This document shows positions 1-64,000 of a stretch of DNA of 64,000 nt, one piece after another. The notes under the pieces are model-generated. The model ran no database searches, had not been told where the DNA came from, and worked only from the letters and a program-made list of their open reading frames with translations. Each line of letters opens with the position of its first letter. The first letter of the stretch is position 1. A program made the translations under genes and the position numbers. Source of the DNA: Pseudomonas oryzihabitans (lineage in GTDB: Bacteria > Pseudomonadota > Gammaproteobacteria > Pseudomonadales > Pseudomonadaceae); contig NZ_CP013987.1 of the NCBI RefSeq assembly GCF_001518815.1, positions 2,025,001 through 2,089,000 on the forward strand. Reading direction: 5' to 3'.

Positions 1-473
1 ACATGGCGCGGGCCCGTGCCGAAGGCCGGCGGCGCCCGCCCAATCCGGCGCCGGTCCTGCTGGAGCACTGGCGCCAGGTGGTGAAGCGCTGGCGCGCAGC
101 AGAAAGCGGACCGCTGTGGCTGGCGGGCAAATCCATGGGTGGGCGGATGGCCAGTCTGCTGGCCGACGAGCTGGGCGCAGAGGGCCTCATTTGCCTCGGT
201 TATCCCTTCCACCCGGCCGGCAAGCCGGAGCGTCTGCGCACCGAACACCTGGCGACCCTGGCCACGCCGACGCTGATTGTCCAAGGCGAGCGGGATGCCC
301 TGGGGTCGCGAGAGGAGGTGGTGGGCTACACCCTGGCGCCAAGCATCGAGGTGCAGTGGATCGCGACCGCGGACCATGATCTCAAACCACTCAAGCGCAG
401 TGGCCTGAATCAGGCCCAGGTGCTGGTGGACACGGCGGCGCGGGTGGCGGGCTTCGTGCGGACCAGCGGCTAG
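1..473 (+). CDS. Alpha/beta hydrolase of the KANL3/Tex30 type, 5' end outside window
   Basis: The C-terminal 156 residues of a small alpha/beta hydrolase are present. The nucleophile elbow reads GKSMGG near residue 44 of the fragment, the probable acid lies in QGERDALG and the probable catalytic histidine in ATADHDLKP. This order of Ser, Asp and His matches the COG3571 (KANL3/Tex30-like) hydrolases, usually about 200-220 residues. The first ATG in the window, at base 3, is probably internal, because homologues carry a Phe/Tyr-Met stretch here and the two bases before it fit a Tyr codon. The TAG stop overlaps by four bases the stop codon of the convergent rhodanese gene. The substrate is unknown. 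Confidence 0.75.
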   Translation, partial: MARARAEGRRRPPNPAPVLLEHWRQVVKRWRAAESGPLWLAGKSMGGRMASLLADELGAEGLICLGYPFHPAGKPERLRTEHLATLATPTLIVQGERDALGSREEVVGYTLAPSIEVQWIATADHDLKPLKRSGLNQAQVLVDTAARVAGFVRTSG

Positions 474-2038
474 ATCACCCGGAAACCACTGGTGCCATCC
501 CGCCGTAACTGCTCGACCAGGCCGAACTCCCAGTCCAGGTAGGCCTGCATGGCTTCCCGCGGGGCGTCGGTGCCCTCATAGGGGCGCCGGTAGCGATCAC
601 GCCGGATCGACAGCAGCCGCGTCTCGCCGGCTTCGACCGGCAGGCCGGCGGCCAGCCAGGCGGCGGTTCCGCCCTCCAGGAGCAGGACCGGCCGGTCAGT
701 GGTGGCCTGGACGTCGACGGCGGCGAAGGCGGCCAGTTGACCACTGCCACAGGTGCAGACATAGCGCTCGGCGGGTGGCAGCTGCGTTGGCAGATCGGCG
801 CGCAGCACCCAGGCCGCGCCGGGGATATGCCTTTGCACATAGGTGGCGCTGGCGGTGACGTCCACCATCAGGGTGCCTGGCTCGGCCAGCAATTCCTGCA
901 GCCGCGTCACCGAGATGCGCTCCACCGGCCCCGGCATGGGCACCGGTGCCTGCCAGGGGCCGGTGGCACTCATGGCGCTCGTCGGGATGTCGTCGACCAC
1001 CGCAACCGCCCAGCCCATCTGCGCCAGCCAGGAGGCGCTCATGTTGGCGCGCACGCCGTCGTCGTCCACCAGCGCCAGGCGCGCGCCACGCACCGGGGCA
1101 CTGTGATCGGTCTCCTGCACCAGTTGGCCGCCGGGAGTGGAGCGGGCGCCGGGCAGGTGGCCGGCGGCGTATTCCTCGGGAGTGCGCACATCGATCAGGT
1201 AGTTCGTGCGACTGTCATCGGCGTGCCAGGCGTTCAGCTCGGCGAAGGCCAGGCGGGTGACGCCGGCACGGTCGGCGACTTGGCGCGCGCGCACTGCGGC
1301 GGTCGTCCTGGTGTCCGCTCCCACCTCACCAAAGCGACGTCGCTGACCCTGTTCCAGATCCTGGCCGGCCAGGGTCCAGCCGATGGTGCCGTTGCGCAGG
1401 GCCGCCACCGGATTGGGAATGCCGGCATTGATCAGCGACTGGGCGCCGATCAGGCTGCGGGTACGGCCGGCGCAATTGACGATGACCCGGGTCCGGGGGT
1501 CGGGTGCGAGCTCGGCCACCCGCAGCACCAGTTCGGCACCCGGCACGCTGACCCCGCCGGGAATGCTCATGGTCTGGTATTCCTCGAAACGGCGGGCGTC
1601 GAGGATCACCAGATCGGCGCCCTGATCCAGCAGCGCCCTGACCTCCTCGGCGGGCAGCGAGGGCGTATGGCGCCGAGCCTCCACCAACTCGCCAAAGGCC
1701 TTGCTCGGCACATTGACGTCGATGAAGAGTTCGCCGCCGCTGGCGCGCCAGCCTTCCAGGCCGCCGTCGAGCAGGGCCACGTCGGTGTAGCCCAGGGCCC
1801 GCAGACGCTCGGCTGCGCGTTCGGCCAGGCCCTCGCCATTGTCGTAGAGGGTAATGGCCACGTCGCGCCGTGGCAGCCGCGACCAGGCCTCCAGTTCCAG
1901 GCGTGACAGCGGCAGGTTGGCGGCCCACAGCGGATGGCCGGCGGCGAAGGTGTCTTCCTCGCGGACGTCGAGCAGGGCGACCTCGGCGCCGGCGAGCAGG
2001 GCCTGGCGGATGTCTTCGGGCGTACGGATGACGGTCAT
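470..2038 (-). CDS. Multidomain rhodanese (thiosulfate sulfurtransferase), PA2603-like
   Basis: This 522-residue protein is built of four rhodanese modules in tandem. Two have a cysteine in the active-site loop: the second module (NCAGRTRS, around residue 190) and the fourth (CTCGSG, around residue 430). The first and third have Asp-rich loops with no cysteine and are probably structural. Rhodaneses move sulfane sulfur between thiosulfate, persulfides and acceptors such as cyanide or thiols. I start at the ATG whose first four bases (ATGA) overlap the stop of the upstream thiol dioxygenase; an in-frame start 30 bases further upstream would lie wholly inside that gene. The coupling to a thiol dioxygenase suggests handling of sulfur released from 3-mercaptopropionate or cysteine. 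That role is inferred. Confidence 0.88.
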   Translation of the reverse strand: MTVIRTPEDIRQALLAGAEVALLDVREEDTFAAGHPLWAANLPLSRLELEAWSRLPRRDVAITLYDNGEGLAERAAERLRALGYTDVALLDGGLEGWRASGGELFIDVNVPSKAFGELVEARRHTPSLPAEEVRALLDQGADLVILDARRFEEYQTMSIPGGVSVPGAELVLRVAELAPDPRTRVIVNCAGRTRSLIGAQSLINAGIPNPVAALRNGTIGWTLAGQDLEQGQRRRFGEVGADTRTTAAVRARQVADRAGVTRLAFAELNAWHADDSRTNYLIDVRTPEEYAAGHLPGARSTPGGQLVQETDHSAPVRGARLALVDDDGVRANMSASWLAQMGWAVAVVDDIPTSAMSATGPWQAPVPMPGPVERISVTRLQELLAEPGTLMVDVTASATYVQRHIPGAAWVLRADLPTQLPPAERYVCTCGSGQLAAFAAVDVQATTDRPVLLLEGGTAAWLAAGLPVEAGETRLLSIRRDRYRRPYEGTDAPREAMQAYLDWEFGLVEQLRRDGTSGFRVI

Positions 2039-2637
2039 GGCGTGGCGGTCTCCTGGGACAGGTCCCACAGGTTGGGCAGCTGGCGATTGGTGTAGCCGGA
2101 GATGAAGGGCTTTTCCTGGCCATCCTCGGCATAGACGGCGCGACGCACGGCGCCGATGTTGCCGCCATAGACATGGATGCTGATGGAGGTGCGGTCGGCA
2201 TGGGCGTTGCTGACCTGGTGGATGTCGCCCACCCGCGGCGAGACCGCTTCCACCTGGCCCGGCTCCAGGCGCACGGGCGCGCCTTCCGGCAGCAGGCGAC
2301 CGGCGGGGTCGCGGGCGAAGCCCTGGGCAATCTCTGCCCCGCGCAGCATGCCGATCAGGCCCCAGGTACGGTGGTCGTGCACCGGAGTGGCCTGGCCCGG
2401 ACCCCAGACGAAACTCACCACCGAGAAGCGCTGGCGGGCATCGGCATGCAGCAGGTACTGGCTGTAGCGCTCGGGGCGGGGCAGGGCACAGTCCTCGGGC
2501 AGCCAGTCGTCATGGCGGACCAGTTCGCCGAGCAGGGCGGCGCCGCGCTGCAGCAGCTGAGCTTCGGCAGGGTGTTCGTCGACCAAGGTGGCGAGGTCAT
2601 GCAGGAACAGGCGCAGGCGATCGAGCCTAGGGGGCAT
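2035..2637 (-). CDS. 3-mercaptopropionate dioxygenase (cysteine dioxygenase family, PA2602-like)
   Basis: This 200-residue cupin closely resembles, from memory, the P. aeruginosa thiol dioxygenase PA2602, which oxidises 3-mercaptopropionate (and cysteine less well) to the sulfinate using non-haem iron. The iron-binding histidines fit VHDHRTW near residue 90 and SIHVYG near residue 143, and the second-sphere tyrosine fits SGYTN near residue 160. The track region offers a GTG four codons upstream, but the ATG at 2637 has a GGAG six bases before it and gives a normal N-terminus, so I prefer it. The gene is translationally coupled to the following rhodanese. The substrate call is from family knowledge; a cysteine dioxygenase is the alternative. 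Confidence 0.85.
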   Translation of the reverse strand: MPPRLDRLRLFLHDLATLVDEHPAEAQLLQRGAALLGELVRHDDWLPEDCALPRPERYSQYLLHADARQRFSVVSFVWGPGQATPVHDHRTWGLIGMLRGAEIAQGFARDPAGRLLPEGAPVRLEPGQVEAVSPRVGDIHQVSNAHADRTSISIHVYGGNIGAVRRAVYAEDGQEKPFISGYTNRQLPNLWDLSQETATP

Positions 2638-2769
2638 GGCGGGCTCCACGGATGAGACGGGTGGGCAATGCCGGCCATTAAAGCAAGGTCAGGGCCTGGC
2701 GCCTTAGATCGATTGGTTCTGTGCTAAAAACCATTAATCGCATAATTATAAAATTTATTTATCCATTTC

Positions 2770-2789
2770 GTGCATATTAGGTTATGCAC
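2770..2789. promoter_or_regulatory. Inverted repeat GTGCATA-N6-TATGCAC, probable operator/promoter
   Basis: Two perfect 7-base arms flank TTAGGT in an AT-rich stretch between the divergent thiol dioxygenase and class II aldolase genes. The TAGGTT in the middle could also be a sigma-70 -10 hexamer (TAnnnT). A very similar GCAT-TAGGATATGC lies upstream of the SsuD-like gene (47247-47260). Regulation by a LysR-type sulfur regulator such as CysB is inferred. Confidence 0.5.
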
Positions 2790-2888
2790 AATCGATATTT
2801 CCGTCTCGGCGACTCACAACGGTAGGTTCTAAGCAGACCAGGGCAACGCCCATCGCCCTGGCGCTTCTTCTGCTTTCGGAGCCCATGC

Positions 2889-3668
2889 ATGACCGCCTTC
2901 CCCAACCCCCTCGCCAGCGTCCGCGCCCAGGTGTCCGCCGCCGAATGGGAGGCGCGGGTCAAGCTCGCCGCCGCCTATCGCCTGGCCGCCCGTGAACGCT
3001 GGACCGACCATATCTATACTCACTTTTCGCTGCGGGTGCCGGGCCCCGATGTGCACTTCCTGATCAATCCCTTCGGCCAGACCTTCGACGAGATCACCGC
3101 CTCTTCGCTGGTGAAAGTAGACATCGACGGCGAGATCGTCCTCGACCCTACCGGGCTAGGCATCAACCCGGCCGGCTACGTGATCCACAGCGCCATCCAC
3201 CGTGCCCAGCCGGACCTCCATGCGGTGTTGCACACCCACACGGCCGCGGGCATTGGCGTGTCCGCCCAGCGCGGCGGATTGCTGATGATTTCCCAGCACG
3301 CCATGAGGTTCTTTGGCCGCCTGGCCTATCATGGCTACGAGGGCGTGGCCCTGGATCTGGACGAGCAGAGTCGGCTGGTGGCCGACCTCGGGGCGCACCC
3401 GGCGATGATCCTCTGCAACCATGGGCTGCTGACCGTGGGCGCGAGTCTGGAGGAAGCCTTCTGGCACCTCTATTACCTGGAGCGTTCCTGCGCGGCGCAA
3501 CTGGCGGCGCAGAGCGGCGGTGCCGAGCTGGTGATCGCCGCGGACGCCATCGCGCAGAAGGTCAGCGACCTCATTCCCGGCAACCTGGCGCGCGGTGCCC
3601 ATATCCGTCACTGGGAGGCGGCGGTACGCCAACTGGAGCGCCACGAGGGCCGGGAGTACGCGCAATGA
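2889..3668 (+). CDS. Class II aldolase/adducin family protein
   Basis: This 259-residue protein belongs to the class II aldolase/adducin fold, whose members cleave or epimerise phosphorylated sugars, or dehydrate them as in MtnB. The metal-ligand histidines are visible in HTHTAAG near residue 115 and NHGLL near residue 178, and a catalytic Glu candidate follows in YEGVALD. A GGAG lies eight bases before the ATG. The stop overlaps the start of the next SBP gene (ATGA), so it is the first gene of a three-gene operon with two sulfonate-type SBPs. That context suggests processing of a carbon skeleton from an organosulfur compound, but nothing in the protein names the substrate. Confidence 0.82.
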   Translation: MTAFPNPLASVRAQVSAAEWEARVKLAAAYRLAARERWTDHIYTHFSLRVPGPDVHFLINPFGQTFDEITASSLVKVDIDGEIVLDPTGLGINPAGYVIHSAIHRAQPDLHAVLHTHTAAGIGVSAQRGGLLMISQHAMRFFGRLAYHGYEGVALDLDEQSRLVADLGAHPAMILCNHGLLTVGASLEEAFWHLYYLERSCAAQLAAQSGGAELVIAADAIAQKVSDLIPGNLARGAHIRHWEAAVRQLERHEGREYAQ

Positions 3669-4618
3669 AGCGCTTACTCGCCACGCTGGGCCTGGCGCTG
3701 CTGCTAGGGCAGGCCCAGGCGGCGCCGGATCTCTCCGGGGTGACCCTGGTGCTGGGCGACCAGGCCCGCGGTCTGCGCGCCATGATGGAAGCCGCCGGGA
3801 CCCTCGAAGGCGCGCCCTACAGCTATCGCTGGGCCAACTTCCAGGGCGCCGCGCCGCTGTTCGAGGCCCAGCGCGTCGGCGCGGTGGATACCTCCTACGC
3901 CGGGGACCTGCCGGTGCTGATGGCCGCGTCCGGCGGCGTGCCGCTCAAGCTCGTCGCCACCAATGTCGGCTATCCCCAGGCCAATGGCCTGCTGGTACAG
4001 AAGGATTCGCCGATCCGTTCGGTGAGGGACCTCAAGGGGCGCACCGTGGTGGTGTCCTCGGCCAAGGGCAGCATCTCCCAGCACCTGCTCTATGCCGCCC
4101 TCGAAGAGGCTGGCGTCAAGCGCGACGAGGTGACGGTCAAGTTCGTGCTGCCCACTGATGCCAGCGCCGCCTTCAATGCCGGGCAGATCGACGCCTGGGC
4201 CACCTTCGATCCCTATCTCGGCATCGCCGAGCAGCACGGCGCCCGGTTGCTGCGCGATGGCCAGGGGCTGACCACCGCGCTGGGCTTTCTCACCGCCACG
4301 CCAGCGTCGCTGGAGGACCCGGCCAAGCGCGCCGCCATCGCCGATTTCGCCGGGCGCCTGGCCCAGGCGCGGGCCTGGGCGGTCGCCCATCCGCAGGACT
4401 ATGCCCGGGTCTACGCCGAGCTGACGCGCCTGCCGGAAGGTGCCGCGGTGGCTATTTCCACCCGCACCTCCCGTGGCCTGCGCCCCGTGCAGCCGGCGGA
4501 CCTCGCTGCGGTACAGCAGGTGGCGGATCTCTTCAGCGAACTCCAGGTGCTGCCCAAACCGGTCGACGTCGCCGCCCTGGCCGATGCCAGTGTCTTTACC
4601 CAGGAAGCCAAACCATGA
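3665..4618 (+). CDS. ABC transporter substrate-binding protein, SsuA/NMT1 family
   Basis: This is a 317-residue periplasmic SBP with a signal peptide ending near AQA (residue 19). The core carries the marks of the SsuA family of aliphatic sulfonate and nitrate binders: an early EAAGTLEG segment, a GAVDTSYAGD loop, a DLKGRTVVVSS hinge and an IDAWATFDPY segment near residue 180. It overlaps the aldolase gene and the next SBP gene by four bases each. No permease or ATPase gene is in this operon, so it must borrow an ABC core from elsewhere or have lost its own. The ligand is unknown, probably an organosulfur compound. Confidence 0.85.
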   Translation: MKRLLATLGLALLLGQAQAAPDLSGVTLVLGDQARGLRAMMEAAGTLEGAPYSYRWANFQGAAPLFEAQRVGAVDTSYAGDLPVLMAASGGVPLKLVATNVGYPQANGLLVQKDSPIRSVRDLKGRTVVVSSAKGSISQHLLYAALEEAGVKRDEVTVKFVLPTDASAAFNAGQIDAWATFDPYLGIAEQHGARLLRDGQGLTTALGFLTATPASLEDPAKRAAIADFAGRLAQARAWAVAHPQDYARVYAELTRLPEGAAVAISTRTSRGLRPVQPADLAAVQQVADLFSELQVLPKPVDVAALADASVFTQEAKP

Positions 4619-5589
4619 CCCTCATCCGCCGTACCCTGCTGGCGCTACCGCTGCTGCTCGCCGCCAGTTCGGCCCTGGCCGCCGAGCCCCTGACCCTGCG
4701 CATCGCCGACCAGAAGGGCAACATGCGCGCCCAGTTGGAGGCGGCCGACGGCCTGCGCGACCTGCCGGGCTATCGCATCCAGTGGGCGGAATTTCCCGCC
4801 GCCGCGCCCCTGGCCGAAGCGCTTAATGCGGGCGCGGTGGATGCCGGCATCATCGGCGATGGCCCGCTGCTGTTCGCCCTGGCCGCTGGCGCGCCGGTCA
4901 AGGCCATCGCCGTGGACAAGTCCGATCCCTATGGCACGGCGGTGATCGTGCCACGCGACTCGCCACTGCGGAGCGCGGCCGATCTCAAGGGCAAGCGCAT
5001 CGCCACCGGGCGCGGCTCCATCGGCCATTACATCGCGCTCAAGGCGCTGGATTCCGTGGGCCTGACCGCCCGGGACGTGAGCTTTCGCTTCCTTGGTCCG
5101 GTGGATGCCAAGATGGCCCTGGCCAATGGCTCGGTGGATGCCTGGGCGACCTGGGAGCCTTATACCGCCCAGGCCGAGGAGGTCGACGGCGCCCGGGTGC
5201 TGGTCAGTGGTCGCGGACTCTGGGCGGGCAACAGCTTCCTGGCCGCCACCGACACGGCCCTGGCCGATCCGGCCCAGCGCGCGGCGCTGCAGGACTACCT
5301 CGACCGTCTGGCCGCTGCCCAGCGCTGGGGCTACGCCCACCTCGATGGCTATGCCAAGACCCTGGCGCAGATCATCGGCTTTCCCGAGGCGGTGGCCCGG
5401 CTGCAATTCGAGCGCCGCCAGCTGCACTGGGAACCCATCGATCCTGGGGTGGTGGCCGACCAGCAGACAGCGGCGGACTTCTACCACCGCAGCGGCCTGA
5501 TTCCGCAGCGTCTGGAGGCCCGGGCGACCTTCGCCGAGGGGTTCCGGGTAAGCAAGCCGGACGAGCCGCGGCAGGCGGCGCGGGAGTAG
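4615..5589 (+). CDS. ABC transporter substrate-binding protein, SsuA family
   Basis: This 324-residue SBP has a signal peptide cleaved near LAAEP (about residue 23) and is a clear paralog of the preceding SBP. Shared marks are the GAVDAGIIGD loop, DLKGKRIATG, and VDAWATWEPY near residue 180, the ligand-site region of SsuA-type proteins. It is translationally coupled to the upstream SBP and ends the operon. Two SBPs in a row with no ABC core suggests widening of ligand range for a transporter encoded elsewhere, for example the TauB/TauC-type pair at 44970-46732. That pairing is inferred. Confidence 0.85.
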   Translation: MTLIRRTLLALPLLLAASSALAAEPLTLRIADQKGNMRAQLEAADGLRDLPGYRIQWAEFPAAAPLAEALNAGAVDAGIIGDGPLLFALAAGAPVKAIAVDKSDPYGTAVIVPRDSPLRSAADLKGKRIATGRGSIGHYIALKALDSVGLTARDVSFRFLGPVDAKMALANGSVDAWATWEPYTAQAEEVDGARVLVSGRGLWAGNSFLAATDTALADPAQRAALQDYLDRLAAAQRWGYAHLDGYAKTLAQIIGFPEAVARLQFERRQLHWEPIDPGVVADQQTAADFYHRSGLIPQRLEARATFAEGFRVSKPDEPRQAARE

Positions 5590-5610
5590 GGTGGTAGGAA
5601 TCTCCCGGTG

Positions 5611-5690
5611 GTGTTGGGCTTCGCGTTGCTCAGCGCCAACCTACTGACAGGGCACCCCCTCTCCCCGGGGGAGAGGGCTGGGGTGAGGGA
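5611..5690. repeat. Dispersed intergenic repeat with C/G-rich hairpin
   Basis: This segment contains a GTTGGGCTTCG...CCAACCTAC unit followed by a near-perfect hairpin, CCCTCTCCCC-G-GGGGAGAGGG. The same modules recur at 46740-47178 and 58181-58365. It lies directly after an operon and may help end transcription. Confidence 0.6.
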
Positions 5691-5745
5691 AATACCCACC
5701 CATCCTTGACCTATCTATATAACCCATCCTTATTTCAAAAAGGCT

Positions 5746-5767
5746 TAACAGCTTGAGTAGGCTATAA
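5746..5767 (+). promoter_or_regulatory. Promoter element TAACAGCT-N4-TAGGCTATAA
   Basis: The stretch is AT-rich and sits just before an SBP gene. It is almost the same as TAACAGCT-N3-TAGCCTATAA at 42839-42859, before a paralogous SBP gene. TAGGCT is a plausible -10 hexamer. A weak GGCTTA/TAAGCC inverted repeat encloses the element. If this is the -10 box, the later ATG at 5795 becomes the better start of the downstream gene. Confidence 0.45.
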
Positions 5768-5776
5768 GCCAATCCC

Positions 5777-6823
5777 ATGGATGAGCGTGCCACGATGCCC
5801 TTACGTCTTCCCTTCACCCGTCGTCCCCTGGCTTTGGGACTCACCGTAAGCCTGCTCATCGGGCTGGTCGCTGCACCCCAGGTGGCCCAGGCCGAGGGTA
5901 CCCTGCGCATCTCCGAACAATTCGGCGTGTCCTACCTGATCCTGCATGTGCTGCGGGACCAGCAACTGATCGAGAAGCACGGTAAGGAAGAGGGCGTCGA
6001 CATCAAGGTCGACTGGATAAAGCTGTCCGGTGGCGCAGCCGTCAACGAGGCGGTGCTGTCGGGCGCGGTGGACGTCGGCTCCGCCGGGCTCGGGCCGCTG
6101 TTCACGCTCTGGGACCGCACCCATGGTCGACAGAACGTCAAGGCCGTGGCCAGCCTGGGGGCCTTTCCCAACTACCTGGTCACCAACAACCCGCAGGTGA
6201 AGACCCTGGCCGATTTCACCGCCAAGGACCGCATCGCCGTGCCGGCGGTCAACGTCTCGGTGCAGTCGCGCTTCCTGCAGTACGCCGCCGCCCAGGCCTT
6301 TGGCGAGAAGAATTGGAATCGCCTGGATCCCCTGACCGTGGCGGTACCCCATCCGGATGCCACCGCGGCGGTGATCTCCGGCGGTACCGAGATCGACAGC
6401 CACTTCGCCAATCCGCCATTCCAGGAGCAGGAACTCGCCAGCGGCAAGGTGCACAGGGTGCTCAGTTCCTATGACGTGCTCGGCGGGGCCGTCTCGCCCA
6501 ACTTGGTGTTCGTCACCGAGAAATTCCGCCGGGACAATCCCAAGACCTACAAGGCCTTCCGTGAGGCATTGGTCGAGGCCGGGCAGATCATCGAGAAGGA
6601 CAAGGCCACCGCCGCCCGTACCTACGTGAAGGTCGAGCATTCCCGTCTCGATCCGGCGCTGATCCAGCGGATCATCGAAAGCCCCGAGGTCAACTTCGAC
6701 ACGGCGCCGCAGAACACCCTCAAGCTTGCCCAGTTCATGTACCGCATCGGGGCCATCCGCAACCAGCCCAGCGCCTGGCAGGACTATTTCTTCGTCGATG
6801 CGCCCAACCAGAACGGCAGCTGA
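5777..6823 (+). CDS. ABC transporter substrate-binding protein, NrtA/SsuA/TauA type
   Basis: This is a 348-residue periplasmic SBP. A typical signal peptide begins at the internal ATG at 5795 and is cleaved near VAQAEG, so the first six residues may not be translated. It is a close paralog of the SBP at 42896-43903. Both share EQFGxxYLILxVxRDQxLIEKHG near the N-terminus, WDRTxGRQNVKA, and a PPFQ-containing ligand loop. It precedes MetQ, MetN and MetI genes on the same strand after a 63-base gap, an unusual partner for a sulfonate-type SBP. The ligand is unknown. Confidence 0.85.
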   Translation: MDERATMPLRLPFTRRPLALGLTVSLLIGLVAAPQVAQAEGTLRISEQFGVSYLILHVLRDQQLIEKHGKEEGVDIKVDWIKLSGGAAVNEAVLSGAVDVGSAGLGPLFTLWDRTHGRQNVKAVASLGAFPNYLVTNNPQVKTLADFTAKDRIAVPAVNVSVQSRFLQYAAAQAFGEKNWNRLDPLTVAVPHPDATAAVISGGTEIDSHFANPPFQEQELASGKVHRVLSSYDVLGGAVSPNLVFVTEKFRRDNPKTYKAFREALVEAGQIIEKDKATAARTYVKVEHSRLDPALIQRIIESPEVNFDTAPQNTLKLAQFMYRIGAIRNQPSAWQDYFFVDAPNQNGS

Positions 6824-6886
6824 CCCCTTTTCCCTTACGGGTTCCACCGGACCACCGGACGAGCCCTCGACATCTCGAGGTCTCCC

Positions 6887-7729
6887 ATGGCTATTCCTTC
6901 GATTTTTCAGCGCCTCGGGCTGCTCATGGCGAGCACGACCCTGGCACTGTCCGCCCAGGCCGCCGAGCCGCAGAAGATTCGCCTCGGCATCAACGACAGT
7001 CCGCAGAACGCCGCCCTGGAGCGTGCCGCCGAGGTGGCGCGGGAAAAGGGCGTGGAGGTGGAGATCGTCGCCTTCAGTGACTGGAACACGCCGAATCTGG
7101 CGCTCGCTCACGGCGACATCGACGTCAATTACTTCCAGCACCAGCCGTTCCTGGACAACGCCAACGCCCAGAACGGCTATGGCCTGGTGCCCATCGCCTA
7201 TGGTGTGGAAAACAAGGTCGGCCTCTATTCCAAGCGCGTGAAGAGTTTCGCCGAGGTGCCGGACGGCGCCACCGTGGCGGTGGCCGACGACCCGGTCAAC
7301 CAGGGGCGCGGGCTGCACCTCTATGCCCGCGCCGGTCTGATCCAGCTCAGGCCGGATGCCGGCCCAAAGGCGAGCCTGCAGGACATCGTCGCCAATCCCC
7401 GCCACCTCAAATTCATCGAGTTGCCCGGGCCGCAACTGGCGCGGGTACTGGACGACGTGACCCTGGCGCAGAGCTATCCCTCGCATATCCTCGCCGCGGG
7501 TACCACGGATCCCAACAGTGCCCTGCTGTTCAGTGACGACGAAGCCAGCGGTCACCGCTACGCCCTGAGGTTCGTGACCAGGCCAGACAAGGCCGCCGAC
7601 CCGGCGATCCGCACCTTCATCCAGGTGTTCCAGAACGATCCGCGGGTGCGCGAGGCCATCGCCAAGGCCTATGGCAATCCGCAGCTCTACAGCCTGGCCT
7701 GGCTGAATCGGCAGGAGGCCTCGCGATGA
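6887..7729 (+). CDS. MetQ/NlpA-family substrate-binding protein
   Basis: This 280-residue protein has the NlpA fold of methionine-type SBPs: a central DWNTPNLAL segment, [14 protein letters not shown] (the aromatic ligand cage), and a VAVADDP hinge. The signal peptide ends at AQA-AEP with no lipobox cysteine, so it is probably soluble in the periplasm, unlike canonical MetQ. A GAGG lies six bases before the ATG. It overlaps the MetN gene by four bases, so it belongs to a complete D/L-methionine or related thioether importer. The exact ligand is not fixed by sequence. Confidence 0.88.
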
Positions 7730-8820
7730 CCAGTGCACTGCGTCACTCTCCAGCACCGCAGATTCTTGCCGAACCCGAGCGCCTGGCCGTACAGGAGCAT
7801 CTGCGTCTGACCGGGGTGCAGAAGGTCTACACCGGCGGCGCGGTGCCGGTCACGGCCCTGGCGGACATCGACCTCAGCATCGCCCGTGGCGAGATCTTCG
7901 GCATCATCGGCCGCAGCGGCGCGGGCAAGTCCAGCCTGATCCGCACCCTCAACCGTCTGGAGGATGTCAGCGCCGGCCAGGTGCTGGTCGACGGCGTCGA
8001 CATAGGCGCCCTGAAGGGCGACCGGCTGGTGGCGCTGCGGCGACGCATTGGCATGATCTTCCAGCACTTCAATCTGCTGGCCTCGCAGACGGTGCTGGAG
8101 AACCTGGCGCTGCCGCTCAAGGCCGCTGGCTTTCGCCGCGACGAGATCGAAGCCCGGGCCCGGGAATTGCTGGAACTGGTGGGCCTGCAAGGCAAGGAGC
8201 AGGTCTATCCATCCCGTCTGTCCGGCGGCCAGAAGCAGCGGGTGGGCATCGCCCGTGCCCTGATGCTCAAGCCCGAGCTGCTGCTCTGCGACGAGGCTAC
8301 CTCGGCGCTGGACCCGGAGACCACCCAGTCGATCCTGGCATTGCTGCAGGACATCAATCGGCGCCTGGGCCTGACCATCGTGCTCATCACCCACGAGATG
8401 GCGGTGATCCGCCAGATCTGCGACCGGGTGGTGGTACTGGAGCACGGCCGCATCGTCGAGCAGGGACCGGTGTGGCAACTCTTCGGCGCGCCCCAGGCGG
8501 AGGCCACCCGTGCACTGCTGGCACCGTTCTCCGCACAGTTGCCAGCGGATCTCGCCAATCGGCTGAGTGCCAGCCGCCAACCTGGTGCGCGGACAGTGCT
8601 CGAACTGAGCTACGACGGCCAGGGTGAGGAGCCCGACTTCCAGGCGCTGGACCACGCGCTTGGCGCGCCGCTGGAATTGCTGCATGGCGGTATCGATCGC
8701 ATCCAGGGGCGAGCCCTGGGCCGCTTGCTGGTAGCCACGACAGCGCACGAGCGGCGTTTGGCCGCCTTTCTTGGGCAACCTGGGCTGTTCGCCCGCGCGA
8801 AGGTACTGGGTTATGTCTGA
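7726..8820 (+). CDS. metN: Methionine-type ABC transporter ATP-binding protein MetN
   Basis: This 364-residue ATPase has Walker [10 protein letters not shown] (about residue 65), signature LSGGQKQR (about 165), Walker [13 protein letters not shown] and the H-loop ITHEM. The last 90 residues form a NIL-type regulatory domain, which in MetN binds methionine and inhibits transport. About 25 residues precede the usual N-terminus. It overlaps MetQ upstream and MetI downstream. The domain layout supports a MetNI-type importer; the cargo could be methionine or another sulfur compound. Confidence 0.9.
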
Positions 8821-9466
8821 GTTCATGCTCAAGGCGCTGTGGAAGGCCTTCCTCGATACCCTGACCATGGTCAGCGTGTCCGCGGCCATCGTCTGGTTCG
8901 CCGGCATCGCCCTGGCGGTGGTGCTGGTCACCACCGGGCGCGGCGCCATCTTCGCCGCGCCCACCCTCAACCGGGTGCTGGGCACGGTGGTCAACGCCTT
9001 TCGCGCCACGCCCTTCATCATCCTGCTGGTGGCTCTGATCCCGCTGACGCGGCTGATCACCGGTACCACCATCGGCGTCTGGGCGGCGGTGGTTCCCATC
9101 ACCCTCAGCGCCACGCCGTTCTTCGCTCGTATCGCCGAGGTCAGCCTGCGCGAAGTTGGCGGTGGGGTAATCGAGGCGGCCCAGGCGCTGGGCTGCGAGC
9201 GGCGCCACATCGTCTTCAACGTGCTGTTGCCCGAGGCGCTGCCCGGCATCATCGGTGGCTTCACCGTGACCCTGGTAGCCATGATCGGCGCCTCGGCCAT
9301 GGCCGGCGCCATCGGCGCGGGCGGGTTGGGCGACCTGGCCATCCGCTACGGCTACCAGCGCTACGACACCCAGGTGATGGCCGTGGTGATCGCCATCCTG
9401 GTGATGCTGGTATGCGGTATCCAGTTCATCGGCGACCGCTACGTGCGGCACCTGCGGGCTCGTTAG
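8813..9466 (+). CDS. metI: Methionine-type ABC transporter permease MetI
   Basis: This 217-residue permease has about five membrane helices and the EAA coupling loop ([11 protein letters not shown] near residue 122, then G-x9-LPEALPG). That is the size and layout of MetI. I start at the ATG inside the end of metN, an 8-base overlap, since a start 14 codons upstream would add a non-membrane leader not seen in the family. Its stop overlaps by four bases the stop of the convergent GntR regulator gene. Confidence 0.9.
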
Positions 9467-10476
9467 CTGAGGCGCTCCAGATAGGACGGCAGTTCCGGGT
9501 CGGGCAGCACCGACAGTACCTTGAGCCGCTGCAGGGTGCGGTCGCGGCCGCGCAGGAGGTGGTTGCGCAACTGGCTGGCCGCCGCATCGGGACTGCCCAC
9601 CAGCAGGGATTCCAGCACCAGGCGATGCTCCACCAGCACCGCCTCGTCCAGCGGGGTGCCGAGCGACTGGTGGAAGATGCGTGACACATTCAGCGGACTC
9701 TGGCTGTGAGCGATGAGCTGGGCCAGCTTTCGATTGCGCAGACCGGCCAGGCAGCGCCCATGCAGATCCGCCTCGATGCGCTCCACCGCCGCCCAGGAAG
9801 TGGGGGCGGGCTGGTCGCCCAGTTGCTCGAGCCGTTCGAGCATATCCAGCAGTTCGCTGCGCGCCAGCCCCGGCGCGGTCTGCAACAGCGCCTCGGGTTC
9901 CAGGAGCGCGCGGATCTCGTAGTCGTCGCGGATGGCCTGGGCGGTGAGGGGGCCGGCCAGCCACTGGCCATAGGGCTCCTTTTCCACCAGGCCGCGATCG
10001 TGCAGGCGCATCAGGGCTTCGCGGACCACGGCGCGACTGACGCCCAGGTGGTCGGCAGCCGGCTGCTCGTCCAGCCGGAAATGGCCGAAGAGCATGGCGT
10101 GGCTGACGCAGGCGGCGATTTCGTCGCCGACCCGCTCGCCCAGGGAGCGCGTATCGATCAATTCGTCGCTGCTGTCCAGGCCGAGCAACTGCCGCGTCAG
10201 CGGCTGACGCTGCGGCTCGCCCGCGGTACCGACCGGATCGATCAGGTAGCCGCGCCCCTCGAAGCGGCGAATCAGGCCTTCCTCCTGCAGCAGCGTCAGC
10301 GCCTGGCGCACCGGTACCCGGCTGGTGCCGAACAGTTGCGCCAGCGGCGCCTCGACCAGCACCAGCCCCGGCGCCGCACGGCCGGCCAGGATGGCTTCGC
10401 GCAGTGCACTGCGGATCATCGCGTAGCGCGCGGCGGTACGACTGTCATCGAGGGGGGCGGGGACTGCTGCCGACAT
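9463..10476 (-). CDS. GntR-family regulator with two winged-helix domains and FCD domain
   Basis: This 337-residue protein begins with a GntR-type winged helix (about residues 15-75, recognition region LAQLFGTSRVPVRQAL). A second one follows (about 100-165, AADHLGVSRAVVREAL), and then an all-helical FCD ligand domain to the end. Ordinary FadR-type FCD regulators are about 230 residues with one winged helix. I start at the ATG with GGAAGG upstream rather than 38 codons earlier, which would extend over the intergenic region. It diverges from the amidase operon and probably controls it through the inverted repeat at 10720-10752. The same two-helix layout recurs at 34559-35479. Confidence 0.85.
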   Translation of the reverse strand: MSAAVPAPLDDSRTAARYAMIRSALREAILAGRAAPGLVLVEAPLAQLFGTSRVPVRQALTLLQEEGLIRRFEGRGYLIDPVGTAGEPQRQPLTRQLLGLDSSDELIDTRSLGERVGDEIAACVSHAMLFGHFRLDEQPAADHLGVSRAVVREALMRLHDRGLVEKEPYGQWLAGPLTAQAIRDDYEIRALLEPEALLQTAPGLARSELLDMLERLEQLGDQPAPTSWAAVERIEADLHGRCLAGLRNRKLAQLIAHSQSPLNVSRIFHQSLGTPLDEAVLVEHRLVLESLLVGSPDAAASQLRNHLLRGRDRTLQRLKVLSVLPDPELPSYLERLS

Positions 10477-10719
10477 CGGGGACCTTCCGGAAACGAGATG
10501 AGAATTGTGGCACAGGCCCACGGCCTTTCGCGCGTTACCGGTGGGGTCAGGTACACGCACGGTAACGGGGCAGGCGTTACGGTTCTGCACAAAAATGGAT
10601 CTATTTAATTTAAGTACATTTTATTGGCTTGGGGTGAGGGCAGGTTCAGATCACCCCTATTGCCTCTATTTGCGAGCGGGCTGCGGCCTTTTGCTAAAGC
10701 TGGCACAAAGCCTGCTCTA

Positions 10720-10752
10720 TTAAACGTACCAAATTATAAAATGTACGTTTAA
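10720..10752. promoter_or_regulatory. Inverted repeat TTAAACGTAC-N13-GTACGTTTAA, probable operator
   Basis: Perfect 10-base arms (10720-10729 and 10743-10752) flank an AT-only core, with 23 bp between arm centres. The right arm runs into the AAGGAG ribosome site of the amidase gene, so a bound repressor would cover the transcription start region. The best candidate binder is the divergent GntR regulator at 9463-10476. Confidence 0.65.
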
Positions 10753-10761
10753 GGAGTGATG

Positions 10762-12117
10762 ATGGAATCCGCTCAAGCCCTGGCAATGGATGCGGTCGGT
10801 CTCGGTGAAGCCTATGCCGCCGGGACCCTCGATCCGGTCGCGGTATTCGAAGCGGCCCTGGGATGCGCCCAGTCTTCCTCTTCCGTCTTCATCACCCTGA
10901 CGATGGCACGCGGTCGCGCCGAAGCCCTGGCTTCCAGGGAGCGCTGGCGCGCTGGGCAGCCGCGTTCCCCGTTGGATGGCGTACCCCTGGCCTGGAAGGA
11001 CCTCTTCGATCTGCAGGGAGAGATCACCACCTGCGGTGCCGAACTTCGCCGCGCAGCGTCGCCTGCCACGATCGATGCCGTCATGGTCCAGCGCCTGAGC
11101 CAGGCTGGGCTGGTCAGCCTGGGCAAGGTCAATCTCAGCGAGTTCGCCTATTCCGGCATCGGCTTGAATCCCCATTTCGGTACGCCCGCCAACCCGTGGG
11201 CGAGCGGCGAGGTGCGTATCCCGGGAGGCTCCTCTTCCGGTTCGGCGGTGGCCGTCGCCGCGGGGATCGTACCCCTGGCCCTCGGCACCGACACTGCCGG
11301 GTCGGTACGCCTGCCGGCCGCCCTCAATGGCCTGGTGGGCTATCGCCCCAGCCTGGGTCGCTATCCGGCGGCTGGCATCTTTCCGTTGGCCGCCTCCTAT
11401 GACGCGCCGGGTCCGCTGGCGCGCAGCCTGCGTGACGTGCAGTGCCTGGATCACCTGCTGGTGGGCGGCGCTGCTCGACCGCTGCCGGCGGCAACGGATC
11501 TGCGGGTGGTGCTGGATGTGAGCGTGCTGGACGATGCCCGGATAGAGCCGGCGGTGCGAGCCAATCTGCTGGCCGCCGCCGAGCGGCTGGCCCGTGCCGG
11601 GGTGAGTGTGGAGCGCCGCGCTCGTACGGTCTTTGCCGAGGCCCTGGAGTTTCTCGCCGAGGAAGGCTGGCCAGGTGCGGTGGAGGCCTTCGCGCTGCAC
11701 CGCGACGTGCTCGACGGTCCCGACGCCGCGCACCTGGATCCGCGGGTACGGCAGCGCCTGGAGCGTGCGCGGGCGTTGCCGGTCGACCATCTGGCCGTTC
11801 TGCATGAACGCCGCGATCAGCTGCGGGCGCGCTTTGCCGCCGAATTCGCCGAGGCCCTGCTGCTGGTGCCGACAGTGAGCCGCGTGGCGCCGCTGCTGGC
11901 CCCTCTGGAAGCCGACGCTGATCTGTTCGCCGCCACCAATCTGGAGCTGCTGCGCCTGACCATGGCCGGGAGCCTGCTCGGTGCGCCTGGCGTATCGCTA
12001 CCGAGCGGCCGCGATGCCCAGGGCCTGCCCACCGGCCTGCTGCTGGTGGCCCCGGCGGCGGCGGACGAGCGCCTGCTCGATGCCGCCACGATCCTGGAAG
12101 CTCAGCTCCGCGTCTGA
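10762..12117 (+). CDS. Amidase, amidase-signature family
   Basis: This 451-residue enzyme has the Ser-cisSer-Lys machinery of amidase-signature hydrolases: Lys in PLAWKDLF (about residue 77), cis-Ser in GGSSSGSA (about 156) and nucleophile in GTDTAGS (about 180). The family hydrolyses amides, ureides and carbamates to acid plus ammonia or amine. Of three adjacent starts I choose the ATG at 10762, which sits five bases after a perfect AAGGAG. It opens an operon that continues through the deacetylase, carrier, dehydrogenases and COG0523 GTPase. The substrate is not evident. Confidence 0.9.
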   Translation: MESAQALAMDAVGLGEAYAAGTLDPVAVFEAALGCAQSSSSVFITLTMARGRAEALASRERWRAGQPRSPLDGVPLAWKDLFDLQGEITTCGAELRRAASPATIDAVMVQRLSQAGLVSLGKVNLSEFAYSGIGLNPHFGTPANPWASGEVRIPGGSSSGSAVAVAAGIVPLALGTDTAGSVRLPAALNGLVGYRPSLGRYPAAGIFPLAASYDAPGPLARSLRDVQCLDHLLVGGAARPLPAATDLRVVLDVSVLDDARIEPAVRANLLAAAERLARAGVSVERRARTVFAEALEFLAEEGWPGAVEAFALHRDVLDGPDAAHLDPRVRQRLERARALPVDHLAVLHERRDQLRARFAAEFAEALLLVPTVSRVAPLLAPLEADADLFAATNLELLRLTMAGSLLGAPGVSLPSGRDAQGLPTGLLLVAPAAADERLLDAATILEAQLRV

Positions 12118-12189
12118 TTTCAAGCGGCGGTGGCGGGGGCCCGGCTCCGCGATCGACCTGTGTCTGTCCGGGTACTGGAGGTTGCAACG

Positions 12190-13071
12190 ATGGCCAAAGA
12201 AATCTTCGTTTCCATCGGCGTCGACGTCGACGCGGTGGCAGGCTGGCTCGGCTCCTACGGCGGCGAGGATTCGCCCGATGACATCTCCCGCGGGTTGTTC
12301 GCCGGCGAGGTGGGGGCGCCGCGGCTGCTCAAGCTGTTCGAGCGCTACGGCCTCAAGACCACCTGGTTCATTCCGGGGCATTCGGTGGAAACCTTTCCCG
12401 AACAGATGCAGGCGGTGGCCGCGGCAGGTCACGAGATCGGCATCCACGGCTACAGCCACGAGAATCCCATCGCCATGACCCCCGAGCAGGAAGAGGCGGT
12501 GCTGGACAGGTCCATCGAGCTGATCACCACCTTGGCCGGCAAGCGGCCCACCGGCTACGTGGCGCCCTGGTGGGAATTCAGCCGGGTCACCAACGAGCTG
12601 CTGCTGAAAAAAGGCATCAAGTACGACCACAGCCTGATGCACAACGACTTCAGTCCCTATTACGTGCGGGTGGGCGACAGCTGGACCAAGATCGACTACA
12701 GCCAGCAGCCCGAGAGCTGGATGAAGCCCCTGGTGCGCGGCCAGGAAACCGACCTGGTGGAGATCCCGGCCAACTGGTACCTCGACGACCTGCCGCCGAT
12801 GATGTTCATCAAGAAGGCACCCAACAGCCACGGCTTCGTCAATCCGCGCCATCTGGAAGAGATGTGGCGCGACCAGTTCGACTGGGTCTATCGCGAGATG
12901 GACTATGCCGTCTTCCCCATCACCATCCACCCCGATGTCTCGGGGCGGCCGCAGGTGCTGCTGATGCTCGAACGCCTGATCGAGCACATCCAGGGTCACG
13001 CCGGAGTGCATTTCGCCACCATGGACGAGATCGCCGACGACTTCCTGCGGCGCCAGCCGCGCCAGCGCTAA
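12190..13071 (+). CDS. Polysaccharide-deacetylase-family hydrolase, HP0310/PgdA type
   Basis: This 293-residue NodB-fold protein shows [12 protein letters not shown] at the start, HGYSHEN (zinc histidines, about residue 85), VAPWWEF and [11 protein letters not shown] near the end. From memory it is very similar to Helicobacter pylori HP0310 (PgdA), a cytosolic-type deacetylase without signal peptide or membrane anchor. Here too no export signal is seen, so a small intracellular N-acyl or amide substrate is more likely than cell wall. A GGAGG precedes the chosen ATG; an earlier in-frame start lies in the spacer. Metal dependence fits the COG0523 metallochaperone gene in the same operon. Confidence 0.87.
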
Positions 13072-13096
13072 GCGCCCAGCCCACAGGTACAGGACC

Positions 13097-14452
13097 ATGA
13101 CCCTCCCTGCCGCCAGCCCGCTCCATACGGAAACCACCGCTGCCTGGAAACCGCAGCAACTGTCTTCCGGTGATGTCCGCTATGCCACCTGGATCGCCTT
13201 CTTCGCCTGGGTGTTCGCCGTGTACGATTTCATCCTGTTCGGCACCCTGCTGCCGGTGATGGGTGGGCACTTCAACTGGAGCGAGGCCGAGCAGGCCGAA
13301 CTCGCCACCTGGGTGGCGCTGGGTGGGGCCATCATCGCCTTCGCCATCGGCCCGCTGGTGGACCGGATCGGTCGCCGCGGCGGCATCATCGTCACCATCG
13401 GCGGCACCGCCCTGTGCTCGGCGTTGACCGCGCTCTGTGCCGGCATGGGCAAGGTGCCATTGGTGCTGGTTCGCTCGGTCGCTGGCCTGGGCTACGCGGA
13501 GGAGGGGGTCAACGCCACCTACCTGACCGAGGTCTATGCCGCCTCCGACGATCCGCGGCTGATCCGGCGCCGGGGCTTCATCTACAGCCTGGTGCAGAGC
13601 GGCTGGCCGATCGGCGCCCTGATCGCCGCCGGGCTCACTGCCTTGCTGCTGCCCCACATTGGCTGGCAGGGCTGCTTCGTGTTCGCCGCCGTGCCGGCCT
13701 TCGTCATCGCGGTGCTGGCGCGCAAGCTCAAGGAGTCTCCGCAATTCCAGGTGCACGCCCGCATCCAGCGTCTGCGGCGCGAAGGCCAGGAGCAGGACGC
13801 CCGTGCCTTGGCCCACGAATACGGCGTGGACTACGAAGAGCACGCCAAGGCCGGCGTGGCCATGGCCTTCAAGGGCCAGGCGCTGCGCCCGACCCTGGTC
13901 TTGAGCCTGGCCATCCTGCTCAACTGGTCGGCGATCCAGGTGTTCAGCGTGCTGGGGACCTCGGTGATCGTCAGCGTGCACAAGCTCAGCTTCGAGAACT
14001 CGCTGTGGATCCTGGTGCTGTCCAACGCCGTCGGCTTCATCGGCTACCTGTTCCATGGCTGGCTGGGCGATCGCATCGGTCGGCGCAACACCGTGGCCCT
14101 CGGCTGGATGTGCGGCGGCGTGGCCTTCTTCGCCATGTTGCAGGCGCCGAGCCAGTTGGTACCAGTGGTGGCGCTCTACAGCCTGGGGCTGTTCTTTCTC
14201 ACCGGGCCCTATTCGGCCATGTTGTTCTTCATGGGCGAAAGCTTTCCCACCAGCATCCGTGCCACGGGTGGCGCCATCGTCCACGCCATGGGGCCGATCG
14301 GCGCCATCCTCGCCGGCCTCGGCATCACCAGCGTTCTCGGCAGCGGTGGCGAGTGGCACAGCGCCGCGCTCTGGTTCGGTGCCCTGCCGTGCTTTCTCTC
14401 CGGCCTGGTGATGTGGGCCGCGCGCCACGTCGAACCCACCAGCCTCAAATGA
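13097..14452 (+). CDS. MFS transporter (sugar/organic-acid type)
   Basis: This 451-residue carrier has about 12 membrane helices. It has two MFS signature loops, [12 protein letters not shown] after helix 2 (about residue 93) and [11 protein letters not shown] (about residue 320), and a central cytoplasmic loop of some 50 residues containing [15 protein letters not shown]. It lies 26 bases after the deacetylase gene with AGGA before the ATG. The position in the operon suggests uptake of the substrate that the amidase, deacetylase and dehydrogenases handle. The cargo is unknown. Confidence 0.88.
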
Positions 14453-14463
14453 CAGGAGCCTCG

Positions 14464-15234
14464 ATGAACGCTCACATTTCACCCGTTGCCCTGATCACCG
14501 GCGCCGCTAGCGGCATCGGCCAGGCCCTGGCCGTCACCTATGCCCGCCATGGCGTGCGGGTGGTCGGCGGCTACTACCCCGGCGATCCCCATGACCCCGA
14601 AGACACCCGGCGGCTGGTGGCCGCCGCGGGTGGCGAGTGCCTGCTCGAACCGCTGGACGTCAGCGACAGCGCCTCGGTGGATGCCCTGGCCGATGCCGCC
14701 CTGGCGCACTTCGGACGACTCGACTATGCCGTGGCCAACGCCGGTCTGCTGCGCGCCGCGCCGCTGCTGGAGATGAGCGATGAGCGCTGGCACGAGATGC
14801 TCGACGTCGACCTTACCGGGGTGATGCGCACCTTCCGAGCCGCGGCGCGGCACCTGGGGGAGGGCGGCGCCCTGGTGGCCATATCGTCCATCGCCGGCGG
14901 TGTCTACGGCTGGCAGGACCATGCCCACTATGCCGCCGCCAAGGCCGGGGTGCCGGGCCTCTGTCGCTCGCTGGCGGTCGAACTGGCGCCGCGCGGCATT
15001 CGCTGCAACGCGGTGATTCCCGGTCTGATCGAGACGCCCCAGTCGCTGGACGCCAAGAACTCCCTTGGTCCGGAGGGCCTGGCCAAGGCCGCCCACAGCA
15101 TTCCCCTGGGCCGCGTCGGCAAGCCCGAGGAGGTGGCGGCGCTGGTGCGTTTCCTGACCAGTACCGAAGCCAGCTACATCACCGGCCAAAGTCTGATCGT
15201 CGATGGCGGTCTCACCGTGCGCTGGCCCGATTGA
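14464..15234 (+). CDS. SDR-family NAD(P)-dependent oxidoreductase
   Basis: This is a classical 256-residue short-chain dehydrogenase with cofactor motif TGAASGIG (residue 11), the NAG motif (VANAGLL), active Ser in AISSIAG (about 140) and YAAAK (about 154). It starts at an ATG with AGGAG eight bases upstream, 11 bases after the carrier gene. The reading frame is open far upstream into the carrier gene, but only this start is credible. It probably oxidises or reduces an alcohol/ketone made from the substrate of the operon. Confidence 0.88.
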
Positions 15235-15244
15235 GGAGAAGAGC

Positions 15245-15994
15245 ATGTTCGAGCTGACAGACCGTCGCGCCCTGGTGACCGGCGCCGCCAGCGGGATCGG
15301 CGCCGCCATCGCGCGAGCCTATGCCGCTGCCGGCGCGCACCTGGTACTGGCCGACCGCGACGCCGAGCGACTGGCGCGGGTGGCCACGGAATGCCGTGCC
15401 CTGGGCGCGTCGGTGACGGAGACCGTCGCCGACGTTGGCCAGCCGGATGGCGCCCGAGCCGGAGTGGACGCTTGCGTGGCGGCTTACGGCGGCATCGACA
15501 TCCTGGTCAACAATGCCGGGATGCTGACCCAGGCACCCTGTGTCGACCTGACCCTGGAGCAGTGGAACGACATGCTGCGCGTCGACCTCACCAGCGTCTT
15601 TCTCGCCAGCCAGCACGCCCTGCCGCACATGCAGGCGCAGCGCTGGGGACGCATCATCAATGTCGCTTCCCAGCTCGGCATCAAGGGTGGCGCCGAGCTC
15701 TGCCACTATGCGGCGGCCAAGGCCGGGGTGATCGGCTTCACCAAGTCGCTGGCGCTGGAGGTGGGCCGCGACAACGTGCTGGTCAACGCCATCGCCCCCG
15801 GGCCCATCGAGACGCCCCTGGTGGACGGCATTAGCGCCGACTGGAAGGCAGCCAAGGCCCGCGAGCTGCCGCTAGGGCGCTTCGGGCGCGCGGAGGAGGT
15901 GGCGCCGGTCGCGCTACTGCTGGCCAGCGATCCGGGTGGCAATCTCTTCGTCGGCCAAACCCTGGGCCCCAATTCCGGCGATGTCATGCCCTAG
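15245..15994 (+). CDS. SDR-family NAD(P)-dependent oxidoreductase (FabG-like)
   Basis: This second, diverged dehydrogenase has 249 residues: TGAASGIG at residue 12, NNAG (about 88), catalytic Ser in NVASQLG and YAAAK (about 155). The C-terminus, VGQTLGPNSGDVMP, replaces the usual VDGG ending. The ATG has GGAG upstream and lies 10 bases after the preceding dehydrogenase. Two adjacent SDRs suggest two successive redox steps or a stereo-inversion through a ketone. This is inference. Confidence 0.87.
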   Translation: MFELTDRRALVTGAASGIGAAIARAYAAAGAHLVLADRDAERLARVATECRALGASVTETVADVGQPDGARAGVDACVAAYGGIDILVNNAGMLTQAPCVDLTLEQWNDMLRVDLTSVFLASQHALPHMQAQRWGRIINVASQLGIKGGAELCHYAAAKAGVIGFTKSLALEVGRDNVLVNAIAPGPIETPLVDGISADWKAAKARELPLGRFGRAEEVAPVALLLASDPGGNLFVGQTLGPNSGDVMP

Positions 15995-16003
15995 GAGGTA
16001 CCC

Positions 16004-16303
16004 ATGTGCGGACTCTGCGGCCTGCTCGGGCCAGATCTCCATTGGAGCGATCCCCTGGGCGACGACCTGCCGCGACGGCGCGAGCGCCTGCGTCGGGTCG
16101 CGGCCATCAACCGGGTGGTGGCGCCGTTCCGGCTCACGGTGAGCGACGTCCAGGGCGCCTCCTACCTGGTCCAGGGTCCGACCGGACGCCAGGCGCTGGC
16201 CGAGGGGCTGGACGATCTCTGGCGCCAAGCCGAGGGGGTGCTGGGGCGACCGCTCGATCCCCTGGATCCGCGCGTCCTGGCACCGCTGGAGGGGGCGCCA
16301 TGA
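16004..16303 (+). CDS. Hypothetical 99-residue protein beginning MCGLCG
   Basis: I do not recognise this small protein. It opens with MCGLCGLLG, so there is a CxxC pair at residues 2 and 5. That resembles the N-terminus of class II glutamine amidotransferases (Cys2 nucleophile), but 99 residues is far too short for that fold. The rest is charged (DLPRRRERLRR), has a central RLTVSD segment resembling a short beta strand, and has no membrane segment. A strong AGGAGG precedes the ATG and the stop overlaps the start of the COG0523 gene. Metal or cluster binding through CxxC, with the GTPase next door as partner, is a guess. Confidence 0.75.
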   Translation: MCGLCGLLGPDLHWSDPLGDDLPRRRERLRRVAAINRVVAPFRLTVSDVQGASYLVQGPTGRQALAEGLDDLWRQAEGVLGRPLDPLDPRVLAPLEGAP

Positions 16304-17289
16304 GCCTGGCGGTCAATGTCATCACCGGCTTTCTCGGGAGCGGCAAGACCACGCTGTTGCGGCGCCTGCTGGCCCAGGAAGCCCTGGGCGAGACGGCGCT
16401 GCTGATCAACGAATTCGGCGAAGTCGGCATCGACCACCTGCTGGTGGAAGAGGTGGCGCCCGATACCGTGCTGCTGCCCAGCGGCTGCGTCTGCTGCTCG
16501 GTGCGCGGTGACCTCAAGGAAGCATTGCTGACGTTGCACGGGCGCCGTAGTCGCGGCGAGATCCCGGCCTTTCGCCGGGTCCTGCTGGAGACCACCGGCC
16601 TGGCCGATCCCGGCCCCATCCTGGCCACGCTCAACCTCGATCCCCAGCTGCGCGGTCGCTTCCACCTGGGGCTCCTGGTGACGGTGGTGGACGCCGAGCA
16701 TGCCGCGCTGCAGGAAGGGCTGCACCCGGAGTGGCTCAACCAGGTCACCGCGGCCGACCGGCTGCTGCTGAGCAAGGCCGACCGGGTCGCGCCTGCCGTG
16801 CTGGAGCGGCTGGACCGGCAGCTGGCCCAGCTCAATCCCACCGCCACTCGGGCCCTGGCGGCTTCCGTGGTTAGTGGCGATGACCTGCTGCTGGGCGAAG
16901 GCCTGCGGGCCGCCGACCCGGCCGCCGAGGTCGGTCGCTGGCGCCTGTTCGCCGCGGTCGCCGAAGGCCGCCACGGCAGCGCCGAGGTCTGCTGCCTTGA
17001 GTTCGACCGGCCGCTGGACTGGATGGCCTTCGGGGTGTGGCTGTCGATGCTGCTAAGATGCCACGGGCAACGCATCCTGCGAGTCAAGGGCATCCTCGAC
17101 GTGATCGACGCCAGCCAACCCATCGTCATCCATGGCGTGCAGCACAGCCTGCATCCGCCGGTGCACCTGCCGGCCTGGCCGGCGGGCGAACGCCGCTCGC
17201 GCCTGGTATTCATCGTCCGTGACCTGGATACCGCGCTGCTCAGGCGCTCCTTCGCCGCCTTCATGGGCGGCCTGGGCCGGGCCGCATGA
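16300..17289 (+). CDS. COG0523 (CobW/ZNG1-type) GTPase, metal chaperone
   Basis: This 329-residue G3E GTPase has Walker A GFLGSGKTT (about residue 10), NEFGEVG, the metal-binding SGCVCCS (CxCC, about residue 65), switch ETTGLADP and the base-recognition region LLLSKAD. The CobW C-terminal domain follows. Such proteins deliver Zn or another metal to client enzymes at the cost of GTP. An in-frame extension upstream covers the previous gene in another frame and is rejected; the ATGA overlap fixes the start. The likely client is the metal-dependent NodB-fold hydrolase of the same operon (inferred). Confidence 0.9.
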   Translation: MSLAVNVITGFLGSGKTTLLRRLLAQEALGETALLINEFGEVGIDHLLVEEVAPDTVLLPSGCVCCSVRGDLKEALLTLHGRRSRGEIPAFRRVLLETTGLADPGPILATLNLDPQLRGRFHLGLLVTVVDAEHAALQEGLHPEWLNQVTAADRLLLSKADRVAPAVLERLDRQLAQLNPTATRALAASVVSGDDLLLGEGLRAADPAAEVGRWRLFAAVAEGRHGSAEVCCLEFDRPLDWMAFGVWLSMLLRCHGQRILRVKGILDVIDASQPIVIHGVQHSLHPPVHLPAWPAGERRSRLVFIVRDLDTALLRRSFAAFMGGLGRAA

Positions 17290-18470
17290 GCACGCCGCTG
17301 ACCCTGAGGGTGCTGGGCACCTCGGTGACCCTGCTCGAACCCATTCGCCAGCGGGCGGAGGCGGAGCTGGGCATCCGCCTGGTCTACCAGATCCACGATG
17401 TCCAGACCGCCCAGCGCATCGCCGTGCTGGAGCCGGGCAGCTACGATCTCTATGACCAGTGGTTCCACAACGTCGACTTCGTCTGGCCGGCGCGGGCGAT
17501 CCAGCCCATCGACATCCGCCGCATCGCGCTCTGGGAGGAAATCAACGATCTGCCCAAACGCGGGCGGCTGCACGCCACGGATCGCCTGGCGCCGGGCTGC
17601 CGGCCGTGCGACCGCCTCTATGTGCAGCACGACGGCAGCCTGGGCGGTCAGCCCAGCGAGCGCATCAGCATGCTGCCGCTGACCCACAACGCCGACAGCT
17701 TCGCCTACCGACCCGAAAGCCTGCCCACCGCCCTGGTCGGCCAGGAGGAGAGCTGGGCCTGGCTGATCGACGAGGGTTGGTGCGGCCACAGCGCCCTGCA
17801 GAGCGACGCTGCCATCGGTGCCCTGGACGCTGCCCTGGCGATCCAGGCAGCAGGTCTCGCACGCTTCGACGACATCGGCAACCTGCGCCTGGAGGAGATC
17901 GATCGCCTGGCCGAGCTGCTGGTGGAGCGCCAGCGGCATCGGCATTTCGCCGCCTTCTGGTCCGACGACCGCAGCGCCGGCGAGCTGACCCTGGCCGCCG
18001 GGGTGGACATCCAGAGTCTCTGGTCGCCGATGCTCATGGCCCTGCATCGCGCCGGGGTCGACTACCGGGTGGCGGTACCACGCGAAGGCTATCGGGCTTG
18101 GTTCGGCGGCCTGTCGCTGTCGCGTTGCGCCGAGGGACGGGTGCGTGATGCCGCCTATGCCTACCTCAACTGGTGGCTCGCCGGCTGGCCTGGCGCGGTC
18201 ATGGCCCGTCAGGGCTTCTACATCGCCAATCCGGTAAGGGCCAGGGATCACCTGAGCGCAGCGGAGTGGGATTTCTGGTACGGCGGTCTGCCAGCGCGGG
18301 AGGAGCTGTACGGTAGCGACGGCCTGCCGTTGATCGAGGTGGGTCAGCGTCGCGAGGGCGGTTCCTACGCCGAGCGCATGAGCCATATCGGCGTGTGGAA
18401 TTCGGTGATGGACGAGCACAACTATCTGGTGCGGCGCTGGAGCGAATTCTTGCGCACCACGGCCGCCTGA
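17286..18470 (+). CDS. PotD-like solute-binding protein lacking a signal peptide
   Basis: This 394-residue protein has the broad pattern of PotD/SBP_bac_8-type binders: an LRVLGTSV strand at the start, a YDLYDQW segment (about residue 58), LTHNADSFAYRP (about 135), and a C-terminal AAYAYLNWWLAGWPG helix. It starts directly at the first beta strand with no hydrophobic leader or lipobox, so it should stay in the cytosol. It overlaps the GTPase gene by four bases and ends the operon. It may be an enzyme or ligand sensor derived from an SBP. No transport genes accompany it. Confidence 0.75.
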   Translation: MSTPLTLRVLGTSVTLLEPIRQRAEAELGIRLVYQIHDVQTAQRIAVLEPGSYDLYDQWFHNVDFVWPARAIQPIDIRRIALWEEINDLPKRGRLHATDRLAPGCRPCDRLYVQHDGSLGGQPSERISMLPLTHNADSFAYRPESLPTALVGQEESWAWLIDEGWCGHSALQSDAAIGALDAALAIQAAGLARFDDIGNLRLEEIDRLAELLVERQRHRHFAAFWSDDRSAGELTLAAGVDIQSLWSPMLMALHRAGVDYRVAVPREGYRAWFGGLSLSRCAEGRVRDAAYAYLNWWLAGWPGAVMARQGFYIANPVRARDHLSAAEWDFWYGGLPAREELYGSDGLPLIEVGQRREGGSYAERMSHIGVWNSVMDEHNYLVRRWSEFLRTTAA

Positions 18471-18696
18471 GGCGACATCCTTTAGGCGAGAACCGCGTGC
18501 CAGACGCCTTGCTGCGCTGTTGCTCAGGCGACAGCAGCTGGACAACTGCCCTTGGCGCTACACCTGAAATCGTCTGGTTAATATCTGCAAGTTATTGATA
18601 TAAAAAGACTTAAAGACTTGGTTCGGTTCTTGATTGAAGGCTTAGGGTCACTGTTTCGCTCGCCCTCGCGGCGAGCCCAACTCGGAGAGCCTTTGC

Positions 18697-19788
18697 ATGT
18701 CGCAGAACCCCGTCAAATTTGCCTATTGGGTCCCCAACGTCAGTGGTGGCCTGGTCGTCAGCACCATCGAGCAACGCACCCACTGGGGCATCGACTACAA
18801 CCGCACCCTGGCCCGGCTCGCCGAGCGGGCCGGTTTCGACTATGCCCTGACGCAGATTCGTTTCACCGCCGGCTACGGCGCCGAATACCAGCACGAGTCG
18901 GTGGCCTTCAGCCATGCGCTGCTGGCCGCCACCGAGCGTCTCAAGGTGATCGCCGCCATCCTGCCCGGCCCCTGGAATCCGGCGCTGGCGGCCAAGCAGC
19001 TGGCGACCATCGACCAGCTCACCAACGGCCGTATCGCCATCAACCTGGTGTCTGGCTGGTTCAAGGGCGAATTCCATGGCATCGGTGAACCCTGGCTGGA
19101 GCACGACGAGCGCTATCGCCGCTCCGAGGAATTCCTCCGTGCCCTCAAGGGTATCTGGACCCAGGACAACTTCAGCTTCGCCGGCGACTTCTATCGCTTC
19201 CGCGACTACACCCTGAAACCCAAGCCGCTGCAGCAGCCCCATCCAGAGATCTTCCAGGGTGGCAGCTCGCGGGCGGCACGGGACATGGCGGCGCGGGTTT
19301 CCGACTGGTACTTCACCAACGGCGGCACCCGCGAGGAGATTCGCGTCCAGGTGCAGGACCTGCGCGCCAAGGCCACGGCGGAGGGGCGTGAGGTCAAGGT
19401 CGGGGTGAATGCCTTCATCATCGCGCGCGACACCGAGACCGAGGCGCGCGAGGTGTTACGGGAGATCGTGGCGAAGGCCAACCCGGAGGCGGTCAAGGCC
19501 TTTGGCGATGCGGCGCGCCAGGCTGGTGCTGCCAGCCCGGAAGGCAAGGGCAACTGGGCCGACTCCAGCTTCGAGGACCTGGTGCAGTACAACGACGGCT
19601 TCAAGCCGAACCTGATCGGTACGCCCGAACAGGTCGCCGAGCGCATCGTGGCCCTCAAGGCCGAAGGCGTGGACTTGGTGCTGGCCGGTTTCCTGCATTT
19701 CCAGGAGGAGGTGGAGTATTTCGGCCAGCGGGTGCTGCCGCTCGTGCGCGAACTGGAGGCTCGGGCCGCCTCCCAGGCCGCGGCCTAG
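18697..19788 (+). CDS. sfnG: Dimethyl sulfone monooxygenase SfnG
   Basis: This 363-residue luciferase-like flavin monooxygenase closely resembles P. putida SfnG, which uses FMNH2 to turn dimethyl sulfone into methanesulfinate. Marks are FAYWVPNVSGG at the start, the ALTQIRFTAGYGAE segment (about residue 50), SGWFKGEF (about 120) and GGSSRAARDMA (about 190). It is a single gene with 226 bases upstream. I see no clear sigma-54 -24/-12 pair there, although sfn genes in P. putida depend on SfnR and sigma-54. The FMN reductase partner (SfnF or MsuE) is not in the window. Confidence 0.92.
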   Translation: MSQNPVKFAYWVPNVSGGLVVSTIEQRTHWGIDYNRTLARLAERAGFDYALTQIRFTAGYGAEYQHESVAFSHALLAATERLKVIAAILPGPWNPALAAKQLATIDQLTNGRIAINLVSGWFKGEFHGIGEPWLEHDERYRRSEEFLRALKGIWTQDNFSFAGDFYRFRDYTLKPKPLQQPHPEIFQGGSSRAARDMAARVSDWYFTNGGTREEIRVQVQDLRAKATAEGREVKVGVNAFIIARDTETEAREVLREIVAKANPEAVKAFGDAARQAGAASPEGKGNWADSSFEDLVQYNDGFKPNLIGTPEQVAERIVALKAEGVDLVLAGFLHFQEEVEYFGQRVLPLVRELEARAASQAAA

Positions 19789-19801
19789 GCCAGAGGGCTC
19801 C

Positions 19802-19840
19802 CCTGGGTCACGCGAGGCATTGGCTGGCCCGTGACCCAGG
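19802..19840. terminator. Stem-loop after sfnG
   Basis: Perfect 11-base arms CCTGGGTCACG/CGTGACCCAGG enclose a 17-base loop, 14 bases after the sfnG stop. No T tract follows, so it may be an mRNA 3' stabiliser rather than a factor-independent terminator. Confidence 0.45.
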
Positions 19841-19971
19841 CACCTGGCCGGAGAACGCCAGGTGGCGGTCTGAACGCAAAAACTGCCAGGCGAAAGGGCC
19901 GGGGCGAGAAGCAGGGCCGGAAGCCACGAGCAGGCTGGGCTAAGCTCCTGGGATAGCCAGGGAGCCCGACC

Positions 19972-20574
19972 TTGAACAAGACCTCCTACAACGCCATTGC
20001 CGACACCTTCCGCCAGACCCGGATCAGCCTCAGAGACGACGAGCGTCGCTATCTGGCGCTGCTGCTGGAAAATCTGGCACCCGGCGCCACCGTGCTCGAT
20101 CTGGGCTGCGGCACGGGCACGCCGGTCGCCGCCGCCATCCTGGCCGAGGGGCATCGCGTGCTCGGTGTCGATCAGGCCGCCGCCATGCTGGCTCACGCGC
20201 GACGGGAATTCCCCAAGCAGCGCTGGATAGAGGCGCGCCTGGAAAACTACGCCTGCGCGGAACCCTACCAGGGCGCGCTGCTCTGGGATTCGTTGTTCCA
20301 CCTGGAGCGCCGCTGGCACGGGCCCGTCCTGGCGCGAGTGGTCGCCGGGCTGCCAGCGGGCGGGCGACTGATGCTGACGGCAGGTGGTTCTGGGAGCGAT
20401 GCCTTCGTCGATACCATGTTCGAACAGCCGTTCTTCTACGACTCCCATCCGCCGGAGGTGCTGCGGGGCCTCCTGCTGGAGCAGGGCGTGCGCATCCTCG
20501 TCGACGAATTCATGGACCTGCCCGATGGCGGCAGGAACCGCGGACGCTGCGCCTTCGTCGTCGAAAAACCTTGA
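19972..20574 (+). CDS. Class I SAM-dependent methyltransferase
   Basis: This 200-residue methyltransferase has motif I VLDLGCGTGTP (about residue 41), an acidic end of strand 2 (VLGVDQ) and a C-terminal FVVEKP strand. The start appears to be TTG with GGGAG eight bases upstream; no ATG lies close by. It sits between sulfur genes but is separated from sfnG by a stem-loop and shows no feature tying it to sulfur use. The substrate is unknown. Confidence 0.75.
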   Translation: MNKTSYNAIADTFRQTRISLRDDERRYLALLLENLAPGATVLDLGCGTGTPVAAAILAEGHRVLGVDQAAAMLAHARREFPKQRWIEARLENYACAEPYQGALLWDSLFHLERRWHGPVLARVVAGLPAGGRLMLTAGGSGSDAFVDTMFEQPFFYDSHPPEVLRGLLLEQGVRILVDEFMDLPDGGRNRGRCAFVVEKP

Positions 20575-20589
20575 TCGGGCCCGCGAGCG

Positions 20590-21375
20590 CTACTCCTTCC
20601 AGCCTGGCTGGTACAGGGTGCCGTAGGCCTGGTCCAGCGCGGCGCGTACCTTAGGCGAGTGCTGGTAGAGATCGATCAGCTTGGCCAGGCGCGGGTCGTC
20701 CCTGTTGTCCGGACGGGCGACGAACTGGATGACGTACTCGGGATGGTCGAGGCCGTCGAACAACAGCGCCTGGTTGGGATCGAGGGTCTTGGCCAGGCGC
20801 AGGTAATGCGGATAGCCCTGGGCCAGGTCGACATCGTCCAGCGAGCGGGCCAACTGCACGGCTTCGAGTTCGATGATCTGGATGTCGCGCGGATTGCCGG
20901 TGATGTCGGCGAGTGTCGCGTGGTAGCCGACGCCAGGCTTCAAGGTGATGAAGCCGGCCTTCTCCAGCAGCAACAGGCCACGGCCGCCATTGATAGCATC
21001 GTTGGCGATGGCCACCCGCGCGCCCTTGGGGACTTCCGCCAGGGTGCGGTACTTCTTCGAATAGAGCCCGACGTTGTTGATGATCCCCGGCGCCACTGCC
21101 ACCAGGTCATAGCCGGCACTGCGCTTGGCGTTCTCCAGGAAGGGGATGTGCTGGTAGTAGTTGGCGTCGATGTCATGGTTGGCGAGGCTGGTGTTGGGGG
21201 CGATCCAGTCGCTGAATTCGACGAGCTCGACGTCCACGCCGGCGGCCTTGGCTTCCTGCGCCGCCACTTCCAGGGGCGGGGCGAAGGCGGCGGTGGTGCC
21301 AATCTTGAGCGGGGCGGCAAAGGCCGTACCGCTGACGAGGCCGAGGGCGAAAAGCAGGGGTTTCAGGCGGGGCAT
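20590..21375 (-). CDS. MetQ/NlpA-family substrate-binding protein, no ABC core nearby
   Basis: This 261-residue SBP has a signal peptide ending at AFAAP (about residue 20, no lipobox). The NlpA marks are DWIAPNTSLANHDIDANYYQH (about 60), NNVGLYSKKY and VAIANDAINGGRGL. It is a paralog of the MetQ-like protein at 6887-7729. It follows the NtaA-like monooxygenase gene by 17 bases on the same strand, so the pair probably forms an operon. It would deliver a ligand to MetNI at 7726-9466 or to a distant permease (inferred). Confidence 0.86.
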   Translation of the reverse strand: MPRLKPLLFALGLVSGTAFAAPLKIGTTAAFAPPLEVAAQEAKAAGVDVELVEFSDWIAPNTSLANHDIDANYYQHIPFLENAKRSAGYDLVAVAPGIINNVGLYSKKYRTLAEVPKGARVAIANDAINGGRGLLLLEKAGFITLKPGVGYHATLADITGNPRDIQIIELEAVQLARSLDDVDLAQGYPHYLRLAKTLDPNQALLFDGLDHPEYVIQFVARPDNRDDPRLAKLIDLYQHSPKVRAALDQAYGTLYQPGWKE

Positions 21376-21392
21376 GGGGTGTCCTTGAGCGT

Positions 21393-22760
21393 TCAGTCCT
21401 GACGGAAGCGGGTGCCGAAGTGCCGGGCATCGAGGCGATCACCGCGCCCGAACAGCTTGTGTCTGAAGCTGCCCTCGGCGTAGGCGGTCTTGTAGCGACC
21501 CCGGCTCTGCAGCTCCGGGATCACCAGGTCGATGAAGTCGCCGTAGCACTCGGGGGTGACGGTGCGGGCGAGGTTGAAGCCGTCCAGCCCGGTCTCGTCG
21601 GTCCACCCGAGCAGGGCATCCGCTACCTGCCGAGGATCACCGACCAGGGTGGTGTAGCGTCCGCCTAGGGCGTGCTGCTCCAGCAGCTTGCGACGGGTCC
21701 AGCCGGCATCCTTGGCCACCAGGCGCTTGAGCGCCGATTCGATGGCCTCGGTCCGTTGCGGGCGGATGGGTTCGTCGAGGCCATAGGCGGCCAGGTCGAT
21801 GCCCACCGAGGCCGCATGGTGGGCGACCCCGGCCTCGGCGCTGGCATGGTTCAGGTACTCGGCGTGCTTGTCCCGTGCCTCGGCGGCGGTAGGGGCGACG
21901 ATCACCGTGAGGCCCATGAACAGTTTGACGTCCGCGGCATCGCGGCCCGCCGCGACTGCCGCGCCGCGCACTCGCTCGACCTGGGCGCGGGTGGCGGCCT
22001 GGTCCTGCCCTGAAATGAAGACGCACTCGGCATGGCGTCCGGCAAAGGCCAGACCGCGATCCGAGGAGCCGGCCTGGAACAGCACCGGGGTGCGTTGCCG
22101 CGAGGGCTCGCAGAGGTGATAGCCCTCGACGTCGAAGAATTCGCCGTGGTGCACGACCTTGCGCACCCGCTCGGGACGGGCATAGATCCGCTGGACGCGG
22201 TCACGGACCACGGCGTCGTCGGCCCAGCTGCCTTCGAGCAGCTTGTAGAGCACTTCCAGGTATTCGTCCGCCTGGTCGTAGCGGCGGTCGTGGGCGATCT
22301 GGCGCGCCAGGCCCATGGCCCGGGCGGCGCTGTCCAGGTAGCCGGTGACGATGTTCCAGCCGACGCGGCCTTCGCTCAGGTGATCCAGGGTCGAAAGGCG
22401 GCGGGCGAAGGGGTAGGGCGGCTCATAGGTGAGATTGGCGGTCAGACCGAACCCCAGGTGCCGGGTGCTGGCGGCCATGGCCGAGACCAGCAGGAAGGGA
22501 TCGTTGACCGGCAGCTGGATGGATTCGCGCAGGGTCAGGTCGACGTTGCCGCCATAGACGTCGTAGACGCCCAGGATGTCGGCGATGAACAGGCCATCAA
22601 ACAGCCCACGTTCCAGCAGCTGGGCCAGCTCGGTCCAGTAGCCCAGCGTGTGGTAGGTGCTGGAGGTGTCGCGCGGATGGGTCCACAAGCCATGATTGAT
22701 GTGGCCCACGGTGTTCATGTTAAAGGCGTTGAGCAGTATCTGCTTGGCAGGGGCAGTCAT
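21393..22760 (-). CDS. NtaA/SnaA/DszA-family FMNH2-dependent monooxygenase
   Basis: This 455-residue bacterial luciferase-like enzyme belongs to the NtaA/SnaA/SoxA/DszA branch. The N-terminus has the typical ILLNAFNMNTVGH, then GWNIVTGYLDSAARAMG (about residue 130), QAGSSDRG (about 225) and a C-terminal DGFNLARTVTPE. Family members cleave C-N or C-S bonds of chelators, sulfones and heterocycles with reduced flavin. The partner SBP gene follows. The ribosome site is weak. The sulfur context suggests desulfurisation, but the substrate cannot be read from sequence. Confidence 0.87.
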   Translation of the reverse strand: MTAPAKQILLNAFNMNTVGHINHGLWTHPRDTSSTYHTLGYWTELAQLLERGLFDGLFIADILGVYDVYGGNVDLTLRESIQLPVNDPFLLVSAMAASTRHLGFGLTANLTYEPPYPFARRLSTLDHLSEGRVGWNIVTGYLDSAARAMGLARQIAHDRRYDQADEYLEVLYKLLEGSWADDAVVRDRVQRIYARPERVRKVVHHGEFFDVEGYHLCEPSRQRTPVLFQAGSSDRGLAFAGRHAECVFISGQDQAATRAQVERVRGAAVAAGRDAADVKLFMGLTVIVAPTAAEARDKHAEYLNHASAEAGVAHHAASVGIDLAAYGLDEPIRPQRTEAIESALKRLVAKDAGWTRRKLLEQHALGGRYTTLVGDPRQVADALLGWTDETGLDGFNLARTVTPECYGDFIDLVIPELQSRGRYKTAYAEGSFRHKLFGRGDRLDARHFGTRFRQD

Positions 22761-22974
22761 GGAGCGGGCGCCCCTGCGGGGAAAAGAGTCCGGAGCTCAG
22801 CCATGGGATCCTCGGGTTCAAGGCGAAAGGAGAGATCCGGTGGTCCGGTGGTTATACGTTAGCTTCAAGATATACAGGGCTTTAAATAGCCTTTCGGAAT
22901 AACGTTAAGGCCTTCGCGAGCATAGCGCGCTTCTCTAACCAAATTCCAAATCGGTATTAAGCTGACCTTTGCTT

Positions 22975-22983
22975 ATTCCTTAT
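22975..22983. promoter_or_regulatory. ATTCCTTAT element upstream of SBP gene
   Basis: This 9-base word is the exact reverse complement of ATAAGGAAT at 47263-47271, upstream of the SsuD-like gene. A second GGAATAA lies about 80 bases upstream. Such AT-rich half-sites suit a LysR-type activator such as CysB, but assignment is inferred. Confidence 0.3.
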
Positions 22984-23020
22984 CGTGGCCGCCATCTATT
23001 CACCGCCCGCTGAGGAATTC

Positions 23021-23992
23021 ATGGCCGCTATCCGCTTTCCGTTCAGCGCAGGTCTCCGCCGGGGACTGCTCGCCCTGGGTCTGCTGGGACTCGCCTGCGC
23101 CGCCCAGGCCGAGACCAGCCTGCGCATCGGCTACCAGAAATCCTCCACCCTGCTGGTGCTGCTCAAGGAGCAGGGCACCCTGCAACGCGACCTGGCGGCC
23201 CAGGGCATCACGCTCAGCTGGCACGAATTCTCCAGCGGTCTGCCGCTGCTGGAAGCGCTCAATGTCGGCAACGTGGATCTCTCAGCCGACGTCGCCGACA
23301 CCGTGCCGGTGTTCGCCCAGGCGGCGGGTGCCAAACTCACCTATTTCGCCCGGGAAACGCCATCGCCCCAGGCCCAGGCCATCCTGGTACCGGAGGGCTC
23401 GCCGCTGCAGAGCCTCGCCGATCTCAAGGGTAAGCGCATCGCCGTGACCAAGGCCGCTGGTAGTCACTACCTGCTGATCGCCGCCCTGCAGAAGGCCGGC
23501 CTGAGCTTCGCCGACATCCAGCCGGCCTATCTCACCCCGGCGGACGGTCGTGCCGCCCTGGAGAACGGCAAGGTAGACGCCTGGGTGACCTGGGAGCCCT
23601 TCGTCGCCAGCGCCCAGCGCCAGCAGCACGTTCGTATCCTCGCCTCGGGCGAGGGCCTGGCCAGCTACCAGCGCTACTACCTGGCCGCCACGCCCTATGC
23701 CCAGGCCCATCCCGAGGTGCTGGCCCTGATCTTCGCCGAATTGCGGCGTACCGGCCAGTGGGTGAAGCAACACCCCGCCGCGGCGGCACGCATCCTCGGT
23801 CCGCAGTGGGGCCGCCTGGACGAAGCCACCGTCGAGCTGGCCAACAGCCGCCGCACCTACGCTGTCCAGCCGGTCAGCCGCGCGGCCCTGGACGAGCAGC
23901 AGCGCATCGCCGACGCCTTCCATGCCGCCACGCTGCTGCCTGCCCCCGTGGACGCCGGCGCAGTGGACCTGTGGTGCCCTACCGTGCTCTGA
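23021..23992 (+). CDS. ABC transporter substrate-binding protein, SsuA type
   Basis: This is a 323-residue sulfonate-type SBP with a signal peptide cleaved at AQAET (about residue 30). It shows LRIGYQKSS, the EFSSGLPLLEALNVGNVDL segment characteristic of SsuA (about residues 70-90), DLKGKRIAVTKAAGSHYLL and VDAWVTWEP. I start at the ATG with GAGGA upstream; a GTG 12 codons earlier lacks one. It diverges from the NtaA-like gene and has no permease gene next to it. The ligand is probably an alkanesulfonate or sulfate ester, not proven. Confidence 0.87.
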   Translation: MAAIRFPFSAGLRRGLLALGLLGLACAAQAETSLRIGYQKSSTLLVLLKEQGTLQRDLAAQGITLSWHEFSSGLPLLEALNVGNVDLSADVADTVPVFAQAAGAKLTYFARETPSPQAQAILVPEGSPLQSLADLKGKRIAVTKAAGSHYLLIAALQKAGLSFADIQPAYLTPADGRAALENGKVDAWVTWEPFVASAQRQQHVRILASGEGLASYQRYYLAATPYAQAHPEVLALIFAELRRTGQWVKQHPAAAARILGPQWGRLDEATVELANSRRTYAVQPVSRAALDEQQRIADAFHAATLLPAPVDAGAVDLWCPTVL

Positions 23993-24111
23993 CCGAAGGC
24001 TAGCTGATCAGGTTGTCATGCGGTACGACGCCACGCTACGCCACGCCGTGTGACTTGCCCTGCTAAGCCAGGCGCTCCATCCAAGGAACTTCACCCGAAC
24101 CACGCCCAGGT

Positions 24112-24291
24112 GCGCCCGCCCGCCTGGCGCCGGGTGGTGAGCGCTTGCGCGTCCGGCAAGGCTTCACCGTCGCCTTACCCCATTCCGCCACGGCCTGCGC
24201 GGAGCTGCGACGACTCACGGCGCTGGGCTCGCGCCTGGAGGAGCGGGGCCACGAGTCGAATTGCTGTTCCGATTCATTCGCCGTCCCGTAG
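24112..24291 (+). pseudogene. Possible decayed coding fragment in the 23993-24489 gap
   Basis: The 497-base gap between the SBP and the aldehyde dehydrogenase has one stretch with coding-like codon use. Its frame has strongly G/C third positions, reads RLRVRQGFTVALP then AELRRLTALGSRLEERG and stops at 24291. There is no start codon, ribosome site or known domain. It may be a gene remnant or chance. The remainder of the gap holds only the two inverted repeats listed separately. Confidence 0.25.
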
Positions 24292-24342
24292 AAACCCGGT
24301 ACCTCTTCCACCAAGGTTTGCTGCCGCTTGCTCGGTTAATCA

Positions 24343-24374
24343 CATTGGTATAACGTAATAACAAAGTACCAATG
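24343..24374. promoter_or_regulatory. Inverted repeat CATTGGTA-N16-TACCAATG, probable operator
   Basis: Perfect 8-base arms lie 24 bp centre to centre, upstream of the frameshifted aldehyde dehydrogenase gene. The outer flanks (TCA..., ...GTGA) extend the symmetry imperfectly. No regulator gene is adjacent, so the binder is unknown. Confidence 0.5.
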
Positions 24375-24416
24375 AGTGATGGGAGTGACGCGGTTTTTTG
24401 GCGTGTGCCAGACAGT

Positions 24417-24432
24417 ACAGTGACTGCACTGT
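24417..24432. promoter_or_regulatory. Inverted repeat ACAGTG-N4-CACTGT
   Basis: A compact palindrome with perfect 6-base arms lies 58 bases before the ATG of the aldehyde dehydrogenase gene. It could be a second operator for the same promoter region. Confidence 0.4.
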
Positions 24433-24489
24433 TCAGAAGTCGCACCTATCATTGTCTTTCGTTAAAATAAAAAACAAATGGAGTCGCTC

Positions 24490-25859
24490 ATGATTGAAGT
24501 CGTCAACCCCGCTACCGGGACCGCCATCGCGACCTACTACACCCATACCCGGGCACAGGTCGAAGAGCGCCTGGTCCAGGCCGCTGTGGCGCAGCGGCAG
24601 TGGGCGGAGTGTCCCCTGACCGAGCGCTGTGCGGCCCTCGTCCGCCTGGCAGCCGTCTTGCGGGCCGGTCGCGACACCTATGCCCGGCTCATCGTCAGCG
24701 AGATGGGCAAGCCCCTGATGGAGGCCGAGGCGGAAATCGAGAAGTCCGCGCTCACCTGCGAGTTCTATGCCGAGCAGGCACCGTGCTTTCTCGGCGATAC
24801 CCCCGTGGCGAGCGCCGCAGCTGATAGCCGGGTGGTCTACGATCCGCTCGGCGTAGTGCTCGCGGTGATGCCCTGGAATTACCCCTTCTGGCAGTTCATC
24901 CGCTTCGCCGCGCCAGCTCTGGCGGCCGGCAATGGTGCCATCCTCAAGCACGCCAGCAATGTCCCGGGCTGCGCGCTGGCGTTGGAGCAGGCGTTCGCCA
25001 AGGCCGACCTGCCCTTGGGCCTGGTGGCCACGCTGCTGATCGAGGGGAGGGAGGTGGCAGGAGTGCTGGCGGATCCGCGCATCGCCGCCGTTACCCTGAC
25101 CGGTTCCACCGCGGTCGGCCAGCAGGTGGCCAGCCAGGCCGGCTCCCTGATGAAAAAGCAGGTGCTGGAACTGGGCGGCTCGGACCCCTTCATCGTGCTG
25201 GCCGATGCCGACGTGGCCCTGGCCGCACAGACCGCGGTCAAGGCGCGCTTTGGCAACGCCGGTCAGAGCTGCATTTCCGCCAAGCGTTTCATCGTCGTCG
25301 ACGCGGTGGCTGACGCCTTCACCGAGGCCTTCGCGACAGCGGCCGCGGCCCTGCGGCTGGGCGATCCGTTGGATCGTGCCACCCAGATCGGTCCGCTGGC
25401 CCGCGCCAGTCTGCGCGAGGACCTGCAGCGCCAGGTGACGCTCAGCCTCGTCGAGGGGCGCGGCTGGTGCTGGGCGGCACGCCGCTCCCCGGGCCGGGTT
25501 TCTTCTATCCGCCCACCGTGCTCGACCGGGTGACCCCGGAGATGACCGTGGCCCGCGAAGAGACCTTCGGGCCGGTGGCCGCGATCATCCGGGTAGCGGA
25601 CGAAGACGAGGCGATCCGCGTCGCCAATGCCAGCGAGTTCGGTCTGGGTGCGGCCCTCTGGACCCGCGATCTGGCGCGGGCCCAGCGCCTCGCCCGGCGT
25701 ATCGAGGCGGGCGCGGTGTTCATCAATGCGCTGGTGGCTTCCGATCCACGGGTGCCCTTCGGTGGCATCAAGCAGTCCGGCTATGGCCGAGAGCTGGGCG
25801 AATGGGGCATCCGCGAATTCACCAACGTCAAGACCGTCTGGCAGGGCGCCCAGTCCTGA
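24490..25859 (+). pseudogene. Aldehyde dehydrogenase (succinate-semialdehyde type), frameshifted
   Basis: Two consecutive frames together give one aldehyde dehydrogenase of about 456 residues, the normal length. The first frame carries PWNYPFW (about residue 118), the catalytic Glu in ELGGSDPF and the catalytic Cys in GNAGQSCISAK. The second frame carries LGGTPLPGPGFFYPPTVL, EETFGPVA, and the C-terminal PFGGIKQSGYGRELG. The break lies at the G run 25455-25458: one extra G there would restore GAG-GGG-GCG-CGG-CTG and a continuous protein. It is either a real loss of function or a homopolymer sequencing error. The start at 24490 has GGAG six bases upstream, better than the ATG at 24478. Confidence 0.85.
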
Positions 25860-25874
25860 CCCAAGGAGACTTTC

Positions 25875-26288
25875 ATGATCAAGACCGATTCCGCCGCCTG
25901 GCTGCTCAAGCCCGAGACCATCGCCAAGCACGACCGCGGCGGTGGCGCCGCCACCATGCCGCTGGTGACCGCGGGCCTGGGGGCGCGCAATTTCATCAAC
26001 GGCTACACCGAATTCCAGGGTGGAGCGCAGATTCCCTTCCATTACCACAATTGCGAAGAGAGCGTGATGCTGGTGGAGGGCCGGGCGATCTTCGATATAG
26101 ACGGCCAGGAGTTCACCGTCGCGCCTCAGGACGTGACCTACATTCCGGCTGGCGTGCCTCATCGCTTTCGCAATGCCTCGGCCACCGAGCCCATGAAGAT
26201 TCTCTGGATCTATGGCTCTGCTGAGGCCACACGCACCCTGGTGGAAACGGGCGAAACGCGCCCGATCGCCGCCGAACACCGTACCTAG
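25875..26288 (+). CDS. Single-domain cupin protein
   Basis: This 137-residue cupin has motif 1 PFHYHNCEESVMLVEG (metal ligands His, His, Glu, about residues 56-63) and motif 2 YIPAGVPHRFRN (His, about residue 99), so it can bind one metal. It follows the aldehyde dehydrogenase by 15 bases with AAGGAG before the ATG. Cupins of this size are often isomerases or dioxygenases of small sugars or acids; the reaction here is unknown. Confidence 0.83.
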   Translation: MIKTDSAAWLLKPETIAKHDRGGGAATMPLVTAGLGARNFINGYTEFQGGAQIPFHYHNCEESVMLVEGRAIFDIDGQEFTVAPQDVTYIPAGVPHRFRNASATEPMKILWIYGSAEATRTLVETGETRPIAAEHRT

Positions 26289-26303
26289 TTCCAGGAGCTA
26301 CTC

Positions 26304-26489
26304 ATGCCGGAAGTCGTCGTTCATGCGGTCAAGGGCCGCAGTGCCGAACAGAAGAAACTGCTGATGAAACGCATCACCGAGGCGGTGGTGGATAGCTTCG
26401 GCGTACCCGCTGACCGGGTAGTGGTACAGATCGTCGAGGCCGAGCCGGAAGACAAGGCCCGCGGCGGCGTGCCTTACAGCGAGCGCTGA
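26304..26489 (+). CDS. 4-oxalocrotonate tautomerase-family protein
   Basis: This 61-residue protein starts MPEVVVHA; after Met removal Pro1 would be the catalytic base typical of the family. The following RSAEQKKLLMKRITEAVVDSF helix and the PADRVVVQIVE strand fit the tautomerase fold, with an unusual ending (DKARGGVPYSER). AGGAG precedes the ATG and the cupin gene is 15 bases upstream. It probably tautomerises an enol/keto acid in the pathway of this cluster. Confidence 0.83.
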   Translation: MPEVVVHAVKGRSAEQKKLLMKRITEAVVDSFGVPADRVVVQIVEAEPEDKARGGVPYSER

Positions 26490-26504
26490 GACGGGCGCTG
26501 GCGA

Positions 26505-26525
26505 GCGTTCGCCAGGCGCGAACGC
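26505..26525. terminator. Hairpin after tautomerase gene
   Basis: Perfect 8-base arms GCGTTCGC/GCGAACGC enclose a 5-base loop, 15 bases beyond the tautomerase stop. There is no T tract directly after, so termination strength is doubtful. Confidence 0.4.
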
Positions 26526-26644
26526 CTCGTTGGCCAAAGGTCAATTTTCGCTGGGGAGCAGGTTGCCTAAGGTGACGCAAGCGGGTCGGACGGTCGCCTT
26601 GGCGCGGACGTCGGACCCTTCCAGTCGGTGCCAGGAGAGCCCCT

Positions 26645-27688
26645 ATGTACGCCTATGTCGGCAGCCGAACCACCCGTGCCCGCCAGGCCCGCGGGGAGGG
26701 CATCAGCGTTTACCGGGTCACGCCCGCAGGCGCGCTGGAACTCGTCCAGGTGGTCGGTGACCTGATCAATCCGTCCTACCTGACCCTCAATCGGGCGGGT
26801 GACCGTCTCTATACGGTGCATGGCGACGAGCAGGCGGTCAGCGCCTTCGCCGTCGACCGCCAGACCGGGCATCTGGCCTTCCTCAATCGGCAGGACACCG
26901 GCGGCCGCAATCCGGTCCACCTGGCACTGGCCCCGGATGATCGCCATCTGGTGGTGAGCAATCACCTTGGCCGCAGTCTCGCCGTTCTACCGGTATCGGC
27001 GGATGGCCGCCTGGAGCCTCTGGTCCAGCTGCTGGAGTTGCAGGGCGAACCCGGGCCGCACCGCCAGGAACAGCCCCATGCCAAGCCGCACTGCAATCCT
27101 TTCGACCCCAGTGGCCGCTTCGTACTGGTGCCGGACAAGGGGCTGGACCGGATCTTCAGCTTCGCCTTTCACGACGGACGCCTGGTGCCGGTAGCCGAGG
27201 TGGCGACCCGCGAAGGCGCGGGGCCGCGGCATCTGGTCTGCCATCCGCACCTGCCGCGGGCCTATGTGGTCAACGAGCTGGATTCGACCCTCACCTCCTA
27301 TGCCTTTGCTGCCCGCTCCGGTGTCCTCGAGCCCCTGGCCATCCACTCGACGCTGCCGGCCAGCTTCACCGGCAACAGCCGCGCGGCGGCCATCGAACTG
27401 GATCGCAGCGGGCGTCTGCTCTACACCACCAATCGCGGCCACGACAGCCTGATGGTCTTCACGCTGGATCCCCAGAGCGGGCTGCCAACGCCGCTCGGCA
27501 GCCTGGCGAGCGGTGGCCGCACGCCACGCGCCTTCGCCCTGGCGCCGGATGGCCGCCAGCTATTCGCCCTCAACGAAGACAGCGACAGCATCGTCACCTT
27601 CCTGGTCGACGAGACCCGCGGAATCCTCGAAGCCACCGGCACGGCGGTGCGCTGCGGCAGCCCGGTGTGCCTGGTCTTCAGCCCCTGA
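26645..27688 (+). CDS. Lactonase family protein (seven-bladed propeller, YbhE/Pgl-like)
   Basis: This 347-residue protein has the repeating blade pattern of the COG2706 6-phosphogluconolactonase/carboxymuconate-lactonase family: YVGSRT at the start, GDRLYTVHGDEQAVSAF, PHRQEQPHAKPHCNPFDPSG (about residue 137), GAGPRHLVCHP and ALNEDSDSIVTF. There is no signal peptide. AGGAG lies before the ATG and a hairpin separates it from the tautomerase gene. It probably opens a lactone formed by the dehydrogenase step of this cluster; the substrate is not known. Confidence 0.83.
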   Translation: MYAYVGSRTTRARQARGEGISVYRVTPAGALELVQVVGDLINPSYLTLNRAGDRLYTVHGDEQAVSAFAVDRQTGHLAFLNRQDTGGRNPVHLALAPDDRHLVVSNHLGRSLAVLPVSADGRLEPLVQLLELQGEPGPHRQEQPHAKPHCNPFDPSGRFVLVPDKGLDRIFSFAFHDGRLVPVAEVATREGAGPRHLVCHPHLPRAYVVNELDSTLTSYAFAARSGVLEPLAIHSTLPASFTGNSRAAAIELDRSGRLLYTTNRGHDSLMVFTLDPQSGLPTPLGSLASGGRTPRAFALAPDGRQLFALNEDSDSIVTFLVDETRGILEATGTAVRCGSPVCLVFSP

Positions 27689-27725
27689 AGGCCACTGCTC
27701 CGCCGCGTCCTACAACAACAAGATC

Positions 27726-27744
27726 GGCCGCCTCGTCGGCGGCC
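27726..27744 (+). other. Intercistronic hairpin GGCCGCC-TCGTC-GGCGGCC
   Basis: Perfect 7-base arms sit between the lactonase and MFS genes, 14 bases before the ATG. It may partly mask the MFS ribosome site or stabilise the upstream message. Confidence 0.3.
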
Positions 27745-27757
27745 CTGTGAGGCCACC

Positions 27758-29074
27758 ATGAATACCATCCCCGCGACCCGGGAGCAGGCCATCATCCGCA
27801 AGGTGACCTGGCGCATTATTCCCTTCGTGTTCCTGCTCTACATCGTCTCCTATCTGGATCGCGCCAACATCGGCTACGCGGCGTTGCAGATGATCGCCGA
27901 GCTGGCCCTGTCCAGCGAAGTCTTCGGCTTCGTTTCGGGCATCTTCTTCATCGGCTACTTCCTGTTCGAGGTGCCGAGCAACCTCCTGCTCGATCGCTTT
28001 GGCGCGCGGGTGTGGATCGCGCGCATCCTGGTCACCTGGGGGGTGATCGCCGCGGCCACGGCCTTCGCCCAGACCGCGATGCACCTCTATATTCTGCGCT
28101 TTCTGCTGGGGGTGGCCGAGGCGGGTTTCTTTCCCGGAATCATCGTCTATCTGACCTACTGGTTTCGCTCACGCGAACTGGCCACCACGGTGGCACTCTT
28201 CACCGCGGCGATCCCGGTGTCCTACGTCATCGGCGCGCCGCTCTCGACCTGGATCATGGACAACGTCCATTGGTTGGGCTGGAGTGGTTGGCGCTGGATG
28301 CTGTTTCTCGAAGGCATCCCGGCGGTGTTCCTCGGTGTGCTGTGCTATCTCTATCTCACCGATCGGCCCGAACAGGCACGCTGGCTGGCAGATGAAGAAA
28401 AGGTCTGGCTGCTCGCCGAGCTGGAGCGTGATCGGCAGGCGCGCAAGGACGTCAGGCATTTCGGCGCGCTCAAGGCCATGAGCAATCCCAAGGTGCTCTA
28501 CCTGGCCTTCATCTACTTCGTCTACCAGTGCGGCAGCCTGGGTGTAGGTTACTGGATGCCGCAGATCATCAAGGGCTTCTCCTCCGCGCTGAGCCATACC
28601 CAGATCGGTCTGATCGCCACCATTCCCTATATCGTCGCCACCCTGGTGATGATCGCCTGGTCGCGACGTTCAGATCGCCACGGCGAACGGCGTCTGCACT
28701 CGGCCTTACCGCTGGCGGTCGCGGCGGTGGCGCTGGTAGGGGCCGGACTGGTGCGCGATCCTTACCTGGCGATCGGCTTGATCAGCCTGGCGCTGGCCGG
28801 TCTGTACAGCTTCAAGTCGCCGTTCTGGGCGCTGCCGACGCTGTTTCTCAGCCGCTCCACGGCCGCGGTATCCATCGCCGTGATCAATTCCATTGGCAAC
28901 CTGGGCGGCTTTGTCGGACCCTTCATGATCGGCATGGTGAAGGGCAATACCCAGAGCGCCTCGGCGGGCCTGCTGTTTCTCAGTGCGCTGCTGGCGATCG
29001 CCTTCGTCATGACCCTGCTGATCCGTCTCGACCGTGGCGACGACAATACCCGCGCCGCTGCGGCCACCACCTGA
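27758..29074 (+). CDS. MFS transporter, anion:cation symporter (ACS/phthalate-tartrate) type
   Basis: This 438-residue carrier has about 12 membrane helices. ACS-family marks are IPFVFLLYIVSYLDRANIGYA at helix 1, FEVPSNLLLDRFGARVW after helix 2, WIAR, and the central RPEQARWL segment followed by a cytoplasmic loop. Members take up organic acids such as hexuronates, tartrate, 4-hydroxyphenylacetate or nicotinate. It probably imports the acid broken down by the aldehyde dehydrogenase, cupin, tautomerase and lactonase encoded upstream. Confidence 0.88.
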   Translation: MNTIPATREQAIIRKVTWRIIPFVFLLYIVSYLDRANIGYAALQMIAELALSSEVFGFVSGIFFIGYFLFEVPSNLLLDRFGARVWIARILVTWGVIAAATAFAQTAMHLYILRFLLGVAEAGFFPGIIVYLTYWFRSRELATTVALFTAAIPVSYVIGAPLSTWIMDNVHWLGWSGWRWMLFLEGIPAVFLGVLCYLYLTDRPEQARWLADEEKVWLLAELERDRQARKDVRHFGALKAMSNPKVLYLAFIYFVYQCGSLGVGYWMPQIIKGFSSALSHTQIGLIATIPYIVATLVMIAWSRRSDRHGERRLHSALPLAVAAVALVGAGLVRDPYLAIGLISLALAGLYSFKSPFWALPTLFLSRSTAAVSIAVINSIGNLGGFVGPFMIGMVKGNTQSASAGLLFLSALLAIAFVMTLLIRLDRGDDNTRAAAATT

Positions 29075-29092
29075 CCTCCAAGGAGTTCTCCC

Positions 29093-29827
29093 ATGACCCC
29101 CAGCTCAGCGGTACTCGCGGACCTCGCCCCCCAGGGCGCGCTACGGACGGCGATCAACTACGGCAATCCGGTGCTGGCGCAGCGCGGCGCCGATGGCCAG
29201 CCGGCCGGGGTCTCCGCGGCCCTGGCCCGCGCCCTGGCCGAGCGCCTGGGCATGCCCGTACAGTTCAGCACCTACGACGCCGCCGGCAAGGTCTTCGCCG
29301 CCCTCGAAGAAGACGCCTGGGACCTGGCCTTCCTGGCCATCGAACCGGTACGGGCGGCGCAGATCGACTTCAGCCATCCCTACGTCATCATCGAGGGCAC
29401 CTATCTGCTGCGGGACGCCGATCCCGCCCAGGGCGTCGCCGAGCTGGACCGGGCCGGCCGCCGTATCGCCGTGGGGCAGGGAGCCGCCTACGACCTCTAT
29501 CTGAGCCGTACCCTGATGCAGGCCGAGCTGGTGCGGGCGCCGACCTCCGCGGCCGCCGTGGACTGGTTCGTCGACCAGGGCCTGGACGCCGCTGCCGGCG
29601 TGCGCCAACCGCTGGAGGCCTATGCCCGGGCTCACGCCGGCTACCGGGTGCTGGCCGACAGCTTCACCGAAATCCGTCAGGCCATGGCCGTGCCAAAGGG
29701 GCGCAGCGCTGGTGCGGCCTTCGTCCGGGATTTTCTCGACGAGCAGATCCGCAACGGCTTCGTCGCCCGCGAGCTGGCCGCCAGCGGTCAGTCCGAGGCA
29801 CGAGTGGGACCGGCACTGGGCAGCTGA
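29093..29827 (+). CDS. SBP_bac_3-type ligand-binding protein without signal peptide
   Basis: This 244-residue protein matches the amino-acid SBP fold (SBP_bac_3): LRTAINYGNPVLA at the start, GVSAALARALAERLG, DLAFLAIEPVRAAQIDFSHPY (about residue 85), then RIAVGQGAAYDLYLSR and a C-terminal FVRDFLDEQI helix. It has no signal peptide or lipobox, so it should be cytosolic. AAGGAG precedes the ATG, 18 bases after the MFS gene. It may be a cytosolic enzyme (cyclohexadienyl-dehydratase-like fold) or a sensor. I cannot decide. Confidence 0.78.
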   Translation: MTPSSAVLADLAPQGALRTAINYGNPVLAQRGADGQPAGVSAALARALAERLGMPVQFSTYDAAGKVFAALEEDAWDLAFLAIEPVRAAQIDFSHPYVIIEGTYLLRDADPAQGVAELDRAGRRIAVGQGAAYDLYLSRTLMQAELVRAPTSAAAVDWFVDQGLDAAAGVRQPLEAYARAHAGYRVLADSFTEIRQAMAVPKGRSAGAAFVRDFLDEQIRNGFVARELAASGQSEARVGPALGS

Positions 29828-29840
29828 CAGCATCTGGACC

Positions 29841-29865
29841 GGGCTGCGGGCAAAGACCGCAGCCC
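29841..29865. terminator. Bidirectional hairpin terminator
   Basis: Perfect 9-base arms GGGCTGCGG/CCGCAGCCC with a 7-base loop are followed by TCTCCTT. It lies between convergent genes ending at 29827 and 29918. Confidence 0.6.
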
Positions 29866-29917
29866 TCTCCTTGGCGCTCGCCACCCGTCCGGCAGCGCTA
29901 CGCCGTCGCAGCCGGCG

Positions 29918-30979
29918 CTATGGCGATTCCCTGGTCACCGGCTCGGCCGAGCGTGCGCACCAGCGCCGATACAGCGGCTCTGCCACTGCCATCACCACCA
30001 CCAGACGCAGGATCTGCATGGCGGTAACGGTGCCCACGCCCAGCCCCAGGGCCTCCGCCGTCAGGTACATCTCGGTGGTGCTGCCCGGCGTCATGCCCAG
30101 GCCCAGCGTGGTGAAGGGCAGGGCGAATACCTGGGCCAGCAGCCAGGCGATCAGGAAGGTGGCGGCCAGGCAGAGCAGGGTGTAGAGGGTTGCCAGCAGC
30201 AGAAAGCGCGGCGAGCGGCGAAAGAAGGCGCGGTCGAAGTGGCACCCCAGGGTGACGCCGATGAGCACCTGGGCCAGATGGCTCAGCGTCGGCGGCAGGC
30301 TGGTGACCAGGCCGCTGGAGGCAGTGACCAGGCAGCACAGGGCCAGGGGGCCGAACATCCAGGGATTGGGCCAGCCGCGGCGCTTCCAGGCCAGGGCCGC
30401 CACCAGGCCCGCCGCCAGCAGCGGTGCCAGCCAGCGCCAGTCCGGCGGTGGTGGGACATGGGCGGCCTGGGCGATACCCGGCACGCCCCAGAGCATGGCG
30501 GGCGGCACCACCAGCACGATGATCACCAGCCGCAGGGTATGGGCGGCGGCGACCTTGGGGGCATCGGCGCCATGGCGTTCGGCCAGATTGATCATCTCGG
30601 CGAAGTTGGCTGGCATGAAGGCGAAAAACGCCGTCTTGCGTTCCGTGCCCAGGCGCTGCACGGCGGTGATACCCACCAGCGCCAGCAGTAGCGTGGCAAC
30701 CGCTGCCAAGGCGATCAGCGGCAGGTGCCTGACGACCTCGGTCAGTACCGCCGGGGTGAAGTGCAGACCAATGGCCGTGGCGATCAGCCATTGGCCCGCG
30801 GGGCGGCCGTGGGGAATGGCGGTGATGCGCCAGCCCAGGCAGCGGCAGAGGGTCACGGCGATCAGGGCGCCGGTGATCCAGGGCAACGGCCAGTGCACCA
30901 GGCTGGCGAGCCAGCCGCCGAGCAAGCCGACGAAGGGGGTGGGCCACCAGGGGCAAGGGGCGAAGCGGGAAGTCGACAT
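29918..30979 (-). CDS. AbrB-family membrane protein (COG3180 permease)
   Basis: This 353-residue protein has about ten membrane helices in two homologous halves, each with the family signature: FFAFMPANFAEMINLAERHGAD in the first and LGMTPGSTTEMYLTAEALG in the second. COG3180 proteins are putative transporters often placed in carboxylic-acid catabolic clusters; the older label ammonia monooxygenase is wrong. It is the last gene of the minus-strand cluster, 29 bases after the LysR gene. The cargo is unknown. Confidence 0.82.
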   Translation of the reverse strand: MSTSRFAPCPWWPTPFVGLLGGWLASLVHWPLPWITGALIAVTLCRCLGWRITAIPHGRPAGQWLIATAIGLHFTPAVLTEVVRHLPLIALAAVATLLLALVGITAVQRLGTERKTAFFAFMPANFAEMINLAERHGADAPKVAAAHTLRLVIIVLVVPPAMLWGVPGIAQAAHVPPPPDWRWLAPLLAAGLVAALAWKRRGWPNPWMFGPLALCCLVTASSGLVTSLPPTLSHLAQVLIGVTLGCHFDRAFFRRSPRFLLLATLYTLLCLAATFLIAWLLAQVFALPFTTLGLGMTPGSTTEMYLTAEALGLGVGTVTAMQILRLVVVMAVAEPLYRRWCARSAEPVTRESP

Positions 30980-31008
30980 GGCGTTGTACAGGGATCCGGT
31001 TGCAGGGT

Positions 31009-31905
31009 TCAGGAGCGCAGATGACCGACAAAGGCCTTGGCTACCGGTGACAGCGCGCTATAGCGCCGCACCACTACGACGATGGCGCGGCTGGCCCAGG
31101 CTTCGTCCAGTTCCAGGGCCACCAGTTTCATCGGCTTGAGATAGGGCCGCACGATGGACTCGGGCAGTACGCACAGGCCCAGGCGAATCGCCGCCAGCCG
31201 GCACATGGCCTCGAAGCTGCTGATGCGCACGCGTTGACGGATGCCGCGCTGGAGCAGCGCTGCCTGGCGCGAGAGCAGGGCGTTCATCGAGCTTTCCACG
31301 TGGGGGCCGATGAATTCGTGGTCCAGGGTCTCGGCGAAGCTTACCCGGTCACGCCCGGCCAGGGGGTGATCCGCAGCGGCGATCACCACCAGTCGCTCGC
31401 GGCGATAGGCGAAGGTCTCCAGGTCCAGGGCGGCGGTATCGGCCGCGACGATGCCCACGTCCGCCCGGCCTTCCGCCACCGCCTGGACGATGCTGCCGCC
31501 CACCCGCTCCTCGATGTCGAAATCGACCCGCGGATAGAGGCCCATGAAGCTGGCGAGATCGGGGGTCAGGTGGTTGGTCAGCGCCGAGGTGATGGCTTGC
31601 AGGCGGATATGGCCGGTGGCGCCGCTGCCGTGCTCGTTGAGCTCCAGCTGCATGAGTCGCAGATCGCCATGCACCCGCTCCACATAATGCAGCATGGTCT
31701 CGCCGGCCGGGGTGAGTCCCATACCACGGGCGTGCCGAATGAACAGTGGCACCCCGACCTGGTCTTCCAGTTCGCTGATTCTCTTGCTCACGGCGGAGAC
31801 GGCCAGATGGCAGAGCCGCGCGGCGCGGGTGACGTTGCGCTCCTGTGCCACCGCCCGGAAGACGTTCAGGCTGACCAGGTCGTAGCGTGGCGCAGAGCCG
31901 CTCAT
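31009..31905 (-). CDS. LysR-family transcriptional regulator
   Basis: This 298-residue regulator has an N-terminal winged helix (LNVFRAVAQERNVTRAARLCHLA..., about residues 12-60) and a LysR substrate domain with HARGMGLTPAGE linker region. I start at the ATG with AGGA seven bases upstream rather than a TTG five codons earlier. It lies between the OtnK-type kinase and AbrB genes on the same strand, so it may be co-transcribed and control part of the acid-use cluster. The effector is unknown. Confidence 0.88.
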   Translation of the reverse strand: MSGSAPRYDLVSLNVFRAVAQERNVTRAARLCHLAVSAVSKRISELEDQVGVPLFIRHARGMGLTPAGETMLHYVERVHGDLRLMQLELNEHGSGATGHIRLQAITSALTNHLTPDLASFMGLYPRVDFDIEERVGGSIVQAVAEGRADVGIVAADTAALDLETFAYRRERLVVIAAADHPLAGRDRVSFAETLDHEFIGPHVESSMNALLSRQAALLQRGIRQRVRISSFEAMCRLAAIRLGLCVLPESIVRPYLKPMKLVALELDEAWASRAIVVVVRRYSALSPVAKAFVGHLRS

Positions 31906-31923
31906 GAGCGATCCTTGCAAGGG

Positions 31924-33195
31924 TCAGGGGGCGACGGCCAGGGCCCGTTCGAAGAAGTCCGGCGTGCCGAAATTGCCGGATTTGAGCGCCAGGGCGATGT
32001 CCCCCCGGGCGCCGCTGCCCAGCGTCCAGGGTACGCCCGGGGCGATGGGCGCACCGATACGCAGACTGTCAATGGCAAGCGCCTTGACCACTGCGCCCGA
32101 GGTCTCACCGCCGGCCACTACCAGCCGGGTCACACCGCATTCGTGCAGGCCCTGGGCGATGCGGGCCAGGGCGTCTTCCACCAACTGGCCGGCGCGCTCC
32201 ACGCCCAGCTGTGCCTGGGCCCTGCGCACCTCCGCGGGATCAGCGCTGCCATAGAGGAGTACTGGCTCGGAAGGCAGCCGCGCTGCGGCCCACTCCAGGG
32301 CAGCGCTGACCTGATCCTCGCCTGCGGCCAGGGCCAGCGGATCGAGGCGGAAGCCAGGCCGGTGCTCTAGCCAGAGGGCCACCTGGCCACGGGTCGCGGT
32401 GGAACAGCTGCCCGACAACACGGCAGCCAGACCAGGCGCAGCCGGCAGGGCTGACGCTTCGGCATGGGCGGCCAGCAGGCCACGGCGACGGAAGTTGGCC
32501 GGCAGCCCCAGAGCCACGCCGGAACCGCCGGTGACGAGAGGATGATCCGCCACGGCTGCGCCTATGGCATGCAGGTCGGCGTTGTCGATAGCGTCGACGA
32601 TGGCATGGCGGACGCCCTGCGTCTGGAGGTCGGCCAGAGCCGTGGCAATGGCTGCGCTGCCCTGGCGCACCTGGGGCAGGCGCACCAGGCCCACGGAATG
32701 GGACGTCTGCGCCTGCAGCACCCGCACCAGGTTGCTGTCGGTCATGGGCGTCAGCGGATGGTGGCGCATGCCCGACTCGGCCAGGGGCTGGTCGCCGACG
32801 AACAGCTGGCCGAGGTAGAGGGTCCGACCGTTTTCGGGGAAGGCGGGGCAGGCGATGCTCAGGCGAGCACCGAGGGCCTCGGCCAGGGCATCGGCGACCG
32901 GTCCGATGTTGCCGGCCGCGGTGGAATCGAAGGTGGAACAATACTTGAAGAAGAATTGCCGACATCCCAGCTCGCGCAGATAGGCCAGGGCTGCCAGGGA
33001 CTGGGCGACCGCTTCGGCGGCGGGCAGGGTGCGGGTCTTGAGGGCGACCACCACGGCATCGGCGTCGCTGGGCAGCGGACGGTCCGGCACGCCCAGTACC
33101 TGAACGGTGCGCATGCCCTGGGCCACCAGGGTACTGGCGAGGTCGGTACCGCCGGTGAAGTCGTCGGCGATGCAGCCCAGGAGCGGCGTGGCCAT
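31924..33195 (-). CDS. Four-carbon acid sugar kinase family protein (OtnK/DtnK, DUF1537)
   Basis: This 423-residue protein has both DUF1537 domains. The N-terminal one starts LGCIADDFTGGTDLAS and has FFKYCSTFDSTAAGNIGP (about residue 80); the C-terminal nucleotide-binding one has VLSGSCSTATRGQV (about 260), VVAGGETSGAVV (about 360) and GVPWTLGSGARGD. Known members phosphorylate 3-oxo-tetronates or D-threonate/D-erythronate. The neighbouring decarboxylating dehydrogenase would suit a tetronate-4-phosphate pathway like DtnK-PdxA2, but it is from another subfamily, so the substrate stays open. AAGGAG precedes the ATG. Confidence 0.87.
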   Translation of the reverse strand: MATPLLGCIADDFTGGTDLASTLVAQGMRTVQVLGVPDRPLPSDADAVVVALKTRTLPAAEAVAQSLAALAYLRELGCRQFFFKYCSTFDSTAAGNIGPVADALAEALGARLSIACPAFPENGRTLYLGQLFVGDQPLAESGMRHHPLTPMTDSNLVRVLQAQTSHSVGLVRLPQVRQGSAAIATALADLQTQGVRHAIVDAIDNADLHAIGAAVADHPLVTGGSGVALGLPANFRRRGLLAAHAEASALPAAPGLAAVLSGSCSTATRGQVALWLEHRPGFRLDPLALAAGEDQVSAALEWAAARLPSEPVLLYGSADPAEVRRAQAQLGVERAGQLVEDALARIAQGLHECGVTRLVVAGGETSGAVVKALAIDSLRIGAPIAPGVPWTLGSGARGDIALALKSGNFGTPDFFERALAVAP

Positions 33196-33225
33196 GGTGA
33201 TTCTCCTTGTTATTGTTAGGAATGA

Positions 33226-33245
33226 CCGGGGCGCGCACGCCCCGG
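33226..33245. other. Intercistronic hairpin CCGGGGCG-N4-CGCCCCGG
   Basis: Perfect 8-base arms with a 4-base loop lie between the dehydrogenase and kinase genes, 18 bases from the dehydrogenase stop. It may tune downstream expression or protect the upstream message. Confidence 0.4.
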
Positions 33246-33262
33246 GAGACGCAGGTATGGCC

Positions 33263-34333
33263 TTAGCCGCGCAGGATCTGGGCCACCGCCTGGCCGAAGG
33301 CGGCGCAGCCCAGGCTGCCGCCCAGGTCGGCCGTCCGCTTGGCCGGATCTTCCAGCACCTTGTCCACCGCCTGGTCGATCGCCGCGGCCGCTTCCTGCAG
33401 CTTGGCGTTGCCGCGGTGCTCGCCCATCCAGTGCAGCATCATGCCGATGGACAGGATCATCGACACCGGATTGGCCTTGTCCTGGCCGGCGATGTCCGGT
33501 GCCGAGCCGTGCTGGGCCTGGGCGCAGCAGTGGATGTTGCTGGCCATGATCGAGCCGGCCAGGCCCAGGCTGCCGGAGAGTTCGCTGGCCAGGTCGCTGA
33601 TGATGTCGCCATAGAAGTTGGTGGCCACCAGCACGTCGAAGCGCTCGGGATTGCGCACCAGGTGCGCGGTGGAGGCGTCCACCAGCAGGTCGTCCAGCTG
33701 CACCTCGGGGAATTCCTTGGCCACGTTACGCACGCATTCCAGGAACAGGCCGTCGGTCATGTGGAAGCTGTTGGCCTTGTGGATGGCGGTGACCTTGCGG
33801 CGGCGCTTCATGGCCAGCTCGAAGGCCTGGCGGGCGATGCGCTCACTGCAGTGGCGGGTGATCTTGCGGGTTGACAACGCCATGTCTGGAGAGGGCATCA
33901 CCTCGCCCCAACCGCGGCTCATGTTGCGATCCGGATAGAAGCCTTCGGTGGCCTCGCGCATGATCACCAGGTCCATGCTCTTGCCTTCCTTCATGTTGGA
34001 GGCGAGGAACGGGCGGGTGCGTGCCGGGCGCACGTTGGCATAGAGATCGAGGCCGATGCGAAAACCGGCGGAGACGTTGCGACCGCCTTTCTCCGGTGCC
34101 GGGTAGTCGGCGTGGGACTGGGTGCCGAGGATCACGCCATCGTAGGTCTTGGCCTTTTCCAGGGTCTCGTCGCGCAGGGTAATGCCGTGCTTCTCCAGAC
34201 TGGTGAAGCCGACGTCGTCGTAATCGAAGGCCAATCCCAGGCCGAACTTCTCGTTGGCGACGTCCAGCACGGACATCGACGCCTGGATGATTTCGGGACC
34301 GATACCGTCGCAGGGCAGGACCAGAATACGCAT
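33263..34333 (-). CDS. Isocitrate/isopropylmalate dehydrogenase-family oxidoreductase
   Basis: This 356-residue beta-decarboxylating dehydrogenase has CDGIGPEII at the N-terminus, the substrate arginine region LDLYANVRPAR (about residue 100), IMREATEGFYPDRN, HKANSFHMTDGLF (catalytic Lys, about 180), and NFYGDIISDLASEL (metal-binding Asp residues, about 240). The GSAPDIAGQDKANP segment is the cofactor loop. It oxidatively decarboxylates a 2-hydroxy-3-carboxy acid. The sequence is distant from LeuB, Icd and TtuC, so the substrate is not assigned. AAGGAG precedes the ATG. Confidence 0.85.
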   Translation of the reverse strand: MRILVLPCDGIGPEIIQASMSVLDVANEKFGLGLAFDYDDVGFTSLEKHGITLRDETLEKAKTYDGVILGTQSHADYPAPEKGGRNVSAGFRIGLDLYANVRPARTRPFLASNMKEGKSMDLVIMREATEGFYPDRNMSRGWGEVMPSPDMALSTRKITRHCSERIARQAFELAMKRRRKVTAIHKANSFHMTDGLFLECVRNVAKEFPEVQLDDLLVDASTAHLVRNPERFDVLVATNFYGDIISDLASELSGSLGLAGSIMASNIHCCAQAQHGSAPDIAGQDKANPVSMILSIGMMLHWMGEHRGNAKLQEAAAAIDQAVDKVLEDPAKRTADLGGSLGCAAFGQAVAQILRG

Positions 34334-34410
34334 TGTTTTCTCCTTGTAGATTCTGCAGTGAAGTCGGCCTGGCGGGTGAGCAGGAAGGAGTCACGGCATC
34401 GCCAGAACGC

Positions 34411-34438
34411 TTTGTACTTTATGGCATCTAAAAACAAT
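34411..34438. promoter_or_regulatory. Operator-like TTTGT-N18-ACAAT upstream of dehydrogenase gene
   Basis: The half-sites are spaced exactly as in the ATTGT-N18-ACAAT pairs at 37838-37865 and 40745-40772, with one mismatch in the left half. It lies 78-105 bases upstream of the dehydrogenase ATG. Confidence 0.45.
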
Positions 34439-34558
34439 TCGTGCAACGGGTAGCGGACAAAAAAGCGCGCCTTGTCGCTCGTCGCGACCGTGCGGTTCGG
34501 TACCCGAGGCGGGCCCGGGCAAGCGAAGGATGAAAGGGGAGTAGCGCGGGAGCGCGGA

Positions 34559-35479
34559 TCAGGCCGGCTGCTTTTCCGCGTCTTCTTCGGCGGCTTCCAG
34601 CTGGCGGTCCTGGGCGGCCTTGAGGCGGCTGACCACGTCCAGGTGCTGGTGCAGGAAGACTGCTGCCTCTTCGCGGCTGCCGCCTTCGAGCAGGTCGAGA
34701 ATGTGCAGGTGCTCCTGGCTCTGGCCGATCTGCCGCGAGCGCTCGACGTTCGATCTGTAGGCCATGAAGCGGCGCAACTGATTCTGTCGGCGGATGGCTT
34801 CGAGCAGGAAGACGTTGCCCGAGCAGCGCACCAGCAATTCGTGGAAGCTGGAGCCGATCTCGAACAACTGCGCGCGAGACAGGGTGAACAGCTCACCGTC
34901 CAGCAGCCGCTGCTGCCACTGGCGGGCCTGGGCGAAGGCCCGCTTGTCGATGCGATAGCCCGGTTCGCGCAGGGCGAAGGGCTCGATGGCCATGCGGAAG
35001 CGATAGCTTTGGATATGGGCTTCGCTGTCATGCAGGAAGGTATTGATCTCCCACCCCTGGCCAGGGCGGCGTTCGATCATGGCCTCGCTGGCCAGGCGGT
35101 TGAGCACCTTGAGCAACTGGCCGCGGGGAATCTGGTAGCGACGCAGCAACTCGGCCTCGAAGAAGCTGTTGCGGATGTCCCCGCGCAGCATGTCGTCCAC
35201 CACCCGCAGATAGAGCTCCTCGTAGGGATCGTCCTCGCTGGGCAGGGCCGCCTGCTCGATGGTGCTGGCATTACGGGTCAGGAAGAAGCCGCGATTGGGC
35301 TCCTTGCGCGCCAGGCCCAGTTCTTCGAGAAGGGCAAAACCGCGGCGCACCGGTGAGCGGGAAACGCCCAGTTCCTTGGCGAAGGCCTCTTCACGCAACG
35401 GATCACCGGCTTTCATCGAGCGGGCACGGGCAAGATCGATGATGCGCGGGGCGAGTTGTTCGGCGAGGTCTTTTTTCAT
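34559..35479 (-). CDS. GntR-family regulator with two winged-helix domains and FCD-like domain
   Basis: This 306-residue protein has a first GntR winged helix (about residues 10-65, FAKELGVSRSPVRRGFALLEELG). A second helix-turn-helix-like segment follows (about 85-145, LLRRYQIPRGQLLKVLNRLASEAM), then an FCD-like helical domain and a charged tail (EAAEEDAEKQPA). I start at the Met before KKDLAEQL; the frame runs 73 codons further upstream but through low-quality, intergenic-type sequence. It sits inside the carboxylic-acid cluster and is the natural candidate for the ATTGT-N18-ACAAT sites. Confidence 0.83.
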   Translation of the reverse strand: MKKDLAEQLAPRIIDLARARSMKAGDPLREEAFAKELGVSRSPVRRGFALLEELGLARKEPNRGFFLTRNASTIEQAALPSEDDPYEELYLRVVDDMLRGDIRNSFFEAELLRRYQIPRGQLLKVLNRLASEAMIERRPGQGWEINTFLHDSEAHIQSYRFRMAIEPFALREPGYRIDKRAFAQARQWQQRLLDGELFTLSRAQLFEIGSSFHELLVRCSGNVFLLEAIRRQNQLRRFMAYRSNVERSRQIGQSQEHLHILDLLEGGSREEAAVFLHQHLDVVSRLKAAQDRQLEAAEEDAEKQPA

Positions 35480-35619
35480 CGGGATTCTTCTGGACAACGG
35501 ATACCGGGTGGTGCGTGCCGGGCAGGACGGCTGGCCGGGTCTGGCGGATAGCCCGACGTTACCATAACCGCGGCTACCCGGAGCGGACGACGGCGCGGAA
35601 GGCGCCGTCGCCGAGGCCA

Positions 35620-36957
35620 TCAGGTCGCCGAGTACAGTGGGAACAGGCCCAGTACCATGGAGACGGCCATAAGCAGGAAGCTCAGGGCGAACGCCCATTT
35701 CATGGTGTAGCGCTGGTGATCGCTGAACTCTACCCCGGCCAGGCCCACCAGCAGGTAGGTGGACGCTACCAGCGGACTGAGCAGGTGCACCGGCTGGCCG
35801 ATGAGCGAGGCCCGGCCGATCTCCGCCGCGCCTATGCCGTAGGCCTCGGCGGCATGGGCCAGCACTGGCAGCACGCCGTAGTAGAAGGCGTCGTTGGACA
35901 TGAAGAAGGTGCCGGGGATGCTCAGCAGCGCGGTGATGGGCGCCAGGTAGTTGCCCCAGCTCTCCGGCAAGGCCCAGAGCAGCGAACCGGACATCGCCTT
36001 GACCATGCCGGTCCCGGACAGGATGCCGGCGAAGATACCGGCGGCGATGAAGATCGAGATCTGCGTCAGGGCTGCGGGCGCATGGGCCGAGATGCGGCGG
36101 CGCTGTTCGTCCATCTGCCGGTAGTTGATGGTCAGCGCGATGCAGAAGGCGACCATGAACAGGATCGGCAGCGGCAGCAGTTCGATCACGAGGCAGGTCA
36201 TCAGTGCCAAGGTGAGCAGGGCATTGAACCAGAACAGCTTGGGCCGGCGCAGCTCGGCGTTCTCATCGCTCAAGGTCAGCAGATCACCCATGTCTTCGTC
36301 CATGCCCGTCGCGCGTAACGGGTTGCTGCCTGGCGCCACCAGCAGGCCCAGGCGGCGCCGCTCCTGCAACCCCAGCCAGAAGGCCAGCGCCAATACCCCG
36401 ATGAAGCTGACGATCATCGGCGGGATCAGCGGAATGAACAGCTGACTGGTTTCCACCTGCAGCGCCGCGGCGATCCGCGCCATGGGACCGCTCCAGGGCA
36501 GCAGGTTGGTAACGCTGGCAGCGAGGATGACCACGCAGGGCAGGATCAGTGGATTCAGCCGCAGTCGGCGGAACAGCGGCAGCATGGCGGTCAGGGTGAT
36601 CATGTAGGTGGTGGAACCGTCACCGTCCAGCGACACCATGCCGGCCAGCAGCGTGGCGAAGAGCACGGCCTTCGCGGGATCGCCTTTGATCAGCTTGATG
36701 AAGGTGCGGATGATGGGATCGAACAGCCCGGTGTCGAACATCAGGCCGAAGTAGAGGATGGCAAACATCACCATGATGGCAGTGGGCGCGACCTTGCGCA
36801 GACCATCGATCATCATCGGGCCCATTTCGGGAGCGAAGCCGCCGATGATGGCGAAGACGATGGGGATGATGGTCAGGGCCACCAGCGGTGGCAGACGCTT
36901 GGTCATGATCAGCGCCATGAAGGTCACGATCATTCCAAAGCCAAGTAGAGAGAGCAT
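35620..36957 (-). CDS. CitMHS-family (citrate/tricarboxylate) transporter
   Basis: This 445-residue membrane protein has about 12 helices and typical CitMHS features: FGMIVTFMALIMTKRLPPLVAL at the start, LDGDGSTTYMITLTAMLPL (about residue 115), NLLPWSGPMARIAAAL (about 155) and FFMSNDAFYYGVLPV (about 355). The family carries citrate, often as a metal complex, or related di/tricarboxylates with protons. AGGAG precedes the ATG. Beside an aconitase paralog and a decarboxylating dehydrogenase it most likely imports the acid they degrade. Confidence 0.87.
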   Translation of the reverse strand: MLSLLGFGMIVTFMALIMTKRLPPLVALTIIPIVFAIIGGFAPEMGPMMIDGLRKVAPTAIMVMFAILYFGLMFDTGLFDPIIRTFIKLIKGDPAKAVLFATLLAGMVSLDGDGSTTYMITLTAMLPLFRRLRLNPLILPCVVILAASVTNLLPWSGPMARIAAALQVETSQLFIPLIPPMIVSFIGVLALAFWLGLQERRRLGLLVAPGSNPLRATGMDEDMGDLLTLSDENAELRRPKLFWFNALLTLALMTCLVIELLPLPILFMVAFCIALTINYRQMDEQRRRISAHAPAALTQISIFIAAGIFAGILSGTGMVKAMSGSLLWALPESWGNYLAPITALLSIPGTFFMSNDAFYYGVLPVLAHAAEAYGIGAAEIGRASLIGQPVHLLSPLVASTYLLVGLAGVEFSDHQRYTMKWAFALSFLLMAVSMVLGLFPLYSAT

Positions 36958-36979
36958 CTGTATCTCCTGATTCCAAAAT

Positions 36980-36993
36980 ACAACTTTTGTTGT
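36980..36993. promoter_or_regulatory. Inverted repeat ACAAC-TTTT-GTTGT upstream of CitMHS gene
   Basis: This compact palindrome lies 23 bases before the CitMHS ATG. The ACAA/TTGT halves recall the regional ACAAT/ATTGT motif, but the spacing differs. Confidence 0.35.
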
Positions 36994-37026
36994 GGTTGTC
37001 GTTGTGGTCTGGTGACGGAGCGGCGA

Positions 37027-37770
37027 TCAGCTCATGTGCAGCCCGCCGTTGAGGGAGAAGTCCGCGCCAGTGGCGAAGGCCGATTCGTCCGAGGCCAGCC
37101 AGGAACAGATCGAGGCGATCTCTTCCGGGGTACCCAGGCGGCGCATGGGGATCTCGTGAACGATGCGATCCATGAGTTCAGTACGGGTCAGGGCCTTGAG
37201 TCGTGGCGTGGCGATGTAGCCGGGCGAGACGGTGTTGACGGTGACCCCACGCGCTGCCAGTTCCCTGGCCAGCGCCCGGGTGAAGCCACGGATCGCAGAC
37301 TTGGCGGTGGAGTAGTTGACCTGGCCGACCTGGCCAAGCTGGGCGTTGACCGAGGAAATGTTGATGATCCGGCCCCAGCCGCGGGACGTCATGCCGTCGA
37401 TCACCTGGCGGGTGACGTTGAACAGCGAATTGAGATTGGTATCGATGACGGTCTGCCAGTCGCCCGGCTGCATGTCGCGGAACACCACGTTGCAGGCGGT
37501 ACCGGCATTGTTGACCAGCACATCGACCGGACCGACCTCGTCGCGAATCTTGGCGAAGGCGGCGCGGGTGGATTCCCAGTCAGCAACGTTCCCTTCGGCC
37601 GCGATGAAATCGAAGCCCAGCTTGCGTTGCTGTGCGAGCCAGTCGGTCTTGAGCGATGAGTCCGGGCCGCAGCCGGCGATGACGGTGAAGCCGTCCCGGG
37701 CCAGGCGTTGACAGACGGCGGTACCCAGACCGCCCATTCCGGCTGTGACGAAGGCGATGCGCTTGCTCAT
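37027..37770 (-). CDS. SDR-family reductase, acetoacetyl-CoA reductase (PhaB)-like
   Basis: This 247-residue short-chain dehydrogenase has VTAGMGGLGTAV as the cofactor loop (a Gly-rich variant typical of PhaB), NNAG (about 90), NISSVNAQLGQVGQVNYSTAKSA (catalytic Ser, Tyr, Lys, about 140-160) and LNGGLHMS at the C-terminus. These are close to acetoacetyl-CoA reductases. The start chosen has AGGAG upstream. No PHA synthase is present, so here it more likely reduces or oxidises a hydroxyacid of the acid cluster. The name is by similarity only. Confidence 0.83.
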   Translation of the reverse strand: MSKRIAFVTAGMGGLGTAVCQRLARDGFTVIAGCGPDSSLKTDWLAQQRKLGFDFIAAEGNVADWESTRAAFAKIRDEVGPVDVLVNNAGTACNVVFRDMQPGDWQTVIDTNLNSLFNVTRQVIDGMTSRGWGRIINISSVNAQLGQVGQVNYSTAKSAIRGFTRALARELAARGVTVNTVSPGYIATPRLKALTRTELMDRIVHEIPMRRLGTPEEIASICSWLASDESAFATGADFSLNGGLHMS

Positions 37771-37837
37771 GTGTTGCTCTCCTGTTGTCGTTCTTGTCGG
37801 GCGTGAGCCGTGTTGGAAGCAAGGTACGTCGAACGTT

Positions 37838-37865
37838 ATTGTCCTGTAAACACACAAGATACAAT
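37838..37865. promoter_or_regulatory. Operator-like ATTGT-N18-ACAAT upstream of SDR gene
   Basis: The half-sites ATTGT (37838-37842) and ACAAT (37861-37865) are 23 bp apart centre to centre, 68-95 bases upstream of the SDR start. The right half extends to ACAATATT, identical to the right half of the aconitase-paralog site. Confidence 0.55.
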
Positions 37866-37929
37866 ATTGCGGCTAGGATGCTGCTTCTGTGGCGTGGAAG
37901 CAGCATGGATCCAGTGGGTCAGCTAGGCG

Positions 37930-40614
37930 TCAGGCCGGCGCCTCACTCAGTGCCTTGCGGATGACGTAGGGCAGGATTCCGCCCTGGCGCAGGTAGAGAA
38001 TCTCCTGGCTGGAATCCAATGGCAGTTCCAGAACGATGCTGTCCTGCCGGCCATCCGGGCGGGTGATGCTCAGGGTGATGGGATTAATACCCACCTGCAG
38101 TTCGTCGAGGCCGACGAAATCAAGGCGTTCTTCGGCGCTCAGGGCCAGCGCTTCGACGGTCAGGCCGGCCGGGAAACGGACCGGGAAGATGCCCATTCCG
38201 ATCAGGTTGCTGCGGTGGATGCGCTCGAAGCTCTGCGCCACCACCAGCCGAACCCCCAGGGTGGCCTGGGCCTTGGCCGCCCAGTCGCGACTGGAGCCGG
38301 CGCCATAGTTGATGCCGGCGAACACCACCAGCGGCGTGCCTTGGCGGACCCAGCTGAGGGCGGCGTCGTACACCGGCAATACCTCGCCGTCGGCTGCCCG
38401 CGCCCAGCCGCCCTGGCCCGGATGCGCCGGCAGCAGGCGATTCTTCACCGCGCGGTTGACGAAGGCACCGCGCATCATCACCTCGTGATTGCTGCGCCGG
38501 GTGGAGTACTGGTTGAGGTCTTCCGGCAACTCGCCGTGGGCCACCAGCCACTGGCCGGCGGGGCTGTCCAGGGGAATAGCGCTGGCGGGCGAAATATGGT
38601 CGGTGGTGATGTTGTCGCCCAGCACCATCAGGGCCCGGGCACCGCGCACGGCCAGCGATGTTGGCGGCTCCGGTGCGATACCTTCCAGATAGACCGGACG
38701 CCGCAGGTAGGTCGAGCTGGGCGACCAGGGAAAGCGTACGCTACCCTCGGCCGACAGCGCCTGCCAGTGATGGGTCCCATCCCAGAGAGTGGCGTTGCGC
38801 TGGCGGAACAGCTCCGGGCGCACTGTCTCGCGGACCAGCGCCTGGACCTCGTCGTCGTCCGGCATCAGGTCGCGCAGGTGGACCGGCTGACCGGCCTGAT
38901 CCAGCCCCAGCACGGCCTGTTCGAGATCGACGTCGATACTGCCCGCCAGGGCGTAGGCGACCACCAGGGCCGGTGAGGCGAGGTAACCGAACTGCGCCTT
39001 GGGATTGACCCGCCCCTCGAAGTTGCGGTTACCGGACAGCACCACCACTGTCTTCAGGCCCCGGTCGGCGAAGGCCTCCATGTGGGATTCGAACTTGCCC
39101 GAGTTGCCGATGCAAGTCATGCAGCCGAAACCGGCCAGGTCGAAACCGAGGGCCGCGAAGTCGCTCAGCAGATCGGCATCGCGCAGGTAGTCCGCTACCA
39201 CCCGGGAGCCAGGGGAGAGCGAGGTCTTCACCCAGGGCTTGCGGGTGAGGCCACGTTCGCGCGCCCTTCGCGCCAGGAGACCTGCCTGGATCATCTGGCT
39301 CGGGTTGGCAGTGTTGGTGCAGCTGGTGATGGCGGCGATGGAAATGGCGCCATGGGTCAGCGGCTGGCCGAAGCTCGGCTCGAAGTAGTCCGCCGCCGGG
39401 GTGGAACGCGCGATCAGACCGACGTCCGCATCGACTGGCACCTCAGCCCGAAAGGAGTCTGCGGCTCTGGCCAGGGGCTGCCACTGGTGCGGCTGGTGCG
39501 GACCGGCCACGCTGGGCTCGATACTCGCGAGGTCCAGGTGGATGACCTCTGTGAACTGGGGTTCAGGGTCGTCGTCGTGACGCCAGAGGGTCTGGGCCTC
39601 CAGATAAGCGGCGACGCGCTCACGCAGCTCCGGCGTGCGGCCGGTGAGCTCGAGGTACTCCATGGTCACCGTATCGAAGGGGAAGAACACCACGGTCGCC
39701 CCGTATTCCGGTGCCATGTTGGACAGGGTGCCGCGTACGGCCCAACTCAGGCCCGACAGGCCCGGTCCGCAGAACTCGACGAACTTGCCTACCACGCCGC
39801 GCTGACGCAGCAACTGGGTGACTTTCAAGGAAAGGTCAGTGGCGGTCACCCCCGGACGCAGCGCGTTGGTCACGCGGATACCGATGACCTCGGGAAAGCT
39901 AATCGGTACCGGTTCGCCCAGCATGGCCGCCTGGCCTTCCAGACCGCCCACGCCCCAACCGAGGATGCCGATGGCGTTGATCATCGGCGTATGGCTGTCG
40001 GTAGCGACCATATCGTCCGGGTGCAGCAGTGGCTGGCCGTCGCTGGTCTCGCTTTCCCAGACCACGGTGCCGAGTGACTCCATGTTGACCTGGTGGATGA
40101 TGCCGGTGCCCGGTGGGACCACCTTGAAGTTGTCCAAACTCTTCTGCGCCCATTTGATGAACTGGTAACGCTCGGTGTTGCGGCGATAGTCGATGTCCAG
40201 ATTGGCTTCCACCGCGTCCGGCTCGGCGAAGCGTTCGACGATCACCGAGTGGTCGATGGTGAGCACCGCCGGGATGCGTGGATTCATCCGACTCGGATCA
40301 CCGCCCAGTTCGGCCACCATGTCGCGCATGCCGGCGAAGTCGGCCAGGGCGGGCAGGCAGGTGGTGTCGTGGAACATCAGGCGGTTGGGTAGGAAGGGCG
40401 CTTCACACGGCGGGCCTTCACCACGGGCGCGCGCCAGCACTGGCGGTAGCGCCTCGGGAAAGCAGCGGGCGACGTTTTCCACCAGTAGGCGCAAGGAGTA
40501 CGGCAGGCGCGCCAGGGTGTTGGCGTCGAACAGACGCTTGAGGTCGACATAGGCGTAATGCCGGTCGCCGAGGGTGAGCTGGCCGGCGTGGGCGGAATCC
40601 AGGGCAAACTTCAT
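37930..40614 (-). CDS. Aconitase-superfamily hydratase, AcnA-like paralog
   Basis: This 894-residue protein has all aconitase landmarks: [4Fe-4S] ligands in SCTNTANPSQM (about residue 433) and GFGCMTCIGNSG (about 500), DHSVIVE, and the swivel domain with [13 protein letters not shown] and [11 protein letters not shown]. It is clearly separate from the canonical AcnA at 53043-55742. The N-terminal segment reads RLMFHDTTCLPALADFAGMRD instead of the usual [19 protein letters not shown]. It also lacks the 2-methylcitrate-specific AcnD pattern. It probably isomerises a substituted tricarboxylate or other hydroxyacid, paired with the decarboxylating dehydrogenase and CitMHS carrier. The substrate is inferred only as a class. 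Confidence 0.85.
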   Translation of the reverse strand: MKFALDSAHAGQLTLGDRHYAYVDLKRLFDANTLARLPYSLRLLVENVARCFPEALPPVLARARGEGPPCEAPFLPNRLMFHDTTCLPALADFAGMRDMVAELGGDPSRMNPRIPAVLTIDHSVIVERFAEPDAVEANLDIDYRRNTERYQFIKWAQKSLDNFKVVPPGTGIIHQVNMESLGTVVWESETSDGQPLLHPDDMVATDSHTPMINAIGILGWGVGGLEGQAAMLGEPVPISFPEVIGIRVTNALRPGVTATDLSLKVTQLLRQRGVVGKFVEFCGPGLSGLSWAVRGTLSNMAPEYGATVVFFPFDTVTMEYLELTGRTPELRERVAAYLEAQTLWRHDDDPEPQFTEVIHLDLASIEPSVAGPHQPHQWQPLARAADSFRAEVPVDADVGLIARSTPAADYFEPSFGQPLTHGAISIAAITSCTNTANPSQMIQAGLLARRARERGLTRKPWVKTSLSPGSRVVADYLRDADLLSDFAALGFDLAGFGCMTCIGNSGKFESHMEAFADRGLKTVVVLSGNRNFEGRVNPKAQFGYLASPALVVAYALAGSIDVDLEQAVLGLDQAGQPVHLRDLMPDDDEVQALVRETVRPELFRQRNATLWDGTHHWQALSAEGSVRFPWSPSSTYLRRPVYLEGIAPEPPTSLAVRGARALMVLGDNITTDHISPASAIPLDSPAGQWLVAHGELPEDLNQYSTRRSNHEVMMRGAFVNRAVKNRLLPAHPGQGGWARAADGEVLPVYDAALSWVRQGTPLVVFAGINYGAGSSRDWAAKAQATLGVRLVVAQSFERIHRSNLIGMGIFPVRFPAGLTVEALALSAEERLDFVGLDELQVGINPITLSITRPDGRQDSIVLELPLDSSQEILYLRQGGILPYVIRKALSEAPA

Positions 40615-40741
40615 GGGCTATCCGGTCTGATTGGGGAAGGAAGGGACAGGGGCATCCTAGGAGGGCTCGTCAGCCACCGAAATTGGTATCTGGCCAAGGC
40701 AGCGTTCTCCGTACACGAACGCAAGGTCTCAGGGCTTGGCA

Positions 40742-40775
40742 AATATTGTGCTGTGTTGATATAAAAGACAATATT
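40742..40775. promoter_or_regulatory. Inverted repeat AATATTGT-N18-ACAATATT, probable operator
   Basis: Perfect 8-base arms lie in the divergent region between the aconitase paralog and the TerC-family gene, with ATTGT/ACAAT cores 23 bp apart centre to centre as at 37838-37865. It could control either or both genes. Confidence 0.65.
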
Positions 40776-40844
40776 AGCGACCTGAAATCATTGCGGCCCT
40801 CTGCTGCCCAAGGGACGTCAGCCCCTAAATAGACGAGGTCCACC

Positions 40845-41528
40845 TTGCTTACCACCCTGTCCGATCCGATCTTTCTGACCAGCCTGCTCCAGATCGTCAT
40901 CATCGATATCCTGCTCGGCGGCGACAATGCCGTAGTGATCGCCCTGGCCTGTCGCCGCCTGCCCGAGGCGCAACGACGCAAGGCCATCCTCGGCGGGGTC
41001 GCTGGCGCCGTGGTGCTACGTATCCTGCTGCTGTTCGTCGCCAGCTACGTGCTGGGCTGGCCGCTGCTCAAGGTGGTGGGCGGCGTGCTGCTGCTGTGGA
41101 TCGGCATCAAGCTGCTAGTGCCCGAGGACGACGAGGCCGACGTCAAGGCCGGTACCAGCCTGGGCCAGGCCATCTGGATCATCATGGTGGCCGATGTGGT
41201 GATGAGTCTGGACAACGTCATCGCCGTGGCCGGCGCTGCCCAGGGCCATCTGGGCCTGGCCGTCACCGGCGTGCTCATCAGCATCCCCATCATCATCTTC
41301 GGTAGCCAGATCATCCTGCGCCTGATGGAGCGCTTCCGCTGGTTGGTCATGGCCGGGGCAGCCCTGCTTGGCTGGATCGCCGGCAAGCTGATCGCCAGTG
41401 ACGAACTCCTGCAGGGTTGGCTCGGTACCGCCGACATGCACTGGGTTCCCTATGCGGCCGGCGTTCTCGGCGTCCTCATCGTGCTCGTGACTGGTCAGCT
41501 GCTGGCACGGCGAACAGTACCGGCCTGA
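40845..41528 (+). CDS. TerC/YjbE-family integral membrane protein
   Basis: This 227-residue protein has seven predicted helices with the TerC-family acidic motifs DILLGGDNAVVIAL (about residue 20) and DVVMSLDNVIAVAGA (about 120). The family is linked to metal-ion export (Mn in YceF/YkoY-type, Ca or others). The start seems to be TTG with GAGG upstream; no ATG lies nearby in frame. It leads a plus-strand set with RraA-like and racemase-like genes and diverges from the aconitase paralog. Confidence 0.82.
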   Translation: MLTTLSDPIFLTSLLQIVIIDILLGGDNAVVIALACRRLPEAQRRKAILGGVAGAVVLRILLLFVASYVLGWPLLKVVGGVLLLWIGIKLLVPEDDEADVKAGTSLGQAIWIIMVADVVMSLDNVIAVAGAAQGHLGLAVTGVLISIPIIIFGSQIILRLMERFRWLVMAGAALLGWIAGKLIASDELLQGWLGTADMHWVPYAAGVLGVLIVLVTGQLLARRTVPA

Positions 41529-41558
41529 TCGATCTTTCGACCACCAAGGAGCACCACC

Positions 41559-42032
41559 ATGACCTTCAAGACCACCGACCTCTGTGACGACCATGGCGAC
41601 CGCGCGCGCGTCCTGCAGCCGATCTTCCAGGACCTGGGCGGCCGCCAGGACTTCGCCGGGCCGGCGCTGACGGTCAGGTGCTTCGAGGACAACTCGCGGA
41701 TCAAGGAACTGAGTCAGCAAGCGGGCGAGGGCCGTGTGCTGGTGGTGGATGGCGGTGGTAGCGACCGCTGTGCGCTGCTAGGCGACATCATCGCCGAGGA
41801 CCTGGTTAAGAACGGCTGGGCCGGCGCCCTCATCTACGGCCACGTCCGTGACAAGGCGGTGCTCGCCGGGCTGCCCCTGGCGGTCAAGGCTTTGGGCGTC
41901 TCGCCACGAAAGTCGGTCAAACGCGACGAAGGCCAGATCGGCGAGGCGGTGACCTTCGCCGGGCAGACGATCCGTAGCGGCGATCAGCTCTACGCCGATG
42001 CCGACGGCGTGATCGTCCTCGACGTCCGCTAG
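41559..42032 (+). CDS. RraA-family protein (putative 4-hydroxy-4-methyl-2-oxoglutarate aldolase)
   Basis: This 157-residue protein has the RraA fold signatures: TTDLCDDHGD at the start, FAGPALTV, VLVVDGGGSDRCALLGD (about residue 63), AGALIYGHVRDKAVL and DADGVIVLD at the end. Members are either RNase E regulators (E. coli type) or class II HMG/CHA aldolases. The G-x20-R-D aldolase pattern (G in LLGD, then RDKA) is visible, so pyruvate-aldolase or oxaloacetate-decarboxylase activity is possible. In this acid-catabolic setting an enzymatic role is as plausible as RNA regulation. Confidence 0.85.
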   Translation: MTFKTTDLCDDHGDRARVLQPIFQDLGGRQDFAGPALTVRCFEDNSRIKELSQQAGEGRVLVVDGGGSDRCALLGDIIAEDLVKNGWAGALIYGHVRDKAVLAGLPLAVKALGVSPRKSVKRDEGQIGEAVTFAGQTIRSGDQLYADADGVIVLDVR

Positions 42033-42051
42033 GCGCCTCTGCGGGCTACCA

Positions 42052-42068
42052 GCCGCCTTTCGGGCGGC
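42052..42068 (+). other. Short hairpin between RraA-like and racemase genes
   Basis: GCCGCC and GGCGGC enclose TTTCG, 20 bases after the RraA-like stop. No T tract follows, so only weak termination or message stabilisation is likely. Confidence 0.3.
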
Positions 42069-42089
42069 CCTTCCAGGAGCGCTATCGCC

Positions 42090-42755
42090 ATGACCACTGC
42101 CAAACGCATCTTTCTGATTCACGCCACCCGCATCGCCATCGAACCCATCAACACCGCCTTCGCCCAGGGCTGGCCCGAGGCGCAGCGCTTCGATCTCTGG
42201 GACGACTCGCTGTCGAAGGACGCCAGCACCGCCGGGGGTAGCACGCCGGTGCTTGACCAGCGCATCCAGGACCTCGCCGACCATGCCTTTCGCGGCGAGG
42301 CCGACGCCGTGCTCTTTACCTGCTCGGCCTTCTCCAGCGCCATCGAAGCGTGCCAGCGCCGCTATCGACGACCGGTCCTCAAGCCCAACGAGGCCATGGT
42401 GCAGGAGGCCCTGGCCCAAGGCGGGCGCATTGCCGCCCTGACCACCTTCGGCCCGGCGGGGGCGGCCATCGTCAGCGACTTCGAGGTCGAGGCACAGCGA
42501 CTCGGCCAGGCCGTGAACATCACGCCGATCCTCTGCGAAGGCGCGCTCGAGGCGCTGCATGGAGGTGACCAGGCCCGCCACGACGCCCTCATCGCCACGA
42601 CTGCGGCCCGCCTTCGTGGCGATTATGATGTGCTCTGCTTCGCTCAGTTCTCCATGACCGCCGCGCAGGCGGCCAGTGAGATCGCCTGGGCCGGGCCGGT
42701 GCTCACCACCCCGGCCAGCGCCGTACGGCGCCTGCGGCAGCTGCTGGAAGGGTAG
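42090..42755 (+). CDS. Aspartate/glutamate racemase-superfamily protein
   Basis: This 221-residue protein fits the Asp/Glu/hydantoin racemase superfamily, with one catalytic cysteine region at LFTCSAFSSAIEA (about residue 75) and the second near YDVLCFAQFSM (about 185), where the usual T-C order is changed. That resembles arylmalonate/maleate isomerase-like or decarboxylase subgroups more than true racemases. AGGAG precedes the ATG, 57 bases after the RraA-like gene. The reaction is unknown, possibly isomerisation or decarboxylation of a dicarboxylate. Confidence 0.78.
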   Translation: MTTAKRIFLIHATRIAIEPINTAFAQGWPEAQRFDLWDDSLSKDASTAGGSTPVLDQRIQDLADHAFRGEADAVLFTCSAFSSAIEACQRRYRRPVLKPNEAMVQEALAQGGRIAALTTFGPAGAAIVSDFEVEAQRLGQAVNITPILCEGALEALHGGDQARHDALIATTAARLRGDYDVLCFAQFSMTAAQAASEIAWAGPVLTTPASAVRRLRQLLEG

Positions 42756-42810
42756 TGCCGTCGCGGCGGTCGACCTGGACCTTTGCTCATGTGCCGCCGC
42801 GCATATGGTT

Positions 42811-42825
42811 AGACAAATTCTGTCT
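42811..42825. promoter_or_regulatory. Inverted repeat AGACA-N5-TGTCT
   Basis: A small palindrome lies 14 bases upstream of the shared promoter element at 42839-42859, where an activator of the SBP operon could bind. Confidence 0.3.
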
Positions 42826-42838
42826 TTACCAAAAGTTA

Positions 42839-42859
42839 TAACAGCTCATTAGCCTATAA
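42839..42859 (+). promoter_or_regulatory. Promoter element TAACAGCT-N3-TAGCCTATAA
   Basis: This is a near copy of the element at 5746-5767, also placed in front of an NrtA/TauA-type SBP gene. TAGCCT is a possible -10 hexamer, 36 bases before the ATG. Confidence 0.45.
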
Positions 42860-42895
42860 CGCTTTCGGGGAGCCAATTGGCACGGAGCGTGGTGG

Positions 42896-43903
42896 ATGAG
42901 CAGGGTAGGCAATGGATTCGCGGCGATCCTGGCAGTGGTTGGCGCCCTGGGTTTTGCCGGCCAAGTCGTGGCCGAGGGCAAGATCAGCATCGCCCAGCAA
43001 TTCGGCATCGGTTATCTGATCCTCGACGTGGTGCGCGACCAGCGGCTGATCGAGAAGCACGGCAAGGCAGCCGGCCTCGACATCCGGGTGGACTGGAACA
43101 GCATTTCCGGCGCTACTGCCATGAATGAGGCGCTGCTGGCTGGTTCGCTGGACGTGGTGTCCGCCGGCGTACCGCCGATGCTGACCGTCTGGGATCGCAC
43201 CCGCGGACGGCAAAACGTCAAGGCCATCGCCGCCCTGGGCGCCATGCCCAACTACCTGTTGAGCAATCGCGCTGAGGTCAGGTCGATAGCGGACCTGACC
43301 GATAGGGACCGCATCGCCGTCCCGGCGGCGGGTGTGGGCTTCCAGTCGCGCACCCTGCAGATCGAGACCGCCAAGCTTTTTGGCGACGCCCAGTTCAAGA
43401 AATTCGATGCCATCAGTGTGAGTCTGCCGCATCCCGATGCCAGCGCCGCCCTGCTGGCGGGCGGCTCGGAGATCACCACCCATTTCTCCAGTCCGCCGTT
43501 CCAGTACCAGGCGCTGGAGAATCCCCGGGTCCATCGCATCCTCAGCAGCTACGACGTCCTCGGCGGTCCGGGCACCTTCAACGTGCTCTACACCACCGAG
43601 AAATTCCACGACGAGAATCCCCAGACCTACCGCGCCTTCTATGACGCCTTGGTAGAAGCCGCCACCTTCATCCGCGCCAACAAGGCCGCGGCCGCGGAAG
43701 CCTATATCCGCGTTGAGCATTCCAAGCTGCCGCTGGCCCTGGTGCAGCGCATCGTCGAAGACCCGGAGATCGACTTCACCGTCGAGCCCCAGCGGACCTT
43801 CGTCTACGCCCAGAAGCTGCACGAGCTGGGCGTGCTGAAACACCAGGCTGCCGCCTGGCAGGACTATTTCTTCCCCGAAGCCCACGAGCGTCCCGGCAGC
43901 TGA
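42896..43903 (+). CDS. ABC transporter substrate-binding protein, TauA/NrtA type
   Basis: This is a 335-residue periplasmic SBP with signal peptide ending at VVAEG (about residue 27). It is a paralog of the SBP at 5777-6823, sharing QQFGIGYLILDVVRDQ, WDRTRGRQNVKA, SSPPFQYQ and a C-terminal WQDYFF. It leads an operon with a TauD-like dioxygenase (26 bases downstream), an ABC ATPase and a permease, so it is the dedicated binder of that transporter. The ligand may be taurine or another alkanesulfonate. Confidence 0.88.
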   Translation: MSRVGNGFAAILAVVGALGFAGQVVAEGKISIAQQFGIGYLILDVVRDQRLIEKHGKAAGLDIRVDWNSISGATAMNEALLAGSLDVVSAGVPPMLTVWDRTRGRQNVKAIAALGAMPNYLLSNRAEVRSIADLTDRDRIAVPAAGVGFQSRTLQIETAKLFGDAQFKKFDAISVSLPHPDASAALLAGGSEITTHFSSPPFQYQALENPRVHRILSSYDVLGGPGTFNVLYTTEKFHDENPQTYRAFYDALVEAATFIRANKAAAAEAYIRVEHSKLPLALVQRIVEDPEIDFTVEPQRTFVYAQKLHELGVLKHQAAAWQDYFFPEAHERPGS

Positions 43904-43929
43904 GCTGGACCACCAAGGAGAACACTCCA

Positions 43930-44811
43930 ATGACCCTCGCTTCCCCCCGTCCGGCCGCCGACCAGGCCTTCGAGATCCGTCCCTTCGGTAACCTGGGTGC
44001 CGAGATCCTCGGCATCGAGCTGGCCCGGCCGCTCAATGCCGAAGACTTCGCCCGCGTCCATCGCGCCCACCTGGATCATCACGTGGTGGTGTTCCGCGAT
44101 CAGCGCATCACCCCGGAGGAGCAGATCGCCTTCAGCCGCCGCTTCGGTGAATTGCAGATCCATGTGCTCAAGCAATTCCACCTGGCCGGCCATCCGGAAA
44201 TCCTCATCGTCTCCAACATCGTCGAAGACGGCCAGCCCATTGGTCTCGGCGATGCCGGCAAGTTCTGGCACTCGGATCTCTCCTACAAGGAGCTGCCGAG
44301 CCTGGGCTCCATGCTGCACGCCCAGGAGTTGCCGGAGGAGGGCGGCGATACCGTCTTCGCCAACATGCACCTGGCCTACGACACCCTGCCGGCGGCGCTC
44401 AAGCGTCAGGTCGAGGGTCTCCAGGCCGAGCATTCCTATACCGCCACCTACGCCAAGCCCAAGTTCGAGGGCAACTGGCGGCCGACCCTGACCGCCGCGC
44501 AACTGGCCGAGGTCAAGGCGGTGGTGCATCCGGTGGTGCGGACCCATCCGGAAAACGGTCGCAAGGCGCTGTTCGTCAGCGAGGGCTTCACCACCCACAT
44601 CGTCGGCCTGCCGGAAGACGAGAGTCGCGAGCTGCTGGCCGAGCTGCATGCCCACAGCGTCAAGCCCGAGCACCTCTATCGCCACCAGTGGCGGCCCTAC
44701 GACCTGGTGTTCTGGGACAACCGCTCGCTGCTGCACCTGGCGGCCGGCTGCCCCAATCATCTGCGGCGCAAGCTGTACCGCACCACCATCCAGGGCGATG
44801 CGCCTTTTTGA
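43930..44811 (+). CDS. TauD/TfdA-family Fe(II)/2-oxoglutarate dioxygenase
   Basis: This 293-residue protein has the facial triad in FWHSDLSY (His, Asp, about residue 112) and a C-terminal His (RSLLHLAAG, about 270), and the 2-oxoglutarate-binding Arg in RKLYRTTIQGD. TauD hydroxylates the carbon bearing the sulfonate so that sulfite leaves, using 2-oxoglutarate and O2. The neighbours (sulfonate-type SBP, ATPase, permease) support that kind of role, but sulfate-ester (AtsK) or other sulfonate dioxygenases share the fold. AGGAG precedes the ATG. Confidence 0.88.
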   Translation: MTLASPRPAADQAFEIRPFGNLGAEILGIELARPLNAEDFARVHRAHLDHHVVVFRDQRITPEEQIAFSRRFGELQIHVLKQFHLAGHPEILIVSNIVEDGQPIGLGDAGKFWHSDLSYKELPSLGSMLHAQELPEEGGDTVFANMHLAYDTLPAALKRQVEGLQAEHSYTATYAKPKFEGNWRPTLTAAQLAEVKAVVHPVVRTHPENGRKALFVSEGFTTHIVGLPEDESRELLAELHAHSVKPEHLYRHQWRPYDLVFWDNRSLLHLAAGCPNHLRRKLYRTTIQGDAPF

Positions 44812-44815
44812 AAGC

Positions 44816-44947
44816 TTGCTCAAAGTCTGCTGCGCGTCGGCCAAACCGCGTTGAAAAGCCCGTCGGAATGCTCATTTACCACCCGTAAATTCCGCTTCCT
44901 CCGGCCTTTTCGCCTTGTTTGGCTCTAGCTCGCAAAACTTTGAGCAA
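44816..44947. repeat. MITE-like intergenic repeat with 11-base terminal inverted repeats
   Basis: The 132-base element starts TTGCTCAAAGT and ends ACTTTGAGCAA. Inside are TGCTGCGCGTCGGCCA, an ATGCTCATTTAC segment and CTCTAGCTCGC. A longer relative lies at 56997-57217 with the same internal blocks in the same order. It has no coding capacity. It separates the TauD-like gene from the ATPase gene. Confidence 0.7.
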
Positions 44948-44969
44948 CCTTTAAATACCGGAGACGACC

Positions 44970-45851
44970 ATGAATGCTCCTCTTGCTTCCCGTCCGCACC
45001 TGACCCTGGCGCAGACCCAGCCGCTGCTGCAGGTGCAGGATCTCGACGTCGAATACCGCACCCGCGAGCGCCGGGTGCGGGCCACGCACCAGGTGTCCTT
45101 CGAGGTGCATGGCGCCGACCGTTTCGTGCTGCTCGGCCCGTCCGGCTGCGGCAAGTCCAGCTTGCTCAAGTCGGTGGCGGGCTTCCTGCCGCCGCTGCAC
45201 GGCGAGATTCGCCTGGAGGGCCAGCCGATCAAGGACCCGGGACCGGATCGCATCGTGGTGTTCCAGGAATTCGACCAGTTGCCGCCCTGGAAGACGGTGC
45301 TGGAAAACACCATGTTCCCGCTGCTCGCCAGTCGCCAGGCCAGTCGTGGCGAGGCACGTGAGCGGGCGCTGCATTACCTCGACAAGGTCGGCCTGACGCG
45401 CTTCGTCGATGCCTATCCGCATCATCTCTCCGGTGGCATGAAGCAGCGGGTGGCCATCGCTCGCGCCCTGGCCATGCAGCCCAAGATCCTGCTGATGGAC
45501 GAACCCTTCGCCGCCCTCGACGCCCTGACCCGCCGCAAGATGCAGGAAGAACTCCTGACGCTCTGGGATGAGGTGCGCTTCACCCTGCTGTTCGTCACCC
45601 ACTCCATCGAAGAGGCGCTGGTGGTGGGCAATCGCATCCTGCTCCTGTCGCCCCATCCGGGCCGGGTCCGCGCGGAACTCAACTGCCACCAGTTCGGCCT
45701 CGAGGACTTCGGCGGCGCCGAATTCCAGAGTACCGCGCTGCGCATCCACAACCTGCTGTTCCCCGACAACGTTCAGACCCTGCCACCGGAGGTCGCCGAC
45801 GAGCGCCTGCGCCTGCAGCAGGCCATCGTCCAGGGCCGAATTTCCTACTAG
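44970..45851 (+). CDS. ABC transporter ATP-binding protein, SsuB/TauB family
   Basis: This 293-residue ATPase has Walker A GPSGCGKSS (about residue 55), Q-loop VFQEFDQLPPWKTVLEN, signature LSGGMKQR (about 155), Walker B ILLMDEPFAALD and H-loop FVTHSIEEA. The Q-loop and PPWKTV wording is typical of sulfonate/nitrate/taurine importers. GGAG precedes the ATG. It pairs with the permease gene 14 bases downstream. It is one of only two ABC ATPase genes here and may serve several of the orphan SBPs. Confidence 0.92.
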   Translation: MNAPLASRPHLTLAQTQPLLQVQDLDVEYRTRERRVRATHQVSFEVHGADRFVLLGPSGCGKSSLLKSVAGFLPPLHGEIRLEGQPIKDPGPDRIVVFQEFDQLPPWKTVLENTMFPLLASRQASRGEARERALHYLDKVGLTRFVDAYPHHLSGGMKQRVAIARALAMQPKILLMDEPFAALDALTRRKMQEELLTLWDEVRFTLLFVTHSIEEALVVGNRILLLSPHPGRVRAELNCHQFGLEDFGGAEFQSTALRIHNLLFPDNVQTLPPEVADERLRLQQAIVQGRISY

Positions 45852-45865
45852 CTTCGAGGTAGACC

Positions 45866-46732
45866 ATGACTCGACAGCCCCCGGTGCGGGCCGAATACCA
45901 ACGGGACCTCGCGCCCCTCGACGATCTGCCGCTGGCGGTCGAACTACCCCTGGCCACGCGCCTGTGGAGCCAGGCCTGGCTGCGCAAGCTGGTGATCCTG
46001 GCGATCCTGATGCTGGCCTGGGAAGTGGCCGCCCGTTGGCAGGGCAACGACCTGCTGCTGCCCAGCTTCCTGCAGACCGCCGCCGCCTTCTGGGATGGCC
46101 TGGTGATTGGCGAGTTGCCGGCCAAGGTCGCCATTTCCCTCGGCACCCTGCTCAAGGGCTATCTGCTGGGCGTGGTGCTGGCCCTGGCGCTGAGCGCCCT
46201 GGCCGTCTCCACCCAGTTCGGTCGCGACCTGCTCGGCACCCTGACCTCGATGTTCAATCCGCTGCCGGCCATCGCCCTGCTGCCCCTGGCGCTGCTCTGG
46301 TTCGGCCTGGGCGAGAACAGCCTGGTGTTCGTGCTGGTGCATTCGGTGCTCTGGCCCATGGCGCTCAATACCTACTCCGGCTTTCTCGGCGTCTCCGACA
46401 CCCTGCGCATGGCAGGGCGCAACTATGGCCTCACGGGGCTGAGATACGTCGGGCTGATCCTCATCCCGGCGGCGCTACCGGCCATCATCTCGGGCCTGAA
46501 GATCGGCTGGGCCTTCGCCTGGCGCACCCTGATCGCCGCCGAGCTGGTGTTCGGCGCCTCCAGCGGCAAGGGTGGCCTGGGCTGGTACATCTTCCAGAAT
46601 CGCAATGAGCTCTACACCGACCGCGTCTTCGCTGGCCTCGCCGCGGTGATCATCATCGGCCTGCTGGTGGAAGGCCTGGTGTTCGCCACCCTGGAGCGGC
46701 TGACGGTGAAGAAGTGGGGGATGCAGCGTTAG
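45866..46732 (+). CDS. ABC transporter permease, SsuC/TauC family
   Basis: This 288-residue permease has about six membrane helices and the BPD coupling loop (MAGRNYGLTGLRYVGLILIPAALPAIISGL, about residues 175-205), preceded by TLTSMFNPLPAIALLPLALLWFGLG, a TauC/SsuC hallmark. A long N-terminal cytoplasmic tail of about 40 residues leads in. GAGG precedes the ATG. It completes the transporter begun at 42896. Confidence 0.92.
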   Translation: MTRQPPVRAEYQRDLAPLDDLPLAVELPLATRLWSQAWLRKLVILAILMLAWEVAARWQGNDLLLPSFLQTAAAFWDGLVIGELPAKVAISLGTLLKGYLLGVVLALALSALAVSTQFGRDLLGTLTSMFNPLPAIALLPLALLWFGLGENSLVFVLVHSVLWPMALNTYSGFLGVSDTLRMAGRNYGLTGLRYVGLILIPAALPAIISGLKIGWAFAWRTLIAAELVFGASSGKGGLGWYIFQNRNELYTDRVFAGLAAVIIIGLLVEGLVFATLERLTVKKWGMQR

Positions 46733-46763
46733 GGTCTTCCCCGGCCTATTCGGCTTCGCTGCG

Positions 46764-46804
46764 CTCAACCCAACCTACGAGATAGCACTGTAGGTTGGGT
46801 TGAG
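46764..46804. terminator. Long hairpin after permease gene
   Basis: Perfect 15-base arms CTCAACCCAACCTAC/GTAGGTTGGGTTGAG enclose an 11-base loop, 31 bases after the stop. The hairpin is part of the dispersed repeat family and probably ends or limits transcription from the transporter operon. Confidence 0.55.
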
Positions 46805-47178
46805 ACGGCTCCACCGTCGAAGCCCAACAATGCACGGACTTTGGCCGGGTAACCGCGGATCTAGACCTTCGCGCGGAGTGCCCCCTCTCCCCCTGGGAGA
46901 GGGCTGGGGTGAGGGCGCCCTTCGCAGCGAATTCCTCCTGTGGAAAAGGCTGCGCCGTTTTCCACGCTACGGTGCTCAACCCAGCCTGCGGAACACCCTC
47001 GTAGGTTGGGTGAGACGGCTCCACCATCGAAGCCCAACAATGCACGGACTTTGGCCGGGTAACCGCGGATCTAGACCTTCGTGCGGGCTGTCCCTTCCCC
47101 CTGGGAGAGGGCTGGGGTGAGGACGCCCTTCGCAGCGAACTCCTCCAGCGGAAAAGGCTGCGCCGTTTTCCACGCTAC
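46790..47178. repeat. Tandem direct repeat, two copies of about 180 bases
   Basis: Copy 1 (46790-46970) and copy 2 (47001-47178) are nearly identical. Each holds GTAGGTTGGGT, GACGGCTCCACC, CGAAGCCCAACAATGCACGG, a CCCTGGGAGAGGGCTGGGG hairpin and CGCCGTTTTCCACGCTAC. They fill most of the 629-base gap between the permease and the SsuD-like gene. The rest of the gap holds the promoter elements listed next. Related modules occur at 5611-5690 and 58181-58365. Confidence 0.75.
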
Positions 47179-47245
47179 AGCGCCATCGCGGTCATGAGAA
47201 GAAGTACGGAGCTATCTTTATTAAATGCGCAATGTAAATAAATCT

Positions 47246-47280
47246 CGCATTAGGATATGCGTATAAGGAATTTCCTTGTT
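47246..47280 (+). promoter_or_regulatory. Promoter elements: CGCAT-TAGGAT-ATGCG and ATAAGGAATTTCCTTGTTAT
   Basis: The first (47246-47261) is an inverted repeat around TAGGAT and matches the GTGCATA-TTAGGT-TATGCAC element at 2770-2789. The second (47263-47280) contains AAGGAA-T-TTCCTT and ATAAGGAAT, which recurs inverted at 22975-22983. Both lie about 80-115 bases before the chosen ATG of the SsuD-like gene. Confidence 0.45.
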
Positions 47281-47361
47281 ATGCGCTGGCTATCTAAGGT
47301 GGACCCCAGCCAACGCCTTCCCAGAAGGCGTCCCCTTTACCTCGGCACGGGATTCACCACC

Positions 47362-48450
47362 ATGAGCGTTCAGTTCCTCGGCATGATCGGCCATCGCCTC
47401 ACCTCGGAGATCATCGCCCCCTCCGGCCCCATCTTCGACAAGGGCTACATCACCCGCTTCGCCCAGGCCCACGAGCTGGCCGGCTTCGATCGCATTCTGG
47501 TCGGCTACTGGTCCGATCAACCCGATGGCTTCCTGGTCACCGCCCTGGCGGGGCAGGCCACCCGGACACTCAAGTTCCTGCTAGCCCATCGTCCCGGCTT
47601 CGTTGCCCCGACCCTGGCGGCACGCAAGCTGGCGACCCTCGATCATCTGCTCGACGGCCGCCTGGCGGTGCACATCATCAGCGGCGGCAGCGACGGGGAG
47701 CAGCGCAAGGATGGCGACTGGCTCGACCACGACCAGCGCTATGCCCGCACCGAAGAGTTTCTCGACGTGGTGCGCCAGGAGTGGACCAGCCCCCAGCCCT
47801 TCGACCATGAGGGCGAGCACTACCGGGTGGCGAATGGCTTCTCCGCCATCAAGCCGCTGCAGCAACCGAGCTTGCCGGTCTATTTCGGCGGCTCCTCGGC
47901 GGCCGCCTTGCGGGTGGCCGGCAAGCACGCCGATGTCTTCGCGCTGTGGGGCGAGTCCCTGGCCCAGACCCGCGAGACCATCGCCGCGGTCCGCGCCGAG
48001 GCGGCGTGCCATGGCCGCACCCCCAGCTTCAACGTCTCCTTCCGGGTGATCCTGGGCGAAACCGAGGATGCTGCCTGGGCCAAGGCCGAGGCCATCCGCC
48101 AACAGGCCAAGGCGCGCCTGGCCGCAGAAGGCGCCGTGCATCCGGCCAAGCCGGAAGCGGTCGGGGCCCAGCGCCTGCGCGACACCGTGGCCCTGGGTGA
48201 TCGTGTGGATCGTCGGCTCTGGACCGGCATCGCCGCCCTGGTCGGCGGCGGGCACAACTCTACCGCCCTGGTGGGCACCGCCGAGCAGGTCGCCGATGCC
48301 CTGCTGGACTACTACGACCTGGGCATCGACAGCTTCCTGATCCGCGGTTTCGATCCGCTCAACGATGCCGTGGAATACGGTCGCGAGCTGATTCCCCTGA
48401 CCCGGCAAAAGGTCGCCGCGCGCCTGGCCAGCGTCCGCCGCACCGGCTGA
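47362..48450 (+). CDS. SsuD-like FMNH2-dependent alkanesulfonate monooxygenase
   Basis: This 362-residue luciferase-fold enzyme follows the SsuD pattern: FDRILVGYWSDQPDG (about residue 42), FLLAHRPGFVAPTLAARKLATLDHL (about 75-100), GGSDGEQRKDGDWLDHDQRYART, YFGGSSAAAL (about 180) and the C-terminal FLIRGFDPLNDAVEYGRELIP. SsuD oxygenates alkanesulfonates to aldehyde and sulfite. A frame extension of 35 codons upstream runs through the promoter region and is rejected. The ribosome site is weak. The usual SsuE flavin reductase gene is absent here. Confidence 0.88.
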   Translation: MSVQFLGMIGHRLTSEIIAPSGPIFDKGYITRFAQAHELAGFDRILVGYWSDQPDGFLVTALAGQATRTLKFLLAHRPGFVAPTLAARKLATLDHLLDGRLAVHIISGGSDGEQRKDGDWLDHDQRYARTEEFLDVVRQEWTSPQPFDHEGEHYRVANGFSAIKPLQQPSLPVYFGGSSAAALRVAGKHADVFALWGESLAQTRETIAAVRAEAACHGRTPSFNVSFRVILGETEDAAWAKAEAIRQQAKARLAAEGAVHPAKPEAVGAQRLRDTVALGDRVDRRLWTGIAALVGGGHNSTALVGTAEQVADALLDYYDLGIDSFLIRGFDPLNDAVEYGRELIPLTRQKVAARLASVRRTG

Positions 48451-48520
48451 AACTTTCTCACCTACCTACCGCGCGACCGTACCCACGGAGCGCTCCCGAT
48501 ACCTTCGAGGAGACGTTTTC

Positions 48521-49468
48521 GTGATCAAGGGATTGCTATTCGCCGCCGGCCTGCTGGCCGGCACCTCCGCCAACCTGGCCCAGGCGGTCACCCTTACCAT
48601 CGGTGATCAGTTCTACTACAGCAGTACCCTGTTGGAGCAGGCGGGTGAACTCAAGGACCTGCCGTACCAGATCCAGTGGAAGAGATTCAACGCCGGGGCG
48701 CCGGTGGTGGAAGCGCTCAATGTCGGCTCCATCGACCTGGGCATTGTCGGCGACACCCCGGTGATTGCCCTGGCCGCCTGCGGGGGACCGATCAAGGTGG
48801 TGGCGGTGACCCGCAACCGCCCGGACGGCACCGCCATCGTGGTCGGCGAGGATTCGCCGATCAAGACGGTGGCGGACCTGGCCGGCAAGCGCGTGGCCAT
48901 CTGGAAGGGCTCCTGGAGCCAGCAGCTGGTCTACTCGGCGCTGGAGCAGGCCGGGCTGCCCAGTGACGCCCCCCGCTACAGCTATCTGATGCCCACCGAG
49001 GCGGTAGCCGCCCTGAGCCAGGGCACGCTCGATGCCACTGCCACCTGGGAACCCTACGTGAGTATGGTGGAGCGTCAGGGCGGACGGGTGCTGGTCACCG
49101 CCAAGGACCTGATGCCAGCGCCGGTCTATGTGGTGGCCAACACCCAGCGCCTGGACGAAAACCGCGCCGCCATTGGCGATTTTGTGGCCCGCCTGCAACG
49201 GGCCCGCAGCTGGGCACGCGACCACGTCGACGTCTATGCCCAGGCTTGGGCCAAACGCAACAACTCCGATTCGGCCATCGCCGAACGCTGGTTCCGCCGC
49301 GACGCCACCTGGGTCGAGCCAATCAGCGCCCAGACCCTGAGCGATGGCCAGAAGACCGCCGACTTCCTGGTCAAGGCCGGGGTGCTGCAGCAGCCCTATG
49401 ACGTCAAGTCTCTCTATGACCAGAGCTTCAATCGCTACCTGCAAGCTTCCACGGAGGTCAGCCGATGA
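48521..49468 (+). CDS. ABC transporter substrate-binding protein, SsuA family
   Basis: This is a 315-residue sulfonate-type SBP. It starts at GTG with GAGGAG eight bases upstream and has a signal peptide ending near AQAV (about residue 22). It shows QWKRFNAGAPVVEALNVGSIDLGIVGDTP (about residues 50-80), DLAGKRVAIWKGSW and DATATWEPY. It lies in the SsuD-like operon and overlaps the next monooxygenase gene by four bases, so binder and oxygenases are co-expressed. No permease is in the operon; the nearest is 45866-46732. Confidence 0.88.
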   Translation: MIKGLLFAAGLLAGTSANLAQAVTLTIGDQFYYSSTLLEQAGELKDLPYQIQWKRFNAGAPVVEALNVGSIDLGIVGDTPVIALAACGGPIKVVAVTRNRPDGTAIVVGEDSPIKTVADLAGKRVAIWKGSWSQQLVYSALEQAGLPSDAPRYSYLMPTEAVAALSQGTLDATATWEPYVSMVERQGGRVLVTAKDLMPAPVYVVANTQRLDENRAAIGDFVARLQRARSWARDHVDVYAQAWAKRNNSDSAIAERWFRRDATWVEPISAQTLSDGQKTADFLVKAGVLQQPYDVKSLYDQSFNRYLQASTEVSR

Positions 49469-50790
49469 GTCGCCAATTGCACCTCGCCGGCTTCCTGCTG
49501 GCCGGTCCCGTCGTCCATAGCCACGCCATCTGGCGCCATCCCGAGACTCAAGGCGATTTCCTCGACCCGGACTACTACGTCCGCGCGGCCAAGGCCCTGG
49601 AGGAGGGGCTGTTCGACTTCCTGTTCTTCGCCGACCGCCTGGCCGTGGGCGATCAGCTCGGCGGCTCGCGGGAGACCGCCCTGCGCCTGGGCGCCCAGGA
49701 TGCCACCCGCCTCGACCCGCTGCCGCTGCTGTCCTATCTGGTGGCCCATACCCGCCACCTTGGCCTTGGTTGCACCCGCTCCACCACCTACTACGAACCC
49801 GCCCATGTCGCCCGGGCCTTCGCCACCCTCGATCACCTGTCCCGCGGGCGCGCAGCCTGGAATATCGTCACCTCGATGAACGACAGCGAGGGCCGGCTGT
49901 TCGGCAGGGAGCGCCACCTGGAACACGACCTGCGCTACGACCGTGCCGATGAATTCGTCGAAGTGGCACTCAAGCTCTGGCGCAGCTGGGGGCCAGGCGC
50001 TCTGCGGCTGGATCGCGAAGGCGGCGTGCTGGCCGATCCCGCGCAGGTGCGCGCCCTCGATCACCAGGGCGACTGGTTCCGCGTGGAGGGCCCGCTCAAT
50101 ATCTCGCGCAGTCCCCAGGGGCGCCCGGTGCTGATCCAGGCCGGTTCCAGCGGTCGTGGCCGGCGCTTTGGCGCGCGTTGGGCCGAAGCCATCTTCACCA
50201 TCCAGCCGAACCTCGCCGCTATGCGCACCTTTCGCGACGATGTCCGCCGCCAGGTGCTGGAGCAGGGGCGCTCGCCCGACCGCTGCAAGATCCTCACTTC
50301 GGTGATGCCCTTCATCGGCGGCAGCGAAGCCGAGGCGCGCGCCAAGCAGGAGCGGCACAACGCCCTGGCGCAACCGGAAGTGGGGCTGATCACCCTCTGC
50401 TCCCAGCTCAACATCGACCTGTCCCGCTTCACCCTGGACACCGCCCTGGGCGAGGTGGCCGAGGTCGGCGACCTGCCGTTGGCCGCTGCCGAGAAGCTGC
50501 TGGCGCTGGGGCGGCGCACCACCCTGGCCGAACTGGGTCGCAGCTACGCCGCCAGTGTCCGCGTGCCGCAGCTGGTGGGTACCGCTGCCCAGATCGCCGA
50601 CCAGTTGGCCGAGTGGTTCGAAGCCGGCGGGTGCGACGGCTTCGTGATTTCCCCCGGCTACCTGCCGGGTTCCTTCGTCGAATTCAGCGAGAGCGTGGTG
50701 CCGCACCTGCAGCGCCGCGGGCTGTTCCGGCGCCAGTACCAAGGCACGACCCTGAGAGATCACCTGGGCCTCGGCCCCCTGGAGGACTAG
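49465..50790 (+). CDS. NtaA/DszA-family FMNH2-dependent monooxygenase
   Basis: This 441-residue luciferase-like enzyme of the NtaA/SnaA/DszA branch has HLAGFLLAGPVVHSHAIWRHP at the start, DFLFFADRL (about residue 50), AAWNIVTSMNDSEGR (about 135), QAGSSGRGRRFG (about 225) and DGFVISPGYLPGS near the end. DszA opens dibenzothiophene sulfone with reduced flavin; relatives act on other sulfones and chelators. The gene overlaps the SBP gene before it and abuts the DszC-like gene after it, giving a two-oxygenase set for an organosulfur substrate. Confidence 0.87.
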   Translation: MSRQLHLAGFLLAGPVVHSHAIWRHPETQGDFLDPDYYVRAAKALEEGLFDFLFFADRLAVGDQLGGSRETALRLGAQDATRLDPLPLLSYLVAHTRHLGLGCTRSTTYYEPAHVARAFATLDHLSRGRAAWNIVTSMNDSEGRLFGRERHLEHDLRYDRADEFVEVALKLWRSWGPGALRLDREGGVLADPAQVRALDHQGDWFRVEGPLNISRSPQGRPVLIQAGSSGRGRRFGARWAEAIFTIQPNLAAMRTFRDDVRRQVLEQGRSPDRCKILTSVMPFIGGSEAEARAKQERHNALAQPEVGLITLCSQLNIDLSRFTLDTALGEVAEVGDLPLAAAEKLLALGRRTTLAELGRSYAASVRVPQLVGTAAQIADQLAEWFEAGGCDGFVISPGYLPGSFVEFSESVVPHLQRRGLFRRQYQGTTLRDHLGLGPLED

Positions 50791-51972
50791 ATGAGCACGA
50801 TCGAGGAGGCTGCTGGCTGGCTGACGCTGGCCCGCGAAATCGGCGCGGAGTTCGCCGCCCGGGTGGTGGCCGACGAACGCGAGCGCATTCGTCCCGACGC
50901 CCAGCTGCAAAGACTCAAGGACAGCGGCCTGACCAACCTGGTCATACCCGTGCACCTCGGGGGCGCCGGTCAGCCTTGGTCGCTGGCCATGCGTGTGCTG
51001 CGCGAGATCGCTGCCGGTGATGGTTCAGTGGGCCTGCTCTATGGGTACCACCTGCTCAATACCGTCAACCTGCGGCGCGAGCCCCGGCCCAGGCGCGACC
51101 GACTACTGGCGGAAATCGCGGAAGGCCGTCTGTGGCTGGCCGGGGTGGTCAATCCGCGTGATGACGACATCCTGGCCCTTCCGCTCGCCGGCGGTGGCTA
51201 TCGCCTGACCGGGCGCAAGGGTTTCTGTAGCGGTGCCGCCTTTGCCGACCGCCTCACCATCAGCGCCCGCGACCGGGAGAGTGGCGCACGGCTGATGGTC
51301 ACCCTGCCGGCGGACCGGCCCGGATTGGCCTACGCCGATGACTGGGATCACTTCGGCGTGGCCCGCAGCGACAGTGGCAGCTTTACCCTAACAGACGTCT
51401 GGGCCAGCGCCGAGGAGGTCCAGATCTGCGACCTGGAGGACGCCGACGACTTCGCCGCGGTGATCCGCACCCCGGTCAACCAGTCGGCTTTTACCCAGTA
51501 CTACCTGGGGGCAGCCCAGGGCGCCCTGCGCGAGGCGCGACGCTATCTGCACGAAGAGGCGCGGCCCTGGGTGCATTCCCTGGCCACCCGCGCCAGCGAG
51601 GATCAACTGGTGCTGAGCCAGATGGGCGAACTCTGGATCGCCCTCCAAGGCGCCGTGGCCCTGGCCGATCTAGCGGCGCAACGGGTACAGGAGCTGCTCG
51701 ACGCCGACGATGCCTTTACCGCCGAACTGCGCGGCGAGACGGCCATTGCCGTGGCCAGCGCCAAGGTGCTGGCGGCGCGCACCGCGCTGGACGTCACAAC
51801 TCGCGTGTTCGACGCCCTGGGCGCTCGCGCCACGCACAACCGTCTCGGCCTGGATCGCTTCTGGCGCGATGTGCGCACCCACAGCCTGCACGATCCACTG
51901 GCCTACAAGGTACTGGAGGTCGGTTGTTATGCGGTCAAAGGCCAGTATCCCGATATCCGCGCCTATACCTGA
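50791..51972 (+). CDS. Acyl-CoA dehydrogenase-fold flavin monooxygenase, DszC/SfnB-like
   Basis: This 393-residue protein has the acyl-CoA dehydrogenase fold, with LGGAGQPWS (about residue 58), GDGSVGLLYGYH (about 80), a middle beta domain (LTGRKGFCSGAAFADRLTI, about 140) and the C-terminal helical domain (VTTRVFDALGARATHNRLGLDRFWRD). It lacks the catalytic Glu pattern of true acyl-CoA dehydrogenases. The wording of RKGFCSGA and the FDALGAR end match the DszC/SfnB group, which oxygenates sulfur compounds with reduced flavin. It begins right after the stop of the DszA-like gene. Confidence 0.85.
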   Translation: MSTIEEAAGWLTLAREIGAEFAARVVADERERIRPDAQLQRLKDSGLTNLVIPVHLGGAGQPWSLAMRVLREIAAGDGSVGLLYGYHLLNTVNLRREPRPRRDRLLAEIAEGRLWLAGVVNPRDDDILALPLAGGGYRLTGRKGFCSGAAFADRLTISARDRESGARLMVTLPADRPGLAYADDWDHFGVARSDSGSFTLTDVWASAEEVQICDLEDADDFAAVIRTPVNQSAFTQYYLGAAQGALREARRYLHEEARPWVHSLATRASEDQLVLSQMGELWIALQGAVALADLAAQRVQELLDADDAFTAELRGETAIAVASAKVLAARTALDVTTRVFDALGARATHNRLGLDRFWRDVRTHSLHDPLAYKVLEVGCYAVKGQYPDIRAYT

Positions 51973-52100
51973 CGAACGTCCGTATCACCGCTGTGGATTT
52001 AGTGTGGAGTGGACGACGTAGCACTGAACAAGGGCAGGTGAGATGGCCCTGGGTTATGCTTGGGATGCATGTCCAGAACCGAAAAGTCAGGCGCCTCCTC

Positions 52101-52994
52101 ATGAAGACCGACGATATCGAAGCCTTTGTCGCGGTGCTCCGCAGCGGTTCCCTCAATGCCGCCGCACTGTCCCTGGGACTTACCCAGCCAGCCATCACCC
52201 GCCGCCTGCAGAGCCTGGAACAGGATCTGGGTGTCGAGTTGCTCGACCGCCACACCAAGCCACTCAAGCCGACACGCCTGGGTCAGGAGGTCTACGGCCA
52301 CTGCCGCGCCATCCTGCGCGAGATGGACGCCCTGCGCGAGCGAGTGGCGGGTGATGTCCCGCCGTCCGGACTGCTGCGCCTTGGCGTACCCCAGACCTTG
52401 GGCGATGCGCTGTTGCTGGAGGCCGTGAAGGCTATCCGCACCCGCTACCCGGAACTGCGTACCCAGGTGGCGACCGGTTGGGGCAGCGTGCTGGTCAGCC
52501 GTATCGAGCACGGCGAGCTGGAGGGCGCCCTGGTGCTGTTTCCGGCCAACAAGGTGTTTCCCGACGGCGTCGAGGCCAATGCCTTGGGCGCCATGCCGCT
52601 GCAGGTGGTCTGCGCCCGAGACCAGGCGCCGGTCAAGGCGCAACGGCTGGCCGACATCCAGGGTCAGGGCTGGGTGCTCAATCCCGATGGCTGTGGCTTT
52701 CGCGCCAGCCTGCAACGAACCCTGGCCGAGCAGGGTCAGGCGTTGCGTATTAACCTGGAAACCTATGGCACAGAACTCCAGCTCGGCCTCGTGGCGGACG
52801 ACCAGGGTCTAGGCCTGGTCCCGGCACCGCTGCTGGCCTTGAGTGCCCATCGCGAACGCCTGGCGGTGATCCCGCTGAAGGACTTCAAGCCGGAGATCCA
52901 GCTATGGCTGATCTACCCGCGCTTTCTCGGACCGCTGCAGGAGGTGGTCGAGGGGTTCGGGCGGGCGGCGAGTCAGCTGTTGGCAACCTCCTGA
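52101..52994 (+). CDS. LysR-family transcriptional regulator
   Basis: This 297-residue regulator has the N-terminal winged helix TDDIEAFVAVLRSGSLNAAALSLGLTQPAITRRLQSLEQDLG and a LysR effector domain. It lies 128 bases after the DszC-like gene on the same strand. The frame is open 59 codons upstream, but the ATG before KTDDIEAF matches the normal LysR start. It may regulate the adjacent oxygenase operon; it is not CysB itself (CysB starts MKLQQLRY). The ribosome site is weak. Confidence 0.87.
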   Translation: MKTDDIEAFVAVLRSGSLNAAALSLGLTQPAITRRLQSLEQDLGVELLDRHTKPLKPTRLGQEVYGHCRAILREMDALRERVAGDVPPSGLLRLGVPQTLGDALLLEAVKAIRTRYPELRTQVATGWGSVLVSRIEHGELEGALVLFPANKVFPDGVEANALGAMPLQVVCARDQAPVKAQRLADIQGQGWVLNPDGCGFRASLQRTLAEQGQALRINLETYGTELQLGLVADDQGLGLVPAPLLALSAHRERLAVIPLKDFKPEIQLWLIYPRFLGPLQEVVEGFGRAASQLLATS

Positions 52995-53000
52995 CAGCAG

Positions 53001-53031
53001 AACGCCCGGTAGCCAGGCTGCCGGGCGTTCG
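53001..53031. terminator. Bidirectional hairpin terminator between LysR gene and acnA
   Basis: Perfect 10-base arms GAACGCCCGG/CCGGGCGTTC with an 11-base loop lie exactly between two convergent stop codons (52994 and 53043). Confidence 0.7.
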
Positions 53032-53042
53032 CTAACGCCTGC

Positions 53043-55742
<2,700 letters not shown>

Positions 55743-55890
55743 CAGGGGTCTCCTTATCGACGGTTGCCCGCTGGCCGTTCGGGCCTCGAAAGGCAGACGA
55801 GACCCGTTCCAGCGCTGCGCGGACTGATTTTTCTAGGTGTAGTACTGGACCGACAGCCGCCGCTGGCGTTCCCCAGACGGCGCGCTGGGG

Positions 55891-55896
55891 TATAGT
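55891..55896 (+). promoter_or_regulatory. Probable -10 box (TATAGT) of rlmM
   Basis: TATAGT lies 35 bases before the GTG start, just after a CCCCAG/CTGGGG inverted repeat. No good -35 box is seen at the right distance. Confidence 0.4.
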
Positions 55897-55931
55897 GCGC
55901 GCCCTGCGTGACCCCTTGAGGAAGCCCTGTC

Positions 55932-56993
55932 GTGAATACCTTGTTGCTGCTGTGCCGTACCGGATTCGAAGGCGAGGTCTGCGCCGAGCTCGGTGAGCGG
56001 GCGGCGCTGCTCGGCGTGGCGGGCTACGCCAAAGGCAAGCCGGGCGCGGCCTATGCCGAATTCGTCTGCGGCGATGCGACCGACGCCGCGCGCCTGATGC
56101 AGCACCTGAGGTTCGCCGAGCTGGTCTTTCCCCGCCAATGGTCGCGCGGCGCCTTTCTGAGCCTGCCCGAGCAGGATCGCATCGGTCCGTTGCTGGAGCT
56201 GCTGGCGGGCTATCCCGTCTGCGGCAGCCTGGCGCTGGAAATGCCTGACACCAACGACGGCAAGGCCCTGTCGACCTTTTGCAAGAAGTTCGAACGCCCC
56301 TTGACCCTTGCCCTGCGCAAGGCCGGCCGCCTGGTGGACGATGCCCGGGCGCCGCGTCTGCAGCTGACCTTCCTCAGCGGCCGCGAAGTCTTCGTCGGCC
56401 TGGTCGAGCCGGACAACGCCGCGCTCTGGCCCATGGGCATCCCACGGCTGAAGTTTCCTCGCGAGGCCCCCAGTCGCTCGACGCTCAAACTGGAAGAAGC
56501 TTGGCACCAGTTCATTCCCCGCGCCGAATGGGAGACTCGCCTGGCGCCGGAGATGCGTGCCGTGGATCTGGGCGCGGCGCCTGGTGGCTGGACCTGGCAA
56601 CTAGTGGCCCGCGAGATGCTGGTGACAGCGGTGGACAATGGCCCGATGAACGAGGTGCTGATGGACAGCGGCCTGGTGGAGCACCTGCAGGTCGACGGCT
56701 ATGCCTACGTCCCCAAGCGACCGGTGGACTGGATGGTCTGCGACATCGTCGAGAAGCCTGCGCGCACCGCGGCGTTGATCGAACGCTGGATCGGCGAGGG
56801 TCATTGCCGCGAGGCGGTGGTCAATCTTAAGTTGCCGATGAAGCAGCGCTATCGCGAAGTGGCCGGTATCCTCGAGCGCCTGCGCGACCATTTCGAAGGT
56901 CGCGGCCAGCGCGTGGTCATCGGCTGCAAGCAGCTCTACCACGACCGCGAGGAAGTGACCTGTCATCTGCGCCGGATGGATCGGAAACCCTGA
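55932..56993 (+). CDS. rlmM: 23S rRNA 2'-O-ribose C2498 methyltransferase
   Basis: This 353-residue protein has an N-terminal THUMP-like region (residues 1-160) and a C-terminal Rossmann methyltransferase. The SAM motif is DLGAAPGGWTWQL (about residue 218), followed by DNGPMN, VCDIVEKP (catalytic Asp, about 273) and LKLPMKQRYRE (catalytic Lys, about 300). RlmM methylates C2498 of 23S rRNA before 50S assembly. The start is GTG with GAGGAA upstream. It diverges from acnA. Confidence 0.95.
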   Translation: MNTLLLLCRTGFEGEVCAELGERAALLGVAGYAKGKPGAAYAEFVCGDATDAARLMQHLRFAELVFPRQWSRGAFLSLPEQDRIGPLLELLAGYPVCGSLALEMPDTNDGKALSTFCKKFERPLTLALRKAGRLVDDARAPRLQLTFLSGREVFVGLVEPDNAALWPMGIPRLKFPREAPSRSTLKLEEAWHQFIPRAEWETRLAPEMRAVDLGAAPGGWTWQLVAREMLVTAVDNGPMNEVLMDSGLVEHLQVDGYAYVPKRPVDWMVCDIVEKPARTAALIERWIGEGHCREAVVNLKLPMKQRYREVAGILERLRDHFEGRGQRVVIGCKQLYHDREEVTCHLRRMDRKP

Positions 56994-56996
56994 GGA

Positions 56997-57217
56997 CCTA
57001 TCCAAAGTTTGCTGCGCGTCGGCCAGGCTGCGTTGACAGCCGCCTGGATCGCCAGCCCGCCCTGAGGTGGACCCGTCGAAATGCTCATTTACACTCGTAA
57101 ACTGCGCTTCCTCGACGGCTTTATTCGCTGGCGCTCACCCTTCGGGCCAGCCGTTGGCTGTTACTCTCGCTGGTCGTTGCGCCTTGCCTGTCTCTAGCTC
57201 GCGAAACTTTGCACAGG
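56997..57217. repeat. Second copy of the MITE-like repeat, longer form
   Basis: It starts CCTATCCAAAGTTT and ends AAACTTTGCACAGG, 14-base imperfect terminal inverted repeats with two mismatches. Internal blocks TGCTGCGCGTCGGCCA, ATGCTCATTTACA and TCTCTAGCTCGCG match the copy at 44816-44947, with an extra 70-odd bases in the right half. It fills the gap between rlmM and tusA. Confidence 0.7.
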
Positions 57218-57264
57218 TTCTCGCGCCTACTCGATATCTATTTTTAGCGTTTTCTGGAGTGCCG

Positions 57265-57504
57265 ATGACCCTCGAAGCCGATGCCACCCTCGACGCCAGC
57301 GGGCTCAACTGCCCGGAACCGGTGATGATGCTGCACAACAAGGTGCGCGACATCGCCCCCGGCGCCCTGCTCAAGGTCATCGCCACCGATCCGTCCACCC
57401 AGCGCGACATCCCCAAGTTCTGCGTCTTCCTCGGCCATGAGCTGGTGGAGAAGAGCGAAGGGGAAGGGCGCTACCTGTACTGGATCCGCAAAAAGGTGGA
57501 ATGA
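57265..57504 (+). CDS. tusA: Sulfur carrier protein TusA
   Basis: This 79-residue protein carries the defining CPxP-type motif [15 protein letters not shown] (Cys about residue 14), the [13 protein letters not shown] segment and a C-terminal YLYWIRKK strand. TusA accepts persulfide sulfur from the cysteine desulfurase IscS and passes it on for tRNA 2-thiouridine and molybdenum cofactor synthesis. The frame is open 66 codons upstream through the repeat element, but the ATG with TGGAG upstream gives the right length. Confidence 0.95.
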
Positions 57505-57578
57505 CCTTCAGCGCAGGGCTCGCTTTGCTGCTGTGACTTGGCTCACAATCGCCGGTCTAGCAAGCAGGGATGCCTTTG

Positions 57579-58160
57579 ATGAAAGCCAGGACGCTGTGTG
57601 TTGTTTCGTTGATTCTCGCGGGTTGTACCTCGGTACAGGTCGAGCCTGTCGCGGTACGTCCGGATCTGGTGTGTATCCAGGAAAATCCTGCCGTCTGGGT
57701 AAAGGATTTCCTGCCCGTGGTCCGTGCCGGCTTCGCCCGCCATGGCGTCCCTACCGAGACCTATGCGCAGGTGCCGCGCCAGTGCCCTTATGTTCTCGAG
57801 TACACCGCCCGGCAGACGTGGGATATGGCCCCCTATCTCTCCGTGGCCGAGTTGACGATTCGCGATGCCGGTGGCCGCCAGGTGGGCCAGGCCGATTACC
57901 ATCTGCGTGGCAAGGGTGGCCTCTCCCTGATGAAGTGGCAGGGAACCGCGGCGAAGCTCAATCCGGTGATAGACCAACTCCTGGGTCAGATGCGTCCCGC
58001 GCCCGTCGTCCGGTCCACAGCGCCTGTTGCCTCGACCGCCATGCCGGCTGCGCTGACCTTTGAAGACGAGCTGGCTGCACTTCAGGCCAGAAACCTGGGT
58101 TATCAGGCTTACAGCGAGCAGTACCACGCCCTTCGTCAGCGTTATGGCCTGGATCGTTGA
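57579..58160 (+). CDS. Putative lipoprotein, unknown function
   Basis: The 193-residue product begins MKARTLCVVSLILAGC, a clear lipoprotein signal with lipobox LAGC (Cys at residue 16). The mature part has a YTARQTWDMAPYLSVAELTIRDAGGRQVGQADY region and a Sbal_3080-type fold is likely. It continues with a Pro/Ala/Val-rich linker near residue 145 and ends in YSEQYHALRQRYGLDR. An ATG three codons upstream is an alternative start. No neighbour explains its role; it is probably anchored to the inner face of the outer membrane. Confidence 0.78.
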   Translation: MKARTLCVVSLILAGCTSVQVEPVAVRPDLVCIQENPAVWVKDFLPVVRAGFARHGVPTETYAQVPRQCPYVLEYTARQTWDMAPYLSVAELTIRDAGGRQVGQADYHLRGKGGLSLMKWQGTAAKLNPVIDQLLGQMRPAPVVRSTAPVASTAMPAALTFEDELAALQARNLGYQAYSEQYHALRQRYGLDR

Positions 58161-58180
58161 AAACGGGGCTGAGCCGAGGG

Positions 58181-58365
58181 TGTTGGGCTTCGCTGCGCTC
58201 AACCCAACCTACGGGGATGCGGTTCTGTAGGTTGGGCGCAGACGGCCCCATTGTCGAAGCCCAACAGGACGATGCCAGCCACCCCGTAGCGTGGAAAACC
58301 GCGCAGCGTTTTCCACCGTCGAGCCCCCGACCTCGTAGACAAGGCCGCGCCGTTGTCCAGGCTAC
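58181..58365. repeat. Dispersed intergenic repeat with CCCAACCTAC/GTAGGTTGGG hairpin
   Basis: This gap between convergent genes holds the TGTTGGGCTTCGCTGCGCTCAACCCAACC unit in parts, its inverted partner, and two diverged copies of the CGTTTTCCA block seen at 46790-47178. It probably acts as a transcription end for both sides. Confidence 0.6.
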
Positions 58366-58374
58366 GTTCTACGT

Positions 58375-59025
58375 TCAGGCGCTAGCGGCCGCTCTGACCA
58401 CCCCCACCAGATGCTCCCCCAGCCGCCGATGCTGGTCCGCTTCGAAATGCACGCCGTCCACTGGGCTTACCTGGATGAGCTCCCCGGCATCGACGAAGGT
58501 CGCGCCCTGGGCCTCGGCTACCTGGCGATAGCGCTCGGCCAATTGGCGGGACTTGGCCGCGCCGCCGGCGAAGATCTCGCCGAGAAAGCCCACTTCCTCG
58601 ATGGGGGCCGGTGCCATCACGATGAGCCTGGGCGTGGCGCCGTTCGGGCCGGCATTGCAGCGTTTGATCTCTTCCAGCAGCACCTGCAACGCACTGGCGA
58701 TGTCCGCAGGCGTCACCGACAGCCGTGCCTTGAGATCGTTGGTGCCGAGCATCAGCAGCAGAACGTCCACGGGCAGCTGGCTTTCCAGGCAGGGTCGGAG
58801 ATAGGTGAGGCCGTTCTTGTGCTGGCCGTCGATGGGGTCGTCGTGCACCGTGGTTCGTGCCGGCAGGCCTTCTTCGATCACCTGCCAGTCGCTGCCCAGG
58901 CCGCGGGCCAGGATGCCGGTCCAGCGTTCGTCCCAGCCGAAGCGTTCGAGTACGCCCGGCTGGGTCAATGGCCGGGTGCCATGGGTGTTGGAGTCGCCAT
59001 AACAGAGCAGGGTACGCAGGGGCAT
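58375..59025 (-). CDS. SGNH/GDSL-family hydrolase (arylesterase type)
   Basis: This 216-residue enzyme has block I LLCYGDSNTHG (nucleophile Ser at about residue 10), block III LMLGTNDLK (about 85) and block V DGVHFEADQH (catalytic Asp and His, about 195). The GDSN rather than GDSL form and the length match cytosolic arylesterases such as the M. smegmatis/Pseudomonas type. There is no signal peptide. GAGG precedes the chosen ATG; an 11-codon extension is less likely. The substrate is unknown. Confidence 0.87.
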   Translation of the reverse strand: MPLRTLLCYGDSNTHGTRPLTQPGVLERFGWDERWTGILARGLGSDWQVIEEGLPARTTVHDDPIDGQHKNGLTYLRPCLESQLPVDVLLLMLGTNDLKARLSVTPADIASALQVLLEEIKRCNAGPNGATPRLIVMAPAPIEEVGFLGEIFAGGAAKSRQLAERYRQVAEAQGATFVDAGELIQVSPVDGVHFEADQHRRLGEHLVGVVRAAASA

Positions 59026-59109
59026 GTCAGGACCTCGCCAGGACAGAGTGACGTACACCCTAGAGGCTTTTCCGCAGCGCCGCGAGGACCGACGGTCGTG
59101 CCAGCGGCC

Positions 59110-61263
59110 TCAGCCTTCGCTCGGCGCTTCGCTGCCCCGCGCCGCCTGATCCAGCGGCGAGCCGCCTACCTCGTAGCGCACGTTCATGCGCGGCGACGCC
59201 AGTTCGATGCCGGCATCGTCCAGGTAGCGCTTGAGCTTGAGGTTGAAGGCCCGCGAGACCTCCCACTGCTTGATTGGTGCGGTCTTGAAGCGAAATCTCA
59301 GGATGGCCATGCCCGAATCGAAGCTCTCCACCCCCTGCAGCTCCAGCGGCGACCAGATGTCCCGGCCCATCAGCGGGTCCTGGCGCAGCGAGCGGCCGAC
59401 CTCCTGGACCATCTCGATAGCCTTGTCCACCGACATCGCCTGCGGGATCGGCAGGCGGAAGATGGCGTAGCCGAACTGCCGCGAGTAGTTCTGGATGCTC
59501 TTGATCTCGCTGAAGGGGATGGTGTGGACGATGCCGTCGATGTCCCGCAGCCGCACGGTGCGGATGGTCAGGCCCTCGACGGTACCCAGGTGGTTGCCCA
59601 CGTCGACGTAGTCGCCGATGGCCAGGGAATCCTCGATGATGATGAATAGCCCGGTGATGAGGTCGGCTACCAGGCTCTGGGCACCAAAGCCCACCGCCAG
59701 GCCGATGACGCCGGCACCCGCCAGCAGCGGGGTGACGTTCACGCCCATGTTGGCCAGGGCGACGATCAGGGCGATGACGAAGATGGTCAGGAACAGCACG
59801 TTGCGGATCAGCGGCAACATGGTCTGGGCGCGAGCATTGTTGGGGCTCACGCGGTGCAGATTGAGGCTGCGATGGATGGCGGTGTCGGCCAGGATCCATA
59901 CCAGCCAGGCCAGCAACAGGGTGCCACCCAGGCCAAAGAACTTGCTGGCGACCGCATGGCCGTCACCCTGGCTGAACCCCAGCAGGGAGAGATTCCAGGC
60001 CCGCAGGGCCAGCTCGATTCCCACCAGCCAGATGACGATCCCCAGTACCAGCACGAAGAACGCCCGCAGCCGTTCGGCATAGGCTTCCTGGATTCGGCCG
60101 TGATGGCGCCGGTGCAGCAGGCGCGCCCGGACCAGGGCATTGAGCCCCATGGCGGCACCCATGGTCACGGCGAACAGCAGTGCCCGGCGCAGGGCGTCGC
60201 TGGTGTCGCCGGCTGAAACGAAGGTAGCCACCACCGAGACGGCCACCAGGATCAGCAGCGGCAGGTGCCAGAGCCGGGCGATCAGGTGGCGCACGCCCTG
60301 GAGACCGCGCAGCGCCTGACGCTTGGCCAGGGGCTGGTTGCGGATCAGGTGGGCGATGGGGCGGCGGAATCTAAGGGCGAATTGCGCCGTGAGCAGGGCG
60401 GCGCAGATATTGGCGCCAATGGCGATGACCGCGGCCAGGTGCGGCCCCAGGGTCTCGGCCAGGTGCGGATCGCTGGCCACGCCACCCAGGGCCGCCAGGC
60501 TGCCGATGATCCACAGCGGGCGAAAGGCGCGCCGGCGCAGGATCAGCAACGCCCGGCTGCGGTGCGCGCCGCTGGGCAGGGAGCAGATCACTACTACCGT
60601 TGCCGCGAACAGCGGGCCGATGACGGCGGCATAGGCCAGGGTCACGGCCACGGTCTTGCCCAGGGAATCCGGCATCCACAGGGATACCAGCAGGGTGATG
60701 ACGAACGCCAGCAGCCAGGGTGCCAGCTTGCGCAGGGCGAAACGCACCAGGTCCAGGGTCCGCGGTCTGAGCGGCAACTCCTCGGCCAGCCCGAACCTGA
60801 TGCGCAGCCGATGGCTGATGCTCTTCAGGCCCAGGGCACAACCGGCCCAGAAGGCCAGGGTGATGACGAAACCCAACAGCAGATTGAGCCGCTGTTCGGG
60901 CGCGGGTGCCAACATGGCCAGCTCCGCGCCAGCCTGATCCAGCTGGAATTGCCAGCGCTCGCGCAGGTTGTCGCGCTGCAATTGCTGCTCGACCACCGTC
61001 ATGGTGTCGGTGATCAGGCCGATCACTCCCTGGGAGGCGCTGGGTTCCGCCTTGGTCTGGGCGGCCTGCAGCTTCTTGAGATCCGCCAGCAGACGATTGC
61101 GCTGCTGATCGCTTTCCAGGGTCTTGATGACCTGGTCCAGGGACTGGCCGAACTGGGGGTCGACCTGATCCTTCTCTGTACCTGGCAGCCCGGGCAGGGC
61201 TGCCTGGACCGGACCGATGAGCAGGAAGCAGAGGCAAAACAGCTGTAGCAGGCGAAAGATCAT
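59110..61263 (-). CDS. MscS-family mechanosensitive ion channel, large multi-helix type
   Basis: This 717-residue membrane protein starts with a signal peptide (cleavage near VQAALP, about residue 22) and a periplasmic coiled segment (about 30-130). Around 11 helices follow, ending in the MscS core. The pore helix reads VNVTPLLAGAGVIGLAVGFGAQSLVADLITGLF (about residues 510-545), then the beta domain IGDYVDVGNHLGTVEGLTIRTVRLRDIDG. Such channels open under membrane tension to release solutes on osmotic downshock. It stands alone between the SGNH hydrolase and MATE genes. Confidence 0.92.
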   Translation of the reverse strand: MIFRLLQLFCLCFLLIGPVQAALPGLPGTEKDQVDPQFGQSLDQVIKTLESDQQRNRLLADLKKLQAAQTKAEPSASQGVIGLITDTMTVVEQQLQRDNLRERWQFQLDQAGAELAMLAPAPEQRLNLLLGFVITLAFWAGCALGLKSISHRLRIRFGLAEELPLRPRTLDLVRFALRKLAPWLLAFVITLLVSLWMPDSLGKTVAVTLAYAAVIGPLFAATVVVICSLPSGAHRSRALLILRRRAFRPLWIIGSLAALGGVASDPHLAETLGPHLAAVIAIGANICAALLTAQFALRFRRPIAHLIRNQPLAKRQALRGLQGVRHLIARLWHLPLLILVAVSVVATFVSAGDTSDALRRALLFAVTMGAAMGLNALVRARLLHRRHHGRIQEAYAERLRAFFVLVLGIVIWLVGIELALRAWNLSLLGFSQGDGHAVASKFFGLGGTLLLAWLVWILADTAIHRSLNLHRVSPNNARAQTMLPLIRNVLFLTIFVIALIVALANMGVNVTPLLAGAGVIGLAVGFGAQSLVADLITGLFIIIEDSLAIGDYVDVGNHLGTVEGLTIRTVRLRDIDGIVHTIPFSEIKSIQNYSRQFGYAIFRLPIPQAMSVDKAIEMVQEVGRSLRQDPLMGRDIWSPLELQGVESFDSGMAILRFRFKTAPIKQWEVSRAFNLKLKRYLDDAGIELASPRMNVRYEVGGSPLDQAARGSEAPSEG

Positions 61264-61331
61264 CGAAGCCGCACGCTCGCGAAAGGTGAAAACGCCCGTC
61301 CTGAACGGCCCAGGGCCGTCCGACGAGGGGG

Positions 61332-62708
61332 TCAGTGTAACAAGGGCTTGGCGCCGTGGATGCGTCGACGGGCACTGCGCGCCAGGCGCACCGAAAGCAG
61401 GATGGCCGCGCAGGTCAGACCCAGTACCAGGCCCTGCCAGAGGCCGGCCGGTCCGCGTGGCGCACCGAACCAGTCGCTCAGTCCCAGCGCCCAGCCGACC
61501 GGCAGTCCCACGCCCCAGTAGGCCAGCAGGGTGATGACCATGGTCGCGCGGGTATCCTGATAGCCGCGCAGGGCGCCCGCGGCGGTGACCTGGATGGCGT
61601 CGGAGAACTGGAAGATGCCGGCGAATACCAGCAGCGAGGCCGCCAGCTGGATCACCGCCAGGTCCTGGGAGTAGAGCCCGGCGATGAAGGTGCGCGCGGT
61701 CAGCATCAGGGTGCAGGAAACGCAGGCGCAGAGCAGCCCGGCGGCCATGCCGACGCCCGCGGCGAAACGGGCCTCGCGCGGCTCGCCGCGGCCCAGTGCC
61801 TGACCGACGCGGACGGTTACCGCCATCCCCAGCGCCAGGGGCACCATGAACACCAGACCGGAGAAGTTGAGCGCCACCTGGTGACCGGCCACCACGGTCG
61901 GGCCCAGTTCACCGATCAGCAACGCCACCACGGAGAAGATGCTGGACTCGGCGAACACGGCGATGCCGATGGGCACGCCGATGGCCAGCAGGGCGCGCAG
62001 CGTGGGTCCGTGTGGCCGCTCGAAGCGGGCGAAGATGGCGCAGGAGCGATAGCGTTCGGTACGGATTATCGCCAGCATGGCCAGCAGCATCGCCCACATC
62101 ACCGTGCCGGAGGCGAAGCCGCAGCCGGCGCCGCCCAGGGCCGGCAGGCCCAGGTGGCCCTGGATGAAGATCCAGTTCAGCGGCACGTTCAGCGCCAACC
62201 CCGCGAGGCCGACCAGCATCGCCGGCCGGGTGCGCCCGAGGCCGTCGCTGAAGCAGCGCAGCACATAGTAGAAGGCGGTGGCTGGCAACCCCATGGCGAT
62301 GCCCTTGAGATAGAGCAGGGTCGGGCCGATCAGTTGCGGGTCGACGTGCATGGCCACCAGCAGCGGCCGGGCATTGAGCAGTAGCAGGCTGGCGATGAGG
62401 CCACAGCCAAGGGCCAGCCACAGCGCCTGGCGCACTAGCGAGCCGATCTCACCGCTGCGCCCGCCGCCGTGGCGCTCGGCTACCTTGGGCGTGGTCGCCA
62501 GCAGGATGCCGGTCATCAGCAGGAACACCGGAATCCACACGGAGTTGCCCAGGGCGACGGCAGCCAGATCCAGCGGCCCGACACGGCCGGCCATCACGGC
62601 GTCGACGAAGCCCATGGCCGAATGCGAGAGCTGGGCGATGACGATGGGCGCGGCCAGGGAGAGCAGGGCGCCGAATTCACGTCTGATACGAGGCAGAGAG
62701 GAGGTCAC
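61332..62708 (-). CDS. MATE-family multidrug efflux transporter (NorM/PmpM-like)
   Basis: This 458-residue protein has 12 predicted helices in two halves. Helix 1 reads PIVIAQLSHSAMGFVDAVMAGRVGPLDLAAVALGNS, and the second half has GVPIGIAVFAESSIFSVVALLIG (about 240), HQVALNFSGLVFMVPLALGMAVTVRVGQ and GALRGYQDTR. These are NorM-type patterns for cation-coupled export of drugs and dyes. The start seems to be GTG with little ribosome site. It diverges from pdxB. Confidence 0.92.
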   Translation of the reverse strand: MTSSLPRIRREFGALLSLAAPIVIAQLSHSAMGFVDAVMAGRVGPLDLAAVALGNSVWIPVFLLMTGILLATTPKVAERHGGGRSGEIGSLVRQALWLALGCGLIASLLLLNARPLLVAMHVDPQLIGPTLLYLKGIAMGLPATAFYYVLRCFSDGLGRTRPAMLVGLAGLALNVPLNWIFIQGHLGLPALGGAGCGFASGTVMWAMLLAMLAIIRTERYRSCAIFARFERPHGPTLRALLAIGVPIGIAVFAESSIFSVVALLIGELGPTVVAGHQVALNFSGLVFMVPLALGMAVTVRVGQALGRGEPREARFAAGVGMAAGLLCACVSCTLMLTARTFIAGLYSQDLAVIQLAASLLVFAGIFQFSDAIQVTAAGALRGYQDTRATMVITLLAYWGVGLPVGWALGLSDWFGAPRGPAGLWQGLVLGLTCAAILLSVRLARSARRRIHGAKPLLH

Positions 62709-62838
62709 TTGAGCGGTCGGTCAGCTTCGGGGCCAATAGTCTAGACCTCATGGCCGGCGTGGCAAGCCTCGCGGCGACCGTTGCCTGGTGCGAATGGCCT
62801 GCTAAAGTGCCGATCCCCGCCCCTGCGAGTGCCCAGGC

Positions 62839-64000
62839 ATGCACATCCTTGCCGACGAAAACATACCGCTGCTGGACGCCTTTTTCGGACCCCATGCGAC
62901 CCTCGAACGCCTTCCTGGTCGCGCCTTCGATCGCGAAGCCGTGGGCCGCGCCGATGCGCTGCTGGTGCGCTCCATCACCCGCATTGACGAGACGCTGCTG
63001 GCAGGTTCGAAGGTCGGCTTCGTCGGTACCTGCACCATAGGCACCGACCATCTCGATCTCGGCTATCTGCAGCAGGCGGGCATCCGCTGGAGCAACGCCC
63101 CCGGCTGCAATGCCCGTGGGGTGGTGGACTGGGTGCTTGGCGCGCTGCTGGCGCTGGCCGATGGCACCGGCGCGGAGCTGGCGCAGCGGACCTATGGCAT
63201 CGTCGGCGCCGGTCAGGTCGGCGGCCGCCTCGCCATGGTGCTGCGCGGACTGGGCTGGAAGGTACTGGTCTGCGATCCGCCGCGTCAGGCGACGGAGCAG
63301 GGCGACTTCCACAGCCTGGATGAGCTGATCGCGCGGTGCGACGTGCTCTGCCTGCATACGCCACTGATCCGCGAGGGTGCGCAGCGCACCCTGCACCTGT
63401 TCGATGCCGACCGCCTGACCAGCCTGCGCCCAGGAAGCTGGCTACTCAATGCCTGCCGCGGCGAGGTGATCGACAACGCCGCGCTGCGTACCCATCTGGC
63501 CGGTGGCGCCGAGCTGGCGGTGGCACTGGATGTCTGGGAAGGCGAGCCAGGTATCGACCCTGAATTGGCTCGTCTCTGCCACCTGGTGACGCCCCATATC
63601 GCCGGGCACAGCCTGGAAGGCAAGTGGCGCGGCACGGCGCAGATCTATGAGGCGTTTTGCGCCTGGGCGGGAGAAACGCCACGCTTGGGTCTGAGCGACC
63701 TGTTGCCGCCGCAGCAGCTGGAACGCCTGGTGTTCAGCGGGGACACGCCGCAGGCGACGGCCTTCAAACGCGTCTGTCGTGCGGTCTACGATCCGCGTGA
63801 TGACGATGCGGCGCTACGCGCGACCCTCGGCCTGCCGGCCCTGGCGCGTGCCCAGGCGTTCGACGCCCTGCGCAAGGGCTACCCCATGCGTCGGGAGATT
63901 CCGGGGCTGGTGCTCGAAGGGGCGGGCATGACTCGGCTGGCGAGTGCCCTGGGCTGCAGCTGGCGACATGGCGACGACTCCGAAAGCGGCGGTGTCGCTT
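62839..64000 (+). CDS. pdxB: Erythronate-4-phosphate dehydrogenase, runs off window end
   Basis: PdxB oxidises 4-phosphoerythronate in pyridoxal phosphate synthesis. The 387 codons present include HILADENIP at the start, [12 protein letters not shown] (about residue 60), [15 protein letters not shown], the NAD-binding [13 protein letters not shown] (about 117), [20 protein letters not shown] (catalytic Glu) and [12 protein letters not shown] (catalytic His, about 255). The PdxB C-terminal dimer domain follows ([11 protein letters not shown]). The frame is still open at the window edge, slightly past the usual 380 residues, so the true stop lies just outside or a late frameshift exists. Confidence 0.94.

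Follow-up and report, generated by a model that had tools for sequence, protein, structure and literature searches.

Breakdown of cyclic imides is, to our knowledge, known mainly as isolated enzymes. According to the literature, the imidase of Pseudomonas putida YZ-26 (AAY98498, EC 3.5.2.16) and the fungal enzyme HxnM belong to the clade of HP0310 from Helicobacter pylori (PMC9304392, PMC8478523). HxnM, which shares 64.2% identity with AAY98498 and has 3qbu as its nearest structural neighbour, acts between the SDR HxnW and the amidase HxnN (PMC9304392). HP0310 has no signal peptide and forms a tetramer with a small buried active site; it does not act on polysaccharides and is close to an enzyme whose substrate is a small cyclic imide (PMC3084791). 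Another study describes it as an acetyl/acetylxylan esterase which is also active on chitin and chitosan (PMC3688963).

Here we analysed a window of 64,000 nucleotides (the whole stretch of DNA under study) from Pseudomonas oryzihabitans, a Pseudomonas-type genome in which eight tightly packed genes, all with open reading frames on the plus strand, occupy positions 10762-18470 (Table 1). The seven junctions measure +72, +25, +11, +10, +9, -4 and -4 bp, the two overlaps being of the ATGA type, while a gap of 226 follows the PotD-like gene before the downstream neighbour SfnG. Among 87 relative loci examined, identical order and strand were found in all 48 that hold all eight genes; since L128 repeats the contig of L084 and L129 that of L060, this corresponds to 46 full-order loci of 85 distinct ones. 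The eight-gene form occurs in Pseudomonas, Burkholderia/Paraburkholderia/Caballeronia, Delftia and Halomonas as well as in Pantoea, Enterobacter, Mangrovibacter and Prodigiosinella; many soil and plant bacteria share the operon with its order kept. The named loci are the best 80 of at least 566 by imidase identity, with distant ones under-sampled.

Table 1. Coordinates of the control region and the operon genes in the window, with the supporting evidence.
Feature	Position	Strand	Evidence
Divergent regulator, tandem double GntR winged-helix and FCD ligand domain	9463..10476	-	two PF00392 stretches and PF07729
Operator-like site, regulator-proximal, TTAAGTACATTTTA	10610..10623	.	sequence
Operator pair	10721..10752	.	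GTAC cores 17 bp apart
Amidase-signature hydrolase, proposed half-amidase	10762..12117	+	PF01425 250 bits; NF004766 569.3 vs cut-off 559
NodB-fold enzyme of the HP0310 / cyclic-imide-hydrolase (CIH) clade, proposed imidase	12190..13071	+	PF01522; 3qbu 537 bits
MFS importer	13097..14452	+	PF07690
SDR 1	14464..15234	+	PF13561/PF00106; motifs
SDR 2	15245..15994	+	PF13561/PF00106; motifs
CxxC protein, 99 residues, MCxxCG, without known family	16004..16303	+	
COG0523 GTPase	16300..17289	+	cobW/CobW_C; Walker A GFLGSGKT; CVCC
PotD/YdcS-fold protein without visible signal peptide	17286..18470	+	

In 40 of the 48 loci with the full order, operon and regulator orthologue lie on opposite strands. Of the remaining eight, six (Burkholderiales type) carry it on the same strand, and in L060 and its duplicate L129 the contig ends and no regulator was found. 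Between regulator and operon, two operator sites adjoin each other (10721-10736 and 10737-10752), the second reaching into the Shine-Dalgarno sequence AAGGAG (10751-10756) of the first gene. Of 38 intergenic regions of the Pseudomonas type, 36 contain a TAAAATGTACATTTTA-like site, defined by an intact GTAC core and at most four mismatches, where resampling with a first-order Markov model predicts 0.19. The motif was picked after k-mer inspection of those same, mutually related regions. Pairs of such sites spaced 15-19 bp apart occur in 25 of the 38, and six of 26 other regions have a site; many Pseudomonas relatives likewise have regulator-proximal sites. With its architecture, the double-GntR/FCD protein would repress from the paired GTAC palindromes and might be released by an acid of the pathway. 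Gene order, regulator and conserved promoter palindrome establish that the eight genes form one system. The first-pass annotation had described precisely this, a single programmed set of eight genes with seven tight junctions, two ATGA overlaps and a maximum spacer of 72 bases, one diverging regulator and an operator covering the first ribosome site, and had named conserved co-occurrence of the eight families as one check; every one of these points is borne out, the palindrome exceeding chance.

We consider it probable that this system is an inducible operon by which the cell degrades a cyclic imide, or else a hydroxylactam which is oxidised to one. The central enzyme would be the NodB-fold protein. 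It matches the HP0310 structure 3qbu over residues 1-292, with the next best chain, 3rxz, at 124 bits and PuuE-type chains at 59-69 bits, i.e. full-length and far above other NodB-fold enzymes. NodB enzymes bind their metal through Asp, His and His. These ligands are kept within the motifs GVDVDA (10-15) and HGYSH (86-90), in which D12, D14, H86 and H90 show no variation in A1. From the annotated start, an export signal as in secreted peptidoglycan or polysaccharide deacetylases is not found, the Asp motif beginning at residue 10 and leaving no room for one. Because the enzyme groups with HP0310, whose clade includes the YZ-26 imidase and HxnM, it is probably a cytosolic cyclic-imide hydrolase. 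Of the earlier label "HP0310-type deacetylase", the first half stands, while the second would give way to the activity suggested by the clade.

The amidase exceeds the equivalog cut-off for PRK06102 (Table 1) and carries the Lys/Ser motif (Lys79; GGSSSGS at 155-161). A homologue above 150 bits lies within the fetched stretch at 74 of the 87 loci; in the other 13, among them some Pseudomonas (L058, L059), none was found at this threshold, the stretch of L117 being cut off downstream. An asparaginase-family gene adjoins the CIH gene or lies in its cluster in Rubrobacter (L132), an archaeon (L136, by annotation only), Rhizobium (L137), Thioclava (L138) and Nitratireductor (L083). An asparaginase in the amidase's place, as in this Rubrobacter, the archaeon and some Alphaproteobacteria, is what one would expect if the ring is opened to a half-amide. 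Further enzymes of cyclic-amide chemistry encoded near CIH genes also speak for an imide pathway: a D-hydantoinase in L127, a caprolactamase alpha in L114, old-yellow-enzymes in L114 and L110 and an Asp/Glu/hydantoin racemase in L038.

In the proposed pathway, the MFS protein would take up the compound; its nearest subfamily is aromatic-acid/H+ symport, with a score below the cut-off of that subfamily. One or both SDRs may then oxidise it, possibly from a ring carbinol to the imide like HxnW of Aspergillus; SDR 2 has an Asp behind its second strand, which we take to be the NAD type. The cytosolic NodB-fold metallohydrolase would, by its clade membership, convert the imide ring to the half-amide, from which the amidase could release dicarboxylate and ammonia, a step in line with the asparaginase replacement. 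The first-pass annotation had come near with "N-acylated or cyclic-amide compound" as substrate class, of which our analysis supports the cyclic amide, and had matched the set to no known pathway, a statement that can be sharpened: with an enzyme of the CIH/HP0310 clade, the set fits the known chemistry of imidase plus half-amidase.

A special case of this reading, which as such we regard as rather unlikely, is a bacterial equivalent of the lower part of nicotinate breakdown in fungi, leading from a hydroxypiperidone to 3-hydroxypiperidine-2,6-dione (SDR), 2-hydroxyglutaramate (imidase) and 2-hydroxyglutarate (amidase). Three enzyme families match HxnW-HxnM-HxnN in order of action, together with an MFS protein (PMC9304392). 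Old-yellow-enzyme (OYE) genes (PF00724) lie near the CIH gene in L114 and L110, and in L114, where a caprolactamase alpha is also found (1181.8 vs cut-off 1000), the OYE of the HxnT family stands together with CIH, amidase and two SDRs. However, OYEs occur in only three of the 87 loci, one at 35% identity, and family searches of the eight-gene operon found no OYE, pyridine hydroxylase, HxnV-like monooxygenase or similar upstream-step gene. The operon thus does not hold the fungal-type combination of OYE and pyridine monooxygenase with SDR, imidase and amidase. Moreover, the fungal authors exclude a recent transfer of hxnM from bacteria (PMC8478523).

It is improbable that the operon serves deacylation; in this reading the NodB-fold enzyme would be a genuine N-deacetylase whose small N-acyl substrate could be, for instance, an acetylated amino acid or polyamine, and the PotD-like protein would mark a polyamine link. 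The NodB fold and the deacetylase naming agree with this, as do the nearest folds of the PotD-like protein (YdcS and polyamine binders), the polyamine-importer genes mentioned near HP0310 homologues (PMC3084791) and the activity of HP0310 reported on acetylated xylan and pNP-acetate (PMC3688963). Yet HP0310 does not act on N-acetyl-putrescine, -spermidine or -cadaverine or on N-acetyl dipeptides (PMC3084791), the substrate given for HxnM is an imide (PMC9304392), and the asparaginase found instead of the amidase in several clusters suits a half-amide product. A hydantoin or ureide pathway, with an allantoinase/hydantoinase and the amidase as carbamoyl hydrolase, is likewise improbable: outside the clade, the characterised enzymes most closely related are of the PuuE type, and a D-hydantoinase (573 vs cut-off 393) with a carbon-nitrogen hydrolase in L127, an Asp/Glu/hydantoin racemase in L038 and a hydantoin racemase in L096 accompany CIH genes, but the enzyme scores 83.7 bits against the cut-off of 424.6 for TIGR03212 (PuuE allantoinase), its own genome has a separate relative at 34% that is presumably the PuuE-type gene, and L127 already possesses its own hydantoinase.

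Besides the enzymes of the proposed imide pathway, the operon encodes the CxxC protein, for which no Pfam match was obtained at E <= 0.001, and the COG0523 GTPase, one of the G3E GTPases, among which fifteen subfamilies have been published. Of 398 genomes searched, the 10 that have the imidase (own genome included, four from one genus) also have the CxxC protein, to which one weak match is added, and in 82 of 83 loci the COG0523 gene follows immediately 3' of it. All 82 COG0523 matches above 150 bits contain the CxCC motif, a count that excludes matches of 150 bits or less (L127), and the operon COG0523s form one clade (support 100/99) apart from four own-genome paralogues. Both proteins could constitute a dedicated metal-supply module of the pathway, most simply for the imidase, the enzyme that the first-pass annotation had proposed to be metallated by the GTPase. 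In three loci (L135, L136, L137) the imidase is present and neither CxxC nor COG0523 gene was found in the fetched stretch, whereas L065, L068 and L076 lack the CxxC gene because their contigs end first. The YZ-26 imidase is reportedly active on expression in E. coli, which together with L135-L137 weakens the case for obligatory metallation.

The PotD-like protein likewise has no Pfam match at E <= 0.001 and in NCBIfam only a weak YdcS match (22.8 vs cut-off 725 bits). Its fold is that of a solute-binding protein. It starts with MSTPLTLRVLGT, its first strand begins at residue 6, and no export signal is found. In 23 of 69 orthologues linked to an imidase, a signal is excluded by an in-frame stop at most 20 codons upstream of the first strand; for the other 46 this criterion does not exclude one. 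L034, one of four PotD-like relatives (L034-L037) that lie outside the 87 loci and have no CIH in the stretch, is related at 46% and has a signal, which counts against a general lack of signals among close relatives. The earlier description as cytosolic extends beyond the own genome to the imidase-linked orthologues inspected and fails for L034. The protein may bind a pathway intermediate or be a client of the CxxC/COG0523 module. H61, H378 and N379 do not vary within the cytosolic set, and none of nine secreted relatives has them. In a more speculative reading, which we regard as rather unlikely, the CxxC protein, the GTPase and the PotD-fold protein would form a new unit for metallocentre maturation and substrate handling. 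The PotD-fold protein, with these residues, would have abandoned transport and become a cytosolic metal-dependent enzyme or carrier that acts alongside the imidase, and the bacterial imide/hydroxylactam route would run parallel to the fungal piperidinedione steps.

In this locus, breakdown of cyclic imides would be organised in an operon that is widely conserved and brings its own regulator, transporter, redox steps and helper proteins. It ties a COG0523 GTPase firmly to one pathway and offers a candidate for its client, so that what such GTPases serve becomes directly testable, and it shows a conserved cytosolic solute-binding-protein fold with no apparent transporter role. In ten annotated plasmid regions, hand-picked for diversity out of 97 records, the imidase is called "polysaccharide deacetylase", and those with a CxxC protein list it as "hypothetical protein". 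The operon also suggests that "peptidoglycan deacetylases" of the HP0310 type are worth testing as imidases.

Compared with known systems, the window enzyme is placed in the HxnM/HP0310 clade by sequence, and its tie to AAY98498 runs via the clade rather than through direct alignment. HP0310 (PgdA), named a peptidoglycan deacetylase, matches it at 537 bits over 292 residues and equally lacks a signal peptide (PMC3084791). The fungal hxn nicotinate pathway also combines SDR, imidase, amidase-family enzymes and transporters and is induced by a pathway metabolite (PMC9304392), whereas the bacterial operon adds the CxxC protein, the COG0523 GTPase, the cytosolic PotD-fold protein and a second SDR. 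As with the nitrile-hydratase activator Nha3, an example of a COG0523 gene fixed within a single metalloenzyme's cluster (PMC2770081), the GTPase gene is tied to a metalloenzyme cluster; unlike in such subfamilies with a dedicated client, a CxxC gene precedes it here. In contrast to the solute-binding proteins PotD, PotF and YdcS, finally, the window protein has no visible signal peptide and its operon no permease.

We recomputed the starts, stops and junctions of the eight genes from the window sequence, which returned the positions of the first-pass annotation with junction gaps of +72, +25, +11, +10, +9, -4 and -4. Pfam and NCBIfam concur with the families assigned there, except that for the CxxC and PotD-like proteins of the window Pfam gives nothing at E <= 0.001. 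The divergent regulator carries a tandem double GntR wHTH and an FCD domain (Pfam). The operator claimed to cover the first ribosome site does so, the second GTAC-core site reaching into the amidase gene's Shine-Dalgarno. Its motif TAAAATGTACATTTTA (<=4 mismatches) occurs in 36 of 38 Pseudomonas-type regions versus 0.19 expected, these related regions being the very ones from which it was derived; 25 of the 38 hold paired sites 15-19 bp apart, and the motif occurs in 6 of 26 other intergenic regions. The SfnG gene (TIGR04021, 620 bits; cut-off 383) follows the operon after 226 bp and is present in same-genus loci only; a methyltransferase-like gene also lies downstream.

Coordinates of features in the window and in relative loci
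Feature	Sequence	Position	Strand
Divergent double-GntR/FCD regulator	window	9463-10476	-
Paired operator sites (from sequence), GTAC cores 17 bp apart	window	10721-10752	
Eight-gene operon	window	10762-18470	+
NodB-fold enzyme	window	12190-13071	+
SfnG dimethylsulfone monooxygenase	window	18697-19788	
Methyltransferase-like gene	window	19972-20574	
Split same-genus imidase gene	L044 (G002; also L007)	5276-6153	
Secreted PotD-like relative	L034 (G167)	9875-11161	
3-Hydroxybenzoate hydroxylase-like protein	L134 (Haematobacter plasmid)	11243-13123	

Among solved structures, H. pylori HP0310 (3qbu) comes closest to the NodB-fold enzyme, at 537 bits over 292 residues, against 124 bits for the runner-up and 59-69 bits for PuuE-type chains. 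The available excerpts on HP0310 (PMC3084791) describe a tetramer with a small, buried active site and no signal peptide, inactive toward the tested polysaccharide substrates and N-acetyl-polyamines, and report polyamine importers in gene neighbourhoods. For Aspergillus HxnM, excerpts (PMC9304392; PMC8478523) give 64.2% identity with AAY98498, the imidase of P. putida YZ-26, and 3qbu as nearest structure, and propose that it opens 3-hydroxypiperidine-2,6-dione in a step flanked by those of HxnW (an SDR) and HxnN (an amidase). The contrary view, HP0310 as an acetyl(xylan) esterase, appears in an excerpt of another paper (PMC3688963). Given the 3qbu match and the HP0310/HxnM literature, the window enzyme is, by relatedness to this group, most likely a cyclic-imide hydrolase (imidase).

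With the imidase alignment as query, contigs of GTDB species yielded at least 566 relatives; the best 80, plus seven from whole genomes, form the 87 loci (L numbers) in which genes were located by tblastn (duplicates: L128 = L084, L129 = L060). All eight genes are present in 48 of the 87, duplicates included, and the co-occurrence that a single system implies was borne out, order and strand being identical in 48/48. The CxxC gene is found in 84 of the 87, the other three contigs ending first, and COG0523 lies immediately 3' of it in 82 of 83, the exception being L125 (744 bp away). This order spans Pseudomonas, Burkholderiaceae, Delftia, Halomonas and Enterobacterales. Rhizobiales loci (e.g. 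L121, L126, L130) have, in place of the MFS gene, an ABC transporter accompanied by a secreted binding protein of its own; they retain SDR, SDR, imidase, CxxC, COG0523, signal-less PotD-like protein and amidase. KipI/KipA (allophanate-hydrolase/5-oxoprolinase-type) genes recur beside the regulator, ~10 kb upstream of the imidase, mostly in Rhizobiales loci L099-L124; KipA-like matches occur in 21 of the 87, a few elsewhere in the stretch. The imidase gene is also plasmid-borne, in Klebsiella pneumoniae and K. variicola (85.6% identity) and, on conjugative plasmids, in other bacteria; it is therefore able to move between genomes. The same-genus gene split into overlapping pieces (residues 1-252 and 248-293) is a frameshift or assembly error.

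Since an imidase yields a half-amide, an amide hydrolase is needed as partner. This is an amidase (>150 bits) in 74 of the 87 loci (best 80 of at least 566, plus seven). An asparaginase-family gene lies beside or inside the cluster in Nitratireductor L083, Thioclava L138, Rhizobium L137 and Rubrobacter L132 (Actinomycetota) and, by annotation only, at that of the archaeon Haladaptatus L136 (imidase 51% identical). In nine of ten plasmid regions selected by hand from 97 records, an amidase or asparaginase is annotated within ~9 kb, in Mesorhizobium L133 no nearer than 7.6 kb; Haematobacter L134 has neither within about 9 kb. On the latter plasmid, a 3-hydroxybenzoate hydroxylase-like gene (2dkh, 863 bits) directly follows imidase-CxxC-COG0523. 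Close to the imidase are also a D-hydantoinase and a carbon-nitrogen hydrolase (L127), caprolactamase alpha (L114), an Asp/Glu/hydantoin racemase (L038), an old-yellow-enzyme family gene (L114, L110) and, ~7 kb away, a molybdenum hydroxylase (L107). Old yellow enzyme occurs in just 3 of the 87 loci (best 80 plus seven) and thus stands outside the core gene set.

A search of 398 genomes of Pseudomonadota placed the imidase (E <= 1e-60) in ten, which are not independent, the own genome being among them and four belonging to a single genus; the CxxC profile (E <= 0.001) matches the same ten and, weakly (2.9e-4), G376. In the CxxC protein, M1, C2, C5, G6, W14, R25, N36, T60, G61, W73 and D85 are invariant in 45/45 rows, which were picked for an MCxxC start; four Burkholderia-type loci, where a later start had been chosen, are absent from this alignment. 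The AlphaFold model of the CxxC protein (pLDDT 81; N-terminal motif ~50) has no convincing structural match in the PDB. The CxCC of the operon COG0523 is kept in 82/82 relatives above 150 bits, and the operon proteins form one clade (100/99 support) versus four own-genome paralogues, in a tree with long paralogue branches that excludes two further cobW hits lacking a blastp match. In the fetched stretches of L135, L136 and L137 the imidase is present and neither CxxC nor COG0523 was found, which weakens an obligate role of the pair for the imidase. The secreted PotD-like relative (46%) in L034 lies upstream of a membrane sensor-like gene, which suggests that this binding protein has a role in sensing.

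What is observed is the architecture, the co-occurrence and the family identities; the substrate and every catalytic step we infer. The MFS protein would import the substrate, the SDRs would oxidise it, the imidase would open the ring and the amidase would deamidate, the dicarboxylate then entering central metabolism; CxxC-COG0523 would supply metal, and a pathway acid would derepress the operon via the double-GntR/FCD regulator. The operon is a real, widely conserved system. Its interest comes from three unexplained helper proteins; the chemistry at its core belongs to a known type.
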